A stretch of DNA of 64,000 nucleotides. Source: Halohasta litchfieldiae (GTDB taxonomy: Archaea; Halobacteriota; Halobacteria; Halobacteriales; Haloferacaceae). Under the pieces are notes generated by a model. That model was not told the origin of the DNA and did not search any database. It saw nothing but the letters and a program-made list of their open reading frames with translations. Below, in pieces: positions 1-64,000 of the stretch. Where the stretch lies: the NCBI RefSeq assembly GCF_002788215.1, contig NZ_CP024845.1, forward strand, positions 868,001 through 932,000, given 5' to 3'. A program made the position numbers and the translations under genes. Numbering within the stretch: position 1 is the first letter of the stretch; each line of letters opens with the position of its first letter.

Positions 1-79
1 GGGTAATCGGTCTTTACCGGGTGACTCGATCTGGTAGTCGATGGCTACGCGCTTCTCTCGAAGCGTATTCAGCCGAACC

Positions 80-2356
80 TCACTCGTATCGCTTGCGCTC
101 GGCGTCGACCACATCGCCACCCAACTCACTGAACGCTCGGGCAATCGCCCCCATCTCCCGCATACACTGGCTCGTCGAGGCAAAATCGAGATCTGACGCC
201 ACTGACTCCCACGGCTCACCTTGCACCACTTTCCGAACGAGCAGTCGTTCTTGACGATCCGAGAGATCAGCCGCCGACTCGAACAGCTGGGCCATCGCCA
301 GTCTGTGGAACAGGTGCGGGGCAGCCTCGTAGGTGCCCGGCCCGTAGCCGACACCCGCAATGAGTTGCCACTCCCTGTCGTCGAACGTCTCGGCGATGTC
401 GCCCCCAGACGAACCGGTTGCCGCCAGCGCCTCCCGAACGACAGCCGCATCGAGGTCCGACAGCATGTCGCTCAGCATGGTCCCGATCCGGTCACGGAAC
501 CAGTCGACGTGACGATCCGTGAGTGCCTGTCCCGCCGCCGAACAGGGCCGCAACATGAGCGCGGAGTGTTCACCGCTCCGGTCGTTGGCCGTGATCGAGA
601 GATGGACCGTCCGATAGCCGTTGGATCGCCAGAAATCCAGCAGTTGCGGCGTCGCCCCGTAGCCGACGCCGAGCCAGTCGACCGTCTCGCCGAACTCCTC
701 GTAACAACGGTCCAGAAGCTGCGAGCCCAACCCTCCAGAGCGGACCGCGTGGTGGGTGGCAATCCGCATCACACGGTAGCCCACCGGCTCGGCGGCAGCC
801 TCGTCTCTGAGTTGGCTCGTCAGCACGTCCGGCAGCATATTGCCACGGACGCGTTGGCCCTCGTACATTGCAGCACGCAGGTCGGCATCGAGCCCGCCCT
901 CGCGGGCCAGCACAGCAACCGAGACGACGTGGCCGTCGTGTTCGAGTGCGCGAATCTGGAGGTTGGGCGCATCGAGCAGTCGAACCAGATCGGTCGGCTC
1001 CGTTCGGTAGTGGGCGACTACTAATAAGCCGAACACTGACCGCAGGAGCTGTTCGTCGTCGGCTAACTCGTCGGCAGTCAGCTGTCGGTAGCTGACGCTT
1101 TCAGGGGTCGCCCCGGCGGCAAGCTGGTCGACCGGCGGTTGGGCGTCGAGCAGGAGTGTCCGAAACAGCCACGATTCAACGGGATCACCGCGAGCATAGC
1201 GGATCGGTTCGTGGAGTTCGATGGCGTCGACAGTGTGCTCGCTCTCGGCCAGCCGGTCGCGGAACCGAACGTCGAAACCACGGCCGGTTCCCTCGTAGCC
1301 GTGGACAGTGGTACAGAACGCCACCGATGGGGCCGCCAGTAGGTCTTCAAGCAGGTCGACCGGAATCGCGGCGGCCTCGTCTGCGATGACTATGTCGACC
1401 TCGCTGGCGAGTGCTGTTGCTTCCGGTGGCGTCCGGAATCGGATGCGACCGTCAGTGGTAGTCGAAAGTCGCGGTTGGGCCGTGTTTGCGGCGGTCGACA
1501 GCACGCCGAGTTGGTCGAGGAGTCGCTCGGCACGCGTGAACAGCGCGGCAGTGTTGTCGAAGGCGGGAGCCGTGACTAGCACATCCCGGCCAGCCGCCGC
1601 CAGCGAGCCAGCGGCCAGTCCGGCCGCGCTCGATTTTCCGCGTCCCCGGTCGGCTTCGAGGACGACCGCGTGGCCCGGCTCCGAGAGCGCCGCAAGGTGG
1701 GCGACCGCACGGGCCTGATCGGCGGTCAGACAGGCCTCGAAGGCGACAGTCGGGAACGGGGTGTCAGTCCTGGTGGATGGGTTGGGTGCCGACCGTGACT
1801 GCTCGATGGCCGGGTGGCTGAGCCCATCACGCTCGACGGTGACCGATAGCGACGCCTCGGGAGTACCGTCGGTCTCGACGGTGGCGATGGCGATACCCGG
1901 ATGCGTCGTGAGTGTCTCGACCAACCGCTGGCGAAACCGGTTGCCAACTGCACTGCGGTCGAACGGTGGGACCGCAACTTGGTCGACGAGCGCATCGAGT
2001 TGGTCGGGGATCTCATCGAGCGGCGGGGTGAGGACAACGAGGAGGCCGCCGCCGTCGACCGCGCCCGTGACCTGACCGAGCGTGTTGGCCGAAAAGTCCT
2101 CGTGGCAATCCAGAACAACGATTTCTCGGGTGGTGCCGAGCAGTTCGTCGGCTTTCGAGGGCGGCAGGCGAGGGTAGCGGAACCCCTCGCGGGTAGTGAC
2201 GAGACTGACTTCTTCGGAGTCGATATCGGTCGACTCGATTGTGGAGTAGGCGGCATCGATCCCCGCCTCGCGGTTCCCGGCCAACACCAGCAGTCGACGC
2301 TCGTTGGTCCGGCGGGCTTCCGCGTGCAGGTCGCCGACGAGCGCGGCGAGTGTCAT
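80..2356 (-). CDS. tmcA: tRNA(Met) cytidine acetyltransferase TmcA
   Basis: About 758 aa. It is predicted to acetylate the wobble cytidine of elongator tRNA-Met, and possibly other RNA cytidines, using acetyl-CoA and ATP. The order of domains fits the family: an N-terminal DUF1726-like segment, an RNA-helicase-type ATPase with a P-loop (DRGRGKSS, around residue 240) and a DEAA box (ADEAAAIP), then a GNAT acetyltransferase segment (RIATHHAVRSGGLGSQLL) and a tRNA-binding tail. I chose the ATG at 2356 (MTLAALVGDL) because the 19 residues of open frame upstream look unconserved. It is a single gene, divergent from the acidic operon at 2616. The identification is firm; the exact RNA target is taken from the family. 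Confidence 0.93.
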   Translation of the reverse strand: MTLAALVGDLHAEARRTNERRLLVLAGNREAGIDAAYSTIESTDIDSEEVSLVTTREGFRYPRLPPSKADELLGTTREIVVLDCHEDFSANTLGQVTGAVDGGGLLVVLTPPLDEIPDQLDALVDQVAVPPFDRSAVGNRFRQRLVETLTTHPGIAIATVETDGTPEASLSVTVERDGLSHPAIEQSRSAPNPSTRTDTPFPTVAFEACLTADQARAVAHLAALSEPGHAVVLEADRGRGKSSAAGLAAGSLAAAGRDVLVTAPAFDNTAALFTRAERLLDQLGVLSTAANTAQPRLSTTTDGRIRFRTPPEATALASEVDIVIADEAAAIPVDLLEDLLAAPSVAFCTTVHGYEGTGRGFDVRFRDRLAESEHTVDAIELHEPIRYARGDPVESWLFRTLLLDAQPPVDQLAAGATPESVSYRQLTADELADDEQLLRSVFGLLVVAHYRTEPTDLVRLLDAPNLQIRALEHDGHVVSVAVLAREGGLDADLRAAMYEGQRVRGNMLPDVLTSQLRDEAAAEPVGYRVMRIATHHAVRSGGLGSQLLDRCYEEFGETVDWLGVGYGATPQLLDFWRSNGYRTVHLSITANDRSGEHSALMLRPCSAAGQALTDRHVDWFRDRIGTMLSDMLSDLDAAVVREALAATGSSGGDIAETFDDREWQLIAGVGYGPGTYEAAPHLFHRLAMAQLFESAADLSDRQERLLVRKVVQGEPWESVASDLDFASTSQCMREMGAIARAFSELGGDVVDAERKRYE

Positions 2357-2615
2357 ACGAGGGGTTTTGATAGCCGAAACAAGGCTCTTTCCCTGTCGAC
2401 GGCCCACGGCCATCGCTCGACAGGTGGATCAGGCCGATCAACCACTGAGAGCCGAACTGTCGTACGTAGTTTCAGCCATATGGAAACATATGTACGTAAA
2501 GTGGTGAAAATAGTTATGTGGAGCAGTCGACATCGCAGAAAGCTAGTTATTAGTGGCTTACGAGTGGCCCAAACGCCTTTTCGGCTGGGCGTGGGCAACG
2601 TTATTTGACTGACAC

Positions 2616-3635
2616 ATGTGTTACAACTTCTCAGAAAAACTGCGGCGGGCAGTACCGACACAGTGGGCAACCGCTCCCAAGGCAATTGTCGCTGATTCAC
2701 AGCAGAACGGTCCAACTGACCAGCCGACTGCGGGCGACGGGTCGCGCGGTTCCCCAACGGGTTCGGGTCGACTGCTCACGGATGGTGGCGAGTCGGAGTC
2801 CGACGACGAGGACAGCGAGAGCGACGGAGCCGACGAGGAGATGGCCCCGCCCGAACAGGAAGGTGAAGCAGGTGAAGAACCCGAGGACGAAGAAAGACAA
2901 GAGGCCGAGGAAGGGGAACAAGAAGGACAAGAGGCTGAAGAAGCAGAAGAGACTGAAGAAGGTGACGAGGAGATGGCCCCGCCCGAACGTGAGGGTGAAG
3001 CAGGTGAAGAACCCGAAGCAGAAGGCGAGGAGGCAACGGAACAAGAGCAACCGGAAGTCGAAACAGAAGGTGAGGAAGCCGAAAGTGAGGTAGAAGAAAC
3101 CGTCGACGTCCCCCAGAGCGATGTCGAAAGCGTAGGTGCTGAAGAAGACGAGAGCACGACGGTGCTGTTCCTCGACCTCTATGGGCTGGATCTCGACCTG
3201 CTTGGCCTCGAAATCCAGCTTCATCAACTCGTGTTGGATGTGTTTGCGACCGAAGGCGACGGAAACCTGCTGGGGAATCTCCTATCGGGAGTTGCTGGCC
3301 TCGGTGACGGAGATCTGCTTCCCAGTGGATTGTCGGATATGATGCCGGAAGACGGCCTTTCAGGGATGCTCCCCGGTGGAGACAAAATTAAAAACACGCT
3401 CGGCCTCGGTGGGGGCGGCGAGAGCGAAGAAGGAGAAGGGCAAGACGGAAAAGAAGGCCAAGAAGGCGAGGAGTCCGGTGGGTTCCTCTCGTCGACAGCC
3501 AGTAGCATTCGGGAGTCGGTTCCCAGCCTGCCGGTCAAACAGCTCCTGATCGAGGTCATCGCCGGGGTGATCAAACAGCTGCTCGAATCCCCCGAAAAGG
3601 AATCCGGCGAGGAAGCCTCCGGTGAGGGGTCATGA
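2616..3635 (+). CDS. Acidic low-complexity protein with an LLGLE/GNLLGNLL domain, gas-vesicle-adjacent
   Basis: 339 aa, function unknown. After a polar N-terminus, residues about 65-175 are almost pure Glu/Gly/Ala/Pro low complexity with an internal duplication. Next comes a compact hydrophobic domain (about 185-235) with the pattern LDLYGLDLDLLGLEIQL and GNLLGNLLSGVAGL. I remember a similar LLGL/GNLLGNLLC signature from uncharacterised bacterial proteins, but cannot name the family. The C-terminus has an amphipathic stretch (VKQLLIEVIAGVIKQLLE) and an acidic tail. It is the first gene of a four-gene operon and overlaps the next gene by ATGA. The start at 2616 is the only ATG before the low-complexity region. 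No Shine-Dalgarno sequence is seen, so the start is uncertain. There is no signal peptide. Confidence 0.7.
   Translation: MCYNFSEKLRRAVPTQWATAPKAIVADSQQNGPTDQPTAGDGSRGSPTGSGRLLTDGGESESDDEDSESDGADEEMAPPEQEGEAGEEPEDEERQEAEEGEQEGQEAEEAEETEEGDEEMAPPEREGEAGEEPEAEGEEATEQEQPEVETEGEEAESEVEETVDVPQSDVESVGAEEDESTTVLFLDLYGLDLDLLGLEIQLHQLVLDVFATEGDGNLLGNLLSGVAGLGDGDLLPSGLSDMMPEDGLSGMLPGGDKIKNTLGLGGGGESEEGEGQDGKEGQEGEESGGFLSSTASSIRESVPSLPVKQLLIEVIAGVIKQLLESPEKESGEEASGEGS
2832..3015 (+). repeat. Imperfect 132-bp duplication inside the acidic gene
   Basis: A block beginning gacgaggagatggccccgcc occurs at 2832 and again at 2964. Roughly 50 bases are nearly identical each time. The offset of 132 bp is 44 codons, so the frame is kept. 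It encodes DEEMAPPE followed by E/G-rich residues twice. The duplication accounts for much of the low-complexity region and for long spurious open frames on the other strand. Confidence 0.8.
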
Positions 3636-3976
3636 GCGACACGAACGGGCGGATCGACTACAGTCGACTGGTCGGCGATATCGATTTCGGGACTGCCTTC
3701 GAGGGGACGCGATTCGAACAGTACACCGACACCGAAAACGGACTCGGCAGTATCCTCGGCGGCTGGCTCGGGGCGATCCTCGGTCGGTTTGTCGGCATGG
3801 CACTCGGAGAAGTCGCCCAAGAACTGCTCGTCGACGAGCTATTCGGGGGGCCGGAGGACGACCAAGCGAGCGGCCAGAGCGATGGTGGCGACAAATCAAC
3901 GGAATCAACCAACAGCGAGGAGACCACGGACGAAGCGAGTTCGGACGAAGAGACTGCGGAGGCTGAGACCGAATGA
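3632..3976 (+). CDS. Small glycine-zipper protein, gas-vesicle-adjacent
   Basis: 114 aa, not a family I can name. The core is a hydrophobic segment with six glycines spaced exactly four apart (G39, G43, G47, G51, G55, G59; GGWLGAILGRFVGMALGE). This is a classical glycine zipper, expected to pack as a tight helix pair in a membrane or protein assembly. An amphipathic helix (VAQELLVDELF) follows, then a Ser/Thr/Glu-rich acidic tail from about residue 75. The ATG overlaps the stop of the previous gene (ATGA), so translation is probably coupled. The next gene, 34 bp downstream, has the same kind of glycine spacing. A role in gas-vesicle assembly or surface binding is inferred from position only. 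Confidence 0.75.
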   Translation: MSDTNGRIDYSRLVGDIDFGTAFEGTRFEQYTDTENGLGSILGGWLGAILGRFVGMALGEVAQELLVDELFGGPEDDQASGQSDGGDKSTESTNSEETTDEASSDEETAEAETE

Positions 3977-4010
3977 GCGCCCTCGAATCCACAGTCAGGA
4001 GTGACACACC

Positions 4011-4655
4011 ATGAGTGGCAGCAAGACACTCGATCTGATCCAAGAGAACCTTCCGGACAGTCTTCGTGACGAACTGAAAGAAAGCGAGTTGGCCACGCAG
4101 GTCGGCGGCAGCTACGGCGAGCAGGCCGGTCGACGGGTCGGCCAACAGGTCGGTGCGGAGGTCGAAGAACGGTTTCGGGAGCGGCTCAACGCCGGTACAA
4201 CTGTCGGTCGTGCACTGAAAGACGCACTCACATTCCTCCCGGCAGCGATACTCCACGCGCTGCGAGGCGGAACCTCACCGGGTGGTGTCGTCTCCGATCT
4301 CAAAACGGAGCTCAAAACGGAGCTCAGATCGATGGTTACGGAGACGAAAGACGAGGGGAGCGAAACGGCCGCTGAGGGGGCACAAAAAGCCGGAGAGACT
4401 GCTGGCGACACGGTCTCGGAGGGTGCAGAGTCGGTTCCGGGACTCCCCGCCAGCGCCGACCAACTTCGGCAGGAGACGATCCGAGATCTGCTGGACGTGA
4501 TGTCCTACCGTGAGCTCCAATCGACGGCCAAGCAAGTCGGCGTGAAAGCCAACCAGAGCCACGAGGAGATCGTCGACGACATCGTCGACCACTTCGCCGA
4601 GCGGAAGGAGGGCGACGAGGGGACCGAATCCACCGAAACAGAATCCGAGTCCTAA
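4011..4655 (+). CDS. Glycine-zipper protein with C-terminal SAP/Rho-N-like helices
   Basis: 214 aa, unknown function. Residues 1-30 are an amphipathic helix (LPDSLRDELKESELATQ). Glycines 32, 36, 40, 44 and 48 form a second glycine zipper (GGSYGEQAGRRVGQQVGAEV), here hydrophilic between the glycines and so probably not a membrane span. A helical middle and a Glu/Ala/Gly-rich linker (about 100-150) follow. Residues about 160-200 (IRDLLDVMSYRELQSTAKQV, then a second helix ending DDIVDHFAE) resemble SAP or Rho N-terminal helix pairs that bind nucleic acid or protein. It lies in an operon between the other glycine-zipper gene and the 4658 gene, 2 bp away. The domain assignment is by eye. Confidence 0.75.
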   Translation: MSGSKTLDLIQENLPDSLRDELKESELATQVGGSYGEQAGRRVGQQVGAEVEERFRERLNAGTTVGRALKDALTFLPAAILHALRGGTSPGGVVSDLKTELKTELRSMVTETKDEGSETAAEGAQKAGETAGDTVSEGAESVPGLPASADQLRQETIRDLLDVMSYRELQSTAKQVGVKANQSHEEIVDDIVDHFAERKEGDEGTESTETESES

Positions 4656-4657
4656 CG

Positions 4658-5419
4658 ATGGCCGACGACACCCAACAGCAGGTCGACGGCCTGCTCGCTG
4701 ATCTCGCAGCGGCGTTCGTCGAGGACAGCCAGCCCGACCCGGAGACGGTCAACGAGCTTGTCGACCGAGCCGACGAGATCGTGTCGACAACCGATCTCAC
4801 AACGCTCCTTGCCGCAGCCGGTATCGGCAACGAGGATGCGCGTCCCGAGTCGTTGCCAGCGGCGGTCGCCGACGGAGAGCCGGAAAACGTCGCCGCGCTC
4901 CGGTCGCTCCTGACGGCCTCGAAGCTGTCGACTGCCGACGAGGACCGCGAGGAACTCGTCGACGAGCTGCAGTCGCTCGTGGAGACGACACAGAGTGAGC
5001 CACCGGCTGCGGCTGAAACGACCAACGACACTGGAGACGTAGCTGAGACGACTACTGCTACCAACGAGGAGACAGCGGCGACCGAGACAGAAGCTGAGAG
5101 TGACAAAGAGTCGTCTCCGATCCGAGAGCTCCTCCAGTCTCAACTCGAAGAGACCAACAGTATATTTGATCAGATTCCGGACCTAGAGGCGCTCACTGGC
5201 GGTTTCGACGAGGACGACGAGAACACGGAGACTGCCGATGAGGACGAGAGACGAGATGACGAGCAGTCGACCAGAAACAGCGATGGCACACGCTGGCGGC
5301 CCGGCGGCGGCAAACAGCGAACGACCCATTCGACAGTTCCCAGTTCCCGTCGACGAGACATCGGTCGACGACCGGGGCGGTTTTCCTCGGTGCGTGGGTC
5401 GACAGTCTCGAAACGGTAA
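4658..5419 (+). CDS. Acidic helical protein with basic Arg/Ser tail, similar to the GvpI-slot protein
   Basis: 253 aa, last gene of the acidic operon and convergent with gvpO. The first 100 residues are helical (TTDLTTLLAAAG, ESLPAAVADGEPENVAALRS). They resemble by eye a segment of the 8111-9115 product (TTDTDELLDTVD, DSLPEALESGNVGDAIELKN). An acidic Thr/Glu linker and IRELLQSQLEE follow. The end switches abruptly to a basic tail (HSTVPSSRRRDIGRR), again like the tail of the 8111 product (STVPRN, PSRRRIYGRRF). This suggests two paralogues of one two-part design, an acidic helical body plus an arginine-rich C-terminus. Function is unknown; a link to gas vesicles is inferred from location and this similarity. 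Confidence 0.75.
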   Translation: MADDTQQQVDGLLADLAAAFVEDSQPDPETVNELVDRADEIVSTTDLTTLLAAAGIGNEDARPESLPAAVADGEPENVAALRSLLTASKLSTADEDREELVDELQSLVETTQSEPPAAAETTNDTGDVAETTTATNEETAATETEAESDKESSPIRELLQSQLEETNSIFDQIPDLEALTGGFDEDDENTETADEDERRDDEQSTRNSDGTRWRPGGGKQRTTHSTVPSSRRRDIGRRPGRFSSVRGSTVSKR

Positions 5420-5428
5420 GCGACAGAA

Positions 5429-6091
5429 TCAGTGCTGGCTGGGGCCGGTGTCGCTGCGTCGGTATTTTTCGAGTCGACGGTAGCCGATGACCTCACCGGA
5501 CTCGTCGAGTTCGATCTCGTACTGGCCGAGGATGTCTTGGGTGTCGGGAACCGACCGGCGTTCGATGATCTCGACCACCGCGCGCCAGTTGTCGTCGTTC
5601 CGTGAGACCTCGATAATGCCGTCCAGCCCGCGGCCGATCACGTCAGTCGACAGCTCGATGACTTGATTCCGAACCTCGATAATGCTCGCCGTGTCACCCT
5701 CACCGTCAAGTGAGGGCGTCGACTCGTCTGCTTGGGGGTCGACCCCGATATCGCCCGTCTGTTCGGCGACGGCCTCGTCGTCGGCTTCGATTGTGGCAGG
5801 CTCTTCAGGCGTCTCTTCGTGCTCTTGGCTCTCGTCTGCGTCTTGTGCTTGGCTTTCGTCGGCGGCTTCCTGCTCGTCGCCGTCGTTTTCAGCAGCCGCC
5901 TCGCTTTTATCAGTCGACGTCGACCCGGAGTCCGAAGCAGAATCGGGATTGGAATCAGAATCGGCCTCGCTCGCTTCTTCGCTTTTGTCGCTCTCGTCGG
6001 AGGCTTCCTGCTCGGCCCCGCCATCTGTGAGTAGTACTTTGGTTCTGTGCGTGTTGGATTCGTCCCTATCGTCCGTGAAATCGTGTACCAT
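5429..6091 (-). CDS. gvpO: Gas vesicle protein GvpO
   Basis: 220 aa. GvpO is one of the accessory proteins needed for gas-vesicle formation in haloarchaea. The conserved part is C-terminal, about residues 135-220 (EVRNQVIELSTDVIGRGLDG, DNWRAVVEIIERRSVP, YEIELDESGEVIGYRRLEKY). The long N-terminus is Ser/Glu/Asp-rich and disordered. I set the start at the ATG at 6091 (MVHDFTDD); seven residues further upstream the frame can only begin with TTG. It lies directly downstream of gvpA, probably co-transcribed. In known haloarchaeal clusters gvpC and gvpN stand between gvpA and gvpO, and both are absent here. Confidence 0.9.
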   Translation of the reverse strand: MVHDFTDDRDESNTHRTKVLLTDGGAEQEASDESDKSEEASEADSDSNPDSASDSGSTSTDKSEAAAENDGDEQEAADESQAQDADESQEHEETPEEPATIEADDEAVAEQTGDIGVDPQADESTPSLDGEGDTASIIEVRNQVIELSTDVIGRGLDGIIEVSRNDDNWRAVVEIIERRSVPDTQDILGQYEIELDESGEVIGYRRLEKYRRSDTGPSQH

Positions 6092-6164
6092 GGTTCGTGT
6101 ATGTAATATCAAAACCGATGTGCTGGTGACGGGGACCGCTTGCGTAAGGCGTCGCTCCGGTGGT

Positions 6165-6449
6165 CTACGTTGCTTCGGGGTACTGTGCCTGGGTGGCTGG
6201 CGTTCGCCGGATTTCGAGGTCCTGGAGGTCCTCCAGTGTTCCCTCCTCGGTCACCTCTTCGAGTTTCGATATCTCGGCGGCGTAGTGGAGGAACGTGTCG
6301 ACCGAGGCCACCACAACTCGGGCTTCGACCGTGAGAATTTCGATCCCCACAACTGAAATCCGTGCCCAGATATCGATGACAACACCTTTGTCGAGGATGC
6401 GGTCAAGTACGTCCGCCAAACTGTCTGCTCCGGGTCGGTCTGATGCCAT
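6165..6449 (-). CDS. gvpA: Gas vesicle structural protein GvpA
   Basis: 94 aa, the hydrophobic shell protein that polymerises into gas-vesicle ribs. The core is classical: [20 protein letters not shown], then [20 protein letters not shown] and [12 protein letters not shown]. The C-terminus is somewhat longer than in the best-known haloarchaeal GvpA. The ATG at 6449 (MASDRPGAD) fits the usual N-terminus, and the 14 upstream residues of open frame are rejected. A TATA-like cctaaata lies on the minus strand at 6479-6472, about 25 bp before the ATG, so the transcript may be leaderless. It is divergent from gvpF and followed by gvpO. Confidence 0.97.
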
Positions 6450-6710
6450 ACTACAAGGAACACCTGTCAGGTATTTAGGTATCGTGGCCACAGAAGTCGA
6501 ATATCCGTTTCAATCACCTATACTACCGGAAAAACACATTTTTAGACTGTTCAGAAAAGGCTTTATTCACCACTTCATACCAGTTCCCCGTCACTATTTA
6601 GCACGTCGGGGTTCTACAGTTTACGAGAAACCGATGAGACACGAATGGTTCCCCCCAGAAAACGCCCTGTACTGTCGACTGATCGCTCGGGTTGCTCGGC
6701 GGGACTGACC
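6450..6710. promoter_or_regulatory. Divergent gvpA/gvpF promoter region
   Basis: An AT-rich 261-bp spacer between divergently transcribed gvpA and gvpF. For gvpA there is a TATA-like element at 6472-6479. Upstream, at 6505-6512 on the minus strand, tgaaacgg equals the first half of the activator sequence reported for GvpE (TGAAACGG-n4-TGAACCAA, from memory). The second half (tcgacttc, 6500-6493) matches poorly. For gvpF, TATA-like ctttatt (6561-6567) and ctattta (6594-6600) are candidates. No open frame here looks genuine. Confidence 0.55.
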
Positions 6711-7343
6711 ATGAGTTCGAACCGCTACACCTACGGCGTCATCGAGCAGGGATCACTCGATGTCGACGTCACAGGAGTCAACGGCTCCGAGCCGATCCGA
6801 ACCGTCGACTACCGCTCGCTGTCGGCGGTTGTCAGCGATATCGAGGAGATGGACCCCGAACGAACCGACGAGAACGCCACCGCCCACGATGAGGTGCTGC
6901 GGGCGGTCCTCAAGTCGGATGGTGGCCGCACAGTCGTCCCCATGCGGTTCGGCATGGTATTTAAAACTGAGAACGCGCTCAAAAACATCCTCAGAAACGG
7001 GCGGGTGGCGTTCCGACGCTCGCTCAATGATCTCGACGGGATGGTTGAACTCGGCGTGAAACTCGTCACAAAAGAGGGGTCGACCGTCGACCGACCGGCA
7101 GTCGTCGAGGATGTCGCCACGCGACTCCGCGCGGCCGCAGATACCGAAGCGGGTAACGATCTGTACAGCGACCGGTTGGTGTTCAACCGTTCGTATCTTG
7201 TCGAACGGGACGACCAGACCGCGTTCGATGATATCGTAAGCGAGATCGAGACTGAGTACGGCGACGATCTCCACGTCCAGTACAACGGGCCGTGGGCCCC
7301 CTACAACTTCGTCGACATCGAGATCGGCACGGAGGGTCGCTGA
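6711..7343 (+). CDS. gvpF: Gas vesicle protein GvpF
   Basis: 210 aa, of the GvpF/GvpL family; GvpF interacts with GvpA during vesicle assembly. It starts RYTYGVIEQGSLD, with the conserved block VVPMRFGMVFKTENALKNIL near residue 80. It ends with the family signature YNGPWAPYNFVDIEI. The ATG at 6711 is used because the open frame upstream (from 6645) has no conserved residues. It is the first gene of the eight-gene plus-strand operon. Its stop overlaps the gvpG start (TGATG). Confidence 0.95.
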   Translation: MSSNRYTYGVIEQGSLDVDVTGVNGSEPIRTVDYRSLSAVVSDIEEMDPERTDENATAHDEVLRAVLKSDGGRTVVPMRFGMVFKTENALKNILRNGRVAFRRSLNDLDGMVELGVKLVTKEGSTVDRPAVVEDVATRLRAAADTEAGNDLYSDRLVFNRSYLVERDDQTAFDDIVSEIETEYGDDLHVQYNGPWAPYNFVDIEIGTEGR

Positions 7344-7594
7344 TGTTCGTTATAGACGACCTACTTATCAACCCCTTTGTCTCGATTATGGAGGCAGTTC
7401 ATTCGATGGCGATCAGCGAGCTGTACGACACCACCGAGATCAAAAACGAAATCAAGGAAAACAGACTGCTGTACGAACTCGGCGAGCGGTCGGAAGCCGA
7501 GTACGAACGGCTGAACGACGACCTCGAAGCACAGCTCGAAATCGCGCGCGAGGCACACGAACAGACACGCGGCAAAGTCGAGGTCATGAGATGA
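7343..7594 (+). CDS. gvpG: Gas vesicle protein GvpG
   Basis: 83 aa, a small accessory protein of gas-vesicle formation. It has a short hydrophobic N-terminus (MFVIDDLLINPFVSIMEAVH) followed by a long charged helix (EIKNEIKENRLLYELGERSE) likely to form a coiled coil, typical of GvpG in length and layout. It overlaps gvpF by one base and gvpH by ATGA, so the three are probably translationally coupled. Confidence 0.93.
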   Translation: MFVIDDLLINPFVSIMEAVHSMAISELYDTTEIKNEIKENRLLYELGERSEAEYERLNDDLEAQLEIAREAHEQTRGKVEVMR

Positions 7595-8118
7595 CAGACA
7601 CCCCACCACCCGGCGACCGAGATACCGACCAGTCCGATCAGCCAGACCAGCCCCGATCAGGAGACCCAGACTCCAGACGAGGCGGCGTCTCGGGACTGCT
7701 CAGACAGCTCCTCGAAACGATCCAACGACTCGACGAGGGCGGACGCTCAGTCGAGCAAGGTCAGGGCCGTCGACGCTCCGGTAGCACCGCGTTTGAGTAT
7801 GAGTACAGTGTCAATATGGGTCTCGGAGAGGCTGAGACAGCCGACAACACGGCCCCAGCCACTGAGCCGGACCACCCCGTCAGTGTCCAACAAACGCTCG
7901 ATGGAGCGAGTGTGACAGTCGACCTTCCGGCGGTCGACCCCGAGACGCTCCGTGCAGGAGTGACTGGTCGACGGCTCGTGGTAGCGGCCGACGACGAGCG
8001 ACTGGCGCGTGTCACGCTTCCCGAGGATCACTACACGGTCCGGTCTGCCACCTACAACAACGGCGTCTTGGAGATCCTGCTGGCAGACAGCGACTCGGAG
8101 GTGATCGTCGATGACTGA
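7591..8118 (+). CDS. gvpH: Gas vesicle protein GvpH, Hsp20-like
   Basis: 175 aa. The C-terminal half resembles an alpha-crystallin/Hsp20 domain (QQTLDGASVTVDLPAVDPE, GRRLVVAADDE, ATYNNGVLEILL), as expected for GvpH. The N-terminus is disordered and Asp/Pro/Arg-rich, with GGVSGLLRQLLETIQRLDEG as a conserved-looking helix. It lies between gvpG and the GvpI-slot gene and overlaps both. Assignment rests on the fold pattern plus position in the F-G-H-I-J order. Confidence 0.88.
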   Translation: MTDTPPPGDRDTDQSDQPDQPRSGDPDSRRGGVSGLLRQLLETIQRLDEGGRSVEQGQGRRRSGSTAFEYEYSVNMGLGEAETADNTAPATEPDHPVSVQQTLDGASVTVDLPAVDPETLRAGVTGRRLVVAADDERLARVTLPEDHYTVRSATYNNGVLEILLADSDSEVIVDD

Positions 8119-9115
8119 GTCGGACGACGACCTGCTCGATGTGGAAGCGGTCGACGATCTTGACCTCGACGACCTCGACAGCGTCGACGAACTCGATACT
8201 GAGGAGCTGCCGGACGCCAGTGAGCTCGATCTCACGCAGCTTGGTCCGCTTGTCGAGGGGGCACAATCGCTCCTTGAATCGATGACAGAAGGCGAGGATG
8301 ATCCATCAGCAGGGAAACTACAGGCTCTCCTTCACCTAGTGAATCTCATCCAAGGCGTTCTCACGACGACCGATACCGACGAACTGCTCGATACCGTCGA
8401 CCTCGATGAACTCGATTCGGTTGTCGACCTCGACTCGCTGCCGGAGGCGCTCGAATCCGGGAATGTTGGCGATGCAATCGAACTCAAAAATCTGCGTAAA
8501 CTCATCGAGTTTGGCCAGCTGTGGGATGCGGTCGACCTCACCGAACTCATGGGGTCGAAAGACGAAATCACCGACACAGTTGGCGTACTGACTGGCGACG
8601 ACGAGGAGGGCGAGGGCGGTCTGTTCAGTAATCTGGAGCTGGGAGATATCACTGGCGGCGATGAAGACGGCGAACTGGGTGCTCTCACGGACCCAGAGAT
8701 GATCCAGGCGGCGACACAGGCCCAACTCGACAGTGCAATCGATGGCTTTCGGGATCTACTGATCGAAACGCACGCCCGACTTGACGAACTTCGGGAAGCC
8801 AATCAGGCCCGGTTCGACGGCGTCGACCAGCCCAGTTCGCGGAACCCCACGGCTGTCTCGACAATCACGACACACCGTGGCCCGCCGAAAGACGCCTCCC
8901 GGACCTCGACAGTGCCACGAAACGTTCGGCACTCAACAGGGCCGAGTCGACGCCGGATCTACGGTCGACGGTTTACACGCATGGTTGAACAAAGAACAGT
9001 CGACGACGCCGAGACTGACGAGGAACCGGTCAACGAAGAGACCGCTCGTGAGGAGCAGACGACTGGCGACCCAGTCGACGAAGAAGCGGCCGAAAAGGGA
9101 GGTGAGGACCGATGA
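8111..9115 (+). CDS. Oversized protein in the gvpI position: acidic helical body plus basic tail
   Basis: 334 aa, between gvpH and gvpJ where gvpI normally lies. Residues 1-235 are very acidic and helical (LDLDDLDSVDELDTEELPDA, LLDTVDLDELDSVVDLD, ALESGNVGDAIELKNLRKLI, SAIDGFRDLLIETHARLDEL). About 240-290 turn basic (STVPRNVRHSTGPSRRR, IYGRRF), followed by a short acidic tail. GvpI in model haloarchaea is much shorter and basic, so only the C-terminal part could correspond to it. The body has a look-alike in the 4658-5419 product. It may be a fusion of a haloarchaeal acidic family with a GvpI-like tail. It overlaps gvpH by 8 bp and gvpJ by ATGA. Confidence 0.72.
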   Translation: MTESDDDLLDVEAVDDLDLDDLDSVDELDTEELPDASELDLTQLGPLVEGAQSLLESMTEGEDDPSAGKLQALLHLVNLIQGVLTTTDTDELLDTVDLDELDSVVDLDSLPEALESGNVGDAIELKNLRKLIEFGQLWDAVDLTELMGSKDEITDTVGVLTGDDEEGEGGLFSNLELGDITGGDEDGELGALTDPEMIQAATQAQLDSAIDGFRDLLIETHARLDELREANQARFDGVDQPSSRNPTAVSTITTHRGPPKDASRTSTVPRNVRHSTGPSRRRIYGRRFTRMVEQRTVDDAETDEEPVNEETAREEQTTGDPVDEEAAEKGGEDR

Positions 9116-9588
9116 GTAGTGGTGGCCCAATGCGACAGAAAGACAGCCTTGCGGATGTCGTCGAGATGCTGCTGGACAAGGGGATCGTCGTCAACGCCGA
9201 TATCATCGTCACCATCGGCGAAACCGAACTCCTCGGCATCCATCTCCGGGCCGCAATCGCCTCCTTCGAGACGGCCGCCGAGTACGGCCTGGAGTTCCCT
9301 GACGGTACTGACACTGAGCGAATCGAGGAGGTCACGGGTCGACGGAACCATCTCGAAACGATTCAGGCGACCGGTGGTGAGCCGGATATCGTCGACGAGA
9401 ACGACGAGACCGCAACGTGGACCGTCCGGCCGCCGGTGGTCGTCCGCGAAGACGACGACGGCAAATCATCACTCACTCCGGACGACGAATCGGACGAGGC
9501 GGCATCCGAAGCTACTGACGCGGGTGAGTCGGGGTCGAAATCCGAGACGGAGACAGCGTCGACGGAGGAGGCTGATGGAGGCGATTAA
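9112..9588 (+). CDS. gvpJ: Gas vesicle protein GvpJ
   Basis: 158 aa, a GvpA-related minor shell protein. Residues 8-62 carry the GvpA/J/M fold (SLADVVEMLLDKGIVVNADI, ETELLGIHLRAAIASFETAA). The rest is an acidic Ser/Glu/Asp tail. The last 14 bases overlap the gvpK start in another frame. It sits in the usual order after the gvpI slot. Confidence 0.94.
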   Translation: MSSGGPMRQKDSLADVVEMLLDKGIVVNADIIVTIGETELLGIHLRAAIASFETAAEYGLEFPDGTDTERIEEVTGRRNHLETIQATGGEPDIVDENDETATWTVRPPVVVREDDDGKSSLTPDDESDEAASEATDAGESGSKSETETASTEEADGGD

Positions 9589-9961
9589 TCTCGACGGCAA
9601 CGAGGCCAGCGACGGGCTGCTGTCGTTGGTGATCGCGATTGTCGAACTCCTGATCGAAGCGCTCGAACAGGAGGCCATCCGCCGGATGGAGTCCGGCTCA
9701 CTGACTGACGAGGAGATCGAGCGCCTCGGGACGCAGTTGGCCGCGCTGCACGAGGAAATCGACCAACTCAAAGCCGACAGTGGTATCGAAGACGACGTCT
9801 CACAGCTTCGGACCAGCCTCTCGGATCTCGTCGAGGACGCTCTCGAACGCGTCGACGAAGACGAGCCACACCCCGGATTCGCGTTTCTCGACGATGTGAG
9901 CGCGCCGTCGCCGGAGCAGCCAGCCGCTGGGTCGACCGACCAGCCGGAGGAGCCGGAATGA
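9575..9961 (+). CDS. gvpK: Gas vesicle protein GvpK
   Basis: 128 aa, an accessory protein of vesicle formation. The family core is clear: INLDGNEASDGLLSLVIAIV, ELLIEALEQEAIRRMESGSL, TDEEIERLGTQLAALHEEID. A C-terminal Pro/Glu-rich stretch follows. The start at 9575 (MEAINLDG) lies inside gvpJ. The open frame continues far upstream but that part is out-of-frame gvpJ sequence. The stop overlaps the gvpL ATG. Confidence 0.94.
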   Translation: MEAINLDGNEASDGLLSLVIAIVELLIEALEQEAIRRMESGSLTDEEIERLGTQLAALHEEIDQLKADSGIEDDVSQLRTSLSDLVEDALERVDEDEPHPGFAFLDDVSAPSPEQPAAGSTDQPEEPE

Positions 9962-10788
9962 CCGACATCGAGCAGGGGCGGTATCTGTACTGTCTGGTGT
10001 ATACGCCCGGTGTCGACCCAGCCAACCCCGAGTGGTCGACCGAGGGAATCGAGGACGAGCCGGTGTCGGTCATCACTGCCGGAGACGTTGGCGCAGTCGT
10101 TCATCCCTGTGACTCACTGTACGACACTGACGACCCCCAGACGATTCAGGGGTGGCTATTGAGTCATCAGGGGGTCGTCGACGAGGCAGGCGAGGTCTTC
10201 GGGACGCCGATCCCGTTCCAGTTCGACACGATCCTGACCGGTGGTGACGAGTCGGTCCGCGAGTGGCTACAGTCCGAATCCGAGCGACTCGAACCCGAAC
10301 TGTCGGCGCTGTCGGGCCACTGGGAGTACCGCGTCGAGATCACCCATCACGAAGACGCCCGTGCGGCACTCAGCGAGGCCGACGAGGAGTTGTCGACGCT
10401 CCAGACGAAGATCGACGACGCCGAGTCGGGGACCGCCTACCTGCTCGAACAGCAGTACGAAAAGGAGCTTCAAAAGCAACTCCGCCAGCACCGCCACCAG
10501 CAGGCCCAGTCGGTCGCCGACCGGATCGCCCCCCACGTTTCGGCCCTCGAATCGCTTGGCAAACGACGGTCGACGGGAGTCGGAATCGAAACCGGGCAGG
10601 ATGACGAAACCGAGCCGATTGCCCGGTTTGCGGTGCTGGCGACCGACGAGGGAGCCGAGGCGCTCGGCGAGGAACTCGACGAGATCGCCGCCGAGCCGGG
10701 TGTCGAGGTCCGGTTCACCGGGCCGTGGCCACCCTACACGTTCGCCCCGGAGATCGACAGCGGAGGTGGACATGGAGCCAACAGCTGA
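9958..10788 (+). CDS. gvpL: Gas vesicle protein GvpL (GvpF/L family)
   Basis: 276 aa. It begins GRYLYCLVYTPG, typical of GvpL, and has the conserved TPIPFQFDTIL block near residue 85. A long charged helix (LEQQYEKELQKQLRQHRHQQ) is probably a coiled coil. It ends FTGPWPPYTFAPEI, the same signature as GvpF. GvpL is thought to contact several other Gvp proteins during assembly. It overlaps gvpK by ATGA and gvpM by 17 bp. Confidence 0.94.
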   Translation: MTDIEQGRYLYCLVYTPGVDPANPEWSTEGIEDEPVSVITAGDVGAVVHPCDSLYDTDDPQTIQGWLLSHQGVVDEAGEVFGTPIPFQFDTILTGGDESVREWLQSESERLEPELSALSGHWEYRVEITHHEDARAALSEADEELSTLQTKIDDAESGTAYLLEQQYEKELQKQLRQHRHQQAQSVADRIAPHVSALESLGKRRSTGVGIETGQDDETEPIARFAVLATDEGAEALGEELDEIAAEPGVEVRFTGPWPPYTFAPEIDSGGGHGANS

Positions 10789-11215
10789 GTCCGAAGACGT
10801 GATCGTCGACCTGCTGGATGTGTTGCTGCAGAAGGGCGTCGTGCTTGAGGCCGATGTCGTCATCGGGATTGCCGACATTCCGCTAGTGGGGATCAAACTC
10901 CGGGCGGCGATTGCCGGGCTGACGACGATGCGGGAGTACGGCATGTTCGAGGAGTGGGATCTCCAACAGCGTCGACAGCGGCGTTCGCATGCGTTGCAGC
11001 CCGGTGGGTCGCTGACTGGTCGACCGAATCCACAGCGGCCGCGGGAGGAGGCGCAGACGCGCGGTGGACGGCCTGAGGGAAGCAGTCGACCACGTCACGG
11101 AGATCGATCAGCAGGGAGTCGTCGACCGGCTGGTAGTCCGGCTGAGGAAGAGTCAGTCACTGGTGAGGATAAGGGAGTTCTCGACAGGAGCGGTGACACA
11201 GACCGAGAGAAGTAG
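10772..11215 (+). CDS. gvpM: Gas vesicle protein GvpM with a long basic tail
   Basis: 147 aa. Residues 1-66 are a standard GvpM: EDVIVDLLDVLLQKGVVLEA, DVVIGIADIPLVGIKLRAAI, GLTTMREYGMFEEWD. GvpM in model clusters is about 84 aa. Here the frame runs on for about 80 residues rich in Arg, Gly, Ser and Pro (RRQRRSHALQPGG, GGRPEGSSRPRHGDRSAGSR). The tail has the same basic character as the 4658 and 8111 tails. It may be genuine or may reflect loss of an original stop. It is the last gene of the gvpF-M operon, about 75 bp before the tRNA-Pro. Confidence 0.9.
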   Translation: MEPTAESEDVIVDLLDVLLQKGVVLEADVVIGIADIPLVGIKLRAAIAGLTTMREYGMFEEWDLQQRRQRRSHALQPGGSLTGRPNPQRPREEAQTRGGRPEGSSRPRHGDRSAGSRRPAGSPAEEESVTGEDKGVLDRSGDTDREK

Positions 11216-11290
11216 TTCGATTGAGAGTGATGGCACTCGTTGGTCATCAAGAGAAGTCGACGCTGAAGCTAACCAATATAAAAATGGAAT

Positions 11291-11360
11291 GGGACTGCCG
11301 AGAGTCGAACTCAGGTCCTACGGACCCCATCCGCAGAGGATACCACTACCCCACAGTCCC
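11291..11360 (-). tRNA. tRNA-Pro (GGG anticodon)
   Basis: On the minus strand, gggactg and cagtccc form the acceptor stem. The anticodon arm tgcgg-atggggt-ccgta gives anticodon GGG. The T-arm is ctgag-ttcgact-ctcgg. About 70 nt. The variable region is short. CCA is not clearly encoded. It borders the 3' end of the gas-vesicle island. Confidence 0.93.
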
Positions 11361-11442
11361 GCATGCATCGAAACGCGAGTGAGTTGTTTAAGCCCTTCGC
11401 TTCGCTGAGGACGCCCCTGTCGTGCGGTTTGCACACTGTAAC

Positions 11443-11751
11443 CTATCGCCCAAACCACTCACAGATCGTTTCGTGGGCCCCGATCACCATCGAGGGGACG
11501 ACGATCATAAACAGGTGTTCCTCAAGGGGGATGCCAGCGATGTCGACGCCAGTCCGAAGTGGGATCTCGAAGACGCCCACGTCGAGGGTGTAGCGATCCC
11601 AGAGGTAGCCGAGGGGATACAGCGCGAGGATCGTCCGGGCGGCGCGGCGTTCCGAGCCGCTACGGCGGAGCAACACGGCGGCGACCAGCCCCCACAGCAG
11701 CTCGGTCACGAGGTAGGTGTAGTCGCCGAACACCGAAATATCGCGGTTCAT
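11443..11751 (-). CDS. Small lycopene-cyclase-domain-like membrane protein
   Basis: 102 aa with about three membrane segments. The motif IPLEEHLFMIVVPSMVIGAH resembles the P-[IL]-E-E block of the CrtYc/CrtYd lycopene cyclase domain. Haloarchaeal lycopene cyclase normally has two such domains and is more than twice as long, so this is a single-domain relative. The ATG at 11751 (MNRDISVFG) is preferred. A UbiA-type prenyltransferase lies 0.9 kb away, which weakly supports a carotenoid or bacterioruberin role. It could equally be an unrelated membrane protein; no catalytic claim is made. Confidence 0.65.
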   Translation of the reverse strand: MNRDISVFGDYTYLVTELLWGLVAAVLLRRSGSERRAARTILALYPLGYLWDRYTLDVGVFEIPLRTGVDIAGIPLEEHLFMIVVPSMVIGAHETICEWFGR

Positions 11752-12160
11752 ACACCGAAAGGTCGACACAGCCGGAAAAAACTCCGGACACTTTGAAGCA
11801 CACTAAGACCGAACGAACAGTGAGACCAACGGACAGCGAGGATGAGGGGCCGCAAGTGATTATTTGTATTTTGGACGCTCAGACCACAATTCTGACTCAA
11901 ATATGAGCTTTTTTGGTGTATCTGTGCTTGACTCAGTGCCCAATCCAGTGGAAACGGTTCGATCTTTAACTTCCATCTTATACGGTACTGCTTCACACGA
12001 CAATATAAAGATTTTGTTCGATAACTTATATATTACAGTGGTCAGATACGCAGCTACGACAGAGGGGCTTTTTGAGCGTTCGTGGCTAAAATCTGCCAAC
12101 TAAATATCGCCGAAACAGTCGAACAGAGATTTATTTCAGTCCCAACAGAACTGGGCACTG
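11752..12160. other. AT-rich intergenic stretch without a convincing gene
   Basis: About 410 bp, clearly richer in A/T than its surroundings, especially 11860-12110. Open frames of 66-79 codons exist on both strands but show no recognisable motif and mostly need TTG starts. The right end contains tttattt (12131-12137), a possible TATA for the Nudix gene at 12161. Confidence 0.5.
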
Positions 12161-12643
12161 ATGACAAACAGCGTCGACCCATATGAGATGGAGATTCACG
12201 ACGAGTTCGTTCCCGAAGAGCTGTTTTCGGAGTTCTTGGCCACGATGCCACAGGTGTGTGTCGAGTTGATCGTGGAGACCAACGAGGGAATCCTGCTCGC
12301 CAAGCGGGAGATTGACCCCGACATCTGGTTTTGGCCCGGCAGCAGAGTATATAAAAGCGAAGAGCTGGAGGCGGCCGCCCATCGGGTTGCCGACGAGGAG
12401 TTAGGGATTGACGTTCGGATCGACGATCAGTATGGCCCATACACACATTTCTGGAACTCCAGTCCGGCCGATGGGGCCCCGAGTCGACACACCGTCAACA
12501 CGGTCTACCACGTCACACCGTCGACGGAGTCCTACGAGATCGAGTTAGACAACCAGCATTCGGCCTCTCGGTTTCTGACGACCATCGAACCGGATCTCCA
12601 CGAGTACGTACAGCTGTATCTCCGCGACAATGACCTGCTGTAG
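12161..12643 (+). CDS. Nudix hydrolase, GDP-mannose mannosyl hydrolase-like
   Basis: 160 aa. The Nudix segment reads GSRVYKSEELEAAAHRVADE followed by ELGI. This matches the variant box of GDP-mannose mannosyl hydrolases (GGRV..E.LE.A..R...EELG) rather than the classical REUXEEXGU: the first glutamate of the canonical box is valine. Upstream, CVELIVETNEGILLAKREID and WFWPG are typical of that subgroup. The substrate is probably a nucleotide-sugar or other NDP compound, inferred from the family. A single gene, convergent with the UbiA gene. Confidence 0.85.
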   Translation: MTNSVDPYEMEIHDEFVPEELFSEFLATMPQVCVELIVETNEGILLAKREIDPDIWFWPGSRVYKSEELEAAAHRVADEELGIDVRIDDQYGPYTHFWNSSPADGAPSRHTVNTVYHVTPSTESYEIELDNQHSASRFLTTIEPDLHEYVQLYLRDNDLL

Positions 12644-12652
12644 TTGTCACCC

Positions 12653-13504
12653 CTACCTCAGAGGTTGGAACCACGCCGCAGCCACGAGCACGGCCAAAAA
12701 CACGTACGATCCCCGAATTAGCAGCATCGTCGCCTGCTTTTCGGCGGCCCGACGCGAGACCACAAACACCGCGCCAAACGCCACCGGCGCGAGCGCGGCA
12801 GTCGGCGGGAAGACACCGAGCCCTGCCAAGAGGACCACCGCCGCCATCCCAGCGATCATGAACCAGTGGGCCACCTGTCTGGCCCGCTGTCGACCAAGCA
12901 CCACCGCCACCGTTCGCTTGTTGATCGATTTGTCGTAGGCGTAGTCGGTGGCGTCGTCGACCGTCTTGATCCCACACAGAATCGTCGTAAACACCAGCGC
13001 GTACGCGACGACAGGGAGCGTCAGCGTCGACGTCTGGACGTAGAACCCGCCGAGCAGGGCAATGCCGATCCCTGCAGGGTAGCCCGCGGTCGCGCCCACA
13101 GGGTGGAGATCCAACTGCGGGGCGTGATTGTAGCCAATCAGCCACCCCGGCACCGTAATCAGGGCGGCAATCGGGTCGACTAGATACCAGAGCGCGGCAC
13201 AGCCAGCGAAAAACGCTGCCGAGGCTCCAACGAGGCCGACTCGACAGCCGCGAGCCGACAGCGGATGGTCGTCGTCTTCGCCCCGAAGGTGGAAGTCGAC
13301 GTAGCCGTCTTTGACGTGAGCGACGTACAGCGCACAGAAGGCCGTCGCCATATGGAGCACCGCAAGGGGGAGCGCGAAGTCGACTGCCAGCACCGCGCCA
13401 AAGGCTGAGGCGGCCACTGGCGGCAACATAAACACTGGATGGATCTGTGAGAGAAAGGCGTCGAAAGCCGCAGCCGGACCGGTTCCATGGCGGGCGAGTG
13501 ACAT
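12653..13504 (-). CDS. UbiA-family prenyltransferase
   Basis: 283 aa, about eight membrane segments. Two Asp-rich motifs are visible: HVKDGYVDFHLRGEDDD near residue 65, and IKTVDDATDYAYDKSINKR near 190. Both are placed as in UbiA enzymes, which bind Mg-prenyl diphosphate. The family includes lycopene elongase, digeranylgeranylglyceryl-phosphate synthase and quinone prenyltransferases. The single-domain cyclase-like gene nearby makes a carotenoid role possible, but I cannot decide the substrate. Confidence 0.88.
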   Translation of the reverse strand: MSLARHGTGPAAAFDAFLSQIHPVFMLPPVAASAFGAVLAVDFALPLAVLHMATAFCALYVAHVKDGYVDFHLRGEDDDHPLSARGCRVGLVGASAAFFAGCAALWYLVDPIAALITVPGWLIGYNHAPQLDLHPVGATAGYPAGIGIALLGGFYVQTSTLTLPVVAYALVFTTILCGIKTVDDATDYAYDKSINKRTVAVVLGRQRARQVAHWFMIAGMAAVVLLAGLGVFPPTAALAPVAFGAVFVVSRRAAEKQATMLLIRGSYVFLAVLVAAAWFQPLR

Positions 13505-13587
13505 ATGCTACGTATCACGCATATCAGCAAAGAGTGTTCTGCCGGATCGAACGAGGAATCCGGCTCACCTGACTGGTGGCGTGAGGG

Positions 13588-14505
13588 TCAGACCAACACG
13601 CGTTCGAGGTCGACGACCGTCCCACTCTCGGCATCGGGATCGCCGACCATCGTCCCGAGACAGACAGCACTCTCATCGGGCGTATAACAGGCGACAAGCG
13701 CGCCGTCATCGATCTCGGAATCGGCACTGATCACACCCGGTGCATACACCGGTGCACCGGTGGCAACCTCGCGGGCCGCGGAGGGTGCGATCTCGACACT
13801 GGGGAGGTGTCTCAGTGCACGCTCGGCAGGCTGCACGATCTCTCGCAGGAGATCCTCATATCCATCCTCTGTCGCAAAGGTAAGCGCGTCGGTGAACGAC
13901 TGGAGGTTGACGAGCGAGCTGTCGTCGAAGGGGTCGGTCGCGGTCCGCCGCAGATGCCCCATATGTGCGCCAGTGCCAAGAGCCAGTCCGAGGTCGTGAC
14001 AGAGCTTTCGGACATACGTCCCGCTCTCACACTGCATCCGAATCAGCGCCTGTCGATCTGTTAGGTCGAGCAGTTCCAACTCATGGATCTCTCGAACGCG
14101 CAGTCGACGACTCACTGCGCTCTTTCGCGGTGGTTTCTGATACAGTGGAGCCTCGAACTCGTCAAGCACCGATTCGAGGTTCGTGGGGGCGTGTGCGTGG
14201 AGTTCAAGGACCGAGACGTACTCCTTGCGGCCTTCGAGAAACACTTGGGCCATCCGGGTTGCATCGCCCAAGAGCATCGGTAGGCAGCCAGTAACTTTCG
14301 GGTCGAGGGTTCCGGCGTGGGCCGCACGGTCGACAGGTGGCATATCGGGATCGAGGTCTGCGACAGCCTCCGCTGTGAGATCTCGGACCCAGCCAGCGAC
14401 CTGGTGGGCCGACGGACCGGCGGGCTTGTCGAGGTTGACGACACCAAACGAAAGCAGTTCAGCGGCCGAACGCTCCTCGGGCGGGGCACGAAGCAGATCA
14501 GTCAT
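13588..14505 (-). CDS. cbf5: tRNA/rRNA pseudouridine synthase Cbf5 (TruB family)
   Basis: 305 aa. Catalytic subunit of the H/ACA guide RNP and of tRNA psi55 synthesis. GVVNLDKPAGPSAHQVAGWV and AHAGTLDPKVTGCLPMLLG (catalytic Asp) are diagnostic. PPRKSAVSRRLRVREIHELE and GTYVRKLCHDLG follow. The C-terminus (EIAPSAAREVATGAPVYAPG) is a PUA-type domain. It lies just downstream of cmk with a 24-bp gap, a common archaeal pair. The other H/ACA protein gene nop10 is 6 kb away. Confidence 0.95.
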   Translation of the reverse strand: MTDLLRAPPEERSAAELLSFGVVNLDKPAGPSAHQVAGWVRDLTAEAVADLDPDMPPVDRAAHAGTLDPKVTGCLPMLLGDATRMAQVFLEGRKEYVSVLELHAHAPTNLESVLDEFEAPLYQKPPRKSAVSRRLRVREIHELELLDLTDRQALIRMQCESGTYVRKLCHDLGLALGTGAHMGHLRRTATDPFDDSSLVNLQSFTDALTFATEDGYEDLLREIVQPAERALRHLPSVEIAPSAAREVATGAPVYAPGVISADSEIDDGALVACYTPDESAVCLGTMVGDPDAESGTVVDLERVLV

Positions 14506-14529
14506 CAGTGAGAAGTCGACCTGTCATAG

Positions 14530-15108
14530 TTAGAAATCGTAGACGACGCCTTCGACTGGCTCTTTGCCCTCGTCGGTGTCGTAGTCGTAGGACTCGACGG
14601 CGGTAGCGAGCGTTTTCTGCATCGATTTCGGTCCCCAACGAGCCGTGTTGCAGGTGATGTCGTAGATCGTGAGATCCGCAATATCGATGTTGTAGTACTC
14701 CTTATACCGGAGGGCCTCGCTGTTTTCGCGGCGTGTTGTCTCTTGGCGGGCGACCTCAACCGGTTTATCCTCGCGGTCGGCGATGCGCTCGGCGCGAACC
14801 GTCCGAGGGGCATCGAGCCAGATCTTGATATCGGCGTGATCGGCGGCCAACCAGCCAGCGAGGCGAGACTCGAGAAGGAGATCGTCGCGTTCGAGGGCGA
14901 TCTCTCGGAGTCGACGGTCGAGATCGCGGTCGATCTGTTCGTCCTCTTCGGCCAACTCGTTGAACTCGACGGGGGTGTAGCCCCGCTCGTCGGCAAGCTC
15001 CCGAAAAATATCGCCGCCGCTGACGTGCGCAAGCCCGAATCGCTCGGCGAGTGCAGCGGCGTTCGTGCTCTTGCCGCTGCCGGGCGGCCCAGAGACGGTT
15101 AGTAACAT
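14530..15108 (-). CDS. cmk: Cytidylate kinase (archaeal type)
   Basis: 192 aa. Phosphorylates CMP and dCMP with ATP. It has an N-terminal P-loop ([10 protein letters not shown]), [12 protein letters not shown], and the NMP-binding and lid residues ([40 protein letters not shown]). Its length is normal. Upstream gene of the cmk-cbf5 pair. Confidence 0.94.
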
Positions 15109-15200
15109 ACTACCTCTCTTGGGGTCCGGCTAAAAGAGATTGTCCTTCGGCACCGCCATGGGCTGTGGTGGCGTCGCATACGGCGACGGGTCGAACTGAG

Positions 15201-15740
15201 TTAGGAGAGTTGGGCCGCAATATCGGCTTCGGTAATGATGCCGACCGTCTCGCCGCCCTCGGTGACCATGACTGCCTTGTAGTGTTCCAGCAGGTTCCGG
15301 ATCTCGTCGACGGTCGAATCGGTCGCCACCGTGGGGAACGACTCGCTCATGACCTCACTCACGGGGTGATCACCCACGTCTTCACCGGCCCGAATCACGT
15401 CGCTTTGGCTGATCGAACCGACCGGGATCCCGCTCTGGAGGACCGGCAACTGGGAGTAGGCTTCGGCCTTCATCGTCTCGATAGCCTCCCGAACCGAGTC
15501 GTCGGGCGCGACGTTGATCACGGCTTCGTGCATTAGATCCGCGGCGCGGACGACTTCGCCTTCGGCCTCATCTAAGGCGTTGACGATCCGGCGGAGCGTC
15601 GACAGCCGCGGGTCGACATCCCCACCCTCTATCCGCGCGATCAACGGCTGGGAGACGCCAGCCGACTCGGCGAGCGAACTCTGAGTGAGCCCAAGGGCGG
15701 TCCGTCGCTCCCTGAGATCCTGTGGCGTCGGCAGTTCCAT
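15201..15740 (-). CDS. XRE-type HTH plus CBS-domain regulator
   Basis: 179 aa. The N-terminal helix-turn-helix (RRTALGLTQSSLAESAGVSQ, PLIARIEGGDVDPRLSTLRR) binds DNA. Two CBS motifs follow (HEAVINVAPDDSVREAIETM; VSEVMSESFPTVATDSTVDE). CBS pairs usually sense adenosyl ligands such as AMP, ATP or SAM. This architecture is common in archaea but the regulon is unknown. It is monocistronic, with an AT-rich stretch upstream (15745-15775). Confidence 0.9.
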   Translation of the reverse strand: MELPTPQDLRERRTALGLTQSSLAESAGVSQPLIARIEGGDVDPRLSTLRRIVNALDEAEGEVVRAADLMHEAVINVAPDDSVREAIETMKAEAYSQLPVLQSGIPVGSISQSDVIRAGEDVGDHPVSEVMSESFPTVATDSTVDEIRNLLEHYKAVMVTEGGETVGIITEADIAAQLS

Positions 15741-15848
15741 ACCGCCTATTACTCGAAGTTATTTGAAAAGCTTTCGTCAGAGGCAGTCGACGGTCGGCTG
15801 AACCGACCGGACTGGTCGTTACTGGTAGGTTCTCAGCAGCAAGCCGCG

Positions 15849-16214
15849 TTACTGGTCGTCGTCTTCGTCGGGGTCGGTCTCTATGACGTCGATCACCGAC
15901 AGTGGGACGTCACGGAGCGCACCGCCGACTTCGCTTTTGGCGATTCGGGAGGCGTGTTCGACGCTGTCGGCATTGAAGATGTCGATCTCCAGCAGGAGAC
16001 CGATGAGGGCGGTGTCGGCCGCAATGAATCCCGAGTCAAACGGTTCGCCGCAGGCCGGACAGCCGGTGACGCCGACCTCGACGTCGACGTACTCCTTGCC
16101 CTTCTCGTTGAGCCGCTTGCCCGCAGAGCTCACCGCGACCCCGATAGCATCGTCAATATCCTCGACATCGCGCACCAACCACGCCGCCTCCATCGCAACG
16201 AGATAGTTACTCAT
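15849..16214 (-). CDS. UPF0212 (DUF555) family protein
   Basis: 121 aa of an archaeal family without known function. The conserved features are SNYLVAMEAAWLVRDVEDID, a CPACGEPFDSG zinc-binding-like pair, and a C-terminal domain (VGGALRDVPLSVIDVIETD). The ATG at 16214 is chosen because family members start MSNY. The 19 residues of open frame upstream are rejected. Confidence 0.88.
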   Translation of the reverse strand: MSNYLVAMEAAWLVRDVEDIDDAIGVAVSSAGKRLNEKGKEYVDVEVGVTGCPACGEPFDSGFIAADTALIGLLLEIDIFNADSVEHASRIAKSEVGGALRDVPLSVIDVIETDPDEDDDQ

Positions 16215-16471
16215 TGTAGAGGCTGGGGGCTCTGGGGTTTCGTGTCTTGTGGTTCGGTTGCGCCACGACACGCGCTGTCAGTCGACACGACAGTCACCGC
16301 CACAAATAGGCGCAAGGAAGCCACTAGATTCCCATAAGTTATGGCTACCTCTCGGGTTAGCCACGCTGTTTACACCCGACATCCCGAGGATGCACTATGC
16401 AACTTGCAGTTCGAACATTTCTAGTTGAATCGCAAGACAGCGGAGGGGTGGCTGGACCTGCCCAGGAGGCA

Positions 16472-16480
16472 CATTTATAT
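16472..16480 (+). promoter_or_regulatory. TATA box of the small membrane-protein gene
   Basis: The sequence tttatatag lies about 30 bp upstream of the ATG at 16510, the right distance for an archaeal TATA box with a short leader. Upstream the 16215-16470 spacer holds no recognisable gene. Confidence 0.6.
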
Positions 16481-16509
16481 AGGAGGGGCAGAGCCACACA
16501 GGTACGGTT

Positions 16510-16680
16510 ATGATTGAATCGGTTACGCGTTTCACCGTGTTTGCCCTGTACCAGCTCACCGTCATGTTCGGTATCCTCCTGCTGCCGGTTGCATTTGCAG
16601 CCCGTCGACTCGGGATTCAGCTCCCAATCGGCGACCTCATCGAGCGGTTGGATTCGGCCTACGCCCAGACGGCTAACTAA
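16510..16680 (+). CDS. Small membrane protein, 56 aa
   Basis: 56 codons: MIESVTRFTVFALYQLTVMF begins a hydrophobic span continuing GILLLPVAFAARRLG, then a soluble end (IGDLIERLDSAYAQTAN). It has its own TATA box about 30 bp upstream and ends 67 bp before the next gene. It resembles small haloarchaeal membrane proteins of this size, but I cannot give a function. Confidence 0.75.
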   Translation: MIESVTRFTVFALYQLTVMFGILLLPVAFAARRLGIQLPIGDLIERLDSAYAQTAN

Positions 16681-16747
16681 CTTCCAGAGCGGAACGACGA
16701 CTGTTTGTCCCACAAATTACTACATTCATCCTCGCCCAACTAGGGGT

Positions 16748-17722
16748 ATGTCAGTTCGAAAACTACTCGGCTCGGCTCTCGCTGGCGTCGGTGGCCTCGT
16801 CGCGCTCAACCGTCGACTCCGTGCTCGCGCTGGGGAGCTACCACCAGCACTCGATGGCAACCAGAATCAGTATCGGTGGCGTGGCATGGACGTCGCCTAC
16901 ACCGAGGCTGGCGACCCCGACGATCCGAACCTCGTCTTGCTTCACGGAATCAACGCTGCGGCCTCCAGCGGCGAGTTCCGCGAGGTGTTCGCCGACCTCG
17001 CCGAGGAGTACCACGTCATTGCCCCTGATCTCCCCGGCTTTGGACGCTCCGACCGCCCACCGCTCAACTACTCTTCGACCTTATATACCGAGTTCGTCGA
17101 CGATTTTCTCGCCGAGTTTGAGTCGCCTGCAGTCATCGCCTCCTCGCTGACGTGTGCCTACACGCTGGCCGCACTGACCGAGGGCCGCAGTGACCACGCA
17201 ATCAGCGATTTGCTCTGTATCTGTCCGACCGCCATCGCCGGTCCCGAGCCACCGAAGCAGTGGCTCCGGGAGTTGATTCGCGCCCCTGTGATCGGCGAGG
17301 GACTGTACAATCTCATCGCGTCGAAACCCTCGATCCGGTATTTCAACGCCGACCACGGCTACTACGATCCAACGAAGGTGACCGAAGCATGGCAGGATTA
17401 TGAGTGGCAGACGGCCCACCAGTCGAACGCTCGGTTCGCTCCGGCCTCGTTTATCAGTGGCTACCTCAACAGCGACATCGATCTCGCGGCGGCGATTCAG
17501 TCCCTCGACGTGTCGACGACAATCGTCTGGGGCCGAGACGCCGACATCACACCGCTCTCGGAGGGCCGGGAACTCGCCGACGAGGCGGATGCGACGCTCG
17601 TCGTCTTCGATCAGGCATATCTTCTGCCGCACGTCGAGTTCCCCGCAGAGTTCCTCGCAGTCGTCGACAACTGGATCGACGCCGATAGTGCGGTGGCCTC
17701 GACTGACACAACCGCAAACTAA
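16748..17722 (+). CDS. Alpha/beta-fold hydrolase
   Basis: 324 aa. It starts MSVRKLLGSALAGVGGLVAL, a hydrophobic N-terminus that may anchor it. The alpha/beta hydrolase core follows: NLVLLHGINAAASS (oxyanion-hole HG), APDLPGFGRSDRPP and a nucleophile region SSLTCAYTLAAL. The expected G-x-S-x-G elbow is replaced here by ASSLTCA, so the catalytic residue is unclear. VWGRDADITPLSEG and HVEFPAEF carry the likely Asp and His. The substrate is unknown. It converges with the DUF35 gene 1 bp away. Confidence 0.85.
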   Translation: MSVRKLLGSALAGVGGLVALNRRLRARAGELPPALDGNQNQYRWRGMDVAYTEAGDPDDPNLVLLHGINAAASSGEFREVFADLAEEYHVIAPDLPGFGRSDRPPLNYSSTLYTEFVDDFLAEFESPAVIASSLTCAYTLAALTEGRSDHAISDLLCICPTAIAGPEPPKQWLRELIRAPVIGEGLYNLIASKPSIRYFNADHGYYDPTKVTEAWQDYEWQTAHQSNARFAPASFISGYLNSDIDLAAAIQSLDVSTTIVWGRDADITPLSEGRELADEADATLVVFDQAYLLPHVEFPAEFLAVVDNWIDADSAVASTDTTAN

Positions 17723-17723
17723 C

Positions 17724-18128
17724 TCAGGCAGGCCGGAAGACGACGAGTCGGTCCTCAGTTGTGTCTCGGGTTTCGACAGTGACCCCGACCTCGTCGCCTG
17801 TGTCGACTGTCTCGTGGTCGACGCCGCGAACGATCCCAGTGAGTGCGACCGGACCGAAGTCGACAATCGCACTCACGTACGGCGTATCGTCGGCAAACTT
17901 CTCGGCGGCGACGTGGACGACGGTGTAGGTGTCTATGTTGCCGGTCTCGGGCAGCGGCTCCTCGGAGAGGTCGGTCGACCCCGAATGGGGACAGACCCGC
18001 CGTGGCGGCAGCGAACCATGGCCCTCGGGTGATTCCAGATAGAACCCCTCCCCGGCGTCGATGGCGTCGAGCCACTCGTCGTAGGTGGCTGGCTGTAGCT
18101 CGTCGGTTGGTGCCGCGTGGTCAGTCAT
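17724..18128 (-). CDS. OB-fold protein (DUF35 type), partner of the thiolase
   Basis: 134 aa. DUF35 proteins combine a rubredoxin-like zinc ribbon with an OB fold and bind acyl-CoA next to thiolase-type enzymes. Here the zinc ribbon is degenerate: RRVCPHSGSTDL keeps a single cysteine. The OB part (TYTVVHVAAEKFADDTPYVS, VRGVDHETVDTGDEVGVTVE) is normal. It overlaps the thiolase stop by 4 bp, so it is translated in the same operon and probably acts in the same complex. Confidence 0.87.
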   Translation of the reverse strand: MTDHAAPTDELQPATYDEWLDAIDAGEGFYLESPEGHGSLPPRRVCPHSGSTDLSEEPLPETGNIDTYTVVHVAAEKFADDTPYVSAIVDFGPVALTGIVRGVDHETVDTGDEVGVTVETRDTTEDRLVVFRPA

Positions 18129-19291
18129 TGGTCGACCTCCAGAACGTGAACAACTGCGCTGGCAACCGTCCCGCCCGCGTTGTGGCTGACACCGACAGTG
18201 GCGTCGTCGACGGCGTCACTGTTCGGATGGTCACCACGGAGCAGACGGGTGATCTCGGCGATCTGACTCCCGCCGGTCGCGCCGACCGGATGGCCCTTGG
18301 CTTTCAGGCCGCCTGAGAGGTTGATCGGTGTCTCGCCGTCGGGGGTCGTTTGTCCCTCGCGCGCTGCGGAGATTCCCTCGCCCGGCTCGAACAGCCCGAG
18401 ACCCTCGATTGCCAGTACTTCGGCGATGGTAAAGCAGTCGTGAACCTCCGCGAAGTCGACGTCTTGGGCCGTGATTTCGGCATCGGCATACGCCTCCTCG
18501 GCGGCAATTTCGGTTGCCGGCGTCTGGGCCATCTGCTGGCGGTCTTGGAGAGCGAGATTGTCGCCGCCCTGTCCGCTGCCGGTGATCGACACCGGAGCCT
18601 CGACGCCGTGTTCCTCGGCATACTCCTCGGAGACCAGAAGGATAGCACTCGCACCATCTGTGATCGGACAGGCATCATACAGGTGGAGCGGGGAGGCGAC
18701 AGGTGGACTATCGAGGGCTTGGTCGACGCTGATCTCCTTTTGATACTGGGCGTACTCGTTTTCCAGTGCGTTGGCGTGGTTTTTGACCGCAATGTGGGCT
18801 AGATCCTCGCGTTCGCCGCCGAATCGGTCGAAGTAGGCCCGTGCCATCAACGCGTAGGCGCTTGGGAAGGTGACGCCAGCCCGAACCTCGTACAGTTCGT
18901 CGGCCGCAATCGCCAGCGCGGCGGTCGCCTGACCGGTGTCGAGAGTCGTCATTCGCTCCATCCCGCCGGCGAGAATCACATCGGCCTCGCCGGAGCGAAT
19001 CGACCGGACAGCCTCCCGGACAGCGACACCGGCTGAAGCACAGGCCTCCTCGTAGCGAGTGGCCGGACAGCTGAGTCCGGCGGCTTCGGCCATCAGCGGG
19101 GCCTGATGGCCCTGATGCTCGGCGAGGGCACCCATGAAGTTGCCGTAGTTGAGCTGGTCGACCGCATCGCGGTCGACGCCAGCGTCCTCGAAGGCCGCCA
19201 GCGCGGCCGCCGCAAACAGCTCCCGGCCAGCACGGTCACCATGGGCACCGAACGGAGTCAGCCCGACACCAGCGATTCGGACAGTGGTCAT
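18125..19291 (-). CDS. Thiolase-family acetyl-CoA acetyltransferase
   Basis: 388 aa. Condenses or cleaves acyl-CoA. YEEACASAGVAVREAV contains the nucleophilic cysteine, KAKGHPVGATGGSQ the GHP motif, and VSHNAGGTVASAVV the C-terminal glycine-rich site. The sequence belongs to the SCP-x/archaeal thiolase group, which pairs with DUF35 proteins and, in many archaea, HMG-CoA synthase. The latter is not in this window. The start ATG at 19291 gives MTTVRIAGVGLTPFG. Confidence 0.92.
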   Translation of the reverse strand: MTTVRIAGVGLTPFGAHGDRAGRELFAAAALAAFEDAGVDRDAVDQLNYGNFMGALAEHQGHQAPLMAEAAGLSCPATRYEEACASAGVAVREAVRSIRSGEADVILAGGMERMTTLDTGQATAALAIAADELYEVRAGVTFPSAYALMARAYFDRFGGEREDLAHIAVKNHANALENEYAQYQKEISVDQALDSPPVASPLHLYDACPITDGASAILLVSEEYAEEHGVEAPVSITGSGQGGDNLALQDRQQMAQTPATEIAAEEAYADAEITAQDVDFAEVHDCFTIAEVLAIEGLGLFEPGEGISAAREGQTTPDGETPINLSGGLKAKGHPVGATGGSQIAEITRLLRGDHPNSDAVDDATVGVSHNAGGTVASAVVHVLEVDQ

Positions 19292-19439
19292 ACCGGTGGG
19301 TCGCACTGAGAGTGGTAAAAGCTTGGCTCACTCCTCGGTTGGTGTGACTACACGCCTGACTAGTCGGTGCGTGTGCCGATACAACAGGGAGACATAGTCG
19401 ACGGCTACCGGAACGGTAATGAGAGAATACGAGGAGTAG

Positions 19440-20207
19440 TCAGCCGATATATCGGAGATCGTCGTCGCCCATCACCTGCTGTTGTTGTTGGGACTGCATC
19501 TCCTGTATCTTGCCGACGACTTCCTCCATCTCCTCGGCGCGGTCTTCGAGGGAGCTAAAGTCGACCTCGAAACCGATGACCTCTTGGAGGACTTCAAGAA
19601 CAGCCTGTGCGCTTTTCGGGTCGACCAGATAGCCGCTGGTTTCGCCCATCAAACACGTGGCATTCATGCCACGTCGCTCGCCGAGTCCGAGTAGGAGGCC
19701 ACTAACACCGACAATGCCGCCGGCAGGCTCGTCGGCACGGAACTCGACATCGGCGGCCTCCAAAGTCTCTTTGAGATCTGCGTTCGTCACGGCTCCCAGC
19801 ACCGTGTATTCCTCGACGAGTTCGCCGGTGGGGACGCCGCCGAGCGCATAGGCGTGGTCGACGCCGAAGCTCTCGGCAACGTCGAGAAACGCCGAAGTGA
19901 GTTTGTAGTGGCCAGCGTTTGTCGAGGCCTGATGGTCACCTGTCAGTACGAGGAGATCCGGACTGTCGCCGGGCGTCTGAATACCGTGGAATTCGGCCGC
20001 GGTGAGCTCGGTCACGCCCTCGTCGTCGACCGTTACCTGTGGGGGGAACTCGTCGGCGTAGACGCGGCGAACACACTCGCTGTCGAACTCCTCGACGAGG
20101 TGTTCGGCGACGAGTTTGCCGATGTGACCGACACCCGGCAATCCTTCGATAAGAACGGGATCGGAGAGAGAACGCTCCGCAACGTGTTCGATATCGATGT
20201 CGTCCAT
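19440..20207 (-). CDS. PAC2-family (proteasome-assembly-chaperone-like) protein
   Basis: 255 aa. DPVLIEGLPGVGHIGKLVAE at the N-terminus, LLVLTGDHQASTNAGHYKLT and YALGGVPTGELVEE are characteristic of archaeal PAC2 proteins. It ends with a Gln-rich helix (EEVVGKIQEMQSQQQQQVMG). It is the last gene of the L44e-S27e-aIF2alpha-Nop10 operon, 4 bp after nop10, an arrangement common in haloarchaea. Function in archaea is not established. The ATG at 20207 is chosen because upstream residues are unconserved. Confidence 0.92.
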   Translation of the reverse strand: MDDIDIEHVAERSLSDPVLIEGLPGVGHIGKLVAEHLVEEFDSECVRRVYADEFPPQVTVDDEGVTELTAAEFHGIQTPGDSPDLLVLTGDHQASTNAGHYKLTSAFLDVAESFGVDHAYALGGVPTGELVEEYTVLGAVTNADLKETLEAADVEFRADEPAGGIVGVSGLLLGLGERRGMNATCLMGETSGYLVDPKSAQAVLEVLQEVIGFEVDFSSLEDRAEEMEEVVGKIQEMQSQQQQQVMGDDDLRYIG

Positions 20208-20211
20208 GGAG

Positions 20212-20394
20212 TTATTCGCGTTCGCGCCGCTTAAGAGACCGTCGGTACTCACCGTAGGGGTCCTCAGGGCTGAACGGCGCTGGTGCGCTGTTTTCGGTCG
20301 ACCCGCCACAGTCCGGGCAGGAATCACCGAGACTGTAGACGGGGCGGTCATGTTCGGACTCCCAGTCCGCACAGACACGAATATCGGATTTCAT
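20212..20394 (-). CDS. nop10: H/ACA RNP protein Nop10
   Basis: 60 aa. A small subunit of the archaeal H/ACA pseudouridylation complex that binds Cbf5. The zinc ribbon is partly kept: C8 and the pair CPDC, with GDSCPDCGGSTENSAPAPFS, and the basic end YRRSLKRRERE. It lies between aIF2-alpha and the PAC2 gene. A normal length for the family. Confidence 0.93.
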   Translation of the reverse strand: MKSDIRVCADWESEHDRPVYSLGDSCPDCGGSTENSAPAPFSPEDPYGEYRRSLKRRERE

Positions 20395-20405
20395 CGCGAC
20401 TCGTC

Positions 20406-21206
20406 CTACTCGTCTTCTTCGCTGCGCTCGCGGTGGTAGTGTCCCGAACCACCGGCAGCCTCGATGGCTTCTTTGGCGCGGTCAGCACTCGATTCGAGCT
20501 CTCGCTCGGCGGTTTTGTAGTCCGGCGCACGGACCTTGATCCGGTACTCCGGCGAGCCAACGTAGGACACCGAGAGTTCGATCTCGTTGGGGATCTCGCC
20601 GTTGCCTTCGGCGGCCTTCAGCGCCTCTTTGACGACGTCGACGCCGTCAGGAGCCGGACATTCGAGGTCGACATAGCCGGTAACGTTGACGTACGGGACC
20701 GAGACGTTCTCGCGGGCGGTCTCGACGATAGACTCGATCTCCTCGTCGCTAAGATCGGTGTCTTCGAGCGCCTCTCCGCCGTGGATTGCCGCCTGCTCGA
20801 AGGCGTCGTACAGCGATTCGTACTCCGCGAGCAGGCCGTTTGCGACCGCACCGTAGGTCTCGTCGTCGACCTCCTCGCCGAGCGCAAGCAGCATCCAGTT
20901 GTCGGCCTTCTGCTCGTTTTTCCACTCCTGGATCTTCTCTTTGCGCTGGTGTTCGTTGACGTCCTTGATCGAGAGATCGATCTGCTGGGAGCTCTCGTTG
21001 ACGTCGAGCACCTTGGCAACGACCGTCTGTCCAACGCGGACGTGGTCGCGGACATTTTTGATCCAGCCGGATGCGACCTCGCTGATGTGGGCGAGCCCGC
21101 GTTTGTTCTCGTACTCATCGAGGTCGACGAAGACCCCGAAATCGGTGATTTCGTCGACTTTACCGACGACGAGGTCGCCCGTCTCGGGCCAGCCACTGTA
21201 TTTCAT
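20406..21206 (-). CDS. Translation initiation factor aIF2 subunit alpha
   Basis: 266 aa. Part of the aIF2 heterotrimer that delivers initiator tRNA to the ribosome. The N-terminal S1 domain ([37 protein letters not shown]) and the helical middle ([20 protein letters not shown]) are clear. So is the C-terminal domain that contacts aIF2-gamma ([20 protein letters not shown]). Third gene of the ribosomal operon. The C-terminus ends with an acidic [11 protein letters not shown]. Confidence 0.95.
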
Positions 21207-21238
21207 TTGGTATGTAAGTTCCTTCAGTCGGGGAGAAA

Positions 21239-21412
21239 TTATCGAGCTTCGACAGTCTCGACGATTTCGTGATCGATTTCGGCCATGCCGCCGGTTGGCA
21301 CTGCGAGGGTCGTCCCGCAGACCGCACAGCTAACGGTGGTGGCGGCCTTGCCGAAGACGATCTGTTCGTTCTCGCAATCACTACATTTCACGCGGACGTA
21401 TGTTCCTGCCAT
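21239..21412 (-). CDS. rps27e: 30S ribosomal protein S27e
   Basis: 57 aa with a four-cysteine zinc ribbon: [14 protein letters not shown] and [16 protein letters not shown]. It begins MAGTYVRV at 21412. It is 2 bp from the L44e stop and upstream of aIF2-alpha, in the conserved order. Length and zinc finger fit the family. Confidence 0.95.
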
Positions 21413-21414
21413 TG

Positions 21415-21699
21415 TTATTCCTGGAATGTAAGTCGGCCAGCACGCCATCCTTTGCGCATGTGGGCCTTGCCGCAGTCACTGCAGCGGTAGGTGAGGTTCG
21501 TCTTCTTCGTTGGTTTGTCGCCACCCGGCACCTTCGAGAACTTGCCTGCGTTCCCGATGGTCGACTTGGCGCGGCGTCGCTGCCGATCCTGGACCTTCTT
21601 CATCCCCGTCGAGCGGCCCGTTCGGACCTTCTCGACTTCGTGTTCTTGATGGGAGTCACAGTGCGGACAGTACGTATTCATTCGGCGTGGCATTTCCAT
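21415..21699 (-). CDS. rpl44e: 50S ribosomal protein L44e
   Basis: 94 aa. [40 protein letters not shown] and [19 protein letters not shown] give the zinc-binding cysteines and the family signature. The start at 21699 (MEMPRRMN) matches L44e N-termini; the much longer upstream frame is rejected. First gene of the operon, divergent from the gene at 21862 with a 162-bp promoter spacer. Confidence 0.96.
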
Positions 21700-21861
21700 A
21701 GTGAGATCTACCTTGGCGGTGGTTTGGTATGGCCCGTTAAAACCCGTTTGGTTCGAAGGCGTCGGCCTCCGGCTGATTTTGTGGGATGCGATGGCATACA
21801 CGCGCCGATCTGGAGGGCAGTTTCCGAAGCCATTAAGCGGTAACCAGTCGAACTCGGAGAC

Positions 21862-22128
21862 ATGCAACAGCTCATCGTCAAGGGGGACCCCGGCATCCGC
21901 AAGGGCGCGATCATCAACTACGATGGGAACGAACAGATCTGTTTCGGCATCCAGCGACAGGGCGACTGGCACGGCCCTGACGAAGTCCAGCTGTGGTGTA
22001 CCATCGGCACCGAAGACGAACACGAAACCTACGAAAAACGGTCCTACGTCCCACACTGGCTGGAGGTCGACACCATCGACGCCGACGCCCTCGATGTCGT
22101 CAAAGCCCGCAGCGAACTCTCTGTCTAA
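21862..22128 (+). CDS. Conserved haloarchaeal protein, HAH_0734 family
   Basis: 88 aa, conserved in haloarchaea, function unknown. [20 protein letters not shown] and [16 protein letters not shown] are the recognisable parts; it ends in [10 protein letters not shown]. It often lies next to the L44e operon in this group. Probably a small soluble protein with beta strands; no catalytic motif is visible. Confidence 0.85.
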
Positions 22129-22200
22129 CTACGGTTCAGCGCTGGCCTGATCGCGCTTCTGCGCGCGGTATTCGTCGACATGACTCGGCAGAACGGTTTT

Positions 22201-23217
22201 TCAGAATAGTATCGTCAGCACTGCCAGCGACAGCACACTCCCGATAGTCAGCGACACCAGCACGACCACGACAGGTCGGATCCCCGTGTTTCGGAGCTTC
22301 CCGAGATCGATTTCGGTGCCGAGGCCGACGAAGGCAACACTGAACAGCCAGCTGTAGGCGGTGTCGATGGTAGTAAGCTGTGCTGGTGAGAGAATGCCGA
22401 GACTCCCGACAATCGAGAGGGCGATAAATCCGAGCACGAACGTCGGAAACTCCTCCCAGAGCGTCCGCACGGAGAGTCGACCTTCCGTTTCTGCCCGTGT
22501 ATAGTAGGCTGCGTAGCCAAGGACGACGAATCCGATCAGCGCGTTGCGAGTGAGTTTCGTCAGCGTCGCCCACTGTCCGGCAACCTCCGAGTAGGCGAAG
22601 CCGACGGCGACAACCGGTCCCGTCGAGAACATGCTGACACCGGCCCAGATGCCGAAGACGACATCCGAGAGGCCGAGCAGTTCGCCAGCAATCGGGTAGA
22701 CAACGAGTGTCACCGCATCAAACAGTAGCACCGTGGCCGCCGCATAGGCGATCTGTGTTTCCCGTGCGCGCACAGCACCACCCACCGCGACGACCGCCGA
22801 GACGCCACAGATCCCAGCCCCCGCCGCAAGCAGCGATCCCAGCTTGTCGTCGAGACCGAACACGCTCCGTGAGAGAATCTCGATACCGACAATGGTGAGG
22901 ACAGCTACCGCCACAACAACCACAAGAACGACGAGACCTGCCTCACGAACAGTCTCTAGCGTGAGCGAGGCACCCATCAGCACGATTCCGGCACCGAGCC
23001 AGATATTGTGCGTTGCAAGCCCCGGAAGCAATCGGTCCGGAACGCCAGGCCCGTTGACGAGGATCGCTCCGAGTGCGATTGCGACAAGCAGCGCAGTAAC
23101 GCCAGTAACAGAGGCGATAGCTCGTGCGAGTATCGCCCCAATACAGAGGACACCGACTCCTGGAAGCAGCCGTTTGAGCCGCAGTATGATCCAGGACCAC
23201 CGGTGCTCAGTCGACAT
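22201..23217 (-). CDS. YeiH-family (UPF0324) putative sulfate or anion exporter
   Basis: 338 aa with about nine or ten membrane segments. The conserved sequences of the YeiH family are present: NIWLGAGIVLMGASLTLETV, AGAGICGVSAVVAVGGAVRA and WLFSVAFVGLGTEIDLGKLR. The transported substrate is uncertain. It is monocistronic and convergent with the 21862 gene. Confidence 0.9.
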   Translation of the reverse strand: MSTEHRWSWIILRLKRLLPGVGVLCIGAILARAIASVTGVTALLVAIALGAILVNGPGVPDRLLPGLATHNIWLGAGIVLMGASLTLETVREAGLVVLVVVVAVAVLTIVGIEILSRSVFGLDDKLGSLLAAGAGICGVSAVVAVGGAVRARETQIAYAAATVLLFDAVTLVVYPIAGELLGLSDVVFGIWAGVSMFSTGPVVAVGFAYSEVAGQWATLTKLTRNALIGFVVLGYAAYYTRAETEGRLSVRTLWEEFPTFVLGFIALSIVGSLGILSPAQLTTIDTAYSWLFSVAFVGLGTEIDLGKLRNTGIRPVVVVLVSLTIGSVLSLAVLTILF

Positions 23218-23370
23218 CTATCTCGGCTCACTCACGGTGTCAGTAATGGGTATCGATTGTGTGGTCGACAGGCAACGAGTGCGCGTTCGTGGGAGCTTGT
23301 GACTCGGTCAAAACTGCCATACGGCGCTTGAATCATAACCCTTAACCGTAACTGTGGCCTTCGACATGAT

Positions 23371-23445
23371 AGCGGGATGGGATAGCCAGGAGATTCCGCC
23401 GGGCTCATAACCCGGAGATCGGAAGTTCAAATCTTCCTCCCGCTA
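23371..23445 (+). tRNA. Initiator tRNA-Met (CAT)
   Basis: Acceptor stem agcggga/tcccgct with an A1-U72 pair. The anticodon arm gggctcataaccc has anticodon CAT and three G-C pairs, the hallmark of initiator tRNA. The T-arm ggaag-ttcaaat-cttcc is good. 75 nt including the discriminator A; CCA is not encoded. Confidence 0.95.
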
Positions 23446-23454
23446 TATTTTTTA
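23446..23454 (+). terminator. Poly-T terminator after initiator tRNA
   Basis: A run of Ts (tattttttac) directly follows the tRNA 3' end. Oligo-T is the usual archaeal transcription stop. Confidence 0.6.
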
Positions 23455-23570
23455 CAATTTCACTTGAAACTAACCGGTTAACCTCCTCTGTGCAGTATCA
23501 TATACTGGATTTTATAAGAATAAATGACATCTGAAAACCATTAATTGGCTGTAATGCTTTATGTAGAACT

Positions 23571-24830
23571 GTGTCGGGCGACGAATACTGTCGCAGAACT
23601 GCTATCACACGCCTCTCAGTGTCTCCGACCGATGAGTCACTGCTCCGCGAAACGATCAGCGAATGGAAAGAAGGGTGTCAGATCGCGTCGGACAAGGCAT
23701 GGGAGTGTTGTCACTCCAAGTCAGACGTGCAGCAACTCGCTTACGACGACATTCGCGAGCAAACCACGCTTGGAAGTCAGCATGCGATTCTCGCCTGTCA
23801 TCAGGCCGCCGACAACATCAAGTCCTGTATCTCATGCCGTCGAGATGGGAGAAAAGCCGGAAAACCCACGTATACGAGTCCGACGATCACCTACGACAGC
23901 CGGACGATGACAGTCTTTCCCGAAAAAGAAGCGGTGTCACTGACTACCCATGGCAACCATTCACGGGTGCGGGCTGACCTCGTTCTCCCCGATGACGACG
24001 ATGGCTACCAACATCAGTATGTTTCTTCGGAGGCGTGGGAATCGACGCAGTCGACGCTCCATTATCGCAACGGAGAGTGGTACTTACACCTCGGATTCCG
24101 CAAACACAGACCACATGCCGATAAAACAGAGACAACCGAGAACGGAACGGTTCTCGGGGTCGACCTCGGTGTGAACGAAATCGCAGTCACCAGCACGGCG
24201 CGATTCTTTTCGGCTGGACAACTGAATCACGACCGTCGGGAGTTCAAGCGAGTCCGTACCGATCTCCAAGAGCATGGATCTCGGAACGCACACCGAACGC
24301 TCGAATCCATGCGTGGTCGAGAAACCGAGTACGTAACTCACGTCTTGCACGCAGTCGCCAACGGAATACTCCAGGAAGCACTCAACTACGACTGCGACGG
24401 TATCGTGTTTGAGGAGTTGGACGGTATCCGAAGGCGGTTGCCGAATGCGGCATGGCACTCGAAATGGGCATTTGATCGGCTGTATCAATATGTCCAGTAC
24501 AAAGCCGAAAGTGAAGGATTATTTGTCGATACGACGAGCCCGAAAAACACATCAAAACGATGCGCCGAATGTGGATTCGTTCACGGCGCTAACCGGCCAA
24601 GCCGCGACAGATTCGACTGTCAGAACTGTGAAACGCGAAACCACGCCGATTACAATGCAGCCAAGAATGTTGCCGAAATGTATCTCCGACGCGAGCAACA
24701 GTCTTCGTGTCGGAGGGGCGTCAGTCAATACGCCCTGAAATCCGGGACAGTGAGCCCAGATCAGGGATTCACACCATACCCAGCCGAGTCCACGGACAAG
24801 CCCTCCCCACAACAAAGCCAGCGGGCCTGA
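23571..24830 (+). CDS. tnpB: TnpB (IS1341-type) RNA-guided nuclease, solitary
   Basis: 419 aa. RuvC-type nuclease of IS200/IS605-group elements. All three catalytic residues are present: Asp in GVDLGVNEIAVTS, Glu in GIVFEELDGIR, Asp in NHADYNAAKN. The zinc finger has RCAECGF and DCQNCET. The N-terminus DEYCRRTAITRLSVS is typical of haloarchaeal TnpB, so the GTG at 23571 is accepted. There is no tnpA nearby, so this is an IS1341-type orphan. TnpB guides (omega RNA) usually come from the 3' end, here probably about 24700-24850. The element's termini could not be fixed. It is inserted 126 bp downstream of the initiator tRNA. Confidence 0.9.
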   Translation: MSGDEYCRRTAITRLSVSPTDESLLRETISEWKEGCQIASDKAWECCHSKSDVQQLAYDDIREQTTLGSQHAILACHQAADNIKSCISCRRDGRKAGKPTYTSPTITYDSRTMTVFPEKEAVSLTTHGNHSRVRADLVLPDDDDGYQHQYVSSEAWESTQSTLHYRNGEWYLHLGFRKHRPHADKTETTENGTVLGVDLGVNEIAVTSTARFFSAGQLNHDRREFKRVRTDLQEHGSRNAHRTLESMRGRETEYVTHVLHAVANGILQEALNYDCDGIVFEELDGIRRRLPNAAWHSKWAFDRLYQYVQYKAESEGLFVDTTSPKNTSKRCAECGFVHGANRPSRDRFDCQNCETRNHADYNAAKNVAEMYLRREQQSSCRRGVSQYALKSGTVSPDQGFTPYPAESTDKPSPQQSQRA

Positions 24831-24894
24831 CCCCGAGCGAATAGGGAGGGGTAGTTGATATCTACTTTCCGCTATTTCAGATCGGCTCCCGAGC

Positions 24895-25314
24895 TTAGAA
24901 CTTGTAGTTCGATTTCGAGCCCAGATCGTCGTCTGCAGTTTCGATCTCACCGATTCCAACAAACTCGTAGTCGACGTCGACCAGATACACCTCGCCATCT
25001 TCGACCTCAATATCGATCTCATTCAAGAACGCACCCTCACACGGGCCAAACGAACACCGACCGCTGTCGACCTCGAAGTACGCGCCGTGATTCGTACAGA
25101 CCACTTCGCCGTTGCGGAGCTCGGCCCCCGAGCCTTTGTCGAGTTTGATGTGGGTGTAATGCTGGCAGTAGTTGAGCCAGCTGATGATGCCCTCGTCGTC
25201 CCGGACTAAGATGGCCTCCTTCTGTTCGTCGCCGTCGACTGGTTGCACTCGGAATAGAAAGGTCGTCTCCTCGGGAACTTCGTCGACCGACGTAATTCGG
25301 CTCGCGGAACTCAT
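24895..25314 (-). CDS. Rieske-type 2Fe-2S protein
   Basis: 139 aa, soluble. The Rieske motif is complete: WLNYCQHYTH (C-x-H) and VVCTNHGAYF (C-x2-H). The pair lies in a beta-rich domain (VDEVPEETTFLFRVQPVDGD, EVEDGEVYLVDVDYEFVGIG). The lack of a signal or membrane anchor suggests a ferredoxin-like electron carrier rather than a bc1 Rieske subunit. The ATG at 25314 (MSSASRIT) is preferred over the upstream in-frame start. Confidence 0.88.
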   Translation of the reverse strand: MSSASRITSVDEVPEETTFLFRVQPVDGDEQKEAILVRDDEGIISWLNYCQHYTHIKLDKGSGAELRNGEVVCTNHGAYFEVDSGRCSFGPCEGAFLNEIDIEVEDGEVYLVDVDYEFVGIGEIETADDDLGSKSNYKF

Positions 25315-25401
25315 TGTGAAAGGAAGTCGACTGTGAGTTTTTAATAGTATGTTTCGAGATCGGTCCGACGAGAGCACAAGTAATGGTAATAAGAATTGGG
25401 T

Positions 25402-26100
25402 TCACCACTTGACTGGAAGCTGTCTGTAGGTTTTCCCGAAGAGTAGAAGGCCGAGGGCAACCAGAACCGCAGAGATGAGTGCTTCCACAGTATCCCCACT
25501 GCTGAGGCTCCGCCTCCGCGTCTCAACCACCATCATATATCCATCATCGGTGTCGATGAGTCGGTTTGCATCCCGGAGCGGTCGATCAGTCTGTATCCAA
25601 CCGAAAGTCAGCGCGAGCCGGCCACGGAACGAAATCTGATCCGGCGAGACAGCGAGCGATTCGACGACCGTTTCGGGAGCGACTGGCTCCAACAGAAGCG
25701 TCTTCGGGAGGATCGAATCGTCGACAGTACGTCGGTAGTAGGCTGGCCGACCGTCTATCGGATGGTATGCGTACCGTGTTTCGATTTGAACCGGCGTCTC
25801 AGTGATATTGAGTTCGAGATCGCCCTGTTGAATGCGTTCCCGTTCGGAGACACACGCCGCAGTCGGACGCAAACCGGAACAGGCGACTCCGTCGACTGAC
25901 TGGTCCCACAGTGAGTCACCAGCAACCTCGATGGCATCGTTTTCGACCGTTACTGGTTCAACGGAGTAGGTGTGTGATGAGAGATCGAGATTGAGCAGCG
26001 GGAGATACAACGGATTCGAGAGCAGCAGAAACGCGATCAGCAAACCAACGCCGACTCGCTGTCGCTGAGTCGGTGGCCAGACCGATGAACGGAGACTCAT
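25402..26100 (-). CDS. Two-membrane-segment haloarchaeal protein
   Basis: 232 aa of unknown function. An N-terminal hydrophobic segment (VGVGLLIAFLLLSNPLYLPL) and a C-terminal one (ALISAVLVALGLLLFG) flank a beta-rich domain of about 150 residues. Two cysteines (VACSGLRPTAACVS) may form a disulfide, which suggests the domain is outside the cell. No family recognised. It lies alone with AT-rich flanks. Confidence 0.75.
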   Translation of the reverse strand: MSLRSSVWPPTQRQRVGVGLLIAFLLLSNPLYLPLLNLDLSSHTYSVEPVTVENDAIEVAGDSLWDQSVDGVACSGLRPTAACVSERERIQQGDLELNITETPVQIETRYAYHPIDGRPAYYRRTVDDSILPKTLLLEPVAPETVVESLAVSPDQISFRGRLALTFGWIQTDRPLRDANRLIDTDDGYMMVVETRRRSLSSGDTVEALISAVLVALGLLLFGKTYRQLPVKW

Positions 26101-26164
26101 ACCGAACTAACTATCAGACGACTGTATAATCATTCAGGAATTGAGATCCGGTACCGAAACCACA

Positions 26165-27076
26165 TCACTCGTAGTGGGTCGACTCAACGCGGGCGTCGAA
26201 CAGCCGCGACAACAGCGTCGTCACCGGTCCAGCAGCCGTCTCGGTCGACCCGTCGTCCTCGTCGTCACCGACTGAGAGCCCGTCGACGGTCTCGACGGGT
26301 CGGATCTCCCACGTCGAGTTGGTCAGAAACACCTCGTCAGCGTTTCGGATCTCCTCGGGCGTATACTGGCCTTCTTCGACTGGAATCCCCTCCTCGGCGG
26401 CCAACTCAAGGACAACCCGTCGCGTGATCCCCGGCAGCACCGGGCCATCGAGACTCGGGGTTCGGAGCGCGTTGTCCCGAACAAAAAACAGGTTACTTGT
26501 CGCGCCCTCGGTGACGTGGCCATCGACGTCAACCATCACGGCCTCGTCGGCATCGCTCACCCGGAGTTCGAGCCGAGCCAAAATGCCGTTGAGATAGTTG
26601 TGCGTCTTTGCCTGAGATGGAATCGACTCGTCGGGGACGCGCTTGGTTTTGACTGTCTGGAGGGTTGCCGGGCCGTCCCACACGGACTCATCACCGCGGC
26701 CGCCGCGGGGGAGTTGACTGACGATGACCACGACCGTCGGGTCGACCTCGGTATCTGGAGTCAGTTTCCCCGGTTGGACACCACGAGTGATTGAAAGCCG
26801 GACGTAGGCTTCGGCTAACTCGTTTGCCGCGAGGGTGTCGTCGACTCGCTCTCGAAGCTCCGCGTCACTCAGTCCATGGTCAAAGTCGAGCACTTCGCAG
26901 GTCTCTCGGAGCCGATCCATGTGGGCATTCCACTCAAAAACCTTGCCGCCGTAGGCCCGCATCGTCTCAAAGGCCGCATCGCCGTATAAAAAGCCGCGAT
27001 CCCGGACGTTGACGGTCGCCTCCGAAGCTGGGACGAGGTCGCCGTCGACGTGATACAACAGCCCTTGATCACTCAT
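26165..27076 (-). CDS. pabC: Aminotransferase class IV, probable aminodeoxychorismate lyase
   Basis: 303 aa, PLP enzyme of fold type IV. RDRGFLYGDAAFETMRAYGG, the PLP lysine in SQAKTHNYLNGILA, and EGATSNLFFVRD are diagnostic. Sequence alone cannot separate branched-chain aminotransferase, D-amino-acid aminotransferase and aminodeoxychorismate lyase. Its position in the same operon as pabA and pabB (8-bp overlap) favours PabC, which releases p-aminobenzoate and pyruvate. Start ATG at 27076 (MSDQGLLYHV). Confidence 0.87.
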   Translation of the reverse strand: MSDQGLLYHVDGDLVPASEATVNVRDRGFLYGDAAFETMRAYGGKVFEWNAHMDRLRETCEVLDFDHGLSDAELRERVDDTLAANELAEAYVRLSITRGVQPGKLTPDTEVDPTVVVIVSQLPRGGRGDESVWDGPATLQTVKTKRVPDESIPSQAKTHNYLNGILARLELRVSDADEAVMVDVDGHVTEGATSNLFFVRDNALRTPSLDGPVLPGITRRVVLELAAEEGIPVEEGQYTPEEIRNADEVFLTNSTWEIRPVETVDGLSVGDDEDDGSTETAAGPVTTLLSRLFDARVESTHYE

Positions 27077-27725
27077 CGCTGGCCTCCTCACACCGATGGA
27101 CGAAGTTTTCGACCATCCGTTTCCCGTCGTCGGTGAGAATGCTCTCGGGGTGGAACTGGACGCCGAACTGGGGTTTCTCGCGGTGGCGGACCCCCATGAC
27201 GACCTCGCGTTCGTCGACGGTATGGGCGGTTTCGATCAGTTCGTCGGGTAGGTCCTCGCGGTCGACACACAGCGAGTGATACCGGCCGACCCGAAGGCTC
27301 TCAGGGAGGCCCTCGAACAACCCTTGGCCGTCGTGGCTGATCGACGAGGGTTTGCCGTGGACGACATCCGGCGCGTGGCCCACCGGCGCACCGAGGGCCG
27401 CACACATCGCTTGATGGCCGAGACAGACGCCGAATATCGGGCACTCGAGGTCGAACACGTCCATCGAAATTCCCGCTGACTGGGGGGTGCCGGGACCCGG
27501 AGAAAGGACGATTCCATCCGGATCGAGTCGACGAATCCAATCGAGGTCGACCATGTCGTTGCGCCGGACGGCCACCTCGCCGGCAAACTCGCCGACGTAC
27601 TGGACGAGATTGTAGACGAACGAATCGTAGTTGTCGATCACGAGGATTCGGGGACCACCGTCGACGTTGCCAGCCACACCTCCCGCCGCACGCTCTTGCT
27701 GTGGCTCCGATTCAGCCGCGGTCAT
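27069..27725 (-). CDS. pabA: Aminodeoxychorismate synthase, glutamine amidotransferase subunit
   Basis: 218 aa. Class I glutamine amidotransferase: FGVCLGHQAM (Cys nucleophile) and QFGVQFHPESIL (His, Glu), with LVIDNYDSFVYNLVQYVG at the N-terminus. It makes ammonia for PabB. It could also serve anthranilate synthase, as PabA and TrpG are near-identical in kind. It overlaps pabB by 4 bp and pabC by 8 bp. Confidence 0.93.
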   Translation of the reverse strand: MTAAESEPQQERAAGGVAGNVDGGPRILVIDNYDSFVYNLVQYVGEFAGEVAVRRNDMVDLDWIRRLDPDGIVLSPGPGTPQSAGISMDVFDLECPIFGVCLGHQAMCAALGAPVGHAPDVVHGKPSSISHDGQGLFEGLPESLRVGRYHSLCVDREDLPDELIETAHTVDEREVVMGVRHREKPQFGVQFHPESILTDDGKRMVENFVHRCEEASDE

Positions 27726-29296
27726 TCCGCGGCCTCCTCGATTGTCATGCGGCCAGCGGTCAGCGCCTCATCAATCGCGGTGACAAGCGCTCGACCCTTG
27801 GCCATCGTTTCGTCGTACTCGGCGTCGGGCTCGGAATCGTGGACGATCCCCGCGCCGACACGGAGCCGATAGCGGTCGTCGTGCCGCGTTAGGGTCCGAA
27901 TAATTATATTGAGGGTTGCCCGCCCATCGAATCCGAACATCGCCATGCTTCCGGTGTAGGGACCGCGCTGGGTCGGCTCCAGTTCGTCGATGATTTCCAT
28001 CGTCCGCGGTTTCGGTGCGCCGGTGATCGTCCCGCCGGGAAAGGTGGCGGCGATAGCGTCGGCCAGCGACCGATCCTCGCGGAGTCGACCCTCCACGACC
28101 GAGACGAGATGCATGACTTCCGAGTAGCGGTCGACACGCCGGTACTCGCTGACGTCGACGGTGCCGAACGTACTTACTTTTCCCAGATCGTTGCGTTCGA
28201 GGTCGACCAACATCGCGTGTTCGGCCCGTTCCTTGTCGTTCGATCTAAGATCCGTCTCGAACGCTTTATCAGCCTCTGGCGTCCGACCACGGGAGCGCGT
28301 TCCAGCGATAGGCTCGGTCAGTAGCTGGTCGCCATCACGCTCTAATAGGAGTTCGGGGCTGGCACTAACGAGGTCAAGCCCACTCCACCGATTCTTGCCA
28401 CGACCCGAGAATTCTAGGAGACCGGAGTAAGGCGCGGGATTGACCCGCCGGAGGGCGTCGTAGGCTTCGACGGGGTGGACTGCAGCGGGCGCGGTCAGGC
28501 ACTGCGAGAGGTTCGCCTGAAACGTATCGCCGTCGCGGATATACTGTTTGATCTGGCGGACTCGGTCGGCAAACGCCGCTCGGCCACAGTCACTCTCGAA
28601 CTCCGCTTCGGTAGCGTCGACTGGCGGCGCACCCACGTCAGGGTCACCGCCGACAGCGGCTCTCGCAAGCTCTGTCGCCCGATTAAGTGCGTCATCGTAG
28701 ATCTCGTCGAGTGTCGACTCGTCGATCTGTGCCGTATCGGGGAGTTTCGGACAGCAGGTAACGTGTAGCGTCACTGAATCCTCGCGTGGTTCGGACCACG
28801 CGGCCACACAGTCGTAGACGCCGATCTGCGCTCGTGGGAGTTGGCGGTCATCGACGGCCTCACCGGGGAGATCTTCGAGTTCGCGGGCGATATCGTAGGA
28901 GAGCCAGCCGAACGCGCCGCAAGGGTAGGGAACCGAGCAGGGGCCACGGACGAGCGTTTCCCCCGAGAGGAGGCCGTCAAGGGCGGCCAGCGATGGGGTG
29001 TCGCGTTGGTAGTCGCCCATCGCGCTCGTGGCGGCAGTAGAATCGGGATCGGCAACGACAGCCGAGGGAGAAACGGTGAGTCGGTCGACCGGTTCTGTGG
29101 CAAAATACCCCCAGCCTGACTGGCCGCCCGTCGTCTCCAAGAAGACGCCACCGGGGCCATCGCGGGCCTTTCGGTAGGCGTCGAAGGGGTCCCTGACGTC
29201 GATTTGGACCTCGACTGGAATACGCGCACTCGGTGGCGCGTCGGCAGCCACCGACCGAAAGGTTGCCCGGTCGGTGACGACGGTCGGTGTTCGCAT
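27722..29296 (-). CDS. pabB: Aminodeoxychorismate synthase component I
   Basis: 524 aa. Chorismate-binding enzyme that aminates chorismate at C4. The typical blocks are FQANLSQCLTAPAAVHPVEA, EPIAGTRSRGRTPEADKAFE and ATFPGGTITGAPKPRTMEII. It could be annotated as anthranilate synthase; the pabA-pabC neighbours favour p-aminobenzoate. The start is the ATG at 29296 (MRTPTVVTD); the 46 residues of frame above it have no family character. First gene of the operon. Confidence 0.9.
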   Translation of the reverse strand: MRTPTVVTDRATFRSVAADAPPSARIPVEVQIDVRDPFDAYRKARDGPGGVFLETTGGQSGWGYFATEPVDRLTVSPSAVVADPDSTAATSAMGDYQRDTPSLAALDGLLSGETLVRGPCSVPYPCGAFGWLSYDIARELEDLPGEAVDDRQLPRAQIGVYDCVAAWSEPREDSVTLHVTCCPKLPDTAQIDESTLDEIYDDALNRATELARAAVGGDPDVGAPPVDATEAEFESDCGRAAFADRVRQIKQYIRDGDTFQANLSQCLTAPAAVHPVEAYDALRRVNPAPYSGLLEFSGRGKNRWSGLDLVSASPELLLERDGDQLLTEPIAGTRSRGRTPEADKAFETDLRSNDKERAEHAMLVDLERNDLGKVSTFGTVDVSEYRRVDRYSEVMHLVSVVEGRLREDRSLADAIAATFPGGTITGAPKPRTMEIIDELEPTQRGPYTGSMAMFGFDGRATLNIIIRTLTRHDDRYRLRVGAGIVHDSEPDAEYDETMAKGRALVTAIDEALTAGRMTIEEAAE

Positions 29297-29369
29297 GTGC
29301 GATGAGAGTCGCCCCCAGCGGGTAACAGTTTCGCGTTTTGTTGGCCGGCGAAAAGAACAGAACGAGGCC

Positions 29370-30176
29370 CTACTGGTTTGCGGCGCGGTCGATCCAGTCG
29401 CCGACGATTTTCGGAGAAACGTCGACCTCCTCACTTAACGTCTCGGCATCGGCCGCAGCAAGTTCTGCAACCGAGGTGATTCCGACATCGTTGAGACGAT
29501 CCGAGTAGGCTGGTCCGATGCCCTTGATACTCTTTACTGGAGCACTGGTGTCTTCGGATTCGTCGACTGGGTCGGGGTCCGCCGTCTCGTCGACGTCCTC
29601 AGATTCGTCGATTTCTGATTCGTCAAGCGTCTCAGTAGTCTCGATATTGGGGGCAGTTTCTTCGACACTGTCGGTCGACGGGCCGGCTGCCTCGCTTGGC
29701 TCGGCGGCCTGCTCGGGGTCGGTGTCGGTGACCGATCCGGTCGAGGCCGACGCATCCGTGCCAGCAGCAACCGATTCGTCCGCGTCTGAACTCTCGTCGA
29801 CGTCTTCGGCTTCGTCGATGACGTCTTCGATATCACGGTTGGCCGGCTCCTCGTCGACCGAGTCAGTTGGTGGACCAACCGCCTCACTCGGCTCGGTGGC
29901 AGATTCGGTTTCGGAGTCGTCCATCTCGGTCATCGAGCCCGTCGAGGCCGACGCATCCGTCTCGGTTGCGACTGACTCGCTGTCGGTCTCCTCGTCGACT
30001 GCCTCGTCGACATCAGAAGGCACCGCCGTGTCGGTATCGGCATCGGACGACTCGTCGGAGGCGACCGCATCGCTGGCCTCGCGTTCGACCGTCACTGAGG
30101 TATCGGTCCGCTCGTCGTCCCCATCACGACCTCCTCCAATACCGAGAATCGACTTCAGTTTGTTCAGCAGGGCCAT
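29370..30176 (-). CDS. Acidic protein with C-terminal helix-hairpin-helix domain
   Basis: 268 aa. It begins MALLNKLKSILGIGGGRDG. Residues about 20-210 are a Glu/Asp/Ser/Thr-rich disordered region containing an imperfect tandem repeat (TDASASTGS, EPSEAVGPPTDSV and EPSEAAGPSTDSV). The C-terminal about 55 residues are a helix-hairpin-helix domain (SIKGIGPAYSDRLNDVGITS, VSPKIVGDWIDRAANQ), a DNA-binding fold. It may act in DNA repair or chromatin; unproven. It has its own promoter spacer before aroE. Confidence 0.85.
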   Translation of the reverse strand: MALLNKLKSILGIGGGRDGDDERTDTSVTVEREASDAVASDESSDADTDTAVPSDVDEAVDEETDSESVATETDASASTGSMTEMDDSETESATEPSEAVGPPTDSVDEEPANRDIEDVIDEAEDVDESSDADESVAAGTDASASTGSVTDTDPEQAAEPSEAAGPSTDSVEETAPNIETTETLDESEIDESEDVDETADPDPVDESEDTSAPVKSIKGIGPAYSDRLNDVGITSVAELAAADAETLSEEVDVSPKIVGDWIDRAANQ

Positions 30177-30242
30177 TTGGTATACGTAGATGACGACTGT
30201 ATTTAAAGATTGCAAGCTATTGCCGCGGCTGGAGGGTTCCGA

Positions 30243-31046
30243 CTACAGTTCGTCCCGAAGCGCTCGGTTCATTACGTCGACCGGAGCCTCCCGGTCGGTC
30301 CACTGTTCAAACGCCTCGACACCCTGAAACAGGAGCATCCACGCGCCGTCAATCGTCGTTGCGCCAGCCTCGCTGGCCTCCCGCAACAGGCGCGTTTCAA
30401 GTGGTGCATACACCGCATCGAGCACCGTGAGATCCCCGTGGAGTAGTGCTGCTGGAACCGGCGTCTCCTCGGATTCCATACCGACGCTCGTTGCGTTGAC
30501 CAGAACTGTCGCATCACTGATCTGGGAGTCGAGGGTTTCCAGACTACCGCCGGAGGCGTTGGGCACATCCGAGGCGAGATCGATGGCCCGGTCGACGGTC
30601 CGATTGGCGATGTGGATCTCGGCTGCAGCATCCGACAGCGCGAACGCCGCCGCCCGGCCAGCACCACCGGCTCCGACGACGACCGCTTTTTCGCCAGCAA
30701 GGTCGACGTCGTGATGCTCGAAGGCTCGTCTGACACCCGCGGCATCCGTGTTGTAGCCGCGCGGTGCTCCCTCCGAACGAAAATCGATAGTATTGACCGC
30801 GCCGATTCGCTCGGCGACGTCATCGGTGTCGACAAGCTCCGCCACGTCCTGTTTGAACGGGATCGTGACGTTGAGCCCCGCGATACCCAGCGTGTCTGCG
30901 CCGCCGATTGCCGCACGGATCTCGTCGACCGCCGGCTCGAAGGCGACATACGAGGCCTCCATCCCGAGTTCCTCGTAGGCCGCCTCATGCATCGGCGGCG
31001 ACACCGAGTGGCCGACGGGGTTGCCGACCAGTCCATACACGTCCAT
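30243..31046 (-). CDS. aroE: Shikimate dehydrogenase
   Basis: 267 aa. Reduces 3-dehydroshikimate to shikimate with NADPH. Substrate-site residues: [20 protein letters not shown] and [13 protein letters not shown] (Lys). [14 protein letters not shown] carries the Asp and [20 protein letters not shown] the Rossmann motif. C-terminal [19 protein letters not shown] is normal. It feeds the chorismate pathway that the neighbouring pab genes use. Confidence 0.95.
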
Positions 31047-31152
31047 ATGAGTTTGTTAGCCGGTTCATTCTTAAATACCCCGAGTCGAATCAGCCGGTCC
31101 GGTGGCCGGGACAAACGGTGGCGTTTTGCGAGTCGACCGCCGAGAGGAAGGT

Positions 31153-32532
31153 GTGATAGGGATCGTCGTCAGCCGGGCCGACCAAGCATCAGCCCACATC
31201 GGCAGACAGCTACTCGACCGCGATGGGTGGACCAGCCACACCGACGAGAGCCGCTCGGAGGCCGACGGTGGCGGGGAGTTCCATCAGCGAGATGGGTTCG
31301 AGCTCAGAGTGTTTGAACCAATCCACGTCGAACTTGATTCGCCCGAAGCTGCCTTTTCGGAGCCCGATGCTCTCGATTATCTCGTCTTTGTCTCCAAACA
31401 CGCCGGCGAGACTGGTCGACTCCTGACTGCACATTTCACGGGCAACTTCGGGCCAGCCGACTACGGCGGCCAACCGGGGGCGTTCGCTCGGGCCGCACCG
31501 GGCGCACAGAAGGCCGTTATTGCAGCACTCGACCGCCACGCGCCCGAGGGATACGATATCGGCATCGAGTGTACTCACCACGGTCCCACAGCCCCCTCGA
31601 TCCCCTCGCTGTTCGTCGAACTCGGTAGCAGCAAAACCGAGTGGGAGGACAGCGAGGGCGCACGAGCAGTCGCCGACAGCGTCCTCGACCTCGATGGCGT
31701 CTCGGCCGACCATCAACCAGTCGACGACGAAGGCCCCCGCCACATCGTCGGCTTCGGTGGTGGCCACTACACGCCGCGCTGTACCCGACTCGTCGTCGAC
31801 AGCGAGTGGGCCATCGGTCACATCGGTTCGGCGTGGCAACTGGATGCGATGGGCGATCCGGCGGCCAACCGCGACGTCATAGCAGCCGCCTTCGAGGCCA
31901 GTGCGGCCGAACTGGCGGTCGTCGACGGCGAGCAGCCGGATCTCGAAGCAGTCATCAGGGACCTCGGCTACCACGTCGTCTCCGAGACGTGGCTCCAGAC
32001 CGTTGGTAGTCGACCCCTAACTGTCGTCTCGGCGCTCGAAACCGAGCTGTCGACGGTCGAAGACGGCCTCCGCTTCGGTCGCGTCGAAATCGGTACAGGT
32101 GAGAGAGACGACTGGCACACCGTCGACCTCCCAGAGGAACTGATCGGGGCCGCAAACGGGATCGACACCGACGCCGTCTGGGAGGCCGTCGCCAACCACA
32201 CAGTTGCCTTCGAGACGGTCGAAGGTGGGACACTTCCTGCGGGACAGGCCGCGGTGGCGACAGTCGACGATTTCGACGGGCTCGTCGACCGACTTATTGA
32301 GCTGCTCGAATCGAAATACGAAAGCGTCGAACGGGGCGACCGAGAGATTCGTGCGCGGCAGACCAGCTTCGATCCGGGAAAAGCCGCCACGCTCGGCGTT
32401 CCGGAAGGGCCGAAGTTCGGGAAACTCGCGGCTGGCGAGCCAGTGACGTTCAACGGCAAAACCGTCGAACCCCACGTCGTCGAAAGCAAACAAGTCGACC
32501 GATTCCCCCTCTCGCGGTCCGAAAGTAACTAA
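31153..32532 (+). CDS. dtdA: D-aminoacyl-tRNA deacylase (archaeal DtdA)
   Basis: 459 aa. Removes D-amino acids from mischarged tRNA. The archaeal-type sequence is clear: [20 protein letters not shown] (start), [40 protein letters not shown], and [17 protein letters not shown]. The start is GTG at 31153, preceded by aggaagg, where the family sequence begins. The open frame from 31102 is not used. It lies 80 bp upstream of ftsZ1. Confidence 0.93.
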
Positions 32533-32611
32533 CACGACAGATAGAGTCGGACGACTGTCTGACAAATGGGGAAAGATAATTACGCTTGGTCCGCAAGGCA
32601 CGGTTATACTA

Positions 32612-33790
32612 ATGGACTCTATCGTTGAGGACGCGATTGACGAGGCCGAGGATGGCGAGGGCGAGGCATCCGAGGAATTTAACGGGAACAGCCCCTCCGG
32701 CGGCACGCCGCAGTCTGGAACAATGACCGATGACGAACTGAAAGACGTTCTTCAGGACCTGCAGACCGATATTACGGTCGTCGGCTGTGGCGGCGGTGGC
32801 GGCAACACCGTCAACCGCATGCATCAAGAGGGGATTCACGGTGCCAAGCTGGTCGCCGCGAACACCGACGTGCAACATCTTGTAAACATCGAGGCCGACA
32901 CCAAGATCCTGATGGGCCAACAGAAAACCCAGGGTCGCGGTGCTGGCTCGCTCCCACAGGTCGGCGAGGAGGCCGCCCTCGAAAGCCAAGAGGAGATCTA
33001 CGATGCCATCGAAGGCTCGGATATGGTCTTTGTCACCGCTGGCCTCGGTGGCGGAACCGGGACTGGCTCCGCGCCGGTCGTCGCCAAAGCCGCCCGAGAT
33101 TCGGGCGCACTCACCATTTCGATTGTCACCACGCCGTTCACCGCCGAGGGTGAGGTCCGGCGCACCAATGCCGAGGCCGGACTCGAACGGCTTCGGGACG
33201 TTAGTGACACGGTAATCGTCGTTCCCAACGACCGCCTGCTGGATGCGGTCGGGAAGATGCCGGTCAAGCAGGCGTTCCAGGTCAGCGACGAAGTGCTGAT
33301 GCGTTCGGTCAAGGGCATTACCGAGCTCATAACAAAGCCCGGGCTTGTTAACCTCGACTTCGCTGACGTGCGCACAGTCATGGAGAAAGGCGGGGTCGCC
33401 ATGATCGGCCTTGGTGAGTCCGACTCCGAATCCAAAGCTCAAGACTCGGTCAAAAGCGCGCTCCGGTCGCCACTGCTTGATGTCGACATCTCGGGTGCGA
33501 ACTCCGCGCTGGTCAACGTCACCGGTGGCAACGATATGTCTATCGAGGAGGCAGAAGGTGTCGTCGAAGAGATCTATGATCGCATCGATCCCGACGCGCG
33601 TATCATCTGGGGGACCTCGATTGACGAAGAACTCGAAGGCAGCATGCGGACGATGATCGTCGTCACCGGCGTCGACTCCCCACAGATCTACGGGAGCAGC
33701 GAGACCGTCAAGGCACGCTCGCAGGACCAACAGCCAGCCAGTGAACCCGAAGCCGTCGACGAGGGTGACGATATCGACTACGTCGAATAA
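32612..33790 (+). CDS. ftsZ1: Cell-division protein FtsZ (FtsZ1 type)
   Basis: 392 aa. Tubulin-like GTPase of the division ring. An acidic N-terminal extension (about 40 residues) precedes the core: [40 protein letters not shown] (GTP loop) and the T7-loop region [15 protein letters not shown]. The GDDIDYVE tail at the C-terminus is acidic. The sequence is the haloarchaeal FtsZ1 type, which is followed by secE-spt5 in this group, as here. Confidence 0.95.
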
Positions 33791-33953
33791 TCGTGTGCTG
33801 CCCCGCCGGGTTTCGGTCGACTACGCTCGGGTAACACACTGTTTCAGTCCATTTAGCCGGTTTTAAGTCGACGAGTGGCAGCTCTCTGATTGTGGGAAAT
33901 GCCGGGGCAGTACCAATAGATAGAAAAAGCCCGGCACCGAACGACCGGCTAAC

Positions 33954-34127
33954 ATGAACGTCCCGTACGATCTCAACAGTTACATTCGGGTACTGAAGCT
34001 GGCGAGTACGCCCTCGTGGAACGAGTTCTCGCAGGTTTCGAAAATTGCCGGTGCCGGAATCATCCTGATCGGCTTCATCGGCTTCGTCATCTTCGCAATC
34101 ATGAGTTTCATCCCCGGTGGTGTCTGA
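33954..34127 (+). CDS. secE: Protein translocase subunit SecE
   Basis: 57 aa. [20 protein letters not shown] and then [20 protein letters not shown] carry the conserved archaeal SecE (Sec61-gamma) amphipathic helix and single membrane span, ending [14 protein letters not shown]. The stop overlaps the spt5 ATG (TGATG). It is a subunit of the SecYE channel. The secE-spt5 order is universal in archaea. Confidence 0.92.
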
Positions 34128-34564
34128 TGGGTATTTTCGCCGTCAAAACCACAGCGCGACAGGAACGAACCGTCGCCGACATGATCGCAACCAAGGAGGA
34201 AGACGAGATTCACGCCGTTCTCTCGCCGGATTCGTTGACCAGCTACGTGATGGTCGAGGCCGACGGAACGGCCGCCCTCGAACGGCTCTTCGATGAGATC
34301 CCCCATGCCCGCTCGATTGTCCCCGGCAAATCCGGCATCGCGGAGGTCGAACACTTCCTCTCGCCGACCCCGGACGTCGAGGGAATCGCCGAAGGCGACA
34401 TCATCGAACTCATCGCCGGTCCGTTCCAAGGCGAGAAGGCTCGCGTCCAGCGGATCGACGAAGGGAAAGATCAGGTCACAGTCGAACTCTACGAGGCGAC
34501 AGTTCCGATTCCGGTCACCGTCCGTGGCGACCAGATCCGCGTGCTGGACAGCGAGGAGAGATAG
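34127..34564 (+). CDS. spt5: Transcription elongation factor Spt5 (NusG family)
   Basis: 145 aa. NGN domain ([40 protein letters not shown]) and a C-terminal KOW domain ([20 protein letters not shown]). It binds RNA polymerase and supports processive elongation. The ATG overlaps the secE stop by one base, so expression is coupled. Normal length. Confidence 0.95.
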
Positions 34565-34665
34565 CTCCTCGGGCCTTGCGAGCGGCGTAGCCGCGAGCAG
34601 ATAGTGAGGAACGGTAGTTCAGTCAAAAAACTAGCAAGCAGTTCCTAACGAACAGTAGCCTGTTT

Positions 34666-34974
34666 TTACTCGGCGCTGTCGGTCGGTCTATCGAGTTGGT
34701 CGACGACAGCGTTGAGGTCGGCTTCGGATTCGATCTCGTTTTGGATCGCTTCGCGGCGGCGTACGGCCGCGGAGTCGGCGTCGTAGGCCCGGACGTACTG
34801 GGCACGAGTATGCTCGTCGAAGACGTGCCGGATCGCGAAGTAGCCGTCCGGAATCAGCGTCCCACAGACCTGACACTCGTGTTTCTCGTGTTCGGTCGTC
34901 TGATGAATGATGAGCGACTCGACATCGCCGAATCCCTGTTCACAGTCACCGATCCCACAGCGCCATCCGGACAT
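34666..34974 (-). CDS. Two-C2H2-zinc-finger protein
   Basis: 102 aa. Two C2H2-type fingers: CGIGDCEQGFGDVESLIIHQ (ending TTEH) and CQVCGTLIPDGYFAIRHVFD (ending EH). The rest is charged helix (DSAAVRRREAIQNEIESEAD). Likely nucleic-acid or protein binding; targets unknown. Small zinc-finger proteins of this sort are common in haloarchaea. Confidence 0.82.
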   Translation of the reverse strand: MSGWRCGIGDCEQGFGDVESLIIHQTTEHEKHECQVCGTLIPDGYFAIRHVFDEHTRAQYVRAYDADSAAVRRREAIQNEIESEADLNAVVDQLDRPTDSAE

Positions 34975-35104
34975 GTAAGCAAACTCACCCGCAGGACGTA
35001 TAACGGTTATTGTGCGTCAGACAGCCCCCCGGTAGTCGACCTTCACCGCTGCCAGTCTACCGGAAAACGGCATCCACTAATGCGAGGAGTCGTAACCGTT
35101 TGCT

Positions 35105-35869
35105 GTGACAGGGAGCCAGCAAACGCGCGTCGACATGCACGTCAAGATCCTCAACGACGAGGTCGTTTCGCGGGCGAAACGACGGGGGATCGATGTGCTG
35201 GTGTACGCACCCCATTTCACTCGACTACCGGAGATTCGGCGGACAGCGGCCAACTACACTGACGACGACCTACTGGTTGTTCCGGCCCGGGAACTGTTCA
35301 CCGGCGACTGGAACAACCGTCGACACCTCCTCGCCGTTGGACTCTCCGAACCGGTTGCGGATTTCATCACCTTCGAGGCTGCGATGGCCGAGTGTGACCG
35401 ACAAGGAGCGGCCGTGGTGGTGCCACACCCCTCGTTTATGAATGTGAGTCTGACGTGGCCGGAGATCCGTGCTCACGCCGCCCGGATCGACGCCATCGAA
35501 ACCTACAACGCGAAGCTGTTTCCCCACCAGAACCGTCGGGGCCAGCGCATCGCCGCCGATCTCGATATTCCCGGTGTCGGCTCCTCGTACGCCCATCTCC
35601 CGTCGACAGTCGGTGAGGCGTGGACACTGTTCGAGACCGATAGCGATAGCGAGGACGCGCTCGTCGAGGCACTCAAAACGGCGGCTCCACGGCGAGTCCA
35701 ACACCGGAGCGGAATCGGCCATCGGGCACGCAGTGGGCTAGAGTTCTCGCATCTACTGTACGAAAACACGTGGGAGAAAGTCGACCGACTCCTGCTGTCC
35801 GGCGACGAACCTACCCATCCCCGGAACCTCGTTTACGAGGGGCGGTTCGATGACGTCAGCGTTTACTGA
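35105..35869 (+). CDS. PHP-domain protein with altered metal motifs
   Basis: 254 aa. The PHP fold is visible in VDMHVKILNDEVVSRAKRRG, VLVYAPHFTRLPEI, NNRRHLLAVGLSEPVADFI, AAVVVPHPSFMNV and ETYNAKLFPHQNRRGQRIA. The first metal motif is HVK where HxH is expected. The late motif SSYAH lacks the usual aspartate (DAH). So the trinuclear metal site is probably changed. Start is GTG at 35105. A phosphoesterase function is possible but not assured. Confidence 0.82.
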   Translation: MTGSQQTRVDMHVKILNDEVVSRAKRRGIDVLVYAPHFTRLPEIRRTAANYTDDDLLVVPARELFTGDWNNRRHLLAVGLSEPVADFITFEAAMAECDRQGAAVVVPHPSFMNVSLTWPEIRAHAARIDAIETYNAKLFPHQNRRGQRIAADLDIPGVGSSYAHLPSTVGEAWTLFETDSDSEDALVEALKTAAPRRVQHRSGIGHRARSGLEFSHLLYENTWEKVDRLLLSGDEPTHPRNLVYEGRFDDVSVY

Positions 35870-35898
35870 ACGGTGAGAGTGTTTTCGGGATAGTAGTC

Positions 35899-36684
35899 TC
35901 AGGCTACCGGGTTCGTTACCTCGTAAGAGACGTTGCCATCCCGGAGCGCGTCAGTCACTCGGCCGATGGTGTCAGTCGAGGCGACGACGACAACCTGCTG
36001 GCCGACGGCGGCTGCGGCTGCCGCAACCTCTCCGGCAGCGACAGTGACTGCGGGCTCACGGTCGACCTCCCGCAGCGAGACGACGGCTTCGACGCCCGCC
36101 GCGACGATGAGATCAGCATCCATGCAGGTATCGTCGAGTTCATCGGCGTCGACGGCCCGACTGCCGCCCTCACGGGCCGGTGGGACTTGGGCCACGGTGA
36201 CCGTGCCAGCGGTCATATCGATGACGCCCTCAAACGAGGTAACGCTCACGTCGGTCCTTTTGGCAGCGTCGGTCGTCGCAACGCCGGTTGCAGGTCCTGA
36301 TTCGCCCGGTGAGGCGTGGAGAAGGCCGTCCTGAACCGAGATGGTGACCGCCTGACCCGCCTCGATAGGGGCGGTTGCGATGGCGGTGTCTTCTTGGACA
36401 GTACCCAGTACGTCTCCGGTGACGTGTTCGGCGAACCGTTGGAGGGATTTGGCCTCTTGGAATAGCCAGTCGACGCCCTCTTTGGTGACTGAGTAGCGGG
36501 ATCGACCCTCCTTGGTGACGAGGCCGTCGTCGACCAGATCACGGATGTACTCGCTGACCGCCTGACTGGTGACGCCGACCGCATCGGCGATTTCACCCTG
36601 ACTGACCGCCGGCTGGCGGTCGGCGATCTCGACGAGGACACGGAACCGGGTGGCGGTTCGCTTGTCGGCCAGCGCATCGCTCAT
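35899..36684 (-). CDS. Winged-helix transcription regulator with C-terminal ligand domain
   Basis: 261 aa. Residues 8-70 form a MarR/Lrp-like winged helix (VLVEIADRQPAVSQGEIADA, VTSQAVSEYIRDLVDDGLVT, KEGRSRYSVTKEGVDWL). The rest is a beta-rich domain (ITVSVQ-like strands, AAGVEAVVSLREVDREPAVT) that may bind a small molecule. I chose the ATG at 36684; the 87 residues of frame above it are unconserved. Next to, and divergent from, the metallophosphoesterase gene. Confidence 0.85.
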   Translation of the reverse strand: MSDALADKRTATRFRVLVEIADRQPAVSQGEIADAVGVTSQAVSEYIRDLVDDGLVTKEGRSRYSVTKEGVDWLFQEAKSLQRFAEHVTGDVLGTVQEDTAIATAPIEAGQAVTISVQDGLLHASPGESGPATGVATTDAAKRTDVSVTSFEGVIDMTAGTVTVAQVPPAREGGSRAVDADELDDTCMDADLIVAAGVEAVVSLREVDREPAVTVAAGEVAAAAAAVGQQVVVVASTDTIGRVTDALRDGNVSYEVTNPVA

Positions 36685-36770
36685 AGCCAATGGTCCGTCC
36701 GGAGGCATTAAAAGCCCCGCGGGCAGACGGCGACAGTGGCGTTTTAGCCAGTGGCTACTAAAAAGACGGC

Positions 36771-37463
36771 GTGGAGGACATCGCGTTCCGAGATCGAGCG
36801 GTCTATCTCCCAGCAACCGAGACGCTCGTGGTGGCCGATCTCCATATCGGCCGCGAGGCGGCCGCGAACGTCTCGGCACCACTTGGCGAGCGCGGCGACC
36901 TGCTGGATCGGCTGTCGACGCTCCGTTCAGCGTTCGAACCCGCACAGATCGTGTTTGCGGGTGATCTACTTCACAGTTTTTCGACGGTTCCCGATGGAGT
37001 CGCCGAGACAGTCGACCAGCTGTATCAGGACTGTGTCGACGATGGAGCCAGTGTGGTCGCTATCGAAGGAAATCATGACCAACTGCTGGATACCGTCTGG
37101 CCCCGGTCCGTCGACTCGGCAGTCAAACTCGACGACGGGACCGTCATCTGCCACGGACACGAGGAACCAGAACTGAGCGGAACGCGGTATCTCATCGGCC
37201 ACGACCATCCTGCAATTACGATTGAGGGGGTCAAACGACCCTGTTGCTGTGTCGACGCCTCCGGCTACCGCGATAGTGAACTGATCGTGCTCCCCGCGTT
37301 TACGCGACTGGCCGGTGGCGTCGAACTCAACCACGCGCAGGCGTCGACGCTGCAGTCACCACTGATTACGTCGGTCGACTCCCTCCAGCCGATTGTTTGG
37401 GACCACGACCGTCAGAACGCACTCGAATTCCCCCCGCTTGGTGAGTTCCGTCGACTGCTCTGA
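36771..37463 (+). CDS. Metallophosphoesterase
   Basis: 230 aa. Calcineurin-type motifs: LVVADLHIGREAA (D-x-H), IVFAGDLLHSF (GDxxH), AIEGNHDQLLD (GNHD) and LIGHDHPAITIEG (GHxH). The start is GTG at 36771 (MEDIAFRDRAVYL). In archaea this subtype is often found beside helicase genes; none is adjacent here. The substrate is unknown. Confidence 0.9.
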   Translation: MEDIAFRDRAVYLPATETLVVADLHIGREAAANVSAPLGERGDLLDRLSTLRSAFEPAQIVFAGDLLHSFSTVPDGVAETVDQLYQDCVDDGASVVAIEGNHDQLLDTVWPRSVDSAVKLDDGTVICHGHEEPELSGTRYLIGHDHPAITIEGVKRPCCCVDASGYRDSELIVLPAFTRLAGGVELNHAQASTLQSPLITSVDSLQPIVWDHDRQNALEFPPLGEFRRLL

Positions 37464-37571
37464 GGTAGCCGTAATAACAGCTGTCTGTAAGGTACGTACG
37501 ATCCAGAATTTTGTGTGAAATTGTTTATAATTAACTATAATGCATGTTGTGCCAAACAGTAAGACTGCATT

Positions 37572-38612
37572 ATGCGCGCAGCTAGACTCCACGAGTATAC
37601 GGATGACATGTCGAATGGGCTATCAATTGACGAGGTCGACAAACCACAGGTACAGCACAGCGACGACGTCATCGTCGAGGTCGAAGGGGCAGGGTGGTGT
37701 CAGACTGACAATCATATCATCGAGGGAATGTGGGAACAGTACGTTCCCCAGCCGCTCCCGATGACACTGGGCCACGAGAACGCCGGAACCGTCGTCGAGG
37801 TCGGCGAGGAGGTCCAGTTGGTCTCGGAGGGCGACCAAGTAATCTGCCATCCGGTCCAGACCTGTGGCACCTGCCGGCCCTGCCGGCAGGGCGAGACGAT
37901 GTACTGTGAGAACGACGCGTTCAACGGCCTCACCACCGATGGGGGGTTCGCCGACGAACTCCACACGAGCGAGCGGTCGGTCATCCCGCTGCCCGATAGC
38001 ATCGACCCGGCCGACATCGCGCCGCACGCCGACGCGGGGATCACCGCCTACCACGCCGCAAAGAAGGCCGTCGCTGGGCTCAACCCCGGTGATGCCGCGG
38101 TCGTCATCGGTATCGGCGGCCTCGGCCACATTGGCCTGCAGTGTGTCGACTCGATGAGCGCCGCGGACATCATCGCGGTAGATGTCAAGCAGTCCGCCCG
38201 TGACCTCGCCGACGAGTTGGGCGCACACTACACCGTCGACCCCAAAAGCGAGAATGTCGCCGACGCCATCGGCGATATCACCGACGGGACCGGCGCAGCC
38301 CAAGTGCTCGATTTCGTCGGGGCCGACGAGACGACAGCGCTGGCGCCCGACATCTGTGCGGCCGGTGGCGACCACCACATCATCGGCTACGGCGGCCACA
38401 TCCACGAACCCGCACAGGCGCTGGTCAACGGCGAGTTTTCCTTCGTCGGCAACATCGTCGGTCGCTACGCCGAACTCCAGGAACTGGTCGCGCTGGTCGA
38501 ACGCGAAGCCGTCGACCTGCACACCACTCGCTACGATCTCGGCGATATCAACGAGGTTGCCGAAAAACTGGAACACGGCGAGATCGAAGGCCGGGCCGTA
38601 ATCACCCCCTAA
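37572..38612 (+). CDS. Zinc-dependent alcohol dehydrogenase (MDR family)
   Basis: 346 aa. Catalytic zinc ligands in GWCQTDNHII and GHENAG, structural zinc cysteines in QTCGTCRPCRQGETMYC. The NAD(P) site is VVIGIGGLGHIGLQCV. A typical medium-chain dehydrogenase; the alcohol or aldehyde substrate is unknown. Upstream 37522-37531 (tttataatta) is a strong TATA-like element about 40 bp before the ATG. Confidence 0.92.
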   Translation: MRAARLHEYTDDMSNGLSIDEVDKPQVQHSDDVIVEVEGAGWCQTDNHIIEGMWEQYVPQPLPMTLGHENAGTVVEVGEEVQLVSEGDQVICHPVQTCGTCRPCRQGETMYCENDAFNGLTTDGGFADELHTSERSVIPLPDSIDPADIAPHADAGITAYHAAKKAVAGLNPGDAAVVIGIGGLGHIGLQCVDSMSAADIIAVDVKQSARDLADELGAHYTVDPKSENVADAIGDITDGTGAAQVLDFVGADETTALAPDICAAGGDHHIIGYGGHIHEPAQALVNGEFSFVGNIVGRYAELQELVALVEREAVDLHTTRYDLGDINEVAEKLEHGEIEGRAVITP

Positions 38613-38618
38613 TTGGAG

Positions 38619-39890
38619 TTATAGATCTTCTAACACCGCGTTTGCGGCCTCGCGGCCGCTTTTCATCGCGCCCTGAATCGATGACCATTCGGTGTACTCA
38701 CCAGCGAGATAGGTCCGTCGACCACCATCCCGGACGTCGGGCAGCGAGTCGTGAACTCCCGGCGGCTGGGCGAACTGGGCAAACGGAATCCGGTCGGTTT
38801 CGAGCAGTTCGAGGTCCTCGAAACTCCGTTCGGGATACCACGAGTCGAGCGCCTCGCGGGTGAGTTCGGCCAATCGCTTACTCGACGTATCGAACAGATC
38901 CTCGTCGAGGAACGTCGCGTTCAAAAGGAGATCGTCGCCGGAGGTGTACTCGGGAGCGACCTCTGAGATCGGGACGATAGTGTTCGGCTTGGTTCCAGCA
39001 GCGTTCAACAGCAGTCGCTTGCCGGTATCGAGCGGTGGACCGTCAGGGAGACGGTAGTGCTGAGTGACACAGCCGATCCCCTCGGTTGGTATGTCGTCGT
39101 TGCCGGTGAGTCTCGCGGCGACCGTCGGCGGGGTAGCGACGACAACCGCGTCGACTGCCCGCCGGTCCTCGTCGGTGACAACGACCGCGTGTCGACGCTT
39201 CGGTTTGAGTTCGGTCACTGCGTGACCGGTCTCGATGGTTGCACCCGCGGCCTCGGCGCTGTCGGCGAGCTGTCGACCGATTTCGCCCATTCCGCCCGCG
39301 GGGACCACAGTCCGGCCCTCGCTGAGTGCTTTAAACGTGTACTCGAAGACGCGTTTGGAGGTACCGAGCGAGCGGTCAAGGGTGATCCCGCCGTAGAAGG
39401 GCGCGATGAAGTTCGACAGATAGCGTTCGGAAAAGCCCCACTCCCGGAGCGACGCCCTGATCGAGCTGTCGGGACGCTCAAACAGGGATTCGTACTCTCG
39501 AACCGAGAGATCCCGACGTAGTGCGAGGGTCCGGAGCTTGTCGACCATCGGGACCTCGGGGTTTGTCAGGCTCTCGACGGCGGCGTTCGGATCACGGAGC
39601 GGATCGGAGAGTACGGACCGCTGGCCGGGACGAGCGATCACGGCTCCGGGTTTGAACGCTCGGAGGTCGAGAGCGTCGAGATCCAACTCGCGGCGGACTG
39701 CGGGATAGGCGGTAAACAGGACTTGAAACCCGTAGTCGAGGGTACAGCCCTTCGTCTGTCGGGACCGCACGCGGCCACCGACAGTCTCCCGTTGCTCGTA
39801 GACGGTCACGTCCGCTCCTCCCTCGGCAAGATGTCGTGCCGCAACGAGTCCGGCAACGCCGCCGCCGACAACGACAACTGAACGACTCAT
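38619..39890 (-). CDS. FAD-dependent amine/phytoene-type oxidoreductase
   Basis: 423 aa. N-terminal FAD motif VVVGGGVAGLVAARHLAEGG with the GG doublet VTVYEQRETVGGRVRS. The C-terminal FAD motif is TYLAGEYTEWSSIQGAMKSG. The family includes protoporphyrinogen oxidases, phytoene desaturases and amine oxidases; the sequence does not decide. The ATG at 39890 (MSRSVVVVG) is preferred because the Rossmann motif begins at once. Convergent with the alcohol dehydrogenase, 6 bp apart. Confidence 0.9.
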   Translation of the reverse strand: MSRSVVVVGGGVAGLVAARHLAEGGADVTVYEQRETVGGRVRSRQTKGCTLDYGFQVLFTAYPAVRRELDLDALDLRAFKPGAVIARPGQRSVLSDPLRDPNAAVESLTNPEVPMVDKLRTLALRRDLSVREYESLFERPDSSIRASLREWGFSERYLSNFIAPFYGGITLDRSLGTSKRVFEYTFKALSEGRTVVPAGGMGEIGRQLADSAEAAGATIETGHAVTELKPKRRHAVVVTDEDRRAVDAVVVATPPTVAARLTGNDDIPTEGIGCVTQHYRLPDGPPLDTGKRLLLNAAGTKPNTIVPISEVAPEYTSGDDLLLNATFLDEDLFDTSSKRLAELTREALDSWYPERSFEDLELLETDRIPFAQFAQPPGVHDSLPDVRDGGRRTYLAGEYTEWSSIQGAMKSGREAANAVLEDL

Positions 39891-39947
39891 ACCAAAGGGT
39901 TCGACCGGCCGATACAAAGAAACTGCTACTATCGGACCACTACCCAG

Positions 39948-40910
39948 TCAGATTCCACCGAGCCAGTCGACGATTGGGTCGATGGCGACGTCGGTGAGGA
40001 CAACATCGAGATGCGAGGCATCGTCGACGAGTTCGACTCCGGCGTCGGTATGGCTAGCAAACAGTGGCTCATAGGCGTCGGGATGGGCCGTTTCGTCGGC
40101 CGTGCCGACGACCGTGAGACAGGGGACAGCAGCCATCTCACTGACATCGTCTTCCTGTGGCGTGTACGACACCATGAGCCGGTAGGTGTGTGCAGGTGTT
40201 CTGGTCCCGTCACGAACGGACTCGGGTATATCAAACTCGACAGTTGTCATATCGCTGTAGCTCTCAAGCCCGAATCCGGTGAACACACGCAGCATGACGA
40301 TCCGATCCGTATAGAAATTCGCCCAGCCGCCGAGTGCCCTCCGTGTGGTCGACGTCTTTCGGCCGAGATAGGGTGCCAACAGGAGATAGCCGTCGACGAG
40401 GCTGCCGTACGATCCGGAGGCGAATCGAACGGCGATCCCGCCGCCGGTTCCATGACCGCCGATGACGACGTTCGCATCGGGATACGCCTTTCCGAGGTTC
40501 CGTATCAGGTATTGAAGATCCGCTTCATACTGACCAATGTAATCGATATCGCCACGTGTTTTGGGATCGGAACCGTGGCCCCGCAGGTCCGGCGTCACAA
40601 CATGTGCAACGTTTGCCTCGGAGATCGCAGTGGCCAGTGGCTGCAGCAGTCGACTATCAAATCCTGCGGAATGGAGGAGCACAACCACTGTGTCGGCATC
40701 GTCGGCGTCGTACCGCCGATATGTCGGGAACGGCCGATCCGATGTGGCGTATTTTTGTTTTTTCGGCAGCGTCGACTCGTCAATTCGATCCAGCCCGTCG
40801 AAATCTAACGTTCCCTCGGGCGGCTCCTCACCGAGACAGCCAGCAAGCCCAGCAGCGATAGCTGTGCCGCCGAGCTGTAACGTTCGCCGTCGCGTCGGCG
40901 AAGAGTCCAT
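39948..40910 (-). CDS. Tat-exported lipoprotein alpha/beta hydrolase
   Basis: 320 aa. N-terminus TRRRTLQLGGTAIAAGLAGC is a twin-arginine signal with a lipobox cysteine (C26), so it is probably an exported lipoprotein. The hydrolase core shows VVLLHSAGFDSR, VVTPDLRGHGSDPKTRG, IGGHGTGGGIAVRFA (G-x-G at the nucleophile elbow in place of Ser), and DASHLDVVLTD (His). So the nucleophile is glycine or threonine, unusual for the family. The substrate is unknown. A TATA-like ttatataat lies at 40931-40939. Confidence 0.85.
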   Translation of the reverse strand: MDSSPTRRRTLQLGGTAIAAGLAGCLGEEPPEGTLDFDGLDRIDESTLPKKQKYATSDRPFPTYRRYDADDADTVVVLLHSAGFDSRLLQPLATAISEANVAHVVTPDLRGHGSDPKTRGDIDYIGQYEADLQYLIRNLGKAYPDANVVIGGHGTGGGIAVRFASGSYGSLVDGYLLLAPYLGRKTSTTRRALGGWANFYTDRIVMLRVFTGFGLESYSDMTTVEFDIPESVRDGTRTPAHTYRLMVSYTPQEDDVSEMAAVPCLTVVGTADETAHPDAYEPLFASHTDAGVELVDDASHLDVVLTDVAIDPIVDWLGGI

Positions 40911-41044
40911 ACGCTCACCATCTGTAGCGATTATATAATTGTTTGTGTCAAATTATTAATACTGGTAACGCAGGATAGAGATCAGTTGGAGACGCCACCG
41001 GCGGAGACGGGAAGGGCTTAGTTAGTTCCGTCGTAACAAAGTGT

Positions 41045-42238
41045 ATGAAACTGAGTGCAGGTTTTGAGGGACTCACATGCACTGACTGCGGGTCGGTCGT
41101 TGCCCACACTGTCGACCAGGGGTGCCCGGATTGCGAGGGCCCGCTGGAGCCAACCTACGACTACGATGAGATCGACCCGGACGACTGCTTCGGTCCCTCA
41201 ACGACTGGCTCCGGACAGTGGCAGTTCGACGCCCTCCTCCCGTTTCAGCGCGACAGCGCCATCACGGCCGCCGAGGGGTCGACACCGCTTGTTCCTGCCG
41301 ACCGGCTGGCCAGTGAACTGGACGTCGACGAGGTCTACATCAAAGACGAGGGCCGGAACCCGACCGGCACCGTCTACGACCGGGGGATGAGCCTCGCGGT
41401 GACCGCGCTCAGCGGCCACGACGACCTCTCGACACTCGAACCGCTCGCACTCGCCTCGACCGGCAACAGCGGCCAGTCGGCTGCGGCCTACGTCGGTCGA
41501 CTCGGCGTTCGATCCTACGCCTTCGTCCCCTCGCGGTCGGCGTTCTCCAACAAGGCGATGATCAACGTCCACGGCGGCCAGATGCGAGTCGTCGGTGGCC
41601 GGTACTCCGATGCCGCCGACGCGGTCGACGACCAGTTAGCGACCGACTACTACTCGCTACAGGAGTTTACCACCCCATACCGCCACGAAGGGGCCAAAAC
41701 AGTTGCCTTCGAGCTGTATGCTGATCTCGGCGAGCTACCCGATGTGTTGTTCGTGCCCACGAGTACGGGTGAACTCGTCGCTGGCATCGCCAAAGGATTC
41801 CATGAGCTAACCGAGATCGGTCTCACCGAGGAAACGCCAACTCTCGTTGCCGTTCAGCCGACCAGTTGTTGCCCGATTACAGCCGCCTTCGACCGCGGCC
41901 TAGAGACGCCCGAGCCATGGACGCATCCCGATACAATCATCGGCGAGCTCGAGGTTCCCGATCCAGCCGGTGGTGGGCAGGCAGTTGCGGCGCTCCGCCA
42001 GCACGATGGTGGCGTGGTCACCGTCGACGACAGCGACAGTCTCGATGCGGCGACGACAGTCGCCCAACACGAGGTGATCGAGATGGGTGCGGCGGGTGGC
42101 GCGGCCGCCGCGGGCGCGTGGAACTGGTCGGAAGCCGGCGAGTTCGACGGCGACGAGACAGTCGTCGTCCTCAACACCGAGTCCGGGGTCAAAACGCCGG
42201 ACATCTTGCGGAGTCACTTGATGGGCCAAGGCGTCTGA
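41045..42238 (+). CDS. Threonine-synthase-like protein lacking the PLP lysine
   Basis: 397 aa. A zinc-ribbon N-terminus (C12, C15, C27, C30) precedes a fold-type II PLP-enzyme body: VYIKDEGRNPTG, ALASTGNSGQSAAAYVGRLG, VPTSTGELVAGIAKGFHEL. In threonine synthase the cofactor lysine is in S-F-K-D-R-G; here residues 109-113 read T-V-Y-D-R, so tyrosine replaces the lysine. It is therefore unlikely to be an ordinary threonine synthase, although it was clearly derived from one. A true thrC is expected elsewhere. Confidence 0.9.
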   Translation: MKLSAGFEGLTCTDCGSVVAHTVDQGCPDCEGPLEPTYDYDEIDPDDCFGPSTTGSGQWQFDALLPFQRDSAITAAEGSTPLVPADRLASELDVDEVYIKDEGRNPTGTVYDRGMSLAVTALSGHDDLSTLEPLALASTGNSGQSAAAYVGRLGVRSYAFVPSRSAFSNKAMINVHGGQMRVVGGRYSDAADAVDDQLATDYYSLQEFTTPYRHEGAKTVAFELYADLGELPDVLFVPTSTGELVAGIAKGFHELTEIGLTEETPTLVAVQPTSCCPITAAFDRGLETPEPWTHPDTIIGELEVPDPAGGGQAVAALRQHDGGVVTVDDSDSLDAATTVAQHEVIEMGAAGGAAAAGAWNWSEAGEFDGDETVVVLNTESGVKTPDILRSHLMGQGV

Positions 42239-42313
42239 GTCGACTGATAGATCAGCGCTCCTTCGTCGACCGACCCGGTAGGTATTTGCCGCCTAAACAG
42301 GAAGCCTAGGCAT

Positions 42314-42988
42314 ATGTTTAGCGACGTGATGGAGGACTATCTGAAGGCGATTTACGTGCTTCAGGCCGAGGGTGATCCGCCCGTTTCGACCTCGGCAATC
42401 GCGGAGTATCTGGACAAAACGCCGCCAACAGTGACCAGCATGGTCGGCAAGCTCGAAGACCACGGGCTGGTCGACCGCGAGAAGTACAAGGGCGTCGAGC
42501 TCACGACCGAAGGCGAAACCGTCGCCCTTGAAGTGATCCGCCATCATCGTCTGCTGGAAACCTATCTCACCGAACAGCTCGACTACTCCTGGAGCGAAGT
42601 CCACGAGGAGGCCGACCGGCTTGAACACCACATCTCCGAGGAGTTCGAACGCCGCGTCGCCGAGGCACTCGACTACCCCACGGTCGACCCCCATGGCGAT
42701 CCGATCCCGAACGCGGATCTCACACCACTCGGCGAAGACGAGTCGATACGGCTCAGCGAGTTTGCGGAAGACGACCACGTCATCGTTACCCGTGTCAGCG
42801 ACCGCAACGACGAGGAACTCTCGTATCTCGAAGACGCAGGTATTACGCCGGGCACTGAACTCGTGATCGTCGACATCGCTCCCTTCGGGATGGTCACCGT
42901 CCGGACACCCGACGACCGCGAACAGAGCCTCCCCGAGTCGGTTGCGCGCTCGATTCGTGTCGAACCGGCGGTCGAAGAGACTGCCTGA
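42314..42988 (+). CDS. DtxR-family metal-dependent regulator
   Basis: 224 aa. Winged-helix N-terminus (EDYLKAIYVLQAEGDPPVST, SAIAEYLDKTPPTVTSMVGK) and a dimerisation/metal-binding part (VIRHHRLLETYLTEQLDYSW, EVHEEADRLEHHISEEFE). A C-terminal SH3/FeoA-like domain follows (ITPGTELVIVDIAPFGMVTV). Haloarchaeal members control iron or manganese uptake genes; the target here is unknown. Confidence 0.92.
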   Translation: MFSDVMEDYLKAIYVLQAEGDPPVSTSAIAEYLDKTPPTVTSMVGKLEDHGLVDREKYKGVELTTEGETVALEVIRHHRLLETYLTEQLDYSWSEVHEEADRLEHHISEEFERRVAEALDYPTVDPHGDPIPNADLTPLGEDESIRLSEFAEDDHVIVTRVSDRNDEELSYLEDAGITPGTELVIVDIAPFGMVTVRTPDDREQSLPESVARSIRVEPAVEETA

Positions 42989-43068
42989 CAATCGAAGGCA
43001 CTCCCTAACTTCCGTCCGAGCCGCCACAGACACAAACAGTTTCACGGGCGGCCCGCGTTGGGGTGCAC

Positions 43069-44124
43069 ATGTTCGACAAGTCGACGTGGATCAAACTCCC
43101 CCGCAACGTCGTCGTCGGCCACGGCGTCATCGACGAACTCGGGGAGACGATTGCTGATCTGCATCTCACTGGCGACCCGCTGATTATCACGAGTCCAACG
43201 CCCAACGAGTTGGCCGGCGACCGGGTTCGTGCCCAAGTTCCGGGGGCTGAAACGATCATCGTCGAGACGGCCAGTTTCGAATCGATTGAGCGGGTTATCG
43301 AAACGGCACAGGCCGAGGAGGCCGACTACCTCATCGGCCTCGGCGGCGGCAAACCCATCGATATTGCCAAAATGGCGGCCGACGAGATCAACTGCGGACT
43401 GGTTTCGGTGCCGACTGCCGCCAGCCACGACGGTCTCGTCTCGGGGCGGTCTTCGATTCCGGAAGGCGACACCCGCCACAGCGTGGCCGCCGATCCGCCG
43501 CTTGCAGTCGTGGCCGACACCGAGATCATGGCCAAAGCGCCGTGGGAGTTGACAACCGCGGGCTGTGCGGACATTATCTCGAACTATACGGCCGTTCAGG
43601 ACTGGCGACTGGCCAACCGGCTCAAAAACGTCGAGTACTCCGAGTACGCCGGCGCGCTCTCGGAGATGACCGCTGAGATGCTGGTCGACAGCGCCGACTC
43701 GATCAAACCCAACCTCGAAGAGTCCGCGTGGATCGTGGTCAAAGCCCTCGTTTCGTCGGGAGTTGCGATGTCGATTGCGGGCACCTCACGCCCAGCCTCG
43801 GGAGCCGAACACCTCATTTCGCACCAACTCGACCGGATCGCACCGAATCAGGCTCTCCATGGTCATCAAGTTGGGGTCGCTTCAATCATGACTGAATACC
43901 TCCACAGCGGCAACGACGGCCAGTGGCGAGCGATCCGGAAGGCACTCAAAAGTATTGACGCCCCAACCACCGCGGCCGAACTCGAAATCAGCGACGACGA
44001 TCTGCTCGAAGCACTAACGACCGCCCACGAGATCAGGGATCGGTACACGATCCTCGGCAACGGTGTCAACCTCGATGCCGCCTACCAGACCGCCACCGTC
44101 ACGGGTGTCATCGAGCGAGACTAA
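43069..44124 (+). CDS. egsA: Glycerol-1-phosphate dehydrogenase
   Basis: 351 aa. Makes sn-glycerol-1-phosphate, the backbone of archaeal membrane lipids, from dihydroxyacetone phosphate with NAD(P)H. Family sequences: YLIGLGGGKPIDIAKMAADE (nucleotide site), VPTAASHDGLVSGRSS, SGAEHLISHQLDRI and LHGHQVGVASIMTEYL (metal-binding Asp and His). I chose the ATG at 43069 rather than the GTG two codons upstream. Confidence 0.95.
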   Translation: MFDKSTWIKLPRNVVVGHGVIDELGETIADLHLTGDPLIITSPTPNELAGDRVRAQVPGAETIIVETASFESIERVIETAQAEEADYLIGLGGGKPIDIAKMAADEINCGLVSVPTAASHDGLVSGRSSIPEGDTRHSVAADPPLAVVADTEIMAKAPWELTTAGCADIISNYTAVQDWRLANRLKNVEYSEYAGALSEMTAEMLVDSADSIKPNLEESAWIVVKALVSSGVAMSIAGTSRPASGAEHLISHQLDRIAPNQALHGHQVGVASIMTEYLHSGNDGQWRAIRKALKSIDAPTTAAELEISDDDLLEALTTAHEIRDRYTILGNGVNLDAAYQTATVTGVIERD

Positions 44125-44181
44125 GGTCCAGAGCGTCGACTGAAATCCGAAGACCGATAGGCTGGCAGTCGTATACTCTGT

Positions 44182-44805
44182 ATGGACACTCCGTTGGTCG
44201 ACGGCCCGGCTCGGGACCACCCGAAGGCCGTCACTGCACTGCTGTCGATTGTCGGCTACGCCGCGGTCGTCGGTGCGTTCGTCGTCCCTTCGGTCCAAGC
44301 ACTGTTTCCACAGTTGAGCCTCGCGCAGGTGAACCTGCTCGGACATGCGATTGCCGCCGTGAACTCGGTGACAGTAGTGGTGCTCTGTGCTGGCTGGTAC
44401 TGGATCAGAAACGACGAAGTCGAAAAACACGCCCACGCGATGGTGACCGCGTTCGTTCTCATTTTGCTGTTTCTCAGCATGTATCTCCCGAAAGTCGCCG
44501 GCGGCGGCACCAAGGAGTTCGTGTTAGCCTCCGCCTACGGCTGGGTCCCGCTCTGGGAGTGGATCTACCCGGCCTACCTGCTCATGCTCGCAATCCACAT
44601 CGTGCTATCGATACTTGCGGTCCCGCTCGTGCTGTACGCGCTCGTCCTCGGACTGACCCACACCCCAACTGAGCTTCGAACCGAGACCCCCCACCGACGT
44701 ATTGGCCGGATCGCCGCGGGATCGTGGATCCTCTCGCTGGTCCTCGGCGTCGTCACCTACCTCCTGTTGAACCATCTGTACAGCTGGGAGTTCGTGACTG
44801 CCTGA
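44182..44805 (+). CDS. DUF420 membrane protein
   Basis: 207 aa with about six membrane spans. HAIAAVNSVTVVVLCAGWYW, KHAHAMVTAFVLILLFLSMY and HIVLSILAVPLVLYALVLGL are the DUF420 pattern, in which conserved His residues suggest haem or copper chemistry near terminal oxidases. No cytochrome oxidase gene is adjacent. Function unproven. Confidence 0.85.
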   Translation: MDTPLVDGPARDHPKAVTALLSIVGYAAVVGAFVVPSVQALFPQLSLAQVNLLGHAIAAVNSVTVVVLCAGWYWIRNDEVEKHAHAMVTAFVLILLFLSMYLPKVAGGGTKEFVLASAYGWVPLWEWIYPAYLLMLAIHIVLSILAVPLVLYALVLGLTHTPTELRTETPHRRIGRIAAGSWILSLVLGVVTYLLLNHLYSWEFVTA

Positions 44806-44888
44806 TGCCGCACGTTTGTCGACCACTCTCAGGAGATTTTTGGTGGTCAGTGCCGGAGGTAGCCTGTGACTAACCGGAGGGTCGTGAG

Positions 44889-45599
44889 ATGACGATGCGT
44901 GTCACAATCCATGGGAGCGACGACCAGCTCTCGACGGCGGTGGCAGCCGCCATCGACCGCGTCGACGGGATCGATACCGAGACAGTCGACAGCGAGGCCG
45001 CTGACCTCGTGATCACAGTCGGCGAGCAGCCCCTAGGTGACTGTGCGACCCGCCGCGAGGAGCGACCGATTCTGCCGGTCGGGATCGAGGCCGACTGGAG
45101 TGTCGATCCCGAGGCGCTGCCGGACGTACTCGGGCAGCTTCCGGATCGAAAGCTCCCGACCGTCGACGCTGCCCCGCTTGTCGTCTCGGTCGACGGCGAC
45201 GAGTCGACGGCCGCCTTTGACACCACGCTCATCACCAGCGAGCCGGCGCGGATCTCGGAGTACGGCGTCTCGGTCGACGGGCGTCGAGACACGTTCCGTG
45301 CGGATGGCGTCGTCGTCGCCAGCCCACTGGGGAGCTGTGGCTACGCTCGCGCGGCGGGTGGCCCAACGCTGGATTTCGGCACCGGCCTCGCGGTGGTTCC
45401 CATTGCGCCGTTTGCGACGATTGCCGACACGTGGGTGTTGGAGCCGCCGCTGTCGGTGAGTGTCGAACGCGACGACTCGGTGACAGTGTTCGCCGACACG
45501 ACCGAACTCGCCACGGGTCGGTCGGAACTCACCGTCGACATTACCACTGGCCAGCCGCTGTCGCTGGTCGACTGTCGTTACCTCCCTGACTGCCGGTAA
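44889..45599 (+). CDS. NAD-kinase-like protein, probably inactive
   Basis: 236 aa. DGVVVASPLGSCGYARAAGG lines up with the NAD-kinase motif DG(V)(I)ATPTGS.AY...AGGP. The catalytic GGDG motif is replaced: the N-terminal segment reads DLVITVGEQPLGD. The NE motif is also unclear (SEPARISEYGV). The C-terminal VERDDSVTVFADTTELA is similar to the family. It may bind NAD without phosphorylating it, or be regulatory. It is shorter than normal NAD kinase. Confidence 0.8.
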   Translation: MTMRVTIHGSDDQLSTAVAAAIDRVDGIDTETVDSEAADLVITVGEQPLGDCATRREERPILPVGIEADWSVDPEALPDVLGQLPDRKLPTVDAAPLVVSVDGDESTAAFDTTLITSEPARISEYGVSVDGRRDTFRADGVVVASPLGSCGYARAAGGPTLDFGTGLAVVPIAPFATIADTWVLEPPLSVSVERDDSVTVFADTTELATGRSELTVDITTGQPLSLVDCRYLPDCR

Positions 45600-45667
45600 C
45601 TGGTCGACGTCCGAAATCGCCGTAGCAATTGGAAAAACTCTAATGAGTCGTCTCCCCATCTCCATGT

Positions 45668-46108
45668 ATGGACCCACTGCAGTTTCTCGTTCCGCTTGGC
45701 TGGATCGAGACCATCGGACCAATCGTTCCAATCGGGATCTTAGTGCTCGTCGTCGCGAACATCGGGACTCGAATCCTCGAAAATCGCCGACAAGCATACC
45801 AAGCCAAAAACGATGAGCCGCTGACGCGGCACCCACTCAACACGTTCACGACGATGGGGATCGTCACGCTCGGGCTACTGTTTACGGTGTACAGGCCGAT
45901 CAGCGGGATGATCATGATGATCGCTATCTTCGGGCTGTTTGTCGCCGACGTCTTCGAGTTTGAAGGTCGACAGGTCGAAGCCGACAACGGGCTCGAATTC
46001 GAGTGGCCCAAAGCCACGCTGGGCGCGACGGGCCTCACGCTCATCTATGCGATGTACTACGCGCTCACGCCGCTGTACGCGCCGATTCTCGATATGATCT
46101 TCGCCTAA
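45668..46108 (+). CDS. Membrane protein of unknown function, four segments
   Basis: 146 aa with about four hydrophobic segments: FLVPLGWIETIGPIVPIGIL, TMGIVTLGLLFTVYRPI, MIMMIAIFGLFVADVFEFEG and LGATGLTLIYAMYYALTPL. The loop RRQAYQAKNDEPLTRHPLN is charged. I cannot assign a family. It precedes a 283-bp spacer without recognisable genes. Confidence 0.75.
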   Translation: MDPLQFLVPLGWIETIGPIVPIGILVLVVANIGTRILENRRQAYQAKNDEPLTRHPLNTFTTMGIVTLGLLFTVYRPISGMIMMIAIFGLFVADVFEFEGRQVEADNGLEFEWPKATLGATGLTLIYAMYYALTPLYAPILDMIFA

Positions 46109-46391
46109 TCGTCGGTCCTGTTTTAGCGACTGTTTCTGACCCAGAAGCCGTACGACTGCCGGAGCGAAACCGGAAAGCAGCGCCCCAATGTCGACTGTGG
46201 TCAATCCAATGCACGTACCTGTTTCTCCATTCAGTAGGGCAGCGCCCAACTGGCCGCCAGCAAGCAGGATCGTCGACAGTCTCGGCGCTCGAACCGAGCC
46301 ATCGGCGAAAACAGGCCCAAACGTGGATGTCGCTTCGGGAGAGCGTGTCGCCACTCAGAGATGGAGTGGAACGAAAACAAAAAGACCGGCC

Positions 46392-46667
46392 TTAGGTTGA
46401 TTCGCGCCGGTTTTCGACTGCGGCAGCGATTTCTCGGCCAGCCGGGATCAGGATCCAGAACGTCAGCGCGCCAAGCAGTGCCGTCCAGAGGAAGACGTCG
46501 ATCAGGAAGATCGAGATCGCATCGAACACGTTGCCGGGCTCCGGCGGCGGCGCGATCAGCTGGTTGGTCATGAAGAACGACGGCGTCTGATACCAGCCCG
46601 CGAGTGTCATCCAGACAAGCCCTGCCGTGGTCAGGATTCCAAACCCTTTGATGAACTCATCAGCCAT
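46392..46667 (-). CDS. Small membrane protein of the cytochrome b cluster (A)
   Basis: 91 aa with two hydrophobic segments: FGILTTAGLVWMTLAGW and IFLIDVFLWTALLGALTFWI. It is the last gene of the seven-gene respiratory cluster and overlaps the preceding gene by 8 bp. It has no haem or iron-sulfur motif. Probably an auxiliary subunit or assembly helper; conserved in haloarchaeal clusters of this type. Confidence 0.8.
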   Translation of the reverse strand: MADEFIKGFGILTTAGLVWMTLAGWYQTPSFFMTNQLIAPPPEPGNVFDAISIFLIDVFLWTALLGALTFWILIPAGREIAAAVENRREST

Positions 46668-47070
46668 TAGTTGATTCTTCGTCGGCGTCCTCTTGACTGT
46701 TTCCCATTCCTTCGGCCCGAAACCGACTACTGAGGATGAACACGCCCGATCCGAGCGCCATCAGGCTTAGCCCACCGACCGCCAACAGCCCACCCAATAG
46801 CTCCTGATTCGGTGTGACACCGATGGCTTCGACGGCCGTCACGATCAGCCGCCGGAGCACACTCATCTGGAGCGTCGCTGCATCCAACAGAATAAAGCCA
46901 GCCAGAATACTCAGCGCCGCGATCAGCGTCGAGAACACGGTGATCGTTTTGTACAACCGCAGTGGGACGACGACATCCCGTCGACCACCCGTCTCGGTCG
47001 ACTCGCTGGGGATCGACTCACCAGCAGCATCAGGGACGGTCGACTCACTGGCGGCGTCAGAATCGCTCAT
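46660..47070 (-). CDS. Membrane protein of the cytochrome b cluster (B)
   Basis: 136 aa. An acidic N-terminus is followed by two membrane segments (ITVFSTLIAALSILAGFILL, LLGGLLAVGGLSLMALGSGV). No cofactor motif. It lies between cytochrome b part 2 and the 91-aa gene. Its role in the complex is inferred only from gene order. Confidence 0.8.
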   Translation of the reverse strand: MSDSDAASESTVPDAAGESIPSESTETGGRRDVVVPLRLYKTITVFSTLIAALSILAGFILLDAATLQMSVLRRLIVTAVEAIGVTPNQELLGGLLAVGGLSLMALGSGVFILSSRFRAEGMGNSQEDADEESTNG

Positions 47071-47116
47071 ACAAGAAAAACGGGCCGAGCAGTATAATTA
47101 TCCGGCGTTATCCGCG

Positions 47117-47890
47117 CTATTTCGGCGGGCGAAGCATGTAGTACCGGCGGTTGAGCCCGTACATGTACCCTTCGCGCATCGTCTTGAGGACGGTGTAGGC
47201 GATGATCCCCGCAACGACCGGGAAGACGAACACGATGTTGAGCTGGAGTTCCAGCGGCAGCGGAATCAGGTTCTGGACTGCCAGCCCCGCGATGGTGATC
47301 GAGAACACCGCGCCACCGACACCGATAGCTGCCCAGAACGGCTGTTCAACCGGTCGACGGGCACTCCCCTTGTTGAGGTAGGGCAGCAGCGCGACCGCAC
47401 CGACAACGACGACGTTTGCGAGCACGCCGTACAGCTGATCGGACATCAGCTTATCGCCGCCCAGCACCGCGAGTCCGGGGTTGATCGGGTTGAGCTTGAG
47501 CAGGCCGAACGACCAGTAGAGATACCAGTCGGGCAGAATGATCGACGGCGTCGAACTCGGATCGGCCGGTGCTTCGAGGCTCGGCGGCAGTGCCGCAGCG
47601 ATCAGGACGATCATCCCGACAAAGAACATCGAAATCGACAGGTTTCGGATGATCTCGTGGGGCCACGTCGGGAAGCCAAGCACGTCACGTTCGACGTAGT
47701 CGGACTCGTTTCGGAGATCTTGGTCCTCGCGGCGAGAGCGCTCGAAATACTCGTAGGTCAGCCGGGAGAGCCCCGACTTTCTGGCCTTTCGCTCGCTCCA
47801 CGTCGGCGTTTCGTCGTCCGGGGCGACGATGCCCGTCTCCCCGCTCCCATCCGTGCGAGCCTCGTCGTTAGTGTTGTCTGTCTCACTCAT
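47117..47890 (-). CDS. Cytochrome b, C-terminal part (subunit IV-like)
   Basis: 257 aa. A long charged N-terminus, then about three membrane helices. ILPDWYLYWSFGLLKLNPIN contains PDWY in place of PEWY, the quinol-site motif of cytochrome b. VEQPFWAAIGVGGAVFSITI and LELQLNIVFVFPVVAGIIAY follow. Together with the next gene it makes a split cytochrome b as in b6f-type complexes. The ATG is set at 47890 (MSETDNTND), 4 bp from the first gene's stop. Confidence 0.9.
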   Translation of the reverse strand: MSETDNTNDEARTDGSGETGIVAPDDETPTWSERKARKSGLSRLTYEYFERSRREDQDLRNESDYVERDVLGFPTWPHEIIRNLSISMFFVGMIVLIAAALPPSLEAPADPSSTPSIILPDWYLYWSFGLLKLNPINPGLAVLGGDKLMSDQLYGVLANVVVVGAVALLPYLNKGSARRPVEQPFWAAIGVGGAVFSITIAGLAVQNLIPLPLELQLNIVFVFPVVAGIIAYTVLKTMREGYMYGLNRRYYMLRPPK

Positions 47891-47894
47891 TGTC

Positions 47895-48689
47895 TTAGTG
47901 TGGCTCCGCAATGCCCTGCACCCAGACGATGCCGATGTGGAGCGCGATCAGCGCAGTCACCACGAACGGCAGGACGAACACGTGCAGGATGTACATTCGT
48001 ATGATCGTTGCCTGACCCAGCGTGAAGCCGCCGAACAACAGTTGGGCGGCCCACTCTCCGACAATCGGTGTTGCCAGCGCCATCTCGACGCCGATCTGAC
48101 CGGCCCAGAACGCAAGCTGGTTCCACGGCAGCAGGTAGCCCGTGTAGCCGAAGACCATCGAGAGGCTGATCAGGATGATACCGAGCAGCCAGTTGAGCTC
48201 ACGCGGCTCTTTGTAGGAGCCGGTGAAGTAGACTCGCAGCATGTGGAGGAACACTGCCGCCAGCATGATCTGGGCGGCCCACCGGTGGATGCTCCGTAGC
48301 GCGAATCCGAACTGGAGTTCGGTCATGATCGTCTCGATAGAGGCGTAGGCGACACTCGGCTCACCCACTGCTGACGGCTCGTAGTAGAAGCCTAACAGCG
48401 CGCCGGAGACTGCCGCGACGATGTACGCCAGCGTCGAGAAGAATCCCAGCGAGTAGAGCGGATACCAGTACCAGAACTTGTTGTCGAGGTCGTACTGCTC
48501 GGTGTGGCTCTTCGGCATCTGGAGGTTAACCTTGTAGTAGGCGTCCTCTAACAGTTCCAGATAGTCGACGATCCGGAGTCGACGGTCAAGGAACACCAGT
48601 GCCGTCAGAAAGACCGTCTCAATCGGGGTCAGGTCCTTCTTTTTGAGCCACGCGTTGTGGTCGAAGTCGTCTTTCTTTTCTAAACTCAT
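47895..48689 (-). CDS. Cytochrome b, N-terminal part with four haem histidines
   Basis: 264 aa with four or more membrane helices. The two pairs of haem-b histidines are visible: SIHRWAAQIMLAAVFLHMLR, and YILHVFVLPFVVTALIALHI. The sequence KEPRELNWLLGIILI is the family's signature loop. It accepts electrons from quinol in the respiratory membrane. The stop is 4 bp before the next cytochrome b gene's start. Confidence 0.93.
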   Translation of the reverse strand: MSLEKKDDFDHNAWLKKKDLTPIETVFLTALVFLDRRLRIVDYLELLEDAYYKVNLQMPKSHTEQYDLDNKFWYWYPLYSLGFFSTLAYIVAAVSGALLGFYYEPSAVGEPSVAYASIETIMTELQFGFALRSIHRWAAQIMLAAVFLHMLRVYFTGSYKEPRELNWLLGIILISLSMVFGYTGYLLPWNQLAFWAGQIGVEMALATPIVGEWAAQLLFGGFTLGQATIIRMYILHVFVLPFVVTALIALHIGIVWVQGIAEPH

Positions 48690-48692
48690 AAC

Positions 48693-49082
48693 TTATCGTT
48701 TGTAGTAGGGGTAGATCGCTCGTTTCACGGTGTCCCATGCCTGCTCGCTGCCGAGCTGGACCCCGTCGGCCTGATCGCTGTCGATGTAGAGGTCCTCCCA
48801 CTTGCGTCGACGTTTCTTGACGATCATGACGTCCGGAAGGAACTCCTTGCGGTACAGCGCGAGGATGAAGGCGAGATCAATGAAGACCAAGCCAAGGATC
48901 GCACCGAGGAACATGTTGCCGAACTCGGTGCCGGCCAAGCCAGCGACGAGCGCGTAAATGAAAAAGAAGACGAAGACGACTTCGATGATCGTCAGCAGGA
49001 CGATCCCGATAGCCGCCGCCGTCGACTCTCTGGCCGGCTCGTAGCGGTGAATGTCACCGTACGTACTGCCTGACGACGACAT
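48693..49082 (-). CDS. Small membrane protein of the cytochrome b cluster (C)
   Basis: 129 aa. Two hydrophobic segments (GIVLLTIIEVVFVFFFIYAL, MFLGAILGLVFIDLAFILAL) and a basic C-terminal half (VKKRRRKWEDLY, VKRAIYPYYKR). It starts at 49082, on the halocyanin stop, so it is coupled to it. Function unknown; conserved in haloarchaeal clusters. Confidence 0.82.
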   Translation of the reverse strand: MSSSGSTYGDIHRYEPARESTAAAIGIVLLTIIEVVFVFFFIYALVAGLAGTEFGNMFLGAILGLVFIDLAFILALYRKEFLPDVMIVKKRRRKWEDLYIDSDQADGVQLGSEQAWDTVKRAIYPYYKR

Positions 49083-49714
49083 CAGGCACCACCCTGTCCA
49101 GTGTTCGGCGATTCGCCGTACTTCAGCACGTAGAAGGTGAACACGAGGCTCACCGCGATGCCGAGGAAGCTAGCGATGCCGACATAATGTTTCTGGATCG
49201 GCACGCCGGCCTCGTGGGCGAGATCTTCGGGCCAGCCGCCGGCACTGCCACCGACTTCGACGGTTGGCACGTCCTCGCCGACAGCGACTGCGCCCAACAT
49301 GCCGAGTGAGGCGTGTGGCGCACACTGGTAGTTCGTGATTCCAGCGTGCTCCTCGGTAAACTCGAACTCGTAGCTACCATCCGCCTGGAGTGGGCTTTCG
49401 AGCGATGCTGGACCGTCGGTCGTCACGACATTGTGGTCGCCGCCCTCGCCGGTCCACTCCCAGATGACCGTTGTTCCGGGGTCGACCCAGATACCGGCCG
49501 GGCTAAAGGCGACGTTTCCGCCGTTCCCACTGGCACCGACCTGCACGGTGACTTCGTCTTGGCCACGGAGGTCCTCGATGCCGCCATCAATGCCCTCGAG
49601 TTCGGTAAAATCCGGTTGTACCGTCTGGGCTGCGGCCGTCCCGCTACTTGCGGCGACGGCTGTGGTGGCGGCAGCAGAGCCTCCCGCTGTTCGGATAAAA
49701 TCCCGCCGTTTCAT
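49082..49714 (-). CDS. Halocyanin, membrane-anchored blue copper protein
   Basis: 210 aa. A twin-arginine signal (MKRRDFIRTAGGSAAATTAV) is followed by a plastocyanin-like domain. The copper ligands are in GDHNVVTT (His), YQCAPHASLGM (Cys, His, Met). A C-terminal hydrophobic segment (YVGIASFLGIAVSLVFTFYV) would anchor it on the outer face of the membrane. It probably carries electrons from the cytochrome b complex. The ATG at 49714 begins the signal; the six residues above are not used. Confidence 0.93.
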   Translation of the reverse strand: MKRRDFIRTAGGSAAATTAVAASSGTAAAQTVQPDFTELEGIDGGIEDLRGQDEVTVQVGASGNGGNVAFSPAGIWVDPGTTVIWEWTGEGGDHNVVTTDGPASLESPLQADGSYEFEFTEEHAGITNYQCAPHASLGMLGAVAVGEDVPTVEVGGSAGGWPEDLAHEAGVPIQKHYVGIASFLGIAVSLVFTFYVLKYGESPNTGQGGA

Positions 49715-49778
49715 ACAGCCATAAATCAGCACGCGCCGTGCTTAAACCCACCGACTAACGGTCGGAAGATACGGCCAG

Positions 49779-50669
49779 CTACGCCCCCTCAGTCTTGTGA
49801 TCTCGGCTTTCTTGTCCGTCCTCGTGAGCCGTCGACTCCGGGGCGGGTTCGGACGACAGATCTGATCGCTCAGCGCCGTCGATTTCCGCCGGCCGCTCGA
49901 CGCCGTCAAGTCCCTCCGGTCGCTCGAAGCCGTCGGTTTCGACGGCTCGTAGCCGGTTTCGGTACTGTTCGGCCCGGAACCGATCCGAGAGCCGCGCGTT
50001 GGCCACGAGCGAAAACAGGAAGATACCGACGACCAGAAAGATGCCGCCAATCGCTGGCGCGACGAGGCCAATATCGGTGAGGAGCCACGCCCCGATCAGC
50101 CCAAGCCCACCGAGCAACTGCATCCCGGCGATGATCTGTATCATGAGATTTCCGAGTTCGCCGGTCTGTTCGGGTACGGCCTCCGGCGACGGGAGCTGGT
50201 AGCTCTCGGGCGGCTCGGGAATTTCGTACTCCTCCATCGAACACAGCGCGACCATCGGTTCGACATCTCGGAGAATCCCACCCTCGCCCTCAACAGTACC
50301 GTCGGGAGAGACCGTCACGTATCCCTCATCGGAGTACACCAGCAGGCGCTCGACACCGTCGACGGTCTCCCGTTCGAGCACGCCAAACACGTCCCGACTG
50401 GCGATCTTGTTTTTGAGATCCTTCTCAAGGCGGTCGAGCAGTTCCGGCCCGGTGATCCACGTCTCGGCGTCGAAGGCGGCCTCCCACTCCTCGGCGGTCA
50501 TCTCGGCCATGTCAGCCGGCGAAAAGTTCTCGAAGTCGTATTTGGCGTCGACCTGCTCGCGGAGCGCGTCGAGCTCAGCGTCCGAGTCACGCACATCGTC
50601 CGAGCCCGCCTGCGACTCAGCGTCACCGTCTGCCTCTTGGCGCGTCTGATCGTCCGACGGGTCACTCAT
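49779..50669 (-). CDS. Membrane-associated protein of the cytochrome b cluster (D)
   Basis: 296 aa, first gene of the cluster. An acidic, soluble N-terminal half (EWEAAFDAETWITGPELLDR, ASRDVFGVLERETVDGVERL) is followed by two membrane segments (MIQIIAGMQLLGGLGLIGAW; PAIGGIFLVVGIFLFSLVAN) and a disordered acidic tail. It may be an assembly or regulatory subunit; no cofactor-binding motif is visible. Confidence 0.8.
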   Translation of the reverse strand: MSDPSDDQTRQEADGDAESQAGSDDVRDSDAELDALREQVDAKYDFENFSPADMAEMTAEEWEAAFDAETWITGPELLDRLEKDLKNKIASRDVFGVLERETVDGVERLLVYSDEGYVTVSPDGTVEGEGGILRDVEPMVALCSMEEYEIPEPPESYQLPSPEAVPEQTGELGNLMIQIIAGMQLLGGLGLIGAWLLTDIGLVAPAIGGIFLVVGIFLFSLVANARLSDRFRAEQYRNRLRAVETDGFERPEGLDGVERPAEIDGAERSDLSSEPAPESTAHEDGQESRDHKTEGA

Positions 50670-50787
50670 TGGTTCAAATAGTGGTCGGAAGCATTGTTAG
50701 GGTAGCGATTTTCGCACGCGACGTGGGACATTTGTGACGACGGGATGGAACGTCGTGGTTTTACGTCTCGGGTGGGAATACCGGGTA

Positions 50788-51846
50788 ATGAGCCACGAAG
50801 CCTCTGACGAGCAGTATTCGGAGGGCGACCTCCGAAACACGGGGATGAACCTGAGACATGACCGCGAGTGGGATTACGAACTCGAACGAATCGTCGACGA
50901 AATCGAGGAACGAGACGCCACCAAGGTCGGCCTTCAGTTCCCCGAGGGCCTCAAGCGCCGCGGCCCGGCGGTCGCCGACGATCTCCGCGAAGTCGTCGAC
51001 GACGATATCACGATCATGCTTTCGGGCCAGCCCTGCTACGGAGCCTGTGATCTCGATACGTTCCTGATGCGCCGCACGGACGTCTTTGTCCACTTCGGCC
51101 ACTCGCCGATGAAGGAGTCGGACAAGATCATCTACGTGCCGCTGTTTTCGAACGTCGACCCTTTCCCGATCCTCGAAGACTCGCTGGACGAACTCGAAGA
51201 TCCCGAAGACGATCCGGCGGTCGGTCTCGTCACGACCGCCCAGCATATGAACCGCTTCGACGAGATGGTCGACTGGCTCGAAGAGCGAGGGTATGAAGTC
51301 CATACGCGCAAGGGCGACGACCGCCTGACCTCCGAAGGACAGGTGTTAGGCTGTAACTACGCCTCTGCGGACATCGACGCCGAGCAGGTACTCTACGTCG
51401 GCGGCGGCAAGTTCCACCCGATGGGACTGGCCATGGAGTACCAGGAGAAAAATGTCGTCATTGCCGACCCCGTCAACAACGTCGTGACGATTGCCGATCC
51501 CGACAAGTTCCTCAAACAGCGATACGCTACGGTTCACAAGGCAATGGACGCCGAGAAGTGGGGCGTCATCTTCTGTACCAAAATTGGCCAAGGTCGCTGG
51601 GAGATCGCCGAGGAGATCCTCGACAACAACGAGAACGCCTACCTGATCACAATGGACGAGGTCACCCCCGACCGACTGCTGAACTTCGATATGGATGCGT
51701 TCGTCAACACCGGCTGTCCACGGATCACGACCGACGACGGCCCGCGGTTCAAAAAGCCGATGGTGACCCCCGGCGAGTACGAAATCGCAATGGGGAACAA
51801 ACCGCTTGAGGATCTGGAGTTCGACACCTTCCACGGCACCTGGTAA
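50788..51846 (+). CDS. dph2: Diphthamide synthase subunit Dph2
   Basis: 352 aa. Radical-SAM-like enzyme that adds the 3-amino-3-carboxypropyl group to a histidine of elongation factor aEF-2. The three iron-sulfur cysteines are in SGQPCYGACDLDT, VLGCNYASAD and NTGCPRITTDDG. LQFPEGLKRRGPAVADDLRE is conserved. I chose the ATG at 50788 (MSHEASDEQY); the open frame above it is shorter than the family N-terminus needs. Confidence 0.94.
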   Translation: MSHEASDEQYSEGDLRNTGMNLRHDREWDYELERIVDEIEERDATKVGLQFPEGLKRRGPAVADDLREVVDDDITIMLSGQPCYGACDLDTFLMRRTDVFVHFGHSPMKESDKIIYVPLFSNVDPFPILEDSLDELEDPEDDPAVGLVTTAQHMNRFDEMVDWLEERGYEVHTRKGDDRLTSEGQVLGCNYASADIDAEQVLYVGGGKFHPMGLAMEYQEKNVVIADPVNNVVTIADPDKFLKQRYATVHKAMDAEKWGVIFCTKIGQGRWEIAEEILDNNENAYLITMDEVTPDRLLNFDMDAFVNTGCPRITTDDGPRFKKPMVTPGEYEIAMGNKPLEDLEFDTFHGTW

Positions 51847-51918
51847 CGGCGCGGTCCGGTGGCGGCAGCACACAGCTAAATGCAGATGTTTTAGACGGTC
51901 GACAGTCAACATACGATA

Positions 51919-52401
51919 ATGGTCGAAGACGTGACGATGGCGACGCTCACGGCACTGTCGGTGACCGCGAGTTTTCCCTTCTTCATCTACGGCGCGTGGA
52001 TCATGCTCGACGCCGAGACGGTAACGTGGGACACCCTCATCTACCATCTCAAATTCATCGCGGTCGGCCTCACACTGACGACGGTGCCGATGGTCGGCTG
52101 GATGATGCCGCGGCTGTTCGATCAACTCGGTGGGTTGTCGGCACTCCACGCCTTCCTCGGCTTGCAGGCCTACGCACTGTTGGTTGTCGGTCTCACCGGT
52201 ATCGTCCGTATTTTTCAGGCCAAGCGGAACGCTGATCTGTACAAAAATCCCGATCAGGACGTCGACCTCAACGACCTCCACGAAAACATGGGTGCGTGGC
52301 GCGCCCGACTCCGAGTCGGCGTCTTCGGTTATACGCTCTTTTGGCTTGCGGCGTGGGCGACCGGTCTCTATCGGTTCGTTATTCGGTACATAGTCGGCTG
52401 A
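51919..52401 (+). CDS. Four-helix membrane protein
   Basis: 160 aa with about four membrane segments (LTALSVTASFPFFIYGAWIM, YHLKFIAVGLTLTTVPMVGW, LHAFLGLQAYALLVVGLTGI, VFGYTLFWLAAWATGLYRFV). Conserved-looking histidines sit in HLKF, LHAFLG and LHENMG, which is a cytochrome-b561-like pattern. Haem binding is only a possibility. It lies between dph2 and the 20-bp repeats. Confidence 0.78.
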   Translation: MVEDVTMATLTALSVTASFPFFIYGAWIMLDAETVTWDTLIYHLKFIAVGLTLTTVPMVGWMMPRLFDQLGGLSALHAFLGLQAYALLVVGLTGIVRIFQAKRNADLYKNPDQDVDLNDLHENMGAWRARLRVGVFGYTLFWLAAWATGLYRFVIRYIVG

Positions 52402-52438
52402 GAGGAGTCGACAATCAGTGTTGACAGGAGCGAAGTGG

Positions 52439-52538
52439 CAGTTGCTCCCAGTAGATAACATATGACTCCATCAGATGACAGTTGATACCAGCAAATGATA
52501 TTTGCTACCAGAATACGACAACTAATCCCACGCTTCGC
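52439..52538 (+). repeat. Five imperfect 20-bp tandem repeats
   Basis: Starting at 52439 every 20 bases a unit recurs: cagttgctcccagtagataa, catatgactccatcagatga, cagttgataccagcaaatga, tatttgctaccagaatacga, caactaatcccacgcttcgc. Shared pattern: TTG/CTA near the start, CCCA or ACCA in the middle, ATGA-like end. The last unit overlaps the 3' end of nth (stop 52522). It sits between convergent genes. Confidence 0.7.
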
Positions 52539-53208
52539 CGGAGGCGAGGTCGACGTCGTTGTCGACTTTCGAAGATGGGCAGATATCTTCGAGCAGACAG
52601 TCAGAACAGTCGGGGTTGATGGCGGTACAGGTCTCTCGGCCGTGGGTGATCATCAGGTGTGTGTACCACTGCCAGTCGTCCTCAGGGACGACCCCCATTA
52701 GATCCTGCTCGATTGCCTCCGGGCGTTTCTCCTCGGTAATGCCGAGTCGACGGGAGATGCGCTGGACGTGGGTGTCGACGACGATTCCCTCGACGATCTG
52801 GTGGCCGTGCTGGAGGACGACGTTGGCAGTCTTGCGGCCGACGCCCTTGAGATCAGTCAACTCGTCCATCGTATCGGGGACCTCACCGTCGTGTTTCTCG
52901 ATGAGCGTCGAAGCTGTCGACCGGATGTAGTCAGCCTTACTGTTGAAGTAGGTGATCGAGGAGATGTTGTCGGCAAGCTCGTCTTGCTCAACGGCAGCAT
53001 ACTCCTCGGGGCCGTCGTACTTTTCGAACAGCTCGGCGGTCACTTTGTTGACCCGCTCGTCGGTACATTGGGCCGACAGCATCACCGCAATCAGAAGTTC
53101 GAGTCGACTCGAAAAGTTCAGTGAGATCGTCGTGTCGGGGTAGGCGTCGTGGAGCCTGTCGATTACTTCGAGGGTCTGGTCGTGTCGAGTGTCGAGTGTG
53201 CTGCCCAT
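52522..53208 (-). CDS. nth: Endonuclease III
   Basis: 228 aa. DNA glycosylase/AP lyase for oxidised pyrimidines. LKGVGRKTANVVLQ has the helix-hairpin-helix and the catalytic Lys (GRKTAN); VVDTHVQRISRRLGITEEKR has the catalytic Asp. The [4Fe-4S] cysteines are in ETCTAINPDCSDCLLEDICP. ATG set at 53208 (MGSTLDTRH). It converges with the 20-bp repeats. Confidence 0.95.
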   Translation of the reverse strand: MGSTLDTRHDQTLEVIDRLHDAYPDTTISLNFSSRLELLIAVMLSAQCTDERVNKVTAELFEKYDGPEEYAAVEQDELADNISSITYFNSKADYIRSTASTLIEKHDGEVPDTMDELTDLKGVGRKTANVVLQHGHQIVEGIVVDTHVQRISRRLGITEEKRPEAIEQDLMGVVPEDDWQWYTHLMITHGRETCTAINPDCSDCLLEDICPSSKVDNDVDLASGEAWD

Positions 53209-53366
53209 ACTGCCTGCTGGAGTGGGTGCCTGTTGAGTGGTTCGGAGTTGTGGCCGACAGCCGCCCACGGGCCAGCTTTGGGACAAATGAAACTGGTTGA
53301 AGTTTCAAAGCGGCAAGATTGACAGAGTTAACAGTTACTTATATGCTGTTGCCCGGTAGCTACCGT

Positions 53367-53606
53367 ATGTTCGAGGACGTGCTGTCGCGGTCGACCATCC
53401 AAGAGCGGAAACGCGCCATCGTCAAAACGCTCTGTTATCGGTTCTTTATGATCGTGATTACAGTCGTCGTCGCGTGGGCTGTTGTGGGCAACGTTGGGGC
53501 TGCACTTAGCATTGGGCTCGTGTCGAACCTGCTCAAAACAGTGACTTACTACGTCTACGAGCGAACGTGGGACCACATCACGTGGGGTCTCACACAGCCG
53601 AACTGA
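53367..53606 (+). CDS. DUF2061 membrane protein
   Basis: 79 aa. FEDVLSRSTIQERKRAIVKT, YRFFMIVITVVVAWAVVGNV and then GLVSNLLKTVTYYVYERTWD are the DUF2061 pattern with two membrane helices. The ATG at 53367 is preferred; ttatatg at 53339-53345 looks like its TATA element, about 25 bp upstream. Function unknown. Convergent with pan. Confidence 0.82.
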   Translation: MFEDVLSRSTIQERKRAIVKTLCYRFFMIVITVVVAWAVVGNVGAALSIGLVSNLLKTVTYYVYERTWDHITWGLTQPN

Positions 53607-53657
53607 GAGGCCACCGCTATCGGTGTCAAAAAGACGGAAAATCGAGGCGACTGGGCG

Positions 53658-54872
53658 TTAGGCGAAGGCCAAGGAGCTGCCAACGTCCTCGTCGTTGTCG
53701 AGTCGGATCTTCTCCCAAGCGTCGACGAAGTCCTGACGGTAGACCTCGGTTCGGTCGTCACGGATCGCAAACATCCCGGCCTCCGTACAGACGGCCTTGA
53801 TGTCGGCACCCGAGGCGTCGACGGCTGTCTCGGCGAGTTCGTGGAAGTCGACGTCGTCGGAGACGTTCATGTTCCGGGTGTGGATCTTGAAGATGATCTC
53901 TCGACCGTCGGCTTCGGGTTTCGGCACCTCGATGAGGCGGTCGAACCGGCCCGGGCGAAGGATGGCCTCGTCGAGCATATCGAAGCGGTTGGTCGCGGCG
54001 ATGATGCGGATATCACCACGCTCGTCGAAACCGTCCATCTCCGAGAGTAGCTGCATCATCGTTCGCTGGACCTCGGCATCGCCGGAGGTCTTCGAGTCGG
54101 TTCGCTTGGAGGCGATGGCGTCGATCTCGTCGATGAAGATCACCGCAGGCTCGTTCTCGCGGGCGACCTCGAAGAGGTCTCGGACGAGCTTCGCGCCCTC
54201 ACCGATGAACTTGTGGACCAGCTCGGAGCCAGCCATCTTGATGAACGAGGCGTTGGTCTGGTTGGCGACCGCCTTGGCGAGCATCGTCTTGCCGGTTCCG
54301 GGTGGGCCGTAGAGCAGGACACCCGACGGTGGGTTGATGCCGACCTCTTCGAACATTTCTGGCCTATCGAGCGGCATCTCGACGGTCTCTCTGACCTCTT
54401 GGAGCTGGTCGTCGAGCCCGCCGATATCCTCATAGGTGACGTCGGGGCTGTGGTCGACCTGCATCACGCGGGCCCGCACGTCAGTTTCGTTGTCAAGTTG
54501 CTTGACGATAGACAGCGAGTTGTTAACCGCGACACGGGAGTCGGGTTCGAGATCCTCGCGCATCTCGGAGGTGACCTCGGTGAGGGCCTCCTGATTGTTG
54601 CCGTGCTGTTTGATGATGACGCCCTCGTCGGAGATCTCTTGGACGGTGGCGACGAACAGCGGCGACTGCTTGAGCTTCTTGTTCTCGTGGGTCAGTCGCT
54701 CTAATTTCTGTTTGTACTTGTTGTTCTCCGCGTTGGCGTCGAGTAGTTTGTCCCGCATCTCCTCGTTTTGGGACTCAATAACGCCAAGGCGTTCCTGCAG
54801 GGCCTCGATCTTGTCTTGTCGGGACGCCGTCTCCTCATAGGGTAGTTCGACGTCGTCCACGGTGTCAGTCAT
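53658..54872 (-). CDS. pan: Proteasome-activating nucleotidase PAN
   Basis: 404 aa AAA+ ATPase that unfolds proteins for the 20S proteasome. It has an N-terminal coiled coil ([20 protein letters not shown]), an OB domain, and an ATPase with [20 protein letters not shown] (Walker A), [14 protein letters not shown] (Walker B), ATNRFDMLD (sensor) and [11 protein letters not shown]. The C-terminus ends SSLAFA, with Phe in place of the Tyr of the HbYX gate-opening motif. ATG chosen at 54872. Confidence 0.94.
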
Positions 54873-55003
54873 CGACGGCACTAAGGCGGTGATTAATAAG
54901 AGGTTTCGGGTCGTGGCCTGTGTCGCCACGCGTGATATATTAGAAATACATTTTCACAGCACATTCATCAGGAGTTACACCATGTCCAAAGGTAATAGCG
55001 CTT

Positions 55004-55016
55004 AATACCAAGTATT
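55004..55016. promoter_or_regulatory. Palindrome upstream of the small HTH gene
   Basis: The inverted repeat aatac-caa-gtatt lies about 30 bp before the ATG at 55047. It is a possible operator or autoregulatory site for the winged-helix gene. Only the sequence symmetry supports this. Confidence 0.35.
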
Positions 55017-55046
55017 ATCATACAGCATTCGAGACTAGGCGTATCC

Positions 55047-55307
55047 ATGAGCACGCCAGAGACTGTTTCCGCCGACGAATCAGTGGACCGTTGGGCTGAT
55101 GTCCGTGATCTGCCGCCGAGCGCAAAGCTCGTCGCAAAGGTATTAGAGTACAACGACACGCTCACCCAGAGCGAACTCGCCGACGAGACGCTTCTGCCGC
55201 CACGGACGGTGCGCTACGCACTGAGTCGACTCGAAGACGCCGACGTGGTCGACTCCCGGTTTTCCTTCTCCGATGCCCGCAAGCGGCTTTACAGTCTCAA
55301 AATATAG
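55047..55307 (+). CDS. Small winged-helix protein
   Basis: 86 aa. The recognition-helix area TLTQSELADETLLPPRTVRY followed by ALSRLEDADVVDSRFSFSDA is a MarR-type winged helix. It has no ligand domain. Monocistronic, between pan and mre11. Conserved small regulators of this kind occur in haloarchaea but no target is known. Confidence 0.85.
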   Translation: MSTPETVSADESVDRWADVRDLPPSAKLVAKVLEYNDTLTQSELADETLLPPRTVRYALSRLEDADVVDSRFSFSDARKRLYSLKI

Positions 55308-55415
55308 TTCGGTTTCTGCGTTCGATCTGCAGTACACTGACTCTATTTTCGGTCTGTTCGTAACACTCGATCAGCCACGGAACCGATATACCACACGAGC
55401 AACAACAGACGCCCA

Positions 55416-56657
55416 ATGACACGGGTGATACACACCGGCGACACCCATATCGGCTACCAACAGTACCATTCGGCGGCGCGTCGACAGGACTTTCTGGACG
55501 CTTTCGAGGCGGTGATCGACGACGCTATCGAGATGGATGTCGCGGCGGTGATCCACGCCGGGGATCTGTTCCACGACCGCCGCCCCGAACTCCCCGACTT
55601 GCTGGGCACGCTCACCGCGCTCCGCCGCTTGGCAGAAGCCGACATCCCGTTTCTCGCGGTCGTCGGCAACCACGAGTCGACACGCGGCGGCCAGTGGTTG
55701 GATCTCTTCGAGCAAATGGGGCTGGCGACCCGTCTCGGTCCCGATCCAGTCGTGGTCGACTCGGTTGCGATCTATGGTCTCGACCACGTGCCCGTCTCCC
55801 GGCGTGAGGATCTGGACTACGAGTTCACACCACCGAGCGACGACACGTCCAAATCAATCCTCGTCAGCCACGGCCTCTTTACGCCGTTTGCCCACGCCAA
55901 CTGGGAGACCGAAACCGTGCTCAAGGAATCAAATATCGAGTTCAACGCGGTCCTCCTCGGCGACAACCACGAGGCAGGCGTCGAACAGGTCGACGGGACG
56001 TGGGTGACCTACTGTGGGTCGACCGAGCGCGCAAGCGCGAGCGAACGCGATGGACGAGGATACAATGTCGTCGAGTTCGACGCTGAGATGGCCGGGACCG
56101 CAGGCGTCGACATCCGCCAACGCTCACTGTCGACACGCCCGTTCGTCTTCGTGAGCGTCGACCTCGCCGAAGGGGAAGGAAGCAGTCGTGTTCGCGAGCA
56201 AGTCCGCCAACACGAGCTCACGGATGCGGTAGTTAGTGTCGAACTACTCGGGGACGGCGAGCAGGTCACACCCGCAAGCATCGAGGAGTTCGCCCTCGAC
56301 CGCGGCGCGCTGATCGCCCGCGTCACCGACCGCCGAGAGATCGAAACCGAAACCGAACTCTCGGTGAGTTTCGCCGATCCGGATGCGGCAGTCGACGAGA
56401 AGGTCCGCGACCTCGGGCTCTCGTCGACCGCCCTTGGCATCGACGAGACAGTACGAGCGAGCAAAATCGCCGACAGTAACGTCCGAAAGCAGGTCGAACA
56501 GCTCGTTGATGGTGCATTTGATGATGAGCCGACCGACGACGAGTCGACAGCAGACGAGCCAGCAGACGAGCAGCCCGAGACAGATACCGCCGAAGATCAG
56601 ACCGACGGCTCGGATCCTGCCACCGACGGACAGCTCTCCTTGGAGGATCTCCAATGA
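55416..56657 (+). CDS. mre11: DNA double-strand-break repair nuclease Mre11
   Basis: 413 aa. Metallophosphoesterase motifs in order: HTGDTHIGYQQYH, VIHAGDLFHDRRPE, VVGNHESTRGG, LVSHGLFTPFAHAN and LLGDNHEAG, the last with D where H is frequent. A Glu/Asp-rich C-terminal tail ends QLSLEDLQ. Its stop overlaps the rad50 start (ATGA), so the two subunits are made together. Confidence 0.95.
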   Translation: MTRVIHTGDTHIGYQQYHSAARRQDFLDAFEAVIDDAIEMDVAAVIHAGDLFHDRRPELPDLLGTLTALRRLAEADIPFLAVVGNHESTRGGQWLDLFEQMGLATRLGPDPVVVDSVAIYGLDHVPVSRREDLDYEFTPPSDDTSKSILVSHGLFTPFAHANWETETVLKESNIEFNAVLLGDNHEAGVEQVDGTWVTYCGSTERASASERDGRGYNVVEFDAEMAGTAGVDIRQRSLSTRPFVFVSVDLAEGEGSSRVREQVRQHELTDAVVSVELLGDGEQVTPASIEEFALDRGALIARVTDRREIETETELSVSFADPDAAVDEKVRDLGLSSTALGIDETVRASKIADSNVRKQVEQLVDGAFDDEPTDDESTADEPADEQPETDTAEDQTDGSDPATDGQLSLEDLQ

Positions 56658-59353
56658 GATTCACGCGACTCCGGCTCTCGAACTTCAAACCGTACGGTGA
56701 CGTCGACGTCGGGTTTCGGGACGGCGTGACCGTGATCCATGGCCTCAATGGAAGCGGGAAATCCTCGCTGCTTGAGGCCTGTTTTTTCGCCCTCTATGGC
56801 TCGAAAGCCCTCCCCGGCACGCTCGGCGATATCATTCGGAACGGCGAAGACGACGCCTCGATTGAGCTGTGGTTCACCCACGAAGGCGTCGACTACAGTA
56901 TCGAGCGGCAACTCCGCCGGAGTGGCGAGCGCGTCTCCACGAGCAAATGTGTGCTCGAAGGAGACGATGGGAGCGGTGAACCCATCTCTCGGGACGGCGC
57001 GCGTGCAGTCCGGAACTTCGTTACCGACTTGCTGCGGATGGATGCCGAGGCGTTCGTCAACTGCGCCTATGTCCGGCAGGGCGAGGTTAATAAACTGATT
57101 AACGCCACGCCTCAGCAGCGGCAAGATATGATCGACGACCTGCTCCAGTTGGGAATGCTCGAAACCTACCGCGACCGGGCCGGACAGGCGCGACTCGGTG
57201 TCGAGGACGTGTTGACTGCCGCCCGCGGTTCGCTGGAGACGATTACGGACCAAATCGAGGACAAGGAGTCACAGAACCTCCACAGTCGACTCAACGAGCG
57301 TGAAACCGACCGTACTGAGATTGAAGACAAAATCAGCCACTACGAAGACCAGCAGTCCGAGGCCGAGTCGACGCTCGAAGACGCCGAAGACGTGCTCTCG
57401 GAGTATGAAGACCATCAGGCCGAGATCGAAGAACTGGCGGCCGAAATAGAGGAAATGGAAGCCGAGATCAGCCGGGCGGCCTCGACCAAAGAGGATCTCG
57501 GCACCGAGCGTCGTGAGGCACGTCAAAAACGTGAGGAACTCGAATTAGATCTCACCGACCACGTCGCCGAGACTGAACTCGCGACGGCCTCAGCCGAGGC
57601 GATTGCTGACCGAAAAGCGACGGTAGTCGACCGCCAAGAAGAACTCGGCGAGGAGATCGCCGATCTCCGTGTGAAAGCCACCGGCTTCGAGAACCAAGCC
57701 GAGAATCTCGAAGCGACAGCCGACGATCTCGACACGCAGGCCGAAACGGCCGAAACGGCCGCAGAAGAGGCCGAATCGGAAGCAGAAGAAGCTGAAACAG
57801 CCGCCGAGGACGCCGAGACGAAACGCGACGAACTCGCCGACGAGCAGTCGACGCTCCGCGCTCGATTTGAGGGGACGTCGGTCGAAGTCGGCGAGGCGAC
57901 TGCCCACCGCAAGCAACTGCAGGAGCGTCGACAGGAACTCGGCGAGCGGGTCGCCGAAACCAACGCCACTCTCGACAGCGTCCGTGAATCGCTGTCGGAA
58001 GCCGAGGAGCTACTGGCCGAGGGGAACTGCCCGACCTGTGGACAGCCAGTCGAAGACGCGCCGCACGTGACTGGGATCGACGAAAAGCGCGAGCGGATCG
58101 AAGCCCTCGAAGCAACGGCCGAGGAACGCCGGGAGAAACGGAGTGATGTCGACGATCAGCTGGCAACAGCAACCGAACTCGTGGAGGCCGAATCGAAACT
58201 CTCGGATCTCAACACCGAGCGCGAACGACTTGCCGACCGGATCGAAACCCACCGCGAGACGGCCAAGCAGAAGCGCGAAGCAGCCGAAGAGAAACGATCC
58301 GAAACCGAGACGAAGCGCGAGGAGGCTGCTGAACGGCGAGAGGCAGCCGAACAGAAACGTGAGGAGGCAGTCGACACCCGCGAGGAGATCGATGCCGCCA
58401 CCGAGCGTCGTGCCGAGATAACCGAGGCAATCGAACGACTCGAAACGATCACTGAGATGCAAAGCGAGATCGACAAGCTCTCGACAACGATTGACCGACT
58501 TACCGAGCGACGCGAATCGTTGGCCGAGCGCAACGAGGAACGACGCAACTGGCTGGCCGACAAGCGTGACCAACGAGACGAACTCCGGGAAGCCTTCGAC
58601 GAGTCGACTGTCGAGGACGCGCGTGCTGATAAGCAGCGGGCCGAAAACTACCTCGATAACGTCGGCGACGAGCTGGCTACGCTTCGAGCAAATCGGGATG
58701 AGCTACAGAACGCCATCGGCGGCATCAAAGCTGATATCAAACAGCTCGAAACCCTCCGCGAGGAACATAGCGAGATCGGCAACCGCGTCGACCGGCTCGA
58801 ATCGGTCCACGAAGAAACAGAGCAGTTAGAAGCGATGTACGGCGAACTCCGAACCGAACTCCGGCGACGGAACGTCGAGAGCCTCGAACGAATGCTCAAC
58901 GAAACGTTCGATCTCGTCTACGGCAACGACGCCTACTCCCACATCGAACTCGATGGCCAGTACGAACTGACGGTCTACCAGAAGGACGACCAACCGCTGG
59001 AGCCCGAACAGCTCTCGGGCGGCGAGCGCGCGCTGTTCAATCTGAGTCTTCGGTGTGCGATCTATCGACTTCTCGCCGAGGGGATCGAAGGATCGGCACC
59101 GACCCCACCCCTCATTCTGGATGAGCCAACGGTATTCCTCGATTCGGGCCACGTCGGTCGACTGGTCGACCTCGTCGAAGAGATGCGTGGCTTCGGCGTC
59201 CGGCAGATCCTCATCGTCAGTCATGACGACGAACTCGTGGGTGCGGCCGACGAACTGATTACGGTCGAAAAGAACCCGACGACCAATCAGTCGACAGTCA
59301 GCCAGACGGATGAGGCTGATCTCGCTATCCTCGGGCAGGTAGGCGACGACTAA
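56654..59353 (+). CDS. rad50: DNA repair ATPase Rad50
   Basis: 899 aa. ABC ATPase head halves at the two ends: IHGLNGSGKSSLLEACFFAL (Walker A) and LSGGERALFNLSLR (signature), with LILDEPTVFLDSGH (Walker B). The middle is a long coiled coil rich in Glu, Arg and Ala. The zinc hook CPTCGQPVE is near residue 459. It works with Mre11 in break processing. Normal length for haloarchaea. Confidence 0.96.
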   Translation: MRFTRLRLSNFKPYGDVDVGFRDGVTVIHGLNGSGKSSLLEACFFALYGSKALPGTLGDIIRNGEDDASIELWFTHEGVDYSIERQLRRSGERVSTSKCVLEGDDGSGEPISRDGARAVRNFVTDLLRMDAEAFVNCAYVRQGEVNKLINATPQQRQDMIDDLLQLGMLETYRDRAGQARLGVEDVLTAARGSLETITDQIEDKESQNLHSRLNERETDRTEIEDKISHYEDQQSEAESTLEDAEDVLSEYEDHQAEIEELAAEIEEMEAEISRAASTKEDLGTERREARQKREELELDLTDHVAETELATASAEAIADRKATVVDRQEELGEEIADLRVKATGFENQAENLEATADDLDTQAETAETAAEEAESEAEEAETAAEDAETKRDELADEQSTLRARFEGTSVEVGEATAHRKQLQERRQELGERVAETNATLDSVRESLSEAEELLAEGNCPTCGQPVEDAPHVTGIDEKRERIEALEATAEERREKRSDVDDQLATATELVEAESKLSDLNTERERLADRIETHRETAKQKREAAEEKRSETETKREEAAERREAAEQKREEAVDTREEIDAATERRAEITEAIERLETITEMQSEIDKLSTTIDRLTERRESLAERNEERRNWLADKRDQRDELREAFDESTVEDARADKQRAENYLDNVGDELATLRANRDELQNAIGGIKADIKQLETLREEHSEIGNRVDRLESVHEETEQLEAMYGELRTELRRRNVESLERMLNETFDLVYGNDAYSHIELDGQYELTVYQKDDQPLEPEQLSGGERALFNLSLRCAIYRLLAEGIEGSAPTPPLILDEPTVFLDSGHVGRLVDLVEEMRGFGVRQILIVSHDDELVGAADELITVEKNPTTNQSTVSQTDEADLAILGQVGDD

Positions 59354-59787
59354 CTCTCTGTGGAAGGTGTCCGAAGTCGGTTCACTGCCGTCTCGGCGAG
59401 GTCGGTCGCGTCGTATCCCCGCTCACCGTGGCTGGTTGCCTCCTCGACCAGCCCAGCAGCCCGAAACTCTGTAAGTAGGCCGTGGAGGTCGCTCTCACAG
59501 AGGCCGTAGCCGTTGAGGAGTTCGATTGTCGAGCAGGGGCCTCGGTCGACCAACTCGACGAGGAGTCCCAACGAGCGGTCGTTGTGGGTTGCGGTCAGCA
59601 GCCGGCGCACCGAAGAGTCAATAGCCGCGGCGGCGGTGACGAGTGGTGACTCGCCGTCAAGCGATTCGAGTTGGCCGTTGTCGACGTACTGTTCGGTGCC
59701 CGTCTCGGGGTCTCGAACGAGGCTTGCGTCGCTAGACTGCTTCAGGAGCAGATAGCGGTTGCCGTCGACATCTGACACGGTTCGCAT
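59350..59787 (-). CDS. Winged-helix-like protein convergent with rad50
   Basis: 145 aa. The N-terminus looks like a small beta domain (RTVSDVDGNRYLLLKQSSDA). The middle and C-terminus are helical with a winged-helix character (LLVELVDRGPCSTIELLNGY, LCESDLHGLLTEFRAAGLVE). The stop codon overlaps that of rad50 by 4 bp on the other strand. Function unknown; it is conserved in haloarchaea at this location, as I recall. Confidence 0.8.
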   Translation of the reverse strand: MRTVSDVDGNRYLLLKQSSDASLVRDPETGTEQYVDNGQLESLDGESPLVTAAAAIDSSVRRLLTATHNDRSLGLLVELVDRGPCSTIELLNGYGLCESDLHGLLTEFRAAGLVEEATSHGERGYDATDLAETAVNRLRTPSTES

Positions 59788-59814
59788 TCAGTAGGAAAGA
59801 TGGGTTCGACGGAG

Positions 59815-60234
59815 TTATCGGTTGTGTCCCGACTCGGTCGCATCCGCTGATTCGTCTGAATCAGCGCTGTCGCGGTCGCGCTTGTATGATCGGTAGTGTT
59901 GGGAGACCCGGAACAACGTTAGCAAGCCAATTACAACAAGTCCACCACCGATCTGGAGTTGGCCACGAAAGACGGCGAGTAAGGCACCAACGCTGACAAG
60001 CAGCACACCGAGATTCGTGAGCAGAACACAGACAGAAAAGGTATTGAGCAGGTCGCCGTCGACATCCGACAGGTCGCGGCTGAGCTGTTCAGTATCGGGT
60101 TCTTCCGGCTCGGAGCTGGTGACCTCAGGAATTAGCCCCGATTCCTCGGGATCACCGAACGGCTGTTCGGCGTCGGCCCATCGGTCGACGAGGCTTTCGT
60201 CGTCATCCTCGATATCCGCTGAATCACCGGGCAC
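59815..60234 (-). CDS. Two-membrane-segment acidic protein
   Basis: 139 aa. An acidic N-terminus (about 65 residues: DESLVDRWADAEQPFGDPEE) precedes two membrane segments (FSVCVLLTNLGVLLVSVGAL, LQIGGGLVVIGLLTLFRVSQ), with a charged, Ser/Asp-rich end. No family or function is recognised. Confidence 0.75.
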   Translation of the reverse strand: MPGDSADIEDDDESLVDRWADAEQPFGDPEESGLIPEVTSSEPEEPDTEQLSRDLSDVDGDLLNTFSVCVLLTNLGVLLVSVGALLAVFRGQLQIGGGLVVIGLLTLFRVSQHYRSYKRDRDSADSDESADATESGHNR

Positions 60235-60335
60235 ACTCGGTAGTCGGTTACAGTGTGCAAAAGAATTCGCGTTTGGTCGCTAGCCACCGTATCTCCCCCA
60301 ACTGCGGTGGCCAAGAGAGTAGTATTGGCGTCGGC

Positions 60336-60509
60336 TCAGGCGAGTTCGCTAAGCGTGACAGCCTCTGTCGTTTCAACCCAAGCAAGCGGGTTTTCTGCAT
60401 CGTAGAAGACCACACCTCCATCTACCTCATACGACTCGACGGTCGCGATCCCATCTGGTTCGGATGCGTCCGCACGATCCCACTGCGTATCGTCTACGTG
60501 GGTGGACAT
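60336..60509 (-). CDS. Small conserved haloarchaeal protein, 57 aa
   Basis: 57 aa: MSTHVDDTQWDRADASEPDG, then VESYEVDGGVVFYDAENPLA and WVETTEAVTLSELA. A compact acidic protein of a type I have seen repeatedly in haloarchaeal genomes; function unknown. The ATG at 60509 is used rather than the upstream in-frame start. It lies divergent from polB. Confidence 0.78.
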   Translation of the reverse strand: MSTHVDDTQWDRADASEPDGIATVESYEVDGGVVFYDAENPLAWVETTEAVTLSELA

Positions 60510-60649
60510 AATCATTACATGGTAACGTTTGACACAGTATATACCTTGTTGTTGCGCTGATCGTTGCCACACCACACCCTATTTTTGTGTCCCCTCCGCT
60601 GAGGGGTCGAAAGGCCGGTCTTTTTATTTGGACGGCCCAAGCAGTCGCT

Positions 60650-63379
60650 ATGACACAGCCGAAGCTCTCATCTTTCTCAGCTGCCGAAGCCGACGATGAG
60701 GAGGCCTCGGACGCCGCCGAAGCCGCCGCCGTCGTCGCGGGTAACGGTGGAGGCCGAGTGAGCGAGGTCGTCGACATCGAGGATGCACAGTTCCCTGATT
60801 CGACCGGGACAGTCGAACTGATGGTGACACAGGTCGACTACACCATCGAACGCAGTGGCCGCGAGGAGTACCCCGTAATCCACATTTTCGGTCGGCGCGC
60901 AGACGGTAGCCACGAACACGTCCAAGTCCTTGGCTTCGAGCCCTACTTCTACGTGCCAACGGACTCCCTCGAATCCCCACCCGAAGAAGCCTACGACGGA
61001 CTCGTCGACAGTCGCGAGGTCGACGCCGACGGCGAATCGTTCGAAAGTATTCGTGGCGAGCGACTGACCAAAATCATCGGCCGAACACCCCGCGACGTAG
61101 GGCAGGTCCGCGATGAGTTCGACCACTACGAGGCCGACATTCTGTTTCCGAATCGGTTTTTGATCGACAAAGCGATCAACAGTGGCGTCCGGGTCTCCGA
61201 ACGCCGTCTCGATAGCGGCTCGATTCAGGTCCCCCACACCGAGGTTGTCCCCGCCGAGGTCGACACCGACCTGCGGGTCAATATCTTCGATATCGAGGTC
61301 TACGACAAGAACGGATTTCCCGAAGACGGCGAGGAGCCAATCCTCTGTCTGACGAGCTACGATTCGTTCGACGATGAGTACGTGGCATGGCTCTACGAAG
61401 CTCCCGAGGGTGACGGAGAGATTCCCGAAGAACTCCCGAACTACGAGCCATACAAGGACGGACTCTCGGTCGACATCCGCAGCTACGACTCCGAAGAGGC
61501 GATGCTGGATGCCTTTATTAGTTATATCGAGACTACTGACCCAGACATTCTTACTGGCTGGAACTTCGAGGATTTCGACGCACCATACTTCCTAGATCGA
61601 CTCGAAGAATTGGATGATGGCACCGACCACGACCTGTCTATCGACCGGCTCTCCCGCGTGAATGAGGTCTGGCGATCCGGCTGGGGTGGTCCCGACATCA
61701 AAGGCCGGGTCGTCTTCGACCTGCTGTATGGCTACAAACGAACCCAGTTCACCGAACTCGATTCGTATCGACTCGATGCAGTCGGTGAGACAGAACTCGA
61801 TATCGGCAAGGAGCGGTATGCTGGTGACATCGGCGATCTCTGGACGGACGATCCGACGCGACTCCTCGAATACAACCTTCGAGATGTCGAACTCTGTGTC
61901 GAGATCGACGCCAAGCAGGGCCTCATTTCCTTCTGGGACGAGGTCCGCAAGTTCGTCGGCTGTAAGATCGAAGACGCCCCAACGCCGGGGGATGCAGTCG
62001 ACCAGTACGTCCTTCACAAGGCCTACGGCAAGTTCGCGCTCCCAACCAAGGGCAAACAGGAGTCCGAGGACTTCGAGGGCGGGGCTGTTTTCGATCCGAT
62101 TACCGGCGTCAAAGAAAACGTCACCGTGCTCGACTTGAAGTCACTCTACCCGATGTGTATGGTGACGATCAACGCAGGCCCAGAGACCAAGGTCGACGAG
62201 GATTTCGAGGGCGAAACCTACCGTGCGCCCAATGGGAGTCGGTTCCGCAAGCAGCCCGACGGGATCATGCGGGAGATGGTCGACGAACTGTTGACCGAAC
62301 GAGAAGAAAAGAAGAAACTCCGCAACGAGCACAGTCCTGATAGCTCCGAATACGCCATTTACGACACCCAGCAGGCCGCTGTGAAGGTTATCATGAACTC
62401 GCTCTACGGCGTTACGGGGTGGGATCGGTTTCGACTCTACGACAAGGAGGGCGCAGCCGCGGTCACCGCCACAGGTCGAGAAGTGATCGATTTCACCGCA
62501 ACGGCGGCCAACGAACTCGATTACGAGATCGCATACGGAGATACGGACTCGGTAATGCTCGAACTCGGACAAGACATCGAGAAGGCCGACGCTATCGACC
62601 AATCCTTCGAGATCGAGGAGTACATCAACGGCCGGTATGACGACTTCGCGCGCGAAGAACTCAACGCAGACAACCATCGATTTCAGATCGAGTTTGAGAA
62701 GCTCTACCGGCGGTTCTTCCAAGCCGGTCGCAAGAAGCGATACGCGGGTCACATTATCTGGAAAGAGGGCAAGGACGTCGACGACATCGACATCACCGGC
62801 TTCGAGTACAAGCGCTCGGATATCGCCCCGATCACCAAACGCGTCCAAAAAGACGTTATCGAGACGATTGTCACTGGCGAGGAGATCGACGACGATCTCG
62901 AAGAAGTCAGAACCTATCTGACAACTGTTATCGAGGAGTTCCTGAACGATGATCGGAGCGTCGACGAGATCGGGATTCCGGGCGGGATCGGCAAGCGACT
63001 CGACGCCTACGAGACACCGACGGCCCAAGTTCGTGGGGCACAGTACGCCAACCTCATGTTGGGCACCAATTTCGACCGCGGTTCGAAACCCAAGCGACTG
63101 TATCTGGAGAATGTTCATCCCTCCTTCTTCCGACGGATGGAAGACGAGAACGGGCTCGATCCACAGCGCGACCCCCTCTACGGCGAGTTCAAACGGGATC
63201 CGGATGTGATCTGCTTCGAGTATGCCGACCAACTCCCCGAAGAGTTCGAAGTCGACCTTGAAAAAATGCTTGACAAAACCCTCAAAGGGCCAATTTCACG
63301 CGTAATCGAGGCGCTCGACATGTCGTGGGAAGAGATTAAAACGGGTCAAACCCAGACCGGACTCGAACAATACTGGTAG
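60650..63379 (+). CDS. polB: Family B DNA polymerase (PolB)
   Basis: 909 aa. Replicative or repair polymerase with 3'-5' exonuclease: IFDIEVYDKNGFP (Exo I), GWNFEDFDAPYFLD (Exo II), LEYNLRDVELCVEI (Exo III). Polymerase motifs: LDLKSLYPMCMVTI (A), VKVIMNSLYGVTGW (B) and YGDTDSVMLEL (C). I see no intein in these motifs, although haloarchaeal PolB often has them. An N-terminal low-complexity region follows MTQPKLSSFSAAE. ATG at 60650. Confidence 0.95.
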   Translation: MTQPKLSSFSAAEADDEEASDAAEAAAVVAGNGGGRVSEVVDIEDAQFPDSTGTVELMVTQVDYTIERSGREEYPVIHIFGRRADGSHEHVQVLGFEPYFYVPTDSLESPPEEAYDGLVDSREVDADGESFESIRGERLTKIIGRTPRDVGQVRDEFDHYEADILFPNRFLIDKAINSGVRVSERRLDSGSIQVPHTEVVPAEVDTDLRVNIFDIEVYDKNGFPEDGEEPILCLTSYDSFDDEYVAWLYEAPEGDGEIPEELPNYEPYKDGLSVDIRSYDSEEAMLDAFISYIETTDPDILTGWNFEDFDAPYFLDRLEELDDGTDHDLSIDRLSRVNEVWRSGWGGPDIKGRVVFDLLYGYKRTQFTELDSYRLDAVGETELDIGKERYAGDIGDLWTDDPTRLLEYNLRDVELCVEIDAKQGLISFWDEVRKFVGCKIEDAPTPGDAVDQYVLHKAYGKFALPTKGKQESEDFEGGAVFDPITGVKENVTVLDLKSLYPMCMVTINAGPETKVDEDFEGETYRAPNGSRFRKQPDGIMREMVDELLTEREEKKKLRNEHSPDSSEYAIYDTQQAAVKVIMNSLYGVTGWDRFRLYDKEGAAAVTATGREVIDFTATAANELDYEIAYGDTDSVMLELGQDIEKADAIDQSFEIEEYINGRYDDFAREELNADNHRFQIEFEKLYRRFFQAGRKKRYAGHIIWKEGKDVDDIDITGFEYKRSDIAPITKRVQKDVIETIVTGEEIDDDLEEVRTYLTTVIEEFLNDDRSVDEIGIPGGIGKRLDAYETPTAQVRGAQYANLMLGTNFDRGSKPKRLYLENVHPSFFRRMEDENGLDPQRDPLYGEFKRDPDVICFEYADQLPEEFEVDLEKMLDKTLKGPISRVIEALDMSWEEIKTGQTQTGLEQYW

Positions 63380-63403
63380 GAATCACATCACTATACGCCC
63401 GGT

Positions 63404-63430
63404 CTTTTTCGATTAAGAAATTTTTCTTTC
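63404..63430 (+). terminator. T-rich terminator after polB
   Basis: Two oligo-T tracts (ggtctttttc and aatttttctttcc) lie 30-50 bp after the polB stop and before sufC. Such tracts are typical archaeal terminators. Confidence 0.55.
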
Positions 63431-63514
63431 CCCATTAGCAGATTTCGGGGGGTGAATGCGTAACCATTATGTGCGTAACCTCCCACGTAACTCATACGAG
63501 GCAACGAATCAACA

Positions 63515-64000
63515 ATGGCAACACTTGAAATCAAAAACGTACACGCAGAAGTCGCAGAAGAGGATGGAGAGACGATTCTTCGGGGCGTCGACCTCGAAGT
63601 CAACTCGAACGAGATCCACGCGCTGATGGGTCCCAACGGCTCCGGGAAGTCGACGCTGGCCAAAATCATCGCCGGCCATCCCGCCTATCGCGTCACCGAC
63701 GGCGAGATCCTCCTTCACCTCGACGACGAGGACGTCGAAGACATCGATGAGGATCTCGACGACGACGATCTCACGTGGAATCTTCTCGAACTGGAGCCGA
63801 ACGAGCGCGCCGCGCTCGGTATCTTCCTCGGCTTCCAGTACCCCGCTGAGATCGAAGGCGTCACCATGACCAGCTTCCTCCGACAGGCGCTCAACGCCAA
63901 AGCCGAGGAACGCGAGGAACTGTTCGAGGACGAAGACGAAGAGGCAGCCGACGAAGAAGACGAAGGCTACGACACCTCGCCGATGGAAGGTCCCGCCGAC
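63515..64000 (+). CDS. sufC: Fe-S cluster assembly ATPase SufC, truncated by window end
   Basis: The first 162 codons are present. [20 protein letters not shown] is followed by [20 protein letters not shown] (Walker A). [20 protein letters not shown] is the Q-loop region typical of SufC. An unusual highly acidic insert (about residues 70-80 and 145-160) reflects halophilic adaptation. SufB and SufD are expected downstream, outside the window. Confidence 0.93.

Follow-up and report, generated by a model that had tools for sequence, protein, structure and literature searches.

A four-gene operon of Halohasta as a probable accessory module of the gvpC-less gas-vesicle system of haloarchaea

In haloarchaea whose gas-vesicle (gvp) gene clusters lack gvpC, and with it gvpD and gvpE, an operon of four genes, designated here P1 to P4, probably serves the gas-vesicle system as an accessory module. 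This reading follows from the conservation of the four genes as a unit, their near-strict co-occurrence with gvp genes, their linkage to gvp clusters in several lineages, the paralogy of P4 with GvpI, and, in many genomes where the operon is unlinked, a promoter element common with gvpA. A gas-vesicle accessory module had already been proposed in a preliminary description of this DNA, and the proposal is now supported by co-occurrence, linkage and P4-GvpI homology. The window analysed, i.e., the whole stretch of 64,000 nucleotides, belongs to a haloarchaeal genome made of a single contig of 3.33 Mb (Table 1).

Table 1. Features of the operon P1-P4 and of the adjacent gvp cluster, with positions in the window.
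Feature	Position	Strand	Length	Remarks
P1 upstream region	2540..2615	+		holds GTGGCCCAAACGCnTTTTCnGCTGGGCGTGG
P1	2616..3635	+	339 aa	
P2	3632..3976	+	114 aa	
P3	4011..4655	+	214 aa	
P4	4658..5419	+	253 aa	
gvpO	5429..6112	-		PF05800, 1.9e-25
gvpA	6165..6449	-		shell protein
gvpF	6711..7343	+		
gvpG	7343..7594	+		
gvpH	7591..8118	+		
Long GvpI ("gvpI slot")	8111..9115	+	334 aa	GvpI tail preceded by an acidic N-terminal extension
gvpJ	9112..9588	+		
gvpK	9575..9961	+		
gvpL	9958..10788	+		
gvpM	10772..11215	+		

The four plus-strand open reading frames have the coordinates and spacings first described, namely a 4-bp overlap between P1 and P2, a 34-bp gap between P2 and P3 and a 2-bp gap between P3 and P4, and they do converge on gvpO, the 3' end of which lies 9 bp from the end of P4. 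The composition initially noted holds as well, all four products being acidic (pI ~4.05-4.5), with P1 rich in glutamate, P2 a weak glycine zipper, and P4 ending in a basic tail (pI 12 over the last 50 residues). As for the statement that none of the four matches a canonical Gvp protein, it stands for family collections, neither Pfam nor NCBIfam giving a family above its cut-off for P1 to P4, but fails for P4, which profile comparison reveals as homologous to GvpI; PHROGs yielded nothing useful for the module. The adjacent gvp cluster has no gvpN, gvpC, gvpD or gvpE, and a GvpN search over the whole genome returned none at E<=1e-30. The product of gvpO is extended at its acidic N-terminus, where an LLTDGG motif resembles one in P1, and a tRNA-Pro gene (ggg; 11290-11360, minus strand) sits directly past gvpM. 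The granules reported in Halohasta were considered as possible gvp products, an idea that was dropped, the genome encoding a PHA synthase.

P4 is composed of an acidic helical N-terminal part and a basic tail of the STVP type. In hhalign comparisons, the N-terminal parts of P4 and of the long GvpI aligned with a probability of 98.3% over 209 columns, and the tail of P4 reached 97.1% against long GvpI and 85% against short GvpI, controls with reversed and shuffled profiles staying below 2%, and below 1% for the N-terminal parts. These profiles mark P4 as a paralogue, over its full length, of the long GvpI of haloarchaea, and the design which the preliminary description saw shared between the operon and the protein of the gvpI slot corresponds to real homology. 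Nearly all haloarchaeal GvpI tails read combine STxP repeats with a YGxRF-type end; P4 tails possess the repeats and lack the C-terminal YGxRF segment, which argues for a paralogue rather than an orthologue, and the slot between gvpH and gvpJ is occupied by a true GvpI, not by P4. An N-terminal extension of GvpI was already noted in Natrialba magadii (PMC3403918). In Halobacterium salinarum, GvpI binds GvpH, GvpF and GvpL, and its loss leads to overlong vesicles (PMC4390858, PMC7688916); by analogy with its homologue, P4 should act where GvpI does. Regarding variants of the fourth gene, Haladaptatus salinisoli has, at a distance from gvp, a second copy of P1 whose neighbour (L083, 8202-9059) resembles GvpI and P4 and contains three STxP-like repeats. 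In genus g15, a membrane-type protein unrelated to GvpI takes the place of P4 (L052, 10863-12053; L053, 8408-9628).

The other three proteins are described best by their architecture. P1 comprises an E-rich acidic N-terminal half, an invariant core (TTVLFLDLYGLDLDLLGLEIQLHQLVLDVFATEGDGNLLGNLLSGVAGL) and a C-terminal helix; the core is predicted to form a beta-hairpin plus helix (AlphaFold pLDDT near 78), the hairpin having one hydrophobic face as judged by sequence. The core as a diverged GvpA, on account of its appearance and its predicted beta-beta-alpha order, was a candidate that had to be rejected, hhalign giving below 1% against GvpA, GvpJ and GvpM and the fold search with the core finding no match. 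In Halococcus-like and some other lineages (L089, L153, L178, L070, L207), P1 is fused into proteins of 500-850 aa, with carboxypeptidase-regulatory and Big_1 domains ahead of P1 in one case (L089, 9446-11308) and repeated SPISALRSAASRVWGV segments behind P1 in several. P2 consists of a glycine-zipper helix (GLGSILGGWLGAILGRFVGMALG) followed by an acidic tail; it scores 12.8 bits against the Pfam Gly-zipper family, below the gathering score of 25, and its spaced glycines are invariant in the alignment. P3 contains an N-terminal G-x3-G-x3-GR helix, a low-complexity linker and a SAP-like C-terminal domain (residues ~149-202); in the predicted structure the N-terminal helix is long, and the C-terminal domain, also helical, is modelled well (pLDDT 80-93). 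The top Foldseek matches of this C-terminus are mostly SAP-domain proteins, e.g., DEK and 3'hExo, at a probability of ~0.9 with E above 1 (rmsd of 1.6 A to 3'hExo), and sequence searches with P3 gave no family above cut-off. Of the candidate roles named in the preliminary description (coating, clustering, nucleic-acid scaffolding), nucleic-acid binding alone has a pointer, namely this SAP-like end. Sequence searches against solved structures using P1 and P3 returned only chance matches such as coiled or designed helices.

With P3 alone as a query, matches were obtained in 22 of 170 genomes of the window's family, from 7 of 28 genera. Around nearly all 22 matches, P1, P2 and P3, and mostly P4 too, occur in the same order (P2 being undelimited in three genomes of genus g18); as this order is kept while the genes flanking P1-P4 vary from genus to genus, the four genes are the unit. 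At least four different arrangements place the module in a gvp cluster or next to one. In other Halohasta, the operon adjoins gvpO exactly as in the window, and P1-P4 lie downstream of gvpO in Natronosalvus as well as in a Natrialbaceae MAG. In Halocatena salina, gvpH and gvpI are separated by two genes annotated merely as hypothetical, each junction being a 4-bp overlap; the first of the two is P1, and in Halocatena marina P2 is recognised too. Elsewhere, P1 and P3 are close to gvpM. Of the 65 gvpC-less clusters read, a hand-picked and not a random sample, 22 have P1-P4 genes within the same 20 kb. In most genera outside Halohasta, operon and gvp are separated by 100 kb or more or are on different contigs. 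Such separation is seen in the other genera of the window's family; in other families the operon is again in or by the cluster. The linkage seen in the window thus exists beyond this genome, both in other Halohasta and in other families.

Among 391 genomes of Halobacteria, GvpG is found in 160, P1 in 130 and P3 in 128. Homologues of the module are not mainly in genomes devoid of gas-vesicle genes: GvpG accompanies P1 in 129 of the 130 genomes and P3 in 122 of the 128, i.e., one and six exceptions, respectively, and in the window's family it is present in all 22 P3-bearing genomes. Counted by genus, all 40 P1-bearing genera belong to the 53 with gvp out of 86 (hypergeometric p 1.6e-13, a statistic which, like those on promoters below, is incompletely adjusted for common ancestry). 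The lone P1-bearing genome without gvpG is one matching Natribaculum breve (G256), which carries a full P1-P4 operon (L067, L169) and gave no GvpG or GvpN match; either the gvp genes were lost or the module was put to a second use. Besides this species, the P3 exceptions are weak or match mainly the SAP-like end. The view that P1-P4 is an unrelated operon and a chance neighbour of gvp could invoke its location away from gvp in most genera, together with the P1 core motif that a bacterium, Salipaludibacillus, has in small proteins which it secretes (L110, 9665-10252; L126), where no gvp was seen nearby, but it is made extremely improbable by the near-perfect co-occurrence, the embedding of the module in gvp operons, the P4-GvpI homology and the promoter element common with gvpA. 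No match to P1 was found in a plasmid collection. A dependence of the module on GvpN was ruled out, gvpN being present in 81 of the 122 module-bearing gvp+ genomes and missing from 41, as it is from the window genus. Since gvpC-type species do without the module, and both P1 and P3 are missing from 30 of the 160 gvp+ genomes, it is non-essential for gas vesicles as such.

P1 or P3 was found in none of 13 gvpC+ genomes vs. 48 of the 65 gvpC-less ones, and gvpD and gvpE are missing from all gvpC-less clusters read. The mutual exclusion of the module and gvpC, along with the predicted hydrophobic hairpin core of P1, would fit a functional replacement of GvpC, where the module forms an alternative external coat stiffening and shaping the shell. 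However, all gvpC+ clusters fall into one clade of a GvpF/G/L tree (one change), and their lack of the module, which may go back to a single event, is as such weak evidence; besides, 17 of the 65 gvpC-less genomes are without the module and a GvpC query gave no P1-P4 gene as best match, which makes a functional replacement rather improbable. Module presence changes 12 times over the same tree, and the tie of the module to gvp itself, as read from these sequences, is repeated, unlike the exclusion of gvpC.

The palindrome GCYTGC-N4-GCARGC is found upstream of gvpA and of many unlinked P1 genes, at equal distance to the start codon. A matrix built solely from promoters that precede gvpA in gvpC-less clusters (GCtTGCAnnnGCAGncccAA) was run against unlinked P1 promoters, a site being counted when above the 95th control percentile and 30-46 nt upstream of the start. 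Sites were obtained in 26 of 62 unlinked P1 promoters vs. 3 of 595 control genes, a difference whose significance is inflated by ancestry, many of these promoters being from Natrialbaceae. The P1 promoters of genus g18 display a perfect or near-perfect GGCTTGC-N4-GCAAGCC, whose core occurs only one to five times per genome and which sits beside P1 in four of five genomes; for gvpA of the three g18 genomes checked, the palindrome matches at 11 of 12 positions and at the same distance as at P1. About half of the gvpC-less clusters have it ~38 nt ahead of gvpA, and it is absent from gvpA promoters of gvpC+ clusters. The window's own promoters are without GCYTGC-N4-GCARGC, those of P1 and gvpA having only TGGCC in common, and the GTGGCCCAAACGCnTTTTCnGCTGGGCGTGG stretch upstream of P1 is conserved in four Halohasta genomes. 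The element is not enriched at linked P1 genes, and the longest word common to the P1 and gvpA promoters of one genome is no better than in shuffled sequence. The palindrome at gvpA suggests an undescribed regulator where gvpD and gvpE are missing. Could the module itself be regulatory, with P3 binding DNA via its SAP-like domain and the set controlling gvp expression instead of GvpD/GvpE? The absence of gvpD/E from every gvpC-less cluster read, the SAP-like end of P3 and the common palindrome, which shows that some regulator exists, are in line with it; yet SAP domains are atypical as folds of sequence-specific repressors or activators, no regulatory domain is present in P1, P2 or P4, and P4 is the paralogue of an assembly factor, so that a regulatory role of the module appears improbable.

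As an accessory module, P1-P4 might operate as follows: (i) P4, like GvpI, would use its STxP basic tail to dock the module, either on the GvpH/F/L assembly or directly on the shell; (ii) P1 would lay the all-hydrophobic face of its amphipathic beta-hairpin against the GvpA ribs or rib ends; (iii) the glycine-zipper helices of P2 and P3 would oligomerise; and (iv) the SAP-like end of P3 would bind nucleic acid. In this way the module would set how long or how strong vesicles are and where in the cell they are placed, in part replacing GvpC. These details are put forward tentatively, the balance leaning somewhat against their all holding together. Most gvpC/DE-less species examined were reported without visible vesicles, the genes still being kept (PMC4390858), and this, with gvpN absent from the window genus and 41 of the 122 genomes mentioned above, could mean that the gvpC-less cluster and P1-P4 build a gas-vesicle-derived body other than a flotation vesicle. 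That GvpA is highly conserved and the essential genes are all present, and that a vesicle-negative report may simply reflect a lack of expression in culture, renders such a body unlikely. Little probability is likewise given to the wider proposal of gvpC-less clusters, P1-P4 and the palindromic operator as a distinct gas-vesicle-derived organelle system, perhaps nucleoid-anchored via P3, and not a silent Halobacterium-type copy.

So far, work on gas vesicles has mainly dealt with gvpC/DE-type clusters, e.g., that of Halobacterium, and a search of the literature outside subscription journals found no paper on the four genes. About 80% of the sampled gvp+ haloarchaeal genomes carry a P1-P4-type gene set, and a module broader than expected, largely tied to the gvpC-less subtype, is supported. 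The four genes and one operator are candidates for explaining why gvpC/DE-less species keep gvp yet are reported vesicle-free, and P1-P4 would offer new parts for engineered gas vesicles.

Respective to known systems, the closest likeness is with GvpI: P4 has in common with GvpI of Halobacterium salinarum a basic tail with repeated STxP, and its acidic helical N-terminal part recurs in the long GvpI that Nmag_0338 of Natrialba magadii encodes, but P4 differs in lacking the final YGxRF and in residing in its own operon, alongside a true gvpI in the same genome. Haloarchaeal GvpC is an acidic, non-essential shell accessory, which the module would resemble if it does replace it; there is nonetheless no detectable similarity, and the two never occur in the same genome among those checked. 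As in GvpA, GvpJ and GvpM, a beta-hairpin followed by a helix is predicted in the P1 core, though with no profile similarity and no fold match. The C-terminus of P3 may have a fold like that of SAP-domain nucleic-acid binders (DEK, 3'hExo), with weak E-values and no sequence family above cut-off. Finally, the GvpD/GvpE upstream activating sequence is, like the palindrome, near the gvpA start and common to other promoters; unlike it, the palindrome sits in clusters without gvpD/E, gvpC+ promoters being without the palindrome.
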